DNA from: a virus
Direction: 5' to 3' (one strand)
IMG/VR virus record: IMGVR_UViG_3300044630_000573
Location: 1 to 24,896 of that record
Length of the DNA: 24,896 bases
Shown here in pieces: positions 1 to 24,896 of the stretch; position 1 is the first letter of the stretch, and every line of letters starts with the position of its first letter. The notes below the pieces were generated by a model. That model was not told where the DNA came from, searched no databases, and worked only from the letters and a program-made list of their open reading frames with translations. The position numbers and the translations under genes were made by a program.

Positions 1-5
1 TTTTT

Positions 6-34
6 TTGAAAGGGTATTGCAGAATATGTATATT
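6..34 (+). promoter_or_regulatory. sigma70-type promoter for the recombinase/terminase genes
   Basis: A perfect or near-perfect -35 box TTGAAA (6-11) is followed after exactly 17 bases by TATATT (29-34). Transcription would start near position 41, 35 bases before the ATG at 76. This argues against a TTG start at 34, which would lie inside the -10 box. The T run at 1-7 may be the tail of a terminator lying outside the window. Confidence 0.55.
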
Positions 35-75
35 TGTCGTATTATCACCGGAAACCACAACAAGGGAGCCGACCA

Positions 76-756
76 ATGGCCGTTTATGGATACACCCGAG
101 TCAGCACTTCGGGCCAAGTAGATAACACCAGTCTGGAAGAACAGACCCGGAAGATTAATGCTGTGGCGCAGTACCACGGCATCCGGGTCGATGACATCTT
201 TCGGGAAGAAGGCGTCAGCGGAAGTATTTCTCTGAGCCTACGCCCAGCCGGCTACAAGATGCTGGCTAGGTTGAAAACCGGCGATACGATTATTGCGGCC
301 AAGCTGGACCGTATGTTCCGTTCGGCGCAAGACGCCTTGGTGACTGCCGAGCGCTGGGCCAGTCAGGGCGTCAAGTTGATAGTCGCAGACATTAGCACCG
401 ACCCCGTATCGGAAAACGGTATGGGCAAATTGTTCTTCACGCTTTTGGCGGCGATGGCCGAGTTTGAGCGTAGCCGGATTGCCGAGCGTGTAGCGGCTGG
501 CAAGTACGCCAAGAAACAGTCGGGCGGTTATTCGGGCGGCAAGCGGCCTTTCGGGTATTATGTCGAGGGTACGGGTAAAGAGGCGATGCTCATGCCGCAC
601 CCCGAGGAGTACCCGGCGATTCAGTTCATTCTGGAGTGCCGACGGGACCGGAGCATGAGCCTTCGTGAGATATGCGATGAAGTGGAAGGCTTTTACGACA
701 TCAGCATTTCCATCGGTACTATTGCGAAAATCATCAAAGAAAACGGATTGAGGTAA
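76..756 (+). CDS. serine recombinase (resolvase/invertase family)
   Basis: This 226-residue protein has a full resolvase-type catalytic domain at about residues 1-145. YTRVS near the N terminus supplies Arg8 and the nucleophile Ser10, KLDR supplies Asp78 and Arg79, Arg82 follows, and the EFERSR stretch (about 130-135) opens the long E helix. Residues 155-226 begin like the Recombinase domain of larger enzymes (KRPFGY) but stop after one helix-turn-helix-sized segment, so it is longer than invertases (about 190) and much shorter than phage integrases (450 or more). The ATG at 76 is chosen because AAGGGAG (62-68) sits 7 bases upstream and the predicted promoter covers the alternative TTG at 34. 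It lies 2 bases before the terminase small subunit gene. Its target sites are not visible. It may resolve genome concatemers, switch a segment or act in transposition; these roles are inference. Confidence 0.9.
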   Translation: MAVYGYTRVSTSGQVDNTSLEEQTRKINAVAQYHGIRVDDIFREEGVSGSISLSLRPAGYKMLARLKTGDTIIAAKLDRMFRSAQDALVTAERWASQGVKLIVADISTDPVSENGMGKLFFTLLAAMAEFERSRIAERVAAGKYAKKQSGGYSGGKRPFGYYVEGTGKEAMLMPHPEEYPAIQFILECRRDRSMSLREICDEVEGFYDISISIGTIAKIIKENGLR

Positions 757-758
757 GT

Positions 759-1250
759 ATGGCCGGGCGTCCCAAGTTGAGAAGTTTGAAAGTTCGCATT
801 ATCGAAACGGGGGGCTACGAGTCCCTGTTGGACAAGATTGCCAGCGGGACGTCGATGCGGCGGTTGGCTGAGGAATACCAGACCAGCCCATCGCAGTTGG
901 CGTTCTTGCTGAAGAAGCCCGAGTGGAACGACAAGTTCATGACGGCAAAAGCGATTGCCGCCGGCGTTCAGGTGGAAGATGCCTTTGAGGGCGTCAAGCG
1001 CGCGATGCCAGAAGATGTCAATGTCAAGCGCCTTCAGTTCGAGGCGGCTATGAAATTAGCGAGTGTGTTTGACCGCGCGACGTTCGGGGAGCAAAAGCAA
1101 CAGGTTCAGGTCAACCTGTCGATTGGCGACTTACACCTTCAAGCCCTGAAGCAAGCCCGCGACGGCATCACCATTGACGCCGAAGTGATTATGCCAGCCA
1201 TCGAACAAAATGACGCCTATGGCGAGGACGAAGAATCAGATGACGAATAA
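759..1250 (+). CDS. probable terminase small subunit
   Basis: This 163-residue protein sits directly before and overlaps the terminase large subunit gene, the usual place for the small DNA-recognition subunit. It starts with a basic stretch (GRPKLRSLKVR), then has a helix-turn-helix-like region at about residues 28-52 (TSMRRLAEEYQTS), a helical middle that could form oligomers, and a very acidic C terminus (about residues 150-163, rich in Asp and Glu). This order (DNA-binding N terminus, oligomer core, acidic tail contacting the large subunit) matches small terminases. The call rests mainly on position, size and the helix-turn-helix; no diagnostic residue exists for this diverse family. Confidence 0.7.
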   Translation: MAGRPKLRSLKVRIIETGGYESLLDKIASGTSMRRLAEEYQTSPSQLAFLLKKPEWNDKFMTAKAIAAGVQVEDAFEGVKRAMPEDVNVKRLQFEAAMKLASVFDRATFGEQKQQVQVNLSIGDLHLQALKQARDGITIDAEVIMPAIEQNDAYGEDEESDDE

Positions 1251-2646
1251 TCCGTTTGTCGAGTTTCTCAAGCTGTACCGCAACAACCCCGTTGCCTTCG
1301 TCAAGGAAGTCTTGGGGGTGGAACCCGACGAGTGGCAAGTCTGGATGTTGAACCAGATAGCCGAGGGCAAGCGCCAAATCAGCGTGCGCTCCGGCCACGG
1401 CGTCGGTAAGTCCTCGGCGGCCTCTTGGGCGATGCTCTGGTTCTTGCTAACCCGTTACCCGGTCAAGGTGGTGGTGACTGCCCCGACGTCCGCCCAGCTG
1501 TTCGACGCCCTGTTCGCCGAACTCAAGTCGTGCGCCCGCCGTCTGCCACCCGCCCTCATGGAACTGCTGGAAGTCAAGCAAGAGCGTATCGAACTCAAAG
1601 CTGACCCCACCGGCGCGTTCATCTCGGCCCGTACGGCGCGCGCCGAAAGCCCCGAGGCGCTCCAAGGTGTTCACTCCGAGAACGTCCTTCTGGTGGCGGA
1701 CGAGGCATCCGGCGTGGCCGAACAGGTGTTCGAGGCGGCTGTCGGCTCCATGTCCGGCGAACACGCCACCACCCTGTTGCTGGGAAACCCCACCCGAACG
1801 TCAGGCTTTTTCTTCGACACCCACAACAAGAACCGCGAAAACTGGTGTACCCGCCGGGTGAACTGCGTCGATTCCAAGCTGGTTAGTTCACAATTCGTTA
1901 AGCAAGTGGCAGACGCCTACGGCGAAGACTCCAACGCCTACCGCGTCCGCGTCCTCGGCGAGTTCCCCAAGGCCGACGACGATACCGTCATTCCGCTGGT
2001 GCTGGTCGAGGACGCCATGAGCCGCGACGTCCAGACCATGCCGGGCGCGCCCATCATCTGGGGCGTTGACGTGGCCCGCTTTGGTGACGACGCCACCGCC
2101 TTAGCCAAGCGCCAGTCCAATCGGCTCGTAGAACCCATCCGCAAGTGGCGCAAGCTGGACATCATGCAAGTGGCCGGCGTGGTCAAGGCCGAGTACGATT
2201 CGTGCGCTCCGGGCGATGTACCCCAAGAGATTCTGGTGGACAGCATCGGCTTAGGTGCCGGCGTGGTCGATAGGCTCAGGGAGTTAGGTTTACCCGTTCG
2301 CGGTATCAACGTTTCCGAATCCCCAGCCCTGAAAAACTCATACAAGAACCTCAGAACCGAGTTGTGGTTCAAGGCCAAGGCGTGGTTCGAGCATCGTGAT
2401 TGCTCTATGCCCAAGGACGACGAGTTGTGCGCCGACCTTGTCAGCGTCAAGTATTTGTCCCCAGATTCGGCGGGGCGTCTGGCCATTGAGTCCAAAGACC
2501 AGACCAAACGGCGTATCCGCCGAAGCCCCGACGTGGCAGACGCATTTGTTCTTACGTTTGGTGCGGATGCGGGCGCCGCATTGTACGGGAACTCTTTCAG
2601 CACTAAATGGTCAAAAACCTTGAAGCGTGGGCTGAAGATGCTATAA
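1240..2646 (+). CDS. terminase large subunit
   Basis: This is the DNA-packaging motor, 468 residues from the ATG at 1240. The ATPase half shows a Walker A loop SGHGVGKS at about residues 51-58, a Walker B VLLVADE at about 149-155 with Glu155 as catalytic carboxylate, and a coupling motif LLLGNP at about 179-184. The RNase H-like nuclease half has WGVDVAR (Asp277), LVDSIG (Asp334) and DVADAF (Asp434), the three acidic metal ligands. Length is normal. The start is uncertain: in-frame ATGs at 1210 and 1219 lack a Shine-Dalgarno, whereas 1240 has GAGGA at 1224-1228, and starting there overlaps the small subunit gene by 11 bases. The stop codon lies inside a predicted -10 box (2642-2647). It would act with the portal encoded at 2780. 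Confidence 0.96.
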   Translation: MTNNPFVEFLKLYRNNPVAFVKEVLGVEPDEWQVWMLNQIAEGKRQISVRSGHGVGKSSAASWAMLWFLLTRYPVKVVVTAPTSAQLFDALFAELKSCARRLPPALMELLEVKQERIELKADPTGAFISARTARAESPEALQGVHSENVLLVADEASGVAEQVFEAAVGSMSGEHATTLLLGNPTRTSGFFFDTHNKNRENWCTRRVNCVDSKLVSSQFVKQVADAYGEDSNAYRVRVLGEFPKADDDTVIPLVLVEDAMSRDVQTMPGAPIIWGVDVARFGDDATALAKRQSNRLVEPIRKWRKLDIMQVAGVVKAEYDSCAPGDVPQEILVDSIGLGAGVVDRLRELGLPVRGINVSESPALKNSYKNLRTELWFKAKAWFEHRDCSMPKDDELCADLVSVKYLSPDSAGRLAIESKDQTKRRIRRSPDVADAFVLTFGADAGAALYGNSFSTKWSKTLKRGLKML

Positions 2647-2647
2647 T
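2620..2647 (+). promoter_or_regulatory. predicted promoter overlapping the terminase stop codon
   Basis: TTGAAG (2620-2625) is followed after 16 bases by an extended -10, TGC TATAAT (2639-2647). The TAA stop of the terminase gene lies inside this -10 box. Transcription would start near 2654, but a strong terminator at 2697-2722 would end most transcripts after about 65-70 bases. Confidence 0.5.
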
Positions 2648-2679
2648 GCCCTTAGTTTCATGGTTGGTCCTCTCCCCTA

Positions 2680-2693
2680 GCGCGTAACCGCGC
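2680..2693 (+). other. short GC hairpin
   Basis: GCGCG (2680-2684) and CGCGC (2689-2693) form a perfect five-pair stem around a TAAC loop. It lies immediately before the intrinsic terminator and would be included in any short transcript from the promoter at 2620-2647. Its role is unknown. Confidence 0.5.
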
Positions 2694-2696
2694 CTT

Positions 2697-2722
2697 AACC
2701 CCGCATTTGCGGGGTTTTTTTT
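2697..2722 (+). terminator. intrinsic terminator after the terminase gene
   Basis: The stem CCCCGC (2699-2704) pairs with GCGGGG (2709-2714) across an ATTT loop and is followed by eight T residues (2715-2722). Flanking AA/TT can extend the stem by two pairs. It separates the terminase transcript from the head block. Confidence 0.92.
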
Positions 2723-2748
2723 AACTATTTGTAAAACCGTGCTATAAT
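2720..2748 (+). promoter_or_regulatory. predicted promoter for the head gene block
   Basis: An extended -10, TGC TATAAT (2740-2748), has a weak TTTAAC -35 candidate 17 bases upstream (2720-2725) at the end of the terminator T run. Transcription would start near 2755, about 25 bases before the portal start. The -10 neighbourhood (GCTATAAT then GCCC) nearly repeats the one at 2641-2651. Confidence 0.55.
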
Positions 2749-2779
2749 TGCCCCAAATATCTTTCAAAGGCGTCGCTTC

Positions 2780-5008
2780 GTGTCCACACCGAATCCTTTC
2801 AATGACTTCATTGACGTCAACGTGACGGCGGTAGCTGTGGTCGAGGAAGACCAGCCGGATGGCCGTACGGACGAGGAATTTGAGTCATTTGTCGGTACGC
2901 TGATTAACGACTGCGAAGACTTTATCGACGAGGAAATCTCGCCGCGACGGGCTTTGGCCACGGAATACTACAAGGGCGACCTGTTCGGCGACGAAATGGA
3001 TGGCCGCAGTCAAGTGGTCAGCCGGGACGTCCGCGATACCGTAAACGCCATGCTTCCGAGCCTGATGCGGGTATTCTTTTCGGCCGACAATATGGTCGAA
3101 TATGCCCCGAATGGCCCTGAAGACATCCCGTTTGCCAAACAAGCCACCGATTACGCCCGATATGTGGTCGAAGCGGACAATGACGGCTTTTCCATCTTTA
3201 CGGCGGCCTTCAAGGACGCCCTTGTCCGCAAGTCCGGCATCCTGAAATGGTATTGGGACGACTCCGTTTCGGTTAGTTCCGCCGAATATACTGGCCTTGG
3301 CGAAACTGAACTGACCGCCTTGTACGACGAAGAAGGCGTTGAAGTCGAAATGCTGGCTCAGTATGACGACCCCGACGCCGAGCGCGTGGCTCCGATTGAG
3401 CCGACCATCGACCCGGTTACTGGCGAAGCCGTTCCGGTTCAAATCCCGCAACTGTTTGACGTTCGGGTCAACCGCAAGACCGCCGCTAACCGCATCGTTA
3501 TCTGCGCTGTGCCGCCGGAAGAATTTATCATTGACCGGCGCGCGCGTACCATTGATGACGCCCAGCTGGTCGGCCACCGTTCGATGAAAACTGTTTCCGA
3601 ACTGGTTGCCATGGGTTACGACCCTGAAGTGGTTGAAGGCTACACCACCAGCGGCAACGAACTAGACGACAACGACGAGTTCCTCGCCCGTACCGACCAG
3701 TATGGTACCGACTACTCCGACATCGTCAAGCGCGTCCTTTACATCGAATCGTGGGTGCGTTACGACTATGACGGCGACGGCATCGCCGAACTTCGCCGCG
3801 TCTGCACGATGGGCGGTGCTTACAACGTGGTGATGAACGAGCCGGCCGACGAGGCTCCGTTTGCCGTTCTTTGCCCCGACCCAGAACCCCATCTGTTCTT
3901 TGGCTACTCCGTGGCCGAAGCGGTTATGGACATCCAGAAAATCAAGTCCCACCTCATGCGGGGTATGCTTGATTCCTTGGCGCAGTCCATCAACCCGCGT
4001 ACCGCCGTTGTGGACGGCCAAGTCAATATCGACGACGTCCTGAACAACGAAGTCGGCGCGATTATCCGTCAGCGCGCGCCGGGCATGGTGACGCCGTTTG
4101 AAACCAACTTCCTTGGCGCCGCCGCTATGCCGGTGCTGGCTTACATGGACGAAGTAAAGGAAAACCGTACGGGTATTTCCAAAGCCGCCGCCGGCCTCGA
4201 CGCCGACGCCCTTCAGTCCAGCACCAAAGCCGCTGTATCGGCCACCTTGTCGGCATCGCAACAGCAGATTGAGATGATTGCCCGCCACTTCGCCGCGGGC
4301 CTGAAGAATCTGTATAAGGGCCTTCTGGGCCTGATGAAGAAGCACCAGAACCGTTCGCGCATCATTCGACTGCGCAACGAGTGGGTTCCGGTTGACCCGA
4401 GCCTGTGGCCGGCGGATATGGATGTCGTTATCAACGTCGGCTTTGGCCGAGGTAACGATGACGAGCGCATGATGTTCTTGGGCCAGATTGCCGCCAAGCA
4501 AGAAGCTATTTTGGCGCAAGTGGGCCTTGACAACCCGCTGGTAGGCATCCAAGAGTACCGCAACACGCTGGCCAAGATGGTCAACATGGCGGGCTTCAAA
4601 AACTCCGAGGAGTTCTTCAAAGACCCGGCCAAGACCCCGCCGGCTCCGCCCGCCCCGCCTGAACCGCCACCGCCGGACCCGGCACTTATCCTTGCTCAAG
4701 CGCAAGCCAAGGCCGAAGCCGACAAGATTGTGCTTCAACAGCAAGAACTTGAACTCAAGAAGCAAGAAGCGGCGGCCAAAGACGACCTTGAGCATGACAA
4801 GCTGGACGTCGAAGTTATGCTTCGCGCCAAGGAACTGGAACTCAAGTATAACGCCCAAGTCAACACCGCCGAAATCAAAGCGATGGTTGACCGTGACCGC
4901 GCCGCCATGAACGCTGTCAACCAACAGCAGATGGCCGCGCTCCAAGCCCAGTTACAAGCCCAAGCCCAGCCGCAGATGCCGCCCGAGGGAATGAATGGAC
5001 AACTCTGA
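2780..5008 (+). CDS. portal (head-to-tail connector) protein
   Basis: The 742-residue protein has the length and early sequence pattern of podoviral, P22-like portals: an N-terminal acidic segment, then a conserved stretch at about residues 58-96 (ATEYYKGD, GRSQVVSRDVRDTV, LPSLMRVFF). It would form the dodecameric ring through which terminase pumps DNA and to which the adaptor binds. Residues about 616-634 are a Pro-rich linker (PPAPPAPPEPPPP). They are followed by a long Gln/Ala/Lys/Glu-rich coiled coil to about 720 and a Gln-rich tail, possibly a barrel reaching into the head. The start is GTG at 2780, with AAAGG (2766-2770) nine bases before it. The stop overlaps the next gene by 14 bases. 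Confidence 0.88.
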   Translation: MSTPNPFNDFIDVNVTAVAVVEEDQPDGRTDEEFESFVGTLINDCEDFIDEEISPRRALATEYYKGDLFGDEMDGRSQVVSRDVRDTVNAMLPSLMRVFFSADNMVEYAPNGPEDIPFAKQATDYARYVVEADNDGFSIFTAAFKDALVRKSGILKWYWDDSVSVSSAEYTGLGETELTALYDEEGVEVEMLAQYDDPDAERVAPIEPTIDPVTGEAVPVQIPQLFDVRVNRKTAANRIVICAVPPEEFIIDRRARTIDDAQLVGHRSMKTVSELVAMGYDPEVVEGYTTSGNELDDNDEFLARTDQYGTDYSDIVKRVLYIESWVRYDYDGDGIAELRRVCTMGGAYNVVMNEPADEAPFAVLCPDPEPHLFFGYSVAEAVMDIQKIKSHLMRGMLDSLAQSINPRTAVVDGQVNIDDVLNNEVGAIIRQRAPGMVTPFETNFLGAAAMPVLAYMDEVKENRTGISKAAAGLDADALQSSTKAAVSATLSASQQQIEMIARHFAAGLKNLYKGLLGLMKKHQNRSRIIRLRNEWVPVDPSLWPADMDVVINVGFGRGNDDERMMFLGQIAAKQEAILAQVGLDNPLVGIQEYRNTLAKMVNMAGFKNSEEFFKDPAKTPPAPPAPPEPPPPDPALILAQAQAKAEADKIVLQQQELELKKQEAAAKDDLEHDKLDVEVMLRAKELELKYNAQVNTAEIKAMVDRDRAAMNAVNQQQMAALQAQLQAQAQPQMPPEGMNGQL

Positions 5009-5288
5009 AGACATCATCCGTCGCGGCGCTGAAGCCGAGCGTTTACTAAACCATGAACTTCTCAAAGAATCTTTTGAGAAAGTGGCGACCCATATCACTA
5101 ATGCGTGGGCCACGACTTCACCTCTCGAAGTCGAGGCGCGCGAAAAGCTGTACCTGAAACTTCAGGTTTTACAAGAAGTCCGAGAACACCTACGAATCGC
5201 GGCGGAAAACGGTAAATTTACCAAGTCGCGGTTAGAGAAGCTCTCGGAATTCACCAGTCGAGTGGCTGGCTACCGATTCGGGCGATAA
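4995..5288 (+). CDS. small helical protein of unknown function
   Basis: I do not recognise the function of this 97-residue protein. It is almost wholly predicted helix and rich in charged residues and Leu (LLNHELLKESF, KLYLKLQVLQEV). There are no Cys residues, signal peptide or membrane segment. AGGGA (4986-4990) precedes the ATG by 4 bases, inside the end of the portal gene, so the two are probably translationally coupled. Small proteins between portal and scaffold are frequent in podoviruses of this layout and are usually left as hypothetical. A head-assembly or packaging accessory role is only a guess from position. Confidence 0.85.
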   Translation: MDNSEDIIRRGAEAERLLNHELLKESFEKVATHITNAWATTSPLEVEAREKLYLKLQVLQEVREHLRIAAENGKFTKSRLEKLSEFTSRVAGYRFGR

Positions 5289-5315
5289 GCCCATTTTGCA
5301 AAAAGGTGTTACAAT

Positions 5316-6329
5316 ATGAGCAATCCCGACACACTACCTAGCGGTGGAATCGGTATCAGCGAAGCGCAAAGTGCCATTTCTAGTATGCTGGCCGCCCAAG
5401 ATGGCGACAACCAAGCCCCAGAACAGGACGAAGCGTTGCAAGCAGACGAAGATTCCTACGAGGAAACTTCCGACGCAGAAGAATCTGATGATGTCGAGGA
5501 CAACGGCGAGGCACCCGAAGACCCCGACAACGAAGATTCTGAGTCTGATGAGGAAGCGGAGCCAGACGAGCAAGAAGACCAACCTGAAGAAATTGTTGTC
5601 GAACTTGATGGCAAACAGGTTACGGTTGACGAACTCAAGAAAGGTTATCTGCGCCAGTCGGACTATACCCGTAAGACTCAACAAGTGGCCGAGGAGCGTA
5701 AGGCTCTGGAAGCCGAGTTGAGTGTTATCCGGGAAGAACGTTCGCAGTACGAACAACTTTTACCCGCGTTGCAACAACAGTTACACGCGATGGCGAATCA
5801 AGAGCCGGATTGGGAAACTTTGTATCAACAAGACCCCATTGGCGCGATTCAGGAAGAACGCAAATGGCGCGTTCAGATGCAACACCGTCAGGAACAATTA
5901 GCGGCTATTCAAGCCGAGCAGTCCAGACTTAATCAGTTGCACCAGAACGAACAAGTTAAGCAGTTTGAGCATCATTTGACCCAAGAACGTGAGTTGTTAC
6001 TGGAGCGTATGCCGTCATGGAAAGACGCGAAAGTAGCCAGCGCCGAACGTGCTAAAGTTAAAGAATATGCTCAAAAACTCGGATTTTCGGCGGAAGAATT
6101 AGACGCCGTTACCGACCATCGTGCGGTTCTTGGCTTGTATAAAGCCATGAAGTACGATGAAATGCTTGCCAAGCGGAATCAGGCCAAACCGAAACAAACG
6201 GTTCCTGTATCCAAGCCGGGTTCAGCCAAAGTGGGTAAAGTTACTTCAGAAGCGAATCGTGATAGGCAACGCCTCGCCAAAACGGGCCGTGTCCAAGACG
6301 CCGCCCGTCTGATTGAAAAACTTCTCTAA
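5316..6329 (+). CDS. probable capsid scaffolding protein
   Basis: This 337-residue protein lies immediately upstream of the major capsid gene and has scaffold-type composition. Residues about 27-95 are extremely acidic (Asp, Glu, Ser). A short conserved patch follows (VVELDGKQVTVDELKKGY, about 93-110, then RQSDYTRKTQ). A long Gln/Glu-rich coiled coil covers about 115-235, and the C terminus is basic (about 280-337), the part that in known scaffolds contacts the capsid. Scaffolds build the procapsid and then leave. No protease motif is visible. The ATG at 5316 has AAGGTG (5303-5308) 7 bases upstream. Third codon positions are richer in A/T than in the neighbouring portal and capsid genes. Confidence 0.82.
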   Translation: MSNPDTLPSGGIGISEAQSAISSMLAAQDGDNQAPEQDEALQADEDSYEETSDAEESDDVEDNGEAPEDPDNEDSESDEEAEPDEQEDQPEEIVVELDGKQVTVDELKKGYLRQSDYTRKTQQVAEERKALEAELSVIREERSQYEQLLPALQQQLHAMANQEPDWETLYQQDPIGAIQEERKWRVQMQHRQEQLAAIQAEQSRLNQLHQNEQVKQFEHHLTQERELLLERMPSWKDAKVASAERAKVKEYAQKLGFSAEELDAVTDHRAVLGLYKAMKYDEMLAKRNQAKPKQTVPVSKPGSAKVGKVTSEANRDRQRLAKTGRVQDAARLIEKLL

Positions 6330-6351
6330 CTTCACTTTTTAAGGAATTAAC

Positions 6352-7323
6352 ATGACTGCTATTACCAACACCTACTCGCGTTACGACGCGAAGGGCATCC
6401 GCGAAGACCTCGCCAATGTCATTTACAACATCTCGCCGGAAGACACCCCGTTCACCAGCAACATTGGCCGTGGCACCGCTTCCAACACCATCTACGAATG
6501 GCAAGTCGATGAACTGGCCGCCGCCGTTTCCAACAACGCTGTTGTTGAAGGCGACGACGTCACCTCGTTCACCGCCGCTGTTGCTACTGACCGTCTGGCC
6601 AACTACACCCAAATCAGCCGTAAAGACGTCCTGATTTCGGGTACCTTGGAAAAGCTGGACAAAGCTGGCCGTCGTTCGGAAATCGCTTATCAGCTGTCGA
6701 AGAAAGGCGCCGAACTGAAGCGCGACATCGAAGCCGCCTCGCTGGCTAACCAAGCCGCCGTTGCCGGTTCCATGCCGTCCACCGCCCGTCGTACCGCTGG
6801 TCTGCCGGCGTTCCTGCGCACCAACACCAACCGTTCCACCGGCGCTACCCCGGGTGCTGACCCGACTGTGTCCAACGGTCTGGTGAACGCCGCCGCTACC
6901 GACGGTACCCAGCGCGCTTTCACCGAAGCTATGCTGAAAGACGTCATCCAGAAAGTCTGGACCGAAGGCGGCACCCCGAAGATGCTGATGGTTGGCCCCG
7001 GCAACAAAGTTGTTGCCTCGACCTTCACCGGTATCGCCGACATCCGCTACAACCTGACCGCCCCGAAAACGGCCGCCATCATCGGTGCCGCTGACGTGTA
7101 CGTGTCTGACTTCGGCCAAGTGTCCATCGTTCCGAACCGTTTCCAGCGTAACCGTGATGCGTTCGTTCTGGACCCGGATTTCGCCGAACTGTGCTGGCTC
7201 CGTCCGATTACCCAAGTCGAACTGGCCAAAACCGGTGACGCTGAGAAGCGTATGCTGATTGGTGAGTGGGGCCTGAAAGTTAAGCAACAAAAAGCCCACG
7301 GCGTCATCGCCGACCTGTCGTAA
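6352..7323 (+). CDS. major capsid protein (SU10/DUF5309-like)
   Basis: The 323-residue protein has the pattern of the SU10-type major head protein family (DUF5309). The N terminus includes SRYDAKGIREDLANVIYNIS and then PEDTPFTSNIG. A central segment has NYTQISRKDVLISGT and KKGAELKRDIE, and the C-terminal half has MLMVGPGNKV, DVYVSDFG and a closing KVKQQKAHGVI. These are HK97-fold shell proteins. Codons are strongly biased to C-ending forms, as expected for the most highly made protein. The ribosome site is strong: AAGGA (6341-6345), 6 bases before the ATG. A GC-rich hairpin follows the stop (7339-7359). Confidence 0.94.
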   Translation: MTAITNTYSRYDAKGIREDLANVIYNISPEDTPFTSNIGRGTASNTIYEWQVDELAAAVSNNAVVEGDDVTSFTAAVATDRLANYTQISRKDVLISGTLEKLDKAGRRSEIAYQLSKKGAELKRDIEAASLANQAAVAGSMPSTARRTAGLPAFLRTNTNRSTGATPGADPTVSNGLVNAAATDGTQRAFTEAMLKDVIQKVWTEGGTPKMLMVGPGNKVVASTFTGIADIRYNLTAPKTAAIIGAADVYVSDFGQVSIVPNRFQRNRDAFVLDPDFAELCWLRPITQVELAKTGDAEKRMLIGEWGLKVKQQKAHGVIADLS

Positions 7324-7332
7324 TCTGAAGAA

Positions 7333-7368
7333 AAGGAAGGGGCCGGCCAACCCGGCCCCTAACTTCCT
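7333..7368 (+). promoter_or_regulatory. stable hairpin between capsid gene and next start
   Basis: GGGGCCGG (7339-7346) pairs perfectly with CCGGCCCC (7352-7359) around CCAAC. It has no T tract, so it is a poor terminator; it may protect the capsid message 3' end. The only Shine-Dalgarno-like sequence for the next gene (AAGGA, 7333-7337) lies on the far side of the hairpin, 31 bases from the ATG at 7369. Folding would bring it to an effective 10 bases. A competing outer pairing of AGGAA with TTCCT (7363-7367) could hide it. Confidence 0.7.
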
Positions 7369-7683
7369 ATGACTGACAAACGCTTATTTGATATTGACCC
7401 ACTTACCGGCTCCAAGCGGTATTTTACTTATGATGATGAAACTGACGAGTGTACCATTGAAACGGAACACGACATCTCTAACATCGTTGAACTCAACAAA
7501 CAGCGTTATAATAACGTCGATGAAAAAGCACGGTGGGGTGACGGCCAGTTAGTAGCCAGCATCCCGCTTCCGCTTTATTTTGACTTAAAAGCCAAAGGCA
7601 TTATCGACGACCAGAAAAAATTCAAAGAATGGCTTAACGACAGCGATAACCGTCACTTCCGTATGCGTCCGGGTAAAATCTAA
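7369..7683 (+). CDS. conserved-type phage protein after capsid, function unknown
   Basis: This 104-residue protein begins MTDKRLFDIDPLTG and is rich in charged and aromatic residues. There are no membrane segments, signal or Cys motif. It sits between the capsid and adaptor genes and its stop overlaps the adaptor start (TAATG at 7681-7685). Its third positions are more A/T-rich than those of the capsid gene. The start has no Shine-Dalgarno closer than the one upstream of the hairpin at 7339-7359, so its translation may depend on that fold or on coupling. I do not recognise a function; a minor head or head-completion protein is a guess from location. Confidence 0.85.
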   Translation: MTDKRLFDIDPLTGSKRYFTYDDETDECTIETEHDISNIVELNKQRYNNVDEKARWGDGQLVASIPLPLYFDLKAKGIIDDQKKFKEWLNDSDNRHFRMRPGKI

Positions 7684-8303
7684 TGGCCATCTCTACTTAT
7701 TCCGAGTTGAAAACAGCAGTAGCCGACTGGCTCAACCGCGCTGATTTAACTGCGGCAATTCCAAATTTCATTCAACTGGCTGAGGCGAAGTTCAATCGTG
7801 AACTGCGCACCCGCCAGCAAGTCAAACGAGCATACGCCACGTTGACGGGGCAATACATCCAAATCCCTACGGATTGGCTGGAAGCCATCAATCTGCAACT
7901 TAACGTCACCCCCGTCCGCGTTCTGGACTTCGTGACGCTGGACCAAGCTGACCGTATCCGCGCCAACCGTTACGGCGAAACCAACGCCGACGCCTACACT
8001 ATTGTCGGCGAACAACTTGAAGTTGTCCCCCCGGTTGGAGCCAACACCGAAATTGACATGACATATTACATGAAGATTCCGGCGTTGTCTGACGGAAACC
8101 CGACCAACTGGTTGTTGACGGCATGGCCAGACCTGTACGTGTATGCCACTCTTGTCCATGCGGCTCCGTATCTTAAAGAAGACGAGCGCGTTGCTTTGTG
8201 GAAAGGAATGGCTGACCAACTTCTCGAAGAAATCCGCTTGAGCGACGAGCGCGCGAAGCACTCCGGCGGACCCCTGCGCGCGCGCGTCCGCCCTATTGGT
8301 TAA
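7683..8303 (+). CDS. head-to-tail adaptor protein (SU10-like)
   Basis: The 206-residue protein has the layout of the phage adaptor family found in SU10-like podoviruses. The N terminus is helical (TYSELKTAVADWLNRADL, then FIQLAEAKFNRELR). A beta-rich middle carries the recurrent pattern IPTDWLEAINLQL and then EVVPPVG, and a C-terminal helical part has YVYATLVHAAPYLKEDER. Adaptors dock under the portal ring and connect it to the tail nozzle. Position between capsid and tail genes agrees. The ATG overlaps the previous stop codon by one base. The last codons include an alternating GC run (8276-8286) that reads GGPLRARVRP and has no obvious special role. Confidence 0.82.
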   Translation: MAISTYSELKTAVADWLNRADLTAAIPNFIQLAEAKFNRELRTRQQVKRAYATLTGQYIQIPTDWLEAINLQLNVTPVRVLDFVTLDQADRIRANRYGETNADAYTIVGEQLEVVPPVGANTEIDMTYYMKIPALSDGNPTNWLLTAWPDLYVYATLVHAAPYLKEDERVALWKGMADQLLEEIRLSDERAKHSGGPLRARVRPIG

Positions 8304-8306
8304 TCT

Positions 8307-11300
8307 ATGACCCTAATACTGAAAGACCGAGTTAAAGAAACAACCACAACTGTTGGGCTAGGAACCATATCTTTAGGTGGGTCTTCGGATACGTTTGAGC
8401 CGTTTTCTACAATAGGAACCGGCAATACCACGTATTACGCCATTGTTGCCGAAGGCAACGATAACTGGGAAGTTGGCGTAGGAACCGTTGGTAGTGGTAC
8501 GTTGAGCCGCGACATAGTTTTGGCGTCTTCTAATCTAAATGCTAAAGTCAACTTCCCCGCCGGTACAAAAGACGTATTTGTAACGCTTCCGGCTAACAAA
8601 ATTGTCAGTAAAGACGACGCTACTGGCATCAACAGCGGTATCAGTCTTGCCGACTATGTGGACTTTGACACCGCCGCCGCCCCAGCCACCGCCGTTGGCC
8701 GTCTGTTCTGGAACGACCAAGACGGTACGCTTGACCTTGGCCTAAAAGGCGGTAACGTAACAATACACATTGGCCAGAAACAAGTAATCCGCATCGTTAA
8801 TAAAATAGGTTCTAGTTTATCGGCCGCCAATTACCAATGCGTTAAGATTAGCGGCGCCCAAGGGCAACGCCCAAAAGTTGCACTAGCGCAAGCCAACAAT
8901 GACGCCAACTCCGCCGACACCATTGGCCTTGTCAACGAAACGATTGCCAATAACCAAGAAGGCTTTGTCTGCACCGGCGGCACCATTACGAACATCAATA
9001 CCACGGGTTCGCTTCAGGGCGAATCGTGGAATGATGGCGATGTTCTGTACCTGTCTGGAACTGTTGCTGGGCGACTTACTAATGTAAAACCGCAAGCCCC
9101 AATTCATACCGTCATTGTCGGATTCGTTATCTATGCCCACAATAATCAGGGCAAAATCTATGTAAAGGTCGATAACGGCTATGAACTTAACGAACTGCAC
9201 AATGTGCGGATTAACGGCGTAACTAACGGCCAAGTTCTTACATACAACAATGGGCTTTGGGAAAATCAAACAAACGGTTCGGGTACCGTCACAAGCGTAT
9301 CGGTTGTGTCGGCTAATGGATTATCCGGTTCCGTAGCCAACTCGACTACAACTCCGGCCATTACGCTTTCAACGTCAGTTTCCGGCCTTTTGAAAGGTAG
9401 TTCCGGTGCGTTAGCGGCGGCGTCTGCTACGGATGTACCAGAACTGCCGCAAAGCAAGATTACCAATCTAGTATCGGACTTGGCGGCGAAAGCCCCGTTG
9501 GCGTCCCCGGCATTGACGGGAACGCCGACAGCGCCGACTGCGGCCGTCGGCACTAATACCACACAAGTTGCTACTACCGAATTTGTCAACGCCGAAATTG
9601 CCAACGATGCGCCGTCCAAGACTGGTACTGGGGCTAGTGGAACTTGGGGAATCAGCGTTACGGGTAACGCAGGCACAGTTACCAATGGCGTTTACACTAC
9701 TGGAACACAAACCATCACAGGCAATAAAACCTTTACTGGCTCTGTAACGATGGGGCAAAGCGGTGGTGGTGAAGGCGGTGAGATTCTGTGGCTTGACCCT
9801 GTTCAGGGAACAGTCTGCACAGACATACCTGCTTCTGGGTTTTTCCGTGTGTTTCAAACAAGTGGCACAGCTAAGGGCGCGTACATTGACTTGGCTAACT
9901 GCGCAGGTGGTGTAGGAAGTCTGCTTCTTCACTCAACCAACTACAACAGCTATGCACCTACCCTGACTGGTGGTGGTGCTTCTGGCTCTTGGGGAATCAG
10001 CGTAACTGGTAATGCAGGCACAGTCACTAATGGTGTCTATACCACAGGCAATCAGACCATCGGCGGTGTTAAAACTTTTAGCAATGATATAGGCGCAACA
10101 TTTGGCGGTCAACTTGTATTAACAAACTCCGCATCTGGCGCAACAAATCCTAATAAACATTTTCGTGTTGGTCCTACCGGAAATCTAGAGATAATAAACA
10201 GCGCATATAATGCCGTTCCTTTTACATTTACTGACGCTGGCATACTTAGTGTTAGTGCTGAATGTAACGCGCCTGTATTCAAGGATGTTAACAACTCAGC
10301 CTACTACCTAGACCCTGCCAATACAGGCACATCTATGGTGGTGGCAGGCGATGTCGGTATTGGCTCAGACTCTCGACCGTTTAGATTGACTGTTGCCAAT
10401 AACACCTTTGATGGAATGTGGGCAGGAAGCTCTGGCACATATTCATTCGTTGGACTTGGCGGTTATTTCAGTGGCACAGCAGGCGCGTCTCAGATTGGTT
10501 ATGAGCGCACTACGGGACTAATTACTTTCTCTGGTGGAACTAGAGACACGCCAGTAACAAGAATGAGCATCAACAGCTCTGGTAATGTAGGTATTGGTAC
10601 GACAAGTCCGGGTCGTAGGCTTTCTATCGCAGGTGGTGGCTTTGCGTTTGATGATGCGAATACTACATCCCGTTCTGTTCATTGGGGTGATGGAACTACT
10701 TATCCCTTGCTAATTCAGGGCGATGTAACAAATGGCTTTATATCATTTAATACTCATGCGTCTGGAAGTGGACCACCTGAAAGACTGCGCATTGACAGCG
10801 CAGGCAAGGTGCTTATCGGCGCAGGCGCAACAGCATCACTTGGAAAGCTTGTAGTTAGCGAAGCATCATCTGGTACGGCTGTTATTGCTCTTGAGAGTCA
10901 AGGCTCGTGGAATAGCACGATTGCTTGCACATCCACTGGTAATCTTGTTCTTAGGAATAATGGTGCATCAGACAGAATGGTTTTTGACCCATATGGGAAT
11001 ATCATTACTTATGGGCCGATGTTTGCATCTATATACTATGACAACGATAACTCAGCATTTTATGTAAATCCAAACGGCACTTCAAATATAAACAGCCTTG
11101 TCATGAATGGACTTATACAGGGTCGCTCATGTGCTGACACTAATGTAAACACGGCAAACGACACAGGTTCTATATCTATTCGTGGTAGTTCTAGCACCGT
11201 AGCATCCATGTCGTTCCATCGTACTGGCGCATACGCTATAAACATGGGTCTTGGTACAGACAATGTGTTCCGAATTGGTGGATGGTCGGCATCAAGCAAT

Positions 11301-11645
11301 GCCTTCCAGATGGATGGCTCTGGCAACCTGACAATGCTGAACAATGTCACGGCATATTCTGACGCTAGACTAAAAACAGACATTGTTAAGATTGAAAACG
11401 CCTTAGATAAGGTACAGCAACTTAACGGATACACCTACACGCGAACTGATACTGGTTCTAAACAAACTGGCGTTATTGCACAGGAAGTGATGAAGGTGTT
11501 GCCAGAAGTTGTGATGGGTAGTGAGGACACTCATTACAGCGTTGCATACGGCAATATGGTCGGCTTGCTAATTGAAGCAATGAAAGAGCAACAGGCTCAG
11601 ATTGACGAACTTAAACTAACCATTGAACAACTTAAAGGTAACTAA
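8307..11645 (+). CDS. tail fibre with C-terminal S74 self-cleaving chaperone
   Basis: This 1112-residue receptor-binding fibre is Gly/Ser/Thr/Asn-rich throughout, as expected for a trimeric beta-structured shaft. It contains a duplicated segment (about residues 439-478 and 554-593, each with WGISVTGNAGTVTNGVYTTG), a motif seen twice in variant form (NNSAYYLDP near 660, DNSAFYVNP near 913), and GNVGIGTTSP-type turns. Residues 1018-1112 form an intramolecular chaperone auto-processing domain (Peptidase S74). SDARLKTDI gives the Ser1018/Lys1023 pair with the five-residue spacing of the known dyad, then QTGVIAQEV, and a closing coiled coil. In characterised family members the domain trimerises the fibre, then cuts itself off before the Ser. 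The start lies 3 bases after the adaptor stop with no clear Shine-Dalgarno. DNA from about 9700 is A/T-richer than the high-GC genes around it. Confidence 0.93.
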   Translation: MTLILKDRVKETTTTVGLGTISLGGSSDTFEPFSTIGTGNTTYYAIVAEGNDNWEVGVGTVGSGTLSRDIVLASSNLNAKVNFPAGTKDVFVTLPANKIVSKDDATGINSGISLADYVDFDTAAAPATAVGRLFWNDQDGTLDLGLKGGNVTIHIGQKQVIRIVNKIGSSLSAANYQCVKISGAQGQRPKVALAQANNDANSADTIGLVNETIANNQEGFVCTGGTITNINTTGSLQGESWNDGDVLYLSGTVAGRLTNVKPQAPIHTVIVGFVIYAHNNQGKIYVKVDNGYELNELHNVRINGVTNGQVLTYNNGLWENQTNGSGTVTSVSVVSANGLSGSVANSTTTPAITLSTSVSGLLKGSSGALAAASATDVPELPQSKITNLVSDLAAKAPLASPALTGTPTAPTAAVGTNTTQVATTEFVNAEIANDAPSKTGTGASGTWGISVTGNAGTVTNGVYTTGTQTITGNKTFTGSVTMGQSGGGEGGEILWLDPVQGTVCTDIPASGFFRVFQTSGTAKGAYIDLANCAGGVGSLLLHSTNYNSYAPTLTGGGASGSWGISVTGNAGTVTNGVYTTGNQTIGGVKTFSNDIGATFGGQLVLTNSASGATNPNKHFRVGPTGNLEIINSAYNAVPFTFTDAGILSVSAECNAPVFKDVNNSAYYLDPANTGTSMVVAGDVGIGSDSRPFRLTVANNTFDGMWAGSSGTYSFVGLGGYFSGTAGASQIGYERTTGLITFSGGTRDTPVTRMSINSSGNVGIGTTSPGRRLSIAGGGFAFDDANTTSRSVHWGDGTTYPLLIQGDVTNGFISFNTHASGSGPPERLRIDSAGKVLIGAGATASLGKLVVSEASSGTAVIALESQGSWNSTIACTSTGNLVLRNNGASDRMVFDPYGNIITYGPMFASIYYDNDNSAFYVNPNGTSNINSLVMNGLIQGRSCADTNVNTANDTGSISIRGSSSTVASMSFHRTGAYAINMGLGTDNVFRIGGWSASSNAFQMDGSGNLTMLNNVTAYSDARLKTDIVKIENALDKVQQLNGYTYTRTDTGSKQTGVIAQEVMKVLPEVVMGSEDTHYSVAYGNMVGLLIEAMKEQQAQIDELKLTIEQLKGN
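9621..9739 (+). repeat. direct repeat in fibre gene, copy 1
   Basis: About 119 bases encoding ASG, WGISVTGNAGTVTNGVYTTG and a GNKTF end match copy 2, exactly 345 bases (115 codons) downstream. The protein is better conserved than the DNA; many third positions differ, so the duplication is old or both copies are under selection. Confidence 0.85.
9966..10084 (+). repeat. direct repeat in fibre gene, copy 2
   Basis: This is the second copy of the 119-base unit at 9621-9739. It encodes WGISVTGNAGTVTNGVYTTG identically, with changes at the edges (GTW to GSW, GNKTF to GVKTF). The pair could allow recombination that shortens or lengthens the fibre shaft by 115 residues. Confidence 0.85.
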
Positions 11646-11646
11646 C

Positions 11647-12051
11647 ATGGCACTCACTTACGCTTGGAAACTGACTGGCCTTAAGAAAGCCAATAGCGAA
11701 ACGACCAAAGATGTAATCATCGGCACTCGATGGGAATTGACTGGCACGGATGCTGATGGCAACTCTGGCACTTTTAGCGGTGCGACCCCCTTCAGCATGG
11801 CAAATGTTGAGATGCACAACTTTGTGCCTTACGAGAATCTTGACCAAGATACCGTCATTGGATGGATTCAAGCCGAAGTGGTCGGTGGCTATAAAGACCA
11901 TGTAGAGCAGAAAATCCTTGCCCAGATTGAAGCGGTAAAGAATGAAATCAAGGATGTGCAGGCTACTGACTTTCCGTGGGCTGAACCCGTTGTAGAGCCA
12001 GAAGCACCCGTAACGACTGAAGCGGTAGAAGCCGATGGCTCTGCCGAGTAG
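11647..12051 (+). CDS. phage protein of the DUF7936-like type
   Basis: This 134-residue protein resembles a widespread family beside phage tail fibres that I recall as DUF7936, of unknown function. The pattern is an N-terminal YAWKLTGLKK, then VIIGTRWELTGTDADGNSGT, FSGATPF and FVPYENL, then VIGWIQAEVVGGY and a helical end. An acidic, Pro/Val-rich tail follows (about 113-134). The ATG at 11647 is preferred over an upstream in-frame ATG at 11623, because AAAGG (11636-11640 region) precedes it and the family normally begins at this point. It lies directly after the fibre stop codon and overlaps the next gene by 17 bases. It is possibly a fibre accessory or assembly factor (inference from position). 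Confidence 0.85.
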   Translation: MALTYAWKLTGLKKANSETTKDVIIGTRWELTGTDADGNSGTFSGATPFSMANVEMHNFVPYENLDQDTVIGWIQAEVVGGYKDHVEQKILAQIEAVKNEIKDVQATDFPWAEPVVEPEAPVTTEAVEADGSAE

Positions 12052-12643
12052 TGGGCCGTTAAGCATTGCGCAGATTCGTCTGATGTTCGGCGGCTCTGCC
12101 CCTCATTCTTTGTCCGAGTATTACAAGGGCGGTTCTCTTGTCCTTACTACGGATACCGTGCCTAATGTGCCGACTAGTGGGGCCATCTCGATTGGAAACT
12201 TTTACGGCTCAGAGATTGTAGAAAGCTATGTTGCAACCGTAACAGCAGGAACAGCACGAAACAATGAGTATAATGCGTTTCCGTCAACCGTTACTTTAGC
12301 GGTAAACACAGACGGCGACATGGTAGGCTCAGGTAATTTCTCTAACTTTACTAAAGAATGGCTTACTGGAACTCCGCGAAGTTTTTATCAGGTGCGGTTT
12401 ACCAAGATGTCGGACACCACAAGCGGTACAGGTTCTAGCGAGATATTAGGTACTTTTGGTTCTTGGCTAGACTTAAATGCCGAGATAAGCATGACCGCTA
12501 CGGCAGACAATGGCGTAAACCTGACAAGGACTATTACGGTAAAGGCAGAGGTACGGCGGTTAGTAGATTCCGTAGTAGTTAGCACCACAAACACTAATGT
12601 ATTAACATTGATAGCCCACAGTAATGTTGGAGCACCGCCATGA
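12035..12643 (+). CDS. small tail-associated beta-domain protein
   Basis: The 202-residue protein opens with a motif common at the start of phage tail and baseplate proteins: LPSSGPLSIAQIRLMFGGS, SLSEYYKG, then VPTSGAISIGNFYG. This segment (about residues 1-65) is likely the virion attachment module. The rest (about 70-202) is Thr/Ser/Val-rich beta structure and looks like an Ig-like domain, with GTFGSWLDL and ITVKAEV. The protein encoded at 14590-14997 shares this second domain in diverged form. There is no signal peptide. The start overlaps the preceding gene and the stop overlaps the lipoprotein start (ATGA). It may be a decoration or adhesion protein; exact placement in the virion is unknown. 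Confidence 0.82.
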   Translation: MALPSSGPLSIAQIRLMFGGSAPHSLSEYYKGGSLVLTTDTVPNVPTSGAISIGNFYGSEIVESYVATVTAGTARNNEYNAFPSTVTLAVNTDGDMVGSGNFSNFTKEWLTGTPRSFYQVRFTKMSDTTSGTGSSEILGTFGSWLDLNAEISMTATADNGVNLTRTITVKAEVRRLVDSVVVSTTNTNVLTLIAHSNVGAPP

Positions 12644-12813
12644 AAACTAAGCTATTGATTATAATAGGCGTCTTGGCATTAGCTGGCTGTGAATCCCGTT
12701 ACAGGTACGCCTGCCAAGACCCTGAAAACTTTGACACCATACATTGCAAAAAAGACTGCAAGGGCGATGGCACTTGTCCGGCAGATGTCTACGGAGAGCA
12801 CTTAAATGACTAG
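12640..12813 (+). CDS. small lipoprotein
   Basis: This 57-residue gene overlaps both neighbours (ATGA with the gene before, 8 bases with the holin-like gene after). It starts MKTKLLIIIGVLALAGC: a lysine-containing N terminus, hydrophobic stretch and lipobox LAGC, with Cys17 as the lipidation site. The mature part is about 41 residues with five more Cys (for example YACQDP and CKKDCKGDGTC), suggesting disulfide bonds in the periplasm. Similar tiny Cys-rich lipoproteins (LAGCESR followed by CQDP) recur near holin and endolysin genes in environmental phages. It may modify the host envelope, as in superinfection exclusion, or assist lysis; neither can be shown here. The spanin lipoprotein at 15751 is a separate gene. 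Confidence 0.85.
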   Translation: MKTKLLIIIGVLALAGCESRYRYACQDPENFDTIHCKKDCKGDGTCPADVYGEHLND

Positions 12814-13060
12814 ATATACAGAAAGCGAACTCAAGGCGCGGATGCGCTTTATGATTGGCATCGCCCTTTCCTTCACCCTTTGCGTCATTGTCTGCGTGGT
12901 GCTGTATTCCCTAGTCTTTGTAACCCAACCGATTGGCGCACAAGCACCTAATGATGCAGAGTTTTTTAAGCTAATCGTTCCCATTGCCACCTTCCTGACG
13001 GGCATATTGTCTGGGATTATGATTGACACGAAATCAAACAACGGAGAAAACAAAGAATGA
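12806..13060 (+). CDS. holin-like membrane protein (two segments)
   Basis: The 84-residue protein has two clear hydrophobic segments, about residues 15-38 and 54-75, separated by a short loop (QPIGAQAPND). It has a charged N terminus (RYTESELKARMR) and a polar charged tail. Small size, two membrane helices and direct overlap (ATGA) with the endolysin gene fit a class II-like holin. Holins form the timed hole that lets the endolysin out. Another two-helix protein at 15221 is an equally good candidate, so which is the real holin, or whether one is an antiholin, is unresolved. Alternatively it is an anchor protein unrelated to lysis. Confidence 0.8.
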   Translation: MTRYTESELKARMRFMIGIALSFTLCVIVCVVLYSLVFVTQPIGAQAPNDAEFFKLIVPIATFLTGILSGIMIDTKSNNGENKE

Positions 13061-13659
13061 GTCTGGCATCTTTACAAGCTAAGATTGGCGTAACGGCAGA
13101 CGGCGTGTTTGGCAAGGGAACGTTGAAGGCCGCGATGGCCTATTACAAGCTAACCCCTGTCCAAGCGGCTCACTTCTTTGCCCAGACCGCCCACGAGTCC
13201 GGCAACTTCAAAGCCTTCTCTGAGAATCTGAACTACTCAGCCGAGGGCTTGCTTAGGATATTCCCTAAGTATTTCGACCAAGCTACGGCCAACAAGTACG
13301 CCCGGCAACCGGAAAAGATTGCCAATCGCGTCTATGCTAACCGCATGGGTAACGGCGATGAGGCCAGCGGTTCGGGATGGCTATACAAAGGCCGAGGAGC
13401 CTTGCAACTTACGGGCAAATCGAACTATAAGGACTTTACTGACTGGCTGGGCAAGACCATCGACCCAAACGCTGTGGCTGATGAGTATGCCTTTGAGTCT
13501 GCCAAGTATTTCTTTGACAAGAACAAGCTGTGGGCAATCTGTGACAAAGGTGTGGACGACGCCACCATCCTTGCCCTGACTAAAAGAATAAATGGCGGAA
13601 CCCACGGCCTCGATGACCGCAAGGCTAAGACCAAGCTGTATTATTCTTGGCTTACATAA
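13057..13659 (+). CDS. GH19-type endolysin
   Basis: The 200-residue protein is a glycoside hydrolase family 19 (chitinase-like) endolysin that would cut the glycan of peptidoglycan. Visible motifs: TAHESGNF with catalytic Glu47; SENLNYS with Glu56, nine residues on as in bacterial GH19 enzymes; YKGRGALQLTGKSNY (about 110-124); and KRINGGTHGLDDR near the end. Residues 5-28 (LQAKIGVTADGVFGKGTL) resemble part of a peptidoglycan-binding repeat, common at the start of these lysins. There is no signal peptide, so release depends on a holin. The ATG overlaps the holin-like gene's stop. Length is typical for single-domain phage GH19 lysins. Confidence 0.93.
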   Translation: MSLASLQAKIGVTADGVFGKGTLKAAMAYYKLTPVQAAHFFAQTAHESGNFKAFSENLNYSAEGLLRIFPKYFDQATANKYARQPEKIANRVYANRMGNGDEASGSGWLYKGRGALQLTGKSNYKDFTDWLGKTIDPNAVADEYAFESAKYFFDKNKLWAICDKGVDDATILALTKRINGGTHGLDDRKAKTKLYYSWLT

Positions 13660-13675
13660 GGCATAGTCCAAGACG

Positions 13676-13903
13676 ATGCTAGGATTTCATTCTCTCTCAG
13701 AACACCCTATTTCCGTAATAGCCAGAATACGGTTGTTGTGGGAATCTGATATAATAGAGTCAGCAACGTGGACGCCGCATACAGCCGGTTCCGCAAGCTG
13801 GGTACCCTATTCCACGACTTCGGTCACATGGACCGCCCAGACCCCCTCGTCCACTATCTGGACCCCCCATAACACCACCCCCGCCACTTGGACGGAAGAT
13901 TAA
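13676..13903 (+). CDS. small protein with Trp every ten residues
   Basis: I do not recognise a function for this 75-residue protein. The N terminus (MLGFHSLSEHPIS) resembles the start of small phage structural proteins of the GF-x-PL-SE type. From residue 22 the protein has Trp at 22, 32, 42, 52, 62 and 72, exactly ten apart. It falls into decapeptides of the form S/P-x-T-W-T-P-x-x-x-x, matching 30-base units in the DNA (from 13760). Such spacing suggests a stacked beta strand or a repeat that binds a beta fibre. It lies between endolysin and a tail-fibre-type gene, ending 1 base before the latter. The Shine-Dalgarno is weak. A possible extended -10 box (13747-13755) lies within it. Confidence 0.75.
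   Translation: MLGFHSLSEHPISVIARIRLLWESDIIESATWTPHTAGSASWVPYSTTSVTWTAQTPSSTIWTPHNTTPATWTED
13747..13755 (+). promoter_or_regulatory. possible extended -10 promoter element
   Basis: TGA TATAAT is a perfect -10 hexamer with the TGn extension. No good -35 lies at 16-18 bases (13726-13733 reads mostly A, C and G). It is inside the Trp-repeat gene, 150 bases before the gene at 13904, so it might drive the downstream tail and lysis genes, or be chance. Confidence 0.25.
13760..13900 (+). repeat. 30-base tandem coding repeat
   Basis: Four full and one partial 30-base units (starting at 13760, 13790, 13820, 13850 and 13880) each encode a ten-residue block with TGG at codon four. The units have diverged in DNA and keep Trp plus a following Thr or Val, so selection is on the peptide pattern. 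Confidence 0.8.
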
Positions 13904-14590
13904 ATGGCCGACACGACCACAACCAATTACAGCTACGTTAAGCCTGAAGTCGGCGCTTCTACCGATACTTGGGGCGGCAAGCTGAACACCAACTTCGACA
14001 GCATTGACTCTGGTCTGAAATCGGCCAACGATGCTATCGCGCTCAAGCTGAACACCAGCGCCTACACCGCCGCCGATGTTCTGGCCAAGTTGCTTACCGT
14101 GGACGGAGCCGGTTCAGGTCTAAACGCCGACCTTCTGGACGGCCTGAGTTCGGCCTCGTTCTATCTGGCCAGCAACCCGTCCAACTATATCACCGTTGCG
14201 TCGGTTACGTGGGCTAATCTGACTGGCGAACCGACCACTTTGTCTGGGTACGGCATTACCGACGCCGCCCCGCTGGACCCGCGCGTCCAGAGCGTTACGT
14301 CATCCGCCACCGTCACCCCGACGTCAACCAACGACGCCGTCCGCGTAACCGCCCAAGCCGCCGCCATCCAGTTCGCCAACCCCACCGGCACGTTTGCCGA
14401 GTGTCAAGGCTTTGTGATTCGGCTGAAGGACAACGGTACTGCGCGCGCGATTACGTGGGGAGCCGGCTACCGGGCTATGGGCGCGGTGTTGCCGACCACT
14501 ACGACGGTCAACAAGACCATGTATATCCCGGTAATTTATAACTCGTCCGACGCCAAGTGGGACGTTCTGCCGGCTACGGTAGAGCAGTAA
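13904..14590 (+). CDS. tail fibre/appendage protein
   Basis: The 228-residue protein starts with a pattern very common at the N terminus of phage tail fibres ([20 protein letters not shown], then [13 protein letters not shown]). The next parts are [16 protein letters not shown] (about 66-81) and [16 protein letters not shown] (about 99-114), both standard fibre-shaft motifs. The C-terminal 100 residues (about 125-228, [12 protein letters not shown] to VLPATVEQ) look like a compact beta domain. There is no S74 chaperone. It probably forms part of a second, shorter fibre or a fibre tip. The ATG is 1 base after the preceding stop, with GGAAG shortly upstream. The last base of its stop is the first base of the next start (TAATG). 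Confidence 0.85.
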
Positions 14591-14997
14591 TGAAGCCGAT
14601 TGACGTCATGCGCTATCGGTCAACGGGTGGCGTTGTGCCGTCGCTGTCGGTAAGCGCGTCGTCCTCGGCGCCGTCGCCGACGGTAACGGCTCAAGTAACC
14701 TTTGCCACAGATGGCACTTACGTTGATGGCGACTCGGGTAACTGGTATCTGCCAACCACGCCGAACATCGGCAATTCGTACGACATCAAGCTGGACATTA
14801 CCTCTAGCTTTTTGGGTGGCGGCGCCCCCATAGGAACTTACGGCACTTGGCTTTCGCTTAGTTCAGACCGCACGTTTGGCGTTCTTCGCAGTTCATCTAC
14901 GCCGGGTAACAATAGCGTAAGCGGTAATCTGTCTATACGTACTGGTGGCGTCACCGTCGTAACTGGCACCTTCTCTTTTGACGCGGAAGTCACATAA
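14590..14997 (+). CDS. small Ig-like tail protein, related to the 12035 gene
   Basis: The 135-residue protein is almost all beta-type sequence after residue 18 (Ser/Thr/Val/Gly-rich). Its second half (IGTYGTWLSL, then a spaced Ser-rich loop, then VTGTFSFDAEV) matches in pattern the second half of the protein at 12035-12643 (LGTFGSWLDL and ITVKAEV). Both also have an upstream VTA, TDG and G-x-W-TP order, so the two probably share a domain. The ATG at 14590 is chosen over a GTG at 14557 because it makes a TAATG junction with the fibre gene. There is no signal peptide. It may attach to a fibre or the capsid surface; this is inference. Confidence 0.8.
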   Translation: MKPIDVMRYRSTGGVVPSLSVSASSSAPSPTVTAQVTFATDGTYVDGDSGNWYLPTTPNIGNSYDIKLDITSSFLGGGAPIGTYGTWLSLSSDRTFGVLRSSSTPGNNSVSGNLSIRTGGVTVVTGTFSFDAEVT

Positions 14998-14999
14998 TC

Positions 15000-15221
15000 A
15001 TGGAAGTTAAGCTCGAATACCAACTTGGCCAACTGGATGCCCGAGTGCGGTCTATTGAAGAACGCAACAAGCACATGGAAGCCAAAATCGACAAGATGTA
15101 CGAAGTCATTACCCGCGCCGAAGGAAGTTGGCGCACATTGGTAGCCGTCGGCGCGGCCAGCGCGGCAATTGGCGCTGTTTTTGTAAAAGTCGTAGAGTAT
15201 ATGTTCAAACTGGACTCGTGA
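15000..15221 (+). CDS. XhlA-like coiled-coil membrane protein
   Basis: This 73-residue protein has an N-terminal charged coiled coil (about residues 3-42, LEYQLGQLDARVRSIEERNK) and one C-terminal membrane segment (about 46-68, LVAVGAASAAIGAVFVKVV). This order matches the haemolysin XhlA-type proteins found in phage lysis cassettes, which sit in the inner membrane and work with a holin. It starts the second lysis block: its stop overlaps the next start (TGATG), and that gene encodes a two-helix holin candidate. The name follows overall shape rather than diagnostic residues, so another small membrane regulator of lysis is possible. Confidence 0.78.
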   Translation: MEVKLEYQLGQLDARVRSIEERNKHMEAKIDKMYEVITRAEGSWRTLVAVGAASAAIGAVFVKVVEYMFKLDS

Positions 15222-15475
15222 TGTTTACCGATAAGGTTCACAAATACTGGTTGAAGTCCAAAACCGTCCTTTGGAATCTGGCCATTACCTTGGCTGGTAT
15301 CTGGTCGATGTTTGAGGGCTACGCCCCCAATCTCCGGGCTGTTCTGGGTGATAAGTGGTTTGGCATTGTCATGTTCAGCATTGGCGTCATCGGTATTTGG
15401 CTTCGTATCATTACCAAAGACGCCATTGTCCCAGCAAAAAAGGCCGTAGAAAATGACCTTATCTCTCGTCCTTGA
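15221..15475 (+). CDS. holin-like membrane protein (second candidate)
   Basis: The 84-residue protein has two hydrophobic segments, about 14-32 (KTVLWNLAITLAGIWSMF) and 47-65 (FGIVMFSIGVIGIW), with an N terminus and C terminus both rich in Lys/Asp. This is the shape of small two-helix phage holins placed next to spanins. The ATG at 15221 is chosen because it overlaps the XhlA-like stop; an upstream in-frame ATG at 15128 would overlap that gene by more than 90 bases. It overlaps the Rz gene by 23 bases. With the holin-like protein at 12806 this phage has two candidates. Confidence 0.82.
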   Translation: MFTDKVHKYWLKSKTVLWNLAITLAGIWSMFEGYAPNLRAVLGDKWFGIVMFSIGVIGIWLRIITKDAIVPAKKAVENDLISRP

Positions 15476-15836
15476 GTTACTAGGCGGAGTCCGAGCCGCG
15501 GTATTTGCGCTCCTCGCCTTTCTTCTTTTGGTCGGTTTTGGCGTTCAGACGTTCCGCCTGAGTAGCGCCAAGAAAGACCTGTTAGTAGCCGAAGCAAGCA
15601 CGGCCAATATGACGGCGGCCCTGAAGCAGTTGGAAGCTGAAGGTAAAGCCCAAAAAGCCCGAGCAGACAAGGCCGTGGTAGAATATGCGGAAGTCAAGAT
15701 TAAACTTGACCGTGCCAAGGCGAAAGTCATAACCAAACTGGAAAAGGTCTATGTTTCTGACAAGCAAAGCCAAGAATGGGGTAGTGTGCCTGTTCCTAAC
15801 GCTGTCGTTGAGCAGTTGCGCCAGCCGGCCCGTTAA
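15453..15836 (+). CDS. Rz-like inner-membrane spanin
   Basis: This 127-residue protein has one N-terminal membrane segment (about residues 10-31, then FRLSSAKKDL) and a periplasmic coiled coil (about 35-100, rich in Ala, Lys and Glu). It ends with a short conserved spanin tail (QEWGSVPVPNAVVEQL, about 106-121). Rz proteins span the periplasm with a partner outer-membrane lipoprotein and fuse the two membranes in the last step of lysis. The partner gene starts inside its 3' end in the +1 frame (15751). Length and layout are typical, and the spanin pair implies a Gram-negative host. Confidence 0.92.
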   Translation: MTLSLVLELLGGVRAAVFALLAFLLLVGFGVQTFRLSSAKKDLLVAEASTANMTAALKQLEAEGKAQKARADKAVVEYAEVKIKLDRAKAKVITKLEKVYVSDKQSQEWGSVPVPNAVVEQLRQPAR

Positions 15837-16008
15837 GGTCGAGGTCAAGTATCAGCCGTTACCGGCTGAACTTGTCGTACTCGAAGACCCCTGTACGCTT
15901 GCCAACGACCCGAAGAACAAGGACCTTGCCGAAGCCTATTACCTGTGCTTCCTGAAGCTGGAAGCCGCCAATGCGCGGCTCAAGGCCATTAAAGAGATTA
16001 CGAACTGA
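15751..16008 (+). CDS. Rz1-like outer-membrane spanin lipoprotein
   Basis: This 85-residue gene starts inside the Rz-like gene and overlaps it by 86 bases in a different frame, the classic Rz/Rz1 arrangement. The N terminus is a lipoprotein signal: Lys residues at 6 and 8, hydrophobic VVCLFLTLSL, and lipobox LSSC with Cys23; Ala at +2 is compatible with outer-membrane sorting. The mature part has Pro residues (KYQPLPAEL) as in Rz1, then a longer than usual helical end with two Cys (LEDPCTL and AYYLCFL). The stop overlaps the next gene (TGATG). Its partner is the protein at 15453. Confidence 0.92.
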   Translation: MFLTSKAKNGVVCLFLTLSLSSCASRPVKVEVKYQPLPAELVVLEDPCTLANDPKNKDLAEAYYLCFLKLEAANARLKAIKEITN

Positions 16009-17489
16009 TGGCGCTTCTGCCCCTCAAACTCCCGCCGGGCGTGTACCGCAACGGCACCGATTACCAGAGCCAAGCGCGGTTCTTTGACGCTAACCTTGTT
16101 CGGTGGTACTCCGATACGCTCCAGCCCATCAAGGGCTGGCGTAAACGTACCGAAACCCAACTGACGGGCGTTCCGCGCGCCATCCTGACGTGGCGGGCGA
16201 ACAATGCCACCCGTTGGGCGGCCGTGGGAACGCACTCAAAGCTGTACGCGCTTGAAGGCGGTACGACGGTAGTGGACATCACCCCAACCGGATTTACCGC
16301 CGGTAGCGCCAACGCCACCGCGTCTGTGGGCTTTGGTACCCAAGACTTTGGCGAATACGCCTACGGCGTTGCCCGTCCGTCCACCACTACGTCTGGCTCA
16401 ACCCCGGCGTCCATGTGGCAGTTGGACACGTGGGGGGAATACCTTGTTGCTTGCGCACCGCACGACGGTAAGATTTATGAATGGACGCTTAACACCGCTA
16501 ACGACGCGGTAGCCATTACCAACGCCCCAACTAGCAACAAGGGCGTCGTTGTCACGTCTGAGCGCATTATGTTTGCGCTGGGCGCCAGCGGCAACCCCCG
16601 CCTGATTAAGTGGTCTGATGTCGAGGACAATACGGACTGGACGCCGTCGGCCACCAACCAAGCCGGTGATATTGAACTCCAGACCCCCGGAACGATTCAA
16701 TGCGGCCGTCGTGTCCGCGCTGGTACCTTGATTCTCACCGACTGCGACGCTTGGATTGCCCAGTACCAAGGCCCGCCCTTCGTGTATGGCTTTGACCGGG
16801 TCGGTACGGCCTGTGGCGTGGTATCTGCCGGCGCTGTTGCTACCGTGGAAACCTACGCCGTCTGGATGGGCGATTCGGGCTTCTGGATGTACGACGGTTA
16901 CGTCAAGCCCTTGCCGTCCACCGTGTACGACTACGTCTTTAGCGACATCAACACCGCCCAGATTTCCAAGGTCGTGGCCTTCAACAATACGGCCTTTGGC
17001 GAGGTCTGGTGGCACTATCCGAGTTCAGCCAGTACCGAGAATGACCGTTACGTGGCGTGGAACTACCGCGAAAACACATGGACGATTGGCCGACTCGCCC
17101 GCACCGCCGGCGATGATTCTGGCGTGTTTTCGTTGCCCATGCTGGTCAGCCCTGACGGCTACGTGTACGAGCATGAAGTGGGCTTCAACTATGACGGTGC
17201 TACGCCGTACGCCGAATCCGGCCCCATCGAGGTTGGCAACGGCGACAACGTGGTGATGATGCGCCAGATTGTGCCGGACGAAAAAACCCAAGGCGACGTA
17301 CAGGCTCGGGTTTATGCGAAGTTCTTCCCGAACGGTGCGGAAACGGCCTTTGGCCCTTACGCCATGGGTCTGCCTACGGACGTCCGTTTGACCGCCCGGC
17401 AAGTCCGTGTGCGCTTCGAGGGCGTACGTAACGCCGATTGGCGGGTGGGCATTATGCGTCTGGAAGGCGTCTTGGGCGGCAACCGATGA
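16008..17489 (+). CDS. tail nozzle/tubular-type protein
   Basis: The 493-residue protein opens with LPPGVYRNGTDYQSQARFFD and then LVRWYSDTLQPIKGWRKR, the start of a large family of short-tail tube proteins in environmental and Proteobacteria podoviruses. The middle shows repeated blade-like segments (WAAVGTHSKLYAL, WQLDTWGEYLVAC, HDGKIYEW, DAWIAQYQGPPF, WMGDSGFWMYDG, WHYPSS), suggesting a beta-propeller such as the nozzle below the adaptor in SU10-like and T7-like tails. The C-terminal part (about 400-493, ending RVGIMRLEGVL) is beta-rich. It lies downstream of the lysis block, away from its adaptor partner. Length and order fit; the exact name (nozzle, tubular B or stabilisation protein) is uncertain. 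Confidence 0.78.
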   Translation: MALLPLKLPPGVYRNGTDYQSQARFFDANLVRWYSDTLQPIKGWRKRTETQLTGVPRAILTWRANNATRWAAVGTHSKLYALEGGTTVVDITPTGFTAGSANATASVGFGTQDFGEYAYGVARPSTTTSGSTPASMWQLDTWGEYLVACAPHDGKIYEWTLNTANDAVAITNAPTSNKGVVVTSERIMFALGASGNPRLIKWSDVEDNTDWTPSATNQAGDIELQTPGTIQCGRRVRAGTLILTDCDAWIAQYQGPPFVYGFDRVGTACGVVSAGAVATVETYAVWMGDSGFWMYDGYVKPLPSTVYDYVFSDINTAQISKVVAFNNTAFGEVWWHYPSSASTENDRYVAWNYRENTWTIGRLARTAGDDSGVFSLPMLVSPDGYVYEHEVGFNYDGATPYAESGPIEVGNGDNVVMMRQIVPDEKTQGDVQARVYAKFFPNGAETAFGPYAMGLPTDVRLTARQVRVRFEGVRNADWRVGIMRLEGVLGGNR

Positions 17490-17692
17490 AGTTGCCCCGC
17501 CCGCCAGCCCGCTACGATGCTCGCTTTGCGGAATCCCAAAGCGCCGAAATTGAACGGGAGTTACAGCGTAGCCATAAGAAAAACGAGAATATAGAACTCG
17601 GTGCTACGGCCATCATTATGACGTCCCCGAACGGCACCCGCTATAAATTAACCGTTGACAATTCAGGCGTATTAGGCACAACTGCGCTATAA
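17486..17692 (+). CDS. small phage protein, unknown function
   Basis: This 68-residue protein overlaps the nozzle-like gene by 4 bases (ATGA). It begins with a Pro/Arg motif (MKLPRPPARYD), continues as a helix (AESQSAEIERELQRS) and ends in a small beta segment (MTSPNGTRYKLTVDNSGVL). Small proteins with the same MxLPRPP start and SPNGTRY end recur between tail and internal-protein genes in podoviruses. The ATG at 17486 is preferred over an in-frame ATG at 17438, which would lie well inside the upstream gene. Function is unknown; a minor tail or assembly protein is likely from place. Confidence 0.82.
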   Translation: MKLPRPPARYDARFAESQSAEIERELQRSHKKNENIELGATAIIMTSPNGTRYKLTVDNSGVLGTTAL

Positions 17693-17693
17693 T

Positions 17694-18068
17694 ATGGACA
17701 ACATTATCCGCGAAAATGCCGAGAACGCCCGTCCATTTATTGAGGCGGCCTTGGAATATTCAGGCGGAAGTCACAATTTTGAAGATATTGTTGACGGAAT
17801 ACTGTCCGGCGAAATGCAACTTTGGGCTACTGACAAAGCGGCATTAGTTACTGAAATCCACCTTTGCCCACGCAAAAAGCGGTTTCACGTCTTTCTCGCC
17901 GGTGGCGACCTTACCGAGATTAGACGGCTTGCGCCGATACTTACCGAATGGGCCAAGGGCCAAGGGTGCCAGCAGATAACTCTTACTGGCCGTAGAGGCT
18001 GGGAACGCAGTTTCCTTCAACAAGACGGTTTTTCAACTTTACAATATACTTTATTTAAGGACATCTAA
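17694..18068 (+). CDS. GNAT-like internal virion protein
   Basis: The 124-residue protein resembles a GNAT (acetyltransferase-fold) domain. There is an N-terminal helical part (RPFIEAALEYSGG), strands ALVTEIHLCPRKKRFHVFLAG, a helix RRLAPILTEWAKGQG, then strand ITLTGRRGW and the closing LQQDGF typical of the C-terminal fold. Similar proteins occur before the ejection proteins in T7-like phages (gp13-type) and other podoviruses, where they act in virion assembly rather than as proven enzymes. The usual CoA-binding Q/RxxGxG/A loop is not evident (LAGGDL at about 68-73 instead), so acetyltransferase activity is doubtful. The stop overlaps the next start (TAATG). Confidence 0.75.
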   Translation: MDNIIRENAENARPFIEAALEYSGGSHNFEDIVDGILSGEMQLWATDKAALVTEIHLCPRKKRFHVFLAGGDLTEIRRLAPILTEWAKGQGCQQITLTGRRGWERSFLQQDGFSTLQYTLFKDI

Positions 18069-19222
18069 TGGGCAGTTCTTCCCAAAAGACCAAACAAACC
18101 ATTGACCCGCGCCTTACTAACGCGGCGCTAAACGTCTTTGGTCAAGGTCAAGCCGCCGCTAATCAACTTGGCGTACGTAATATTGCCGGCTTTACCCCAG
18201 ACCAACTGGCCGCCATGGAAATGACACGTGGCGCGATTGGTACTGGCGCTGGCGCAGTTAATCAAGCCGTTGGTACTGCTGGGCAAGTCGCTGGTTTTAC
18301 GCCGGGTCAAGTTCAGGGTCAATCCTTCCTGAACGCCAACATCGGCGCATACATGAACCCCTACCTTCAGAACGTAGCGGGTAATGTCATGTCCGACCTT
18401 GACCGCCAACGTCTGATGCAACAAAACCAAAACGCCGCAAGTGCGTTTCAGGCTAAAGCCTTCGGCGGTTCGCGTCAAGGCGTTTTGGAAGCCGAAACCA
18501 ACCGCGCCGCGCAAGAAAATGCCGCCCGCGCGCTGACCGACCTGTATTCTGGCGGGTTCAATGCCGCCGCCCAACTTGCCGGTCAAGACCTCAGCTTTGC
18601 TCAACAAGCGGCTCTGGCAAACCAGCAAGCGGGCATTTCCGGCGCTGGCCTCAATCTGCAAGCCGCTGGCCAGTTGGGTCAACTTGGCGGGGCGCAACAA
18701 GCCATGTCCCAAGCCGACATCGCCGCCCTCGGCAACGTCGGTTCGATGCAACAGCAACTTGCTCAAGCCACTACCGATGCCGAGCGTAACCTTATCCTTG
18801 AGAAGTTCCAGTTGCAACAAGGCGCTCTTGGTTCGCTGGCGCCGTTGGCTGGTAACGTCACATCTACCGCTAAAGTCACTCCTAGCTTCGGGCAAACCCT
18901 TGGCCAAGCCGCGCAAATCGCCGGTACGGCCATGATGTTTTCCGACCCGAGCATGAAAGAAAACGTCAAGCCGATGAAAGGCGCGCTGAAGAAACTTTCG
19001 TTCCTGAACGGTAGCACGTACAATTACATGGACGACGAAGACGAAACCCCGACTGGCGGTATCATGGCTACTGACGTCAAGAAAGTTATGCCGGGCGCTG
19101 TTAAAACTATGGATAACGGAAAGATGGCCGTTGACTACTCTAAGGTTACGGGTCTGCTGGTCGAAGCCGTTAAAGAACTGGACGACAAAGTATCTAGCAA
19201 AAAGAAAGGTAAAAAAGCATGA
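18068..19222 (+). CDS. DNA-ejection-type protein with C-terminal S74 chaperone
   Basis: In this 384-residue protein, residues 1-280 are Ala/Gln/Gly/Asn-rich and helical (AANQLGVRNIAGFTPDQLAA, AFQAKAFGGSRQ, FAQQAALANQQAGISG), like podoviral ejection or internal virion proteins. Residues 292-384 are a second Peptidase S74 domain. SDPSMKENV gives Ser292 and Lys297 with the normal five-residue spacing, then GGIMATDVKKVMPGAV, VDYSKVTGLLVEAV and a Lys-rich end (KKKGKK). S74 domains normally trimerise beta-helical fibres and self-cleave; here one follows a helical body. TAAGGA lies shortly before the ATG, which overlaps the GNAT-like stop codon. Alternatively this is a tail tip protein. Confidence 0.85.
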   Translation: MGSSSQKTKQTIDPRLTNAALNVFGQGQAAANQLGVRNIAGFTPDQLAAMEMTRGAIGTGAGAVNQAVGTAGQVAGFTPGQVQGQSFLNANIGAYMNPYLQNVAGNVMSDLDRQRLMQQNQNAASAFQAKAFGGSRQGVLEAETNRAAQENAARALTDLYSGGFNAAAQLAGQDLSFAQQAALANQQAGISGAGLNLQAAGQLGQLGGAQQAMSQADIAALGNVGSMQQQLAQATTDAERNLILEKFQLQQGALGSLAPLAGNVTSTAKVTPSFGQTLGQAAQIAGTAMMFSDPSMKENVKPMKGALKKLSFLNGSTYNYMDDEDETPTGGIMATDVKKVMPGAVKTMDNGKMAVDYSKVTGLLVEAVKELDDKVSSKKKGKKA

Positions 19223-19614
19223 ACTTCAACTTTCTCGGCAAGAAAGACCCGTACATGGGGATGAACCCCGGCATGACCGATACCGAAATGGCGTTGCTGG
19301 CCGGTAGCGGTGCGTCCAACCAGATGATGGCCAACGCCCAGATGGGCGGTATGCGTAACTTCGCTCCGGTTGATAAGGTTGTTCCGAACACCCAAGCCAT
19401 GCCTTCGCCGGCGTCTAGCGGTATGAGCATGGGCGACATGGGCCAAGGTCTGGCCGCGCTTGGCGGTATGCTTGGCGAACAGCAACAAATGGCCCCCGTT
19501 GAGTTTGCGCCAGTCCCAATGCCGCAACAAACCGCCCTACCCAATCTTACCCCGCAACTCGCGCAGTTCGATTTCGCGGACTATCTTCGTAAACGTCAAG
19601 CCGGATTACTGTAA
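19219..19614 (+). CDS. Met/Gln-rich internal protein
   Basis: This 131-residue protein overlaps the preceding gene by 4 bases (ATGA) and the next by one base (TAATG). It is unusually Met-rich (for example YMGMNPGMTDTEM, NQMMANAQMGGM, SGMSMGDMGQG), with a Gln/Pro middle (QQQMAPVEFAPVPMPQQ) and a short basic C-terminal helix (FADYLRKRQAG). It has no membrane segment or Cys. I do not recognise a family; composition and position between two ejection-type proteins suggest a small internal virion or DNA-delivery component, as inference. Confidence 0.8.
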   Translation: MNFNFLGKKDPYMGMNPGMTDTEMALLAGSGASNQMMANAQMGGMRNFAPVDKVVPNTQAMPSPASSGMSMGDMGQGLAALGGMLGEQQQMAPVEFAPVPMPQQTALPNLTPQLAQFDFADYLRKRQAGLL

Positions 19615-20429
19615 TGGCCTATAATCCCGAAATGGAACAACTCAAGACGTTGCAAGCCTTGACACAGTCCACTACACAGCCGCCGGCTCAAGCCCCTATG
19701 GCCGCACCTCAGATGCCTGTTCAAGCCCCGCAAACCCAGCCGTCGATTTTTCAGCGCATTGGCCAGCGGTTTGACCAAGCCGCTACTGGCGGAATCATTG
19801 ACCCGACCACGCTGACCAAAGACCAGCGCCGGATATTACGGGCGCAACTGCTGATGAACGTCGGCGGTGCGCTGGCGCAAAACCGTCCGGTTGGCGAAGG
19901 TTTTCAAGCGCAATATAAAGGTCTTTCCGAACAGCAAGATACTGCTAGAAAAGCACAAGCGCAAGCCGCGTTGCAACAAGCTTTTGCTGGCGGAATCAAT
20001 AGCCGTGAGCAAGGTATGGGTGTTGTTCAGAATTTGTTCGCGCAAGGTTTTACCAAAGAAGCCATGGAGTTAGGTAAGAACCTTGACGAGTTGTTTCCGC
20101 AAGTTACATACAGCACAACGCCGACGCAACTGCAACTTAAAGACGGTTCCCTCGTTGCCGCCGTCATTGGCAACGATGGTTCGTACAAGACGTTGGAAGG
20201 CGTTAATATCCCGCCGGAGTTCGTGCTGGCCACTACCTCTGGCGGTGCGGCGGCGTTCAACAAGCAAACCGGCCAGTTCGGCGCGCGTCTGGATGGCGGT
20301 AGTGCGCCAGTCCAAGCCCCCGCCGCAAGACCGGCTGGTAGGCCAGCGGCGGCCCCGACAATCCAAGAAACCCGTGTGTTGGGCGGAAAAGAGTACGTAA
20401 AAATTAAAGGACAATGGTACGAAAAATGA
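19614..20429 (+). CDS. probable internal virion/ejection protein
   Basis: The 271-residue protein starts with a Gln/Pro/Ala-rich disordered segment (about 15-45), followed by a helical core (about 48-150: IFQRIGQRFDQAATGG, DQRRILRAQLLMNVGGALAQ, ARKAQAQAALQQAF). A beta-like part follows (about 160-220: TPTQLQLKDGSLVAAVI), then a Pro/Ala linker (about 235-255) and a short end KEYVKIKGQWYEK. The core motif (RAQLLMNVGGALAQN and GLSEQQ) recurs in phage internal proteins. There is no membrane segment. The gene couples by TAATG to the previous one and its end overlaps the next start. It is likely carried in the head and ejected with DNA; not proven. Confidence 0.78.
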   Translation: MAYNPEMEQLKTLQALTQSTTQPPAQAPMAAPQMPVQAPQTQPSIFQRIGQRFDQAATGGIIDPTTLTKDQRRILRAQLLMNVGGALAQNRPVGEGFQAQYKGLSEQQDTARKAQAQAALQQAFAGGINSREQGMGVVQNLFAQGFTKEAMELGKNLDELFPQVTYSTTPTQLQLKDGSLVAAVIGNDGSYKTLEGVNIPPEFVLATTSGGAAAFNKQTGQFGARLDGGSAPVQAPAARPAGRPAAAPTIQETRVLGGKEYVKIKGQWYEK

Positions 20430-20941
20430 AACCTGTGACCGATACAGCCATACTTGAGCAACTCACAACAAAACCAGCGGCCTCTAAAACGGCGGCTTCG
20501 CCAACTGGCTATAACGAGCGCCAACGCGCCGGCGCGGGGCTAATTTATGAAAATACATTGAATTATGCTGAAGCTGTTACTGGCCTTAGTAAGGCGCAAT
20601 TAGCCCTTATGACGCCGGCGCAGATTGAAAGAGCAGTAAAAGAACGCGGTAAGCGCACTTTCCAAGGCGCGGTTATGGGAAATATCCCGTTGGTATCAAA
20701 AATTGCTAACGCGGACATACGGCCTTACTCGATGGGCGCGGCACAAGGGCAAGCGGCAATCAACAACCCGACTGGTCAGATTACAGGCCCCGACCTTGAT
20801 GCGGCGCTGGTCATGCAACCGAATATCGGACAACCTATTGACACTCAAGCACGTCTAATCCGACAAAATCTTGAAACTGCGTTGAAGGGACAGCCCCAAA
20901 ATACCGCCCCAGCCGGCTGGTCCATCAAAAAGGTAAAGTAA
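20426..20941 (+). CDS. probable internal virion protein, unknown function
   Basis: This protein has 171 residues from the ATG at 20426, which makes an ATGA junction with the preceding gene like others in this run. An in-frame ATG at 20414 is possible, but AAAGGA (20406-20411) is only 2 bases from it and 14 from 20426, so the start is uncertain by four residues. The protein has a disordered Ala/Thr/Lys start, a helical centre (RAGAGLIYENTLNYAEAVTG, LMTPAQIERAVKERG) and a Gly/Pro/Asn-rich end with DTQARLIRQNLETALKG. No catalytic motif is seen: the Glu in LIYENTLNYAEA and the Gln-rich end are not enough to call a muramidase. It lies between ejection-type genes and ends in TAATG with the largest of them. 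Confidence 0.75.
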   Translation: MKPVTDTAILEQLTTKPAASKTAASPTGYNERQRAGAGLIYENTLNYAEAVTGLSKAQLALMTPAQIERAVKERGKRTFQGAVMGNIPLVSKIANADIRPYSMGAAQGQAAINNPTGQITGPDLDAALVMQPNIGQPIDTQARLIRQNLETALKGQPQNTAPAGWSIKKVK

Positions 20942-23130
20942 TGGCAACTTATCAGATTACCGGCCCAGACGGTTCAGTTTATGAAATAACTGCTCCAGAA
21001 GGTGCCACGCAAGAAGAATTGCTGGCGTATGCTCAGACGGGTGTGGCTCCTAAAGTTGCCCCGCCGACTCCACTTGCGCCGGTATCGACTGGCCAAGCCG
21101 TCCTTGGCACCGCGCGTAATCTTTTGCAAGGTGCGATGCTTGGCACGAGCGATGAAGCGGAAGCCCTTATTGCCAAAGGGTTAGACGTGGCTGGCGTTCC
21201 GTCTAGCATTACCGGAGTTCCTAGTGGTCTTACTACTGAACAATACCGCCAAATTATTGAAAACCAGCGCCTTGGCGTGTCGCAACAGTTTCCAACATTA
21301 TCTGCCGGCGCTGAACTTACTGGCGCGGTTCTCCCCGCTTTCTTAACGCGCGGGCAGTCCTTACGTGCCGCCCCCGTAACTGGTATGGAAGTTGCCCCTA
21401 GCCTTGGGCGTCAAGCGCTTGAAGGCGCGGGCTTGGGCTTCTTGTACGGCGGAACGACTGCCGCTGGTAAAGCGGAAGGTGGCCTTGGCGAACGAATTGC
21501 CGCTATGCCGGAAGGTGCTACCCTTGGAGCCGTGTTTGGCGCGGCAACACCGCCAAGCCTAGCTGGATTGAAAAAGGGACTCACCACGCTGGATGAACTG
21601 CTTCTTAGCGGTGGTGGGGCAAAAACTCTTAACACGGGTTTAAGTTACGTTGACCAGCTTTTGCTTGGTGGCGCGCGGGAGCCAGTTGCTACACCAGACA
21701 AAGCCAAAGACAAAGCCAAGCAACTGATTCTTGAATCTTTGCGCCGCGATGAAATTACCGCACCTCAAGCCGCTACTCGTATTGCCGAATTGGAAGCTAA
21801 AGGTGTGCCGGATGTTATGCTCCCTGAAGTTGCTGGACGTGCAACAACCCAGCGCCTTAGCGCCGCCGCCAACTTCCCCGGTGGTGGCATCGACACCGTT
21901 TCTGAAAAATTGATTCGAAACGTCCAAAACCAAAGCACCTTGCTCCCGCAATACCTGTCCCAAGCGTTTGGCGTTAAGGGCGGAAACTCGTCGCAGATGG
22001 TGGATTCCATCATCGCATCGCGTTCGGCGCAAGCCGCACCGCTTTACAACAAGGCGTACTTTGCCGACCCGCAAGGAACGGTACCGCGCTATGTTAATGA
22101 CCCGAAAGTAAACTCGCTTTTGAAACTTCCGCAGTTCAAAGATGCGGCCGATGAAGCCGCTGGGCTATTGCGCGCGGAAGGCGCGATTGCGGCAGATGCA
22201 CCGGTAAGCCTTACGCCTACGGTGCAGAATCTTGACAACATAAAGCGTGGCCTAGACGTCTTGATTGACAAGCAAACGGATGCTGTAACCGGCAAAATGA
22301 CTCCGTTGGGTCGCATCTACGTCGGCAAAAAGAACGAGTTTCTAAATGCCATCGACGCCGCCGTTCCGGAATACAAGGCCGCACGTCAAGCCTTTGCCGG
22401 CAATACCGAAGCCGCCAATGCTATCAAGCTGGGCCGGCAAGTTATTAACGCCAGCGACGACCAATGGCGTGATATTACCAAGCAGTTGGCCGCTATGCCG
22501 GCCAGCAACCGAGGATTGGCGGCGTTTGGCGTACTTGATGAACTTGGCCTGAAGCTGGACGCCGCCGCGCAACAAGTCGGCACCCGCGCGCCGGACTTGA
22601 CGCAACTGCTGACTAAAGTTCGCAACGCGAAACGCATTGAGCAATTCATTCCGTCCATGGCCGAGCGTAAACTGTACCGTGAGCGACTAGAAGCCCTTCA
22701 ATCCAAGGCAAGGGTAAAGAACGCTGTGGATAGTGGTTCCCGTAGTACGCCGTTGTCTGCCGAAATGCAAGACCTTACTGCTGGCGCTACTAGCGGTGAA
22801 ATATCTTCTTTGGCCGTAGGAAATCCTCTTCCTACTATCGCGCGTGGCGTCCAACAATGGATTTTGAACAAACGCTCCGGGATTACAGAACCTGTTGCCA
22901 AAGAAATGGCATCAAATTTGACGCTGACTGGTAAACCCCTTCAGGATTATCTGGCGTCGTTAGTTCCGTATCAACGCAAGTTGTTCATGGACGCCACCCG
23001 CGAAGCGAACAAACGCGCCGTCGCCGCTGGCCTTTCCGGCTATACGGCTGGCGCTTTGCCGACCATCAACAAACGGCCAAGTTCTGGCCCAACTACCCGT
23101 GGCGGTGCGCGCGGTCTTCTCAATCAATAA
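20941..23130 (+). CDS. large DNA-ejection-type protein
   Basis: The 729-residue protein starts with a small conserved domain (YQITGPDGSVYEITAPEGAT, EELLAYAQ; about 3-35) found at the N terminus of many phage internal proteins. After a Pro-rich linker, residues about 50-215 are Gly/Ala-rich, with glycine-zipper-like stretches (GAGLGFLYGGTTAAG, GATLGAVFGAA) that could insert in a membrane. The rest (about 250-700) is mainly helical, with YNKAYFADPQGTVPRY, LDNIKRGLDVLIDKQ and YKAARQAFAGNTEAANAI; these recur in ejection proteins of podoviruses. The C terminus is basic and Gly-rich. By analogy with T7 gp15/gp16 or P22 gp16 it may help form the trans-envelope channel. No lytic transglycosylase motif was seen. 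Confidence 0.8.
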   Translation: MATYQITGPDGSVYEITAPEGATQEELLAYAQTGVAPKVAPPTPLAPVSTGQAVLGTARNLLQGAMLGTSDEAEALIAKGLDVAGVPSSITGVPSGLTTEQYRQIIENQRLGVSQQFPTLSAGAELTGAVLPAFLTRGQSLRAAPVTGMEVAPSLGRQALEGAGLGFLYGGTTAAGKAEGGLGERIAAMPEGATLGAVFGAATPPSLAGLKKGLTTLDELLLSGGGAKTLNTGLSYVDQLLLGGAREPVATPDKAKDKAKQLILESLRRDEITAPQAATRIAELEAKGVPDVMLPEVAGRATTQRLSAAANFPGGGIDTVSEKLIRNVQNQSTLLPQYLSQAFGVKGGNSSQMVDSIIASRSAQAAPLYNKAYFADPQGTVPRYVNDPKVNSLLKLPQFKDAADEAAGLLRAEGAIAADAPVSLTPTVQNLDNIKRGLDVLIDKQTDAVTGKMTPLGRIYVGKKNEFLNAIDAAVPEYKAARQAFAGNTEAANAIKLGRQVINASDDQWRDITKQLAAMPASNRGLAAFGVLDELGLKLDAAAQQVGTRAPDLTQLLTKVRNAKRIEQFIPSMAERKLYRERLEALQSKARVKNAVDSGSRSTPLSAEMQDLTAGATSGEISSLAVGNPLPTIARGVQQWILNKRSGITEPVAKEMASNLTLTGKPLQDYLASLVPYQRKLFMDATREANKRAVAAGLSGYTAGALPTINKRPSSGPTTRGGARGLLNQ

Positions 23131-23141
23131 GGAAAAATGAT

Positions 23142-23270
23142 ATGCCAATGGTAAACAACAAGAAGTTCCCTTACACCGCTAAGGGCAAAATGCAAGCCAA
23201 AGACTACGCCATGAAATCCGGCGCTAAGATGGCTATGAAACCCGCCAAGAAGCCGATGAAGAAGAAGTAA
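23142..23270 (+). CDS. tiny basic protein 1 (42 residues)
   Basis: This 42-residue gene has TAAGGA (23128-23133) 8 bases before its ATG. It begins [20 protein letters not shown] and ends KKPMKKK. Thirteen Lys and seven Met occur, against one acidic residue (Asp21). No hydrophobic core is apparent, so it is probably disordered. It sits 11 bases after the large ejection gene and one base before the next tiny gene. Similar Lys/Met-rich peptides near the end of late operons occur in environmental phages without known function. DNA binding in the head is a reasonable but unproven idea. Confidence 0.8.
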
Positions 23271-23271
23271 T

Positions 23272-23403
23272 ATGCCCTTGAAGAAAGGTAAATCGCAAAA
23301 GGTCATTTCGTCCAACATCCGCGCCGAAATGAAGGCTGGCAAGCCGCAGAAGCAAGCCATCGCCATCGCTTTGAGCAAGGCCGGAAAGAGTAAAAAGAAA
23401 TGA
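23272..23403 (+). CDS. tiny basic protein 2 (43 residues)
   Basis: The 43-residue product starts [20 protein letters not shown] and contains [17 protein letters not shown], a pattern I recognise from many short phage proteins (KGKSQK, then [15 protein letters not shown]). The closing helix [12 protein letters not shown] is a frequent motif also at the C terminus of DUF6496-like proteins. It has thirteen Lys/Arg and one Glu. The stop overlaps the next start (ATGA, 23400-23403). Function is unknown; the recurrence of the motif suggests a conserved role rather than a chance reading frame. Confidence 0.85.
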
Positions 23404-23555
23404 AGTCTAAAGGTTTGTATGCCAATATCAACGCCAAGCGGGAGCGCATTAAAGCTGGCTCCGGCGAAAAGATGCGTAGCCCCGGAATGAAGGGCGCGCC
23501 GACTGCCGCCGCGTTCAAGGCTTCGGCTAAGACTGCCAAGAAGGGCAAGAAGTAA
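23400..23555 (+). CDS. tiny basic protein 3 (51 residues)
   Basis: The 51-residue product starts [20 protein letters not shown] and continues [19 protein letters not shown], ending in KKGKK. The N-terminal pattern [22 protein letters not shown] is widespread in phage small proteins, so the gene is likely real. It has fifteen Lys/Arg against two Glu. Both ends overlap neighbours (ATGA before, TAATG after), so translation is probably coupled through this whole run. Function is unknown. Confidence 0.87.
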
Positions 23556-23815
23556 TGGCCAAGGACACTAAGCTGGTCAAGGCTGGCGTTTCGGGCTACA
23601 ACAAGCCGAAGAAGACGCCGAGCCATCCGACCAAGAGCCACGTGGTCGTGGCCAAGTCTGGCGACGCCACCAAGACGATTCGTTTTGGCCAGCAAGGCGT
23701 TACGGGTTCGCCGGAAGGCACCAAGCGCAACGATGCGTTCAAGGCCCGTCATGCAAAGAACATCGCTAAGGGTAAAATGAGTGCGGCCTTTTGGGCGGCA
23801 AAAGTTAAATGGTAA
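23555..23815 (+). CDS. small basic protein 4 (86 residues)
   Basis: The 86-residue protein has motifs common in phage small proteins: KAGVSGYNKPKKTPSHPTKS, then SHVVVAK, KTIRFGQQGV, and the end KARHAKNIAKGKMSAAFWAA. The closing His/Lys/Trp motif resembles a treble-clef remnant but has no Cys, so zinc binding is not supported. It is strongly basic with about 22 Lys/Arg and few acidic residues. The gene follows the 51-residue gene by TAATG overlap and is the largest of the basic cluster. Function is unknown; recurrent occurrence beside internal protein genes makes a virion or DNA-binding role plausible. Confidence 0.88.
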   Translation: MAKDTKLVKAGVSGYNKPKKTPSHPTKSHVVVAKSGDATKTIRFGQQGVTGSPEGTKRNDAFKARHAKNIAKGKMSAAFWAAKVKW

Positions 23816-23824
23816 AACAAGCAT

Positions 23825-23884
23825 ATGCCTAAAACCATCACTAAGCGCCCTATGACCGCGCCGAAGATTCGGGCTAAACGATAA
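23825..23884 (+). CDS. possible 19-residue basic peptide
   Basis: A short frame reads MPKTITKRPMTAPKIRAKR and stops at 23882-23884. It has seven Lys/Arg and no acidic residue, like the four genes before it, and starts 9 bases after the previous stop. No convincing Shine-Dalgarno lies upstream. Composition supports a real peptide; length does not. Confidence 0.4.
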   Translation: MPKTITKRPMTAPKIRAKR

Positions 23885-24031
23885 CGGATTACAGATACTT
23901 GTTTTTCGATTTCAAGTAATTGCTTTTGGATTGCACACGCAAGTAATTGAACTATATGAATATTTTTGCAAGTATTAAAGATAAACCCCGCTTCGGCGGG
24001 GTTTATTTTTACGCGTATTTGCATAAGTTAT
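23885..24031. other. A/T-rich gap between convergent gene blocks
   Basis: The 147 bases between the last plus-strand peptide and the minus-strand stop contain a repeated decamer CAAGTAATTG (23913-23922 and 23940-23949), a partial third copy CAAGTATT (23969-23976), an inverted TACTTG (23896-23901), and the bidirectional terminator at 23983-24010. No gene is seen here. Confidence 0.7.
23983..24010. terminator. bidirectional intrinsic terminator, UUCG loop
   Basis: AAACCCCGC (23983-23991) pairs with GCGGGGTTT (23996-24004) around a TTCG tetraloop closed by C-G, the most stable loop type, followed by ATTTTT on the plus strand. In the other direction GCGGGGTTTAT is followed by CTTT. It ends the late plus-strand block and probably also the minus-strand genes that stop at 24032. 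Confidence 0.93.
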
Positions 24032-24244
24032 TTACGTATTCCGGCCATTCTGTAAACTCATGCGCTCCCGGTGTTCGTAATCGTCCCGGCAGTCCTTATC
24101 GCAGAACAGCGCCGCCGTCTTAACGGGTTCCTCGCAGTTGTAGCAAAACCCGGTGAACTCCATGCGAGTTACCACTCTGTTCTTGGTTTGCAGTTCAATC
24201 ATCTGCTCGGAAATTTGTTGGGCCAAATCAGCTTCGTCTGCCAT
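24032..24244 (-). CDS. small zinc-finger protein
   Basis: The 70-residue protein has four Cys in the order FCYNC (34, 37) and FCDKDC (48, 52), followed by RDDYEHRER. The C-x2-C-x10-C-x3-C spacing with an FC-x-x-x-C-x-x-x-Y end resembles compact treble-clef fingers (DUF2116/FCS-like). The N terminus MADEADLAQQ is like that of phage TraR/DksA-type proteins, but their spacing between Cys pairs is longer. It may bind DNA or RNA polymerase; the role is unknown. Three bases separate it from the metallopeptidase gene upstream, so they form one minus-strand operon that ends at the terminator at 23983-24010. Confidence 0.85.
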   Translation of the reverse strand: MADEADLAQQISEQMIELQTKNRVVTRMEFTGFCYNCEEPVKTAALFCDKDCRDDYEHRERMSLQNGRNT

Positions 24245-24247
24245 AAG

Positions 24248-24538
24248 TCACTCGTTAAATTCTAAGGTTGCCATTATTTGTAACACAGCTTCCGATAAGC
24301 CGTCAACAAATCCTTCGTTTTCGGACAAATCAGGGCGTCCCATGTGGTCTAAAACACAATGGACAACCTCGTGGGCAAAGACTTGAGCGTAAAAATGCTC
24401 AGACCATTCCTTGCGGGGCTTGGCCAAGCATATCATCTTTTCCTCTTGGCGCCACTCCCCATGGGCATCCTTTAGCCGGACGCCCTTTTTGATGGTAATG
24501 GTATGGACGCCAAGTTTGAAGCTGTCCGGGATTTTCAT
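24248..24538 (-). CDS. small HExxH zinc metallopeptidase-like protein
   Basis: The 96-residue protein carries FAHEVVHCVLDH, an HExxH motif with His56, Glu57 and His60. A possible third ligand is Glu75 or Glu83 in SENEGFVDGLSEAV. The N terminus (IPDSFKLGVHTITIKK) and the KMICLAKPR strand before the motif match short phage and bacterial peptidases of the ImmA/IrrE or SprT-like gluzincin type. There is no signal peptide or DNA-binding domain. The ATG overlaps the stop of the phosphoesterase gene (ATGA). It may cleave a host or phage regulator, but no substrate can be inferred from the sequence. Confidence 0.85.
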   Translation of the reverse strand: MKIPDSFKLGVHTITIKKGVRLKDAHGEWRQEEKMICLAKPRKEWSEHFYAQVFAHEVVHCVLDHMGRPDLSENEGFVDGLSEAVLQIMATLEFNE

Positions 24539-24896
24539 TTAACCATCCTTGAGTTAATACGCACTCGGCCGACTTCGCCGTGTTCCGCATGGTACGTGAT
24601 GACTTGCGCGTCGCGCCCGCTAATCCAGCCGCCACGTGACGCATAAGCATCCGGGGCCGCCAGCGTACGGTGCTGTTCCACGACCATAAGGTTGGTTTCC
24701 TTCTGGTCGATGTGGTGCAAGTGGCCCATGTGGGCATAACTGTATTTGGTACGGCCAAAGACCTCGCGAAACTTGGCGGTGAAGACGCTGTCCACGTTGG
24801 CCGGTTTGCGCTTGTGACCGTGATGGAAGAACAGGCTGGTCTGGCCATGCTCAACGCAGTAGTACGGGTCTGGCGAAGTATCCACCGTAACGCGCG
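24535..24896 (-). CDS. metallophosphoesterase, C-terminal part (cut by window end)
   Basis: The reading frame is open to the last base of the window, so the N terminus lies beyond 24896. The GTG at 24885 (DTSPDPYY follows) is probably internal, because no start-associated ribosome site is visible. The visible 120 residues show the C-terminal metal-binding motifs of calcineurin-like phosphoesterases: FFHHGHKRK (HGH) and AHMGHLHHID (the GHxH motif). The N-terminal DxH, GDxxD and GNHE motifs would lie outside. Phage members of this family are about 300-400 residues and of unknown substrate. The stop overlaps the metallopeptidase start by 4 bases. Confidence 0.85.
   Translation of the reverse strand, partial: RVTVDTSPDPYYCVEHGQTSLFFHHGHKRKPANVDSVFTAKFREVFGRTKYSYAHMGHLHHIDQKETNLMVVEQHRTLAAPDAYASRGGWISGRDAQVITYHAEHGEVGRVRINSRMVK

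Follow-up and report, generated by a model that had tools for sequence, protein, structure and literature searches.

A C-terminal S74 auto-processing domain on a helical ejection-type protein of a short-tailed phage

We describe a viral gene that joins a helical, ejection-type protein to a C-terminal S74 intramolecular chaperone domain. It lies at 18068-19222 of a 24,896-nucleotide stretch of DNA (positions 1 to 24,896 of IMG/VR virus record IMGVR_UViG_3300044630_000573), which is referred to as the window. In the reading that we prefer, and to which we assign a probability of roughly 0.58, the gene encodes internal virion (ejection) protein B of a short-tailed phage and carries a removable S74 chaperone that trimerises and then cuts before Ser292. 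The presence of an S74 domain on a helical ejection-type protein had been proposed in a first-pass annotation of the window and is borne out by Pfam, by the predicted structure and by the gene context. The argument draws on the following features.

8307-11645, plus strand: tail fibre bearing the other S74 domain, used as the comparison copy (Pfam and an independent six-frame search)
16008-17489, plus strand: hub/head-closure-type protein, 'phage stabilization protein' in relatives (PHROG 3287)
17694-18068, plus strand: upstream gene of 124 residues, internal virion protein A (IVPA)-like, 'acetyltransferase' in relatives (gene order of relatives)
18068-19222, plus strand: complete gene, encoding a helical protein of the internal-virion type that ends in an S74 domain (384 residues, 39.6 kDa)
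18068-18844, plus strand: helical Ala/Gln/Gly-rich part, residues 1-259 (PHROG 4287 'DNA ejection protein' family)
18845-18940, plus strand: linker, residues 260-291, predicted C-terminus of the mature protein (mostly pLDDT below 50)
18941-19219, plus strand: S74 intramolecular chaperone/auto-processing domain, residues 292-384, 10.1 kDa (Pfam, AlphaFold and Foldseek)
18941-18943, plus strand: codon of Ser292, predicted nucleophile, with the predicted cut between Phe291 and Ser292 (motif conservation; equivalent of MyRF Ser587, PMC8326128)
18956-18958, plus strand: codon of Lys297, predicted general base (conservation; equivalent of MyRF Lys592, PMC8326128)
19136-19216, plus strand: C-terminal S74 helix, residues 357-383, candidate trimer coiled coil (predicted; the short S74 in other fusions lacks it)

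The reading frame represents one intact, real gene. Its ATG start overlaps the stop codon of the preceding gene, its end shares a 4-base overlap with the start of the following gene within a tightly packed run, and the frame is kept open in close relatives that are 87-100% identical. The encoded protein consists of a helical part (residues 1-259), a disordered linker (260-291) and the S74 domain (292-384).

Pfam Peptidase_S74 (PF13884) matched residues 292-346 over the complete model (positions 1-58) with an E-value of 1.5e-7 and 32 bits against a cut-off of 22. A six-frame search of the record returned exactly two S74 domains, this one and that of the fibre at 8307-11645. They share 32% identity across about 88 residues, in agreement with the earlier description of a second, diverged copy. 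In the AlphaFold model of the full protein a confident domain extends from about residue 290 to 377, and its best PDB matches are chains of the intramolecular chaperone (ICA) domain of MyRF. When the S74 domain was modelled alone (52 S74 sequences), AlphaFold reached a pLDDT of 83 and Foldseek placed MyRF ICA (7dc3) first (E 1.3e-5, TM 0.69), followed by 3gud/3gw6, the GA-1 and endosialidase chaperones. The fold of residues 292-384 had been set beforehand as a test that could refute the assignment; AlphaFold and Foldseek show the S74/ICA fold there.

The Ser292/Lys297 pair was confirmed as intact: both residues are present, spaced by five, and invariant in alignment A5. Among distinct fused S74 segments the S-D-x-x-x-K motif is kept in 67 of 67, a count that is perhaps slightly optimistic because the HMM that found these segments could favour the motif. 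The Arg at Ser+3 (SDxR) of known S74/ICA domains is replaced by Ser295 in the window protein; since it is kept in just 29 of the 67 distinct fusions, this Arg is not strictly defining for S74. MyRF cuts between P586 and S587, and either S587A or K592A abolishes cutting, which also depends on a trimer formed via the C-terminal coiled coil; R590A results in partial and misplaced cuts (PMC8326128). The window domain has its fold, the Ser-Asp-x-x-x-Lys motif and a C-terminal helix in common with the S74/ICA domains of endosialidase, the GA-1 neck appendage, T4/T5-type long fibres and MyRF, and it shares the C-terminal position with the phage carriers of S74. Because it possesses what MyRF needs, with the exception of the Arg, we propose by analogy that self-cleavage before Ser292 is likely. 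What sets it apart is the carrier: the phage proteins known to carry S74 are beta-rich, trimeric fibres or spikes, and the MyRF domain belongs to a transcription factor, whereas the window domain sits on a helical ejection-type protein.

The S74 domain of the window also differs from those of its fused relatives. From the Ser to the end, most fusions comprise about 69-77 residues, compared to 93 in the window. Held out of both models, the window S74 reached 77 bits against a fibre-type HMM and 48 bits against a short-fusion HMM; the fibre set includes a few rows of the short type, an admixture that should do no more than reduce the difference. Judged by sequence, the window S74 is of the fibre type with a predicted C-terminal trimer helix, unlike the short form found in most fused relatives of the PHROG 4287 family. 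As the other fusions are of the short type without this helix, the window S74 probably has an origin separate from theirs. When a tree is drawn from the helical core, the window clade and the short-type fusions fall apart from each other, the one exception being L061, a long row with poor placement. When the window was compared with its relatives L008 and L009, dN/dS was 0.097 and 0.092 for the S74 domain (dS 0.29-0.62); the helical part gave 0.130 and 0.171, and the linker 0.20 and 0.39. The window S74 is under strong purifying selection and, given this constraint, very likely functional. A search of the L008 contig (38,178 bases) with the window S74 returned the ejection-type S74 only, so this near relative may lack the S74 fibre seen in the window.

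For the helical part, AlphaFold (75 sequences) predicts helices at residues 14-33, 44-74, 93-128, 135-194 and 202-255, and the conserved core is AFGGSR at residues 131-136. The composition is 19% Ala, 15% Gln and 13% Gly. The initial estimate of about 280 Ala/Gln-rich helical residues ahead of S74 was a fair one; order ends near residue 259 and is followed by a low-pLDDT linker over most of 260-288. PHROG 4287 'DNA ejection protein' gave a long match to the window protein and to many relatives, with or without S74. Outside the S74 domain, Foldseek with the full AlphaFold model gave generic long helices and no fold match, and a PDB search with the helical family gave long-helix look-alikes only. 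NCBIfam gave no useful match. The last 20 residues of the linker are without charge, and AGTAMMF directly precedes Ser292. Over the 20 residues before the Ser, median hydropathy is 0.97 in the fusions, -0.10 in fibres and -0.45 in the helical part; the uncharged segment of the window protein has a modest mean of 0.47. Several S74-less relatives (L012, L020, L024, L027 and L032; 743-949 residues) are helical and enlarged by repeats of the ANQ type that recur every 11 residues, and autocorrelation was best at 11 in L012, L020 and L027. This suggests a long amphipathic rod whose length differs between phages.

The gene is located after the hub gene and the IVPA-like gene and before other internal virion proteins. 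Among the relatives, 150 of the 183 complete cases that could be scored have an IVPA-like gene upstream (75/91 with S74 and 75/92 without), and a gp10-like hub gene lies upstream in all 73 scorable S74 cases and in 90 of the 99 S74-less ones. The podovirus gene scheme gives P22 gene 14 as the homologue of IVPA (PMC10386132), and the assignment of the upstream gene to P22 gene 14 rests on this published scheme; the place of P22 gp7 and T7 gp14 in podovirus gene order has likewise been described (PMC8954989). The IVPA-like gene directly upstream marks 18068-19222 as internal virion protein B, and because the gene order matches the published scheme, the gene stands in the place of P22 gp7/T7 gp14, with which its product shares the Gly/Ala-rich character. 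In hhalign comparisons with P22 gp7 and T7 gp14, the full helical family stayed at chance level as judged by reversed-sequence and other-protein controls, and the P22 gp7 profile matched a 35-column Gly-rich, low-complexity C-terminal patch in some S74-less relatives only. No match was obtained between the upstream gene (17694-18068) and P22 gp14 by BLASTP, or between P22 gp10 and the window hub protein by phmmer.

The PHROG label and the gene order in relatives support the earlier notion of a run of DNA-ejection-type genes. The product had been described as an internal or tail-tip protein; gene order favours the internal, ejected alternative and makes the tail tip less likely. We conclude that 18068-19222 probably encodes an internal virion protein that is injected to open a path for the DNA. 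A relative with S74, gp27 of Sinorhizobium phage phiM5 (phiM5_27), is recorded in the particle proteome beside three internal virion proteins. This protein and p40 of Ochrobactrum phage OH have the helical core, an S74 domain and the gene neighbours in common with the window, and both carry a short S74 without the trimer helix, unlike the window protein. The run is closed by a 729-residue protein (20941-23130) most of which matches PHROG 5880, a family of unknown function, and which by position is perhaps the largest ejection protein. The structural gene run further contains an overlapping Rz/Rz1-type spanin pair (15453-15836 and 15751-16008) and an endolysin (13057-13659). A serine recombinase/invertase-type gene (34-756) directly precedes the small terminase gene, and in one relative a gamma-delta resolvase likewise adjoins the small terminase.

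In the helical family, S74 is optional. Sequences related to the helical part were drawn from phage records and viral contigs, some of them with a query that itself bears S74, and in this set the core HMM recognised 210 ORFs, 91 with S74 and 119 without (17 of the 119 cut by a contig end); a scan with an S74-less query yielded 14 with S74 and 56 complete ones without. The helical-core tree, which is built on 122 columns and leaves many forks open, requires 15 or more changes of the S74 label, and well-supported branches force at least seven of these; gain and loss are counted alike. To compare their ends, S74-less relatives were each aligned to the nearest S74-bearing one. Among the closest pairs (at least 53% identity), 17 of 18 S74-less proteins ended at -4 to +3 of the residue before the Ser, and the scatter was greater at lower identity. 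As an example, L150 has the C-terminus ...LGAASSAVSILGTLASL, and L141 has ...LGAASSIASIIGML at this place, followed across the predicted cut by SDRRMK. The coincidence of these ends with the predicted cut point fits a removable domain; it is supportive rather than decisive, as an uncut appended domain predicts the same border. Taken together, the carried-or-missing pattern and the matching ends suggest that S74 is a disposable assembly aid.

We also considered S74 as a separate gene beside S74-less relatives and rejected this, since S74 ORFs without the helical core were mostly fibre-like. Two scans of bacterial genomes returned no relatives of the helical family. Short S74 domains were found to end proteins of 300-340 residues at a comparable position in the gene order of EBPR podovirus 2 (L225:8218-9198), Pseudomonas phage PAE2 (L226:8284-9195) and Rhizobium phage RHph_N2 (L228:8200-9219), with N-terminal parts that the helical-family HMM did not recognise. 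The link of S74 to the ejection-gene position may therefore be wider than the helical family.

We propose the following course of events for the window protein. The S74 domains of three chains would meet via their C-terminal helices, and the S74 trimer would hold the helical chains together while they fold and enter the particle. Ser292 and Lys297 would then act as a dyad that cuts before Ser292, giving a 291-residue mature ejection protein of 29.6 kDa and a 10.1 kDa S74 fragment that would be lost. The mature protein would have an uncharged, Gly/Ala-rich, mildly hydrophobic C-terminus and would then be equivalent to the S74-less relatives, which are made directly with such a C-terminus; it would reside inside the particle and take part in the injected channel. 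Trimming of P22 gp7 offers a precedent: an N-terminal piece is removed in the course of assembly by the host enzyme OpdA, and deletion of the piece has little effect on function (PMC8402733). In that case, however, a host enzyme acts at the opposite end and no S74 is involved. Points against our reading are that Ser295 takes the place of the SDxR Arg, that the predicted C-terminal helix is shorter than that of MyRF, that the profile comparison with P22 gp7 and T7 gp14 gave nothing above chance for the family as a whole, that many relatives are recorded as 'tailspike' and that the hydrophobic tail is weak.

Alternatively, the S74 could remain attached without being cut and serve in the virion for trimerisation or docking, for instance by forming a knob at the hub or portal. 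The window protein lacks the Arg of SDxR, and the short S74 of most relatives is widely retained even though it has no trimer helix of the kind that MyRF needs to cut, both of which would fit such a role. Yet Ser and Lys occur in every distinct fusion segment, which is hard to explain without catalysis, and close relatives manage without S74; we regard an uncut domain as rather unlikely. An external tail-tip or fibre-like component with S74 in its usual role would agree with the fibre-type S74 of the window and with the names 'tailspike' and 'tail fiber domain-containing' on relatives, names that probably stem from the S74 match alone. This appears quite improbable to us, as the protein has long helices and no beta-rich fibre shaft, most relatives sit in the internal virion protein run, and the PHROG label reads 'DNA ejection protein'. 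We give hardly any credence to the idea that the window S74 is a recent, non-functional transfer from a fibre gene. The domain is indeed of the fibre type and shared in this form only by the nearest relatives, but dN/dS values of 0.09-0.10 at dS 0.29-0.62 argue against it, as do the intact dyad and fold and the existence of short-type fusions in the same helical family.

The removable, self-cutting chaperone that we favour can be placed in a wider and more tentative picture. Podophages may have taken up S74 at least twice, once as the short and once as the fibre type, on an ejection protein that opens the outer membrane. The domain would restrain a membrane-active C-terminus and the oligomer state until assembly, and self-cleavage would represent a maturation step of the DNA-ejection machinery.

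Related fusions were described in the first-pass annotation as present in databases, and phage records and UniProt do contain many, under names such as 'chaperone of endosialidase', 'tailspike protein/chaperone' and 'Intramolecular chaperone auto-processing domain containing protein'. According to that annotation their purpose is not known to have been described, and we likewise found no functional account of such fusions in the open-access literature. Our literature searches, mainly of open-access papers and therefore no proof of absence, turned up no publication on S74 attached to an ejection protein.

The solubility, counting and head loading of ejection proteins are poorly understood. A self-removing trimer chaperone on such a protein would, if true, mean that S74 is not merely a fibre-folding device, and would provide a maturation cut that a single residue change can switch off. 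The presence or absence of S74 among close relatives constitutes a natural experiment.
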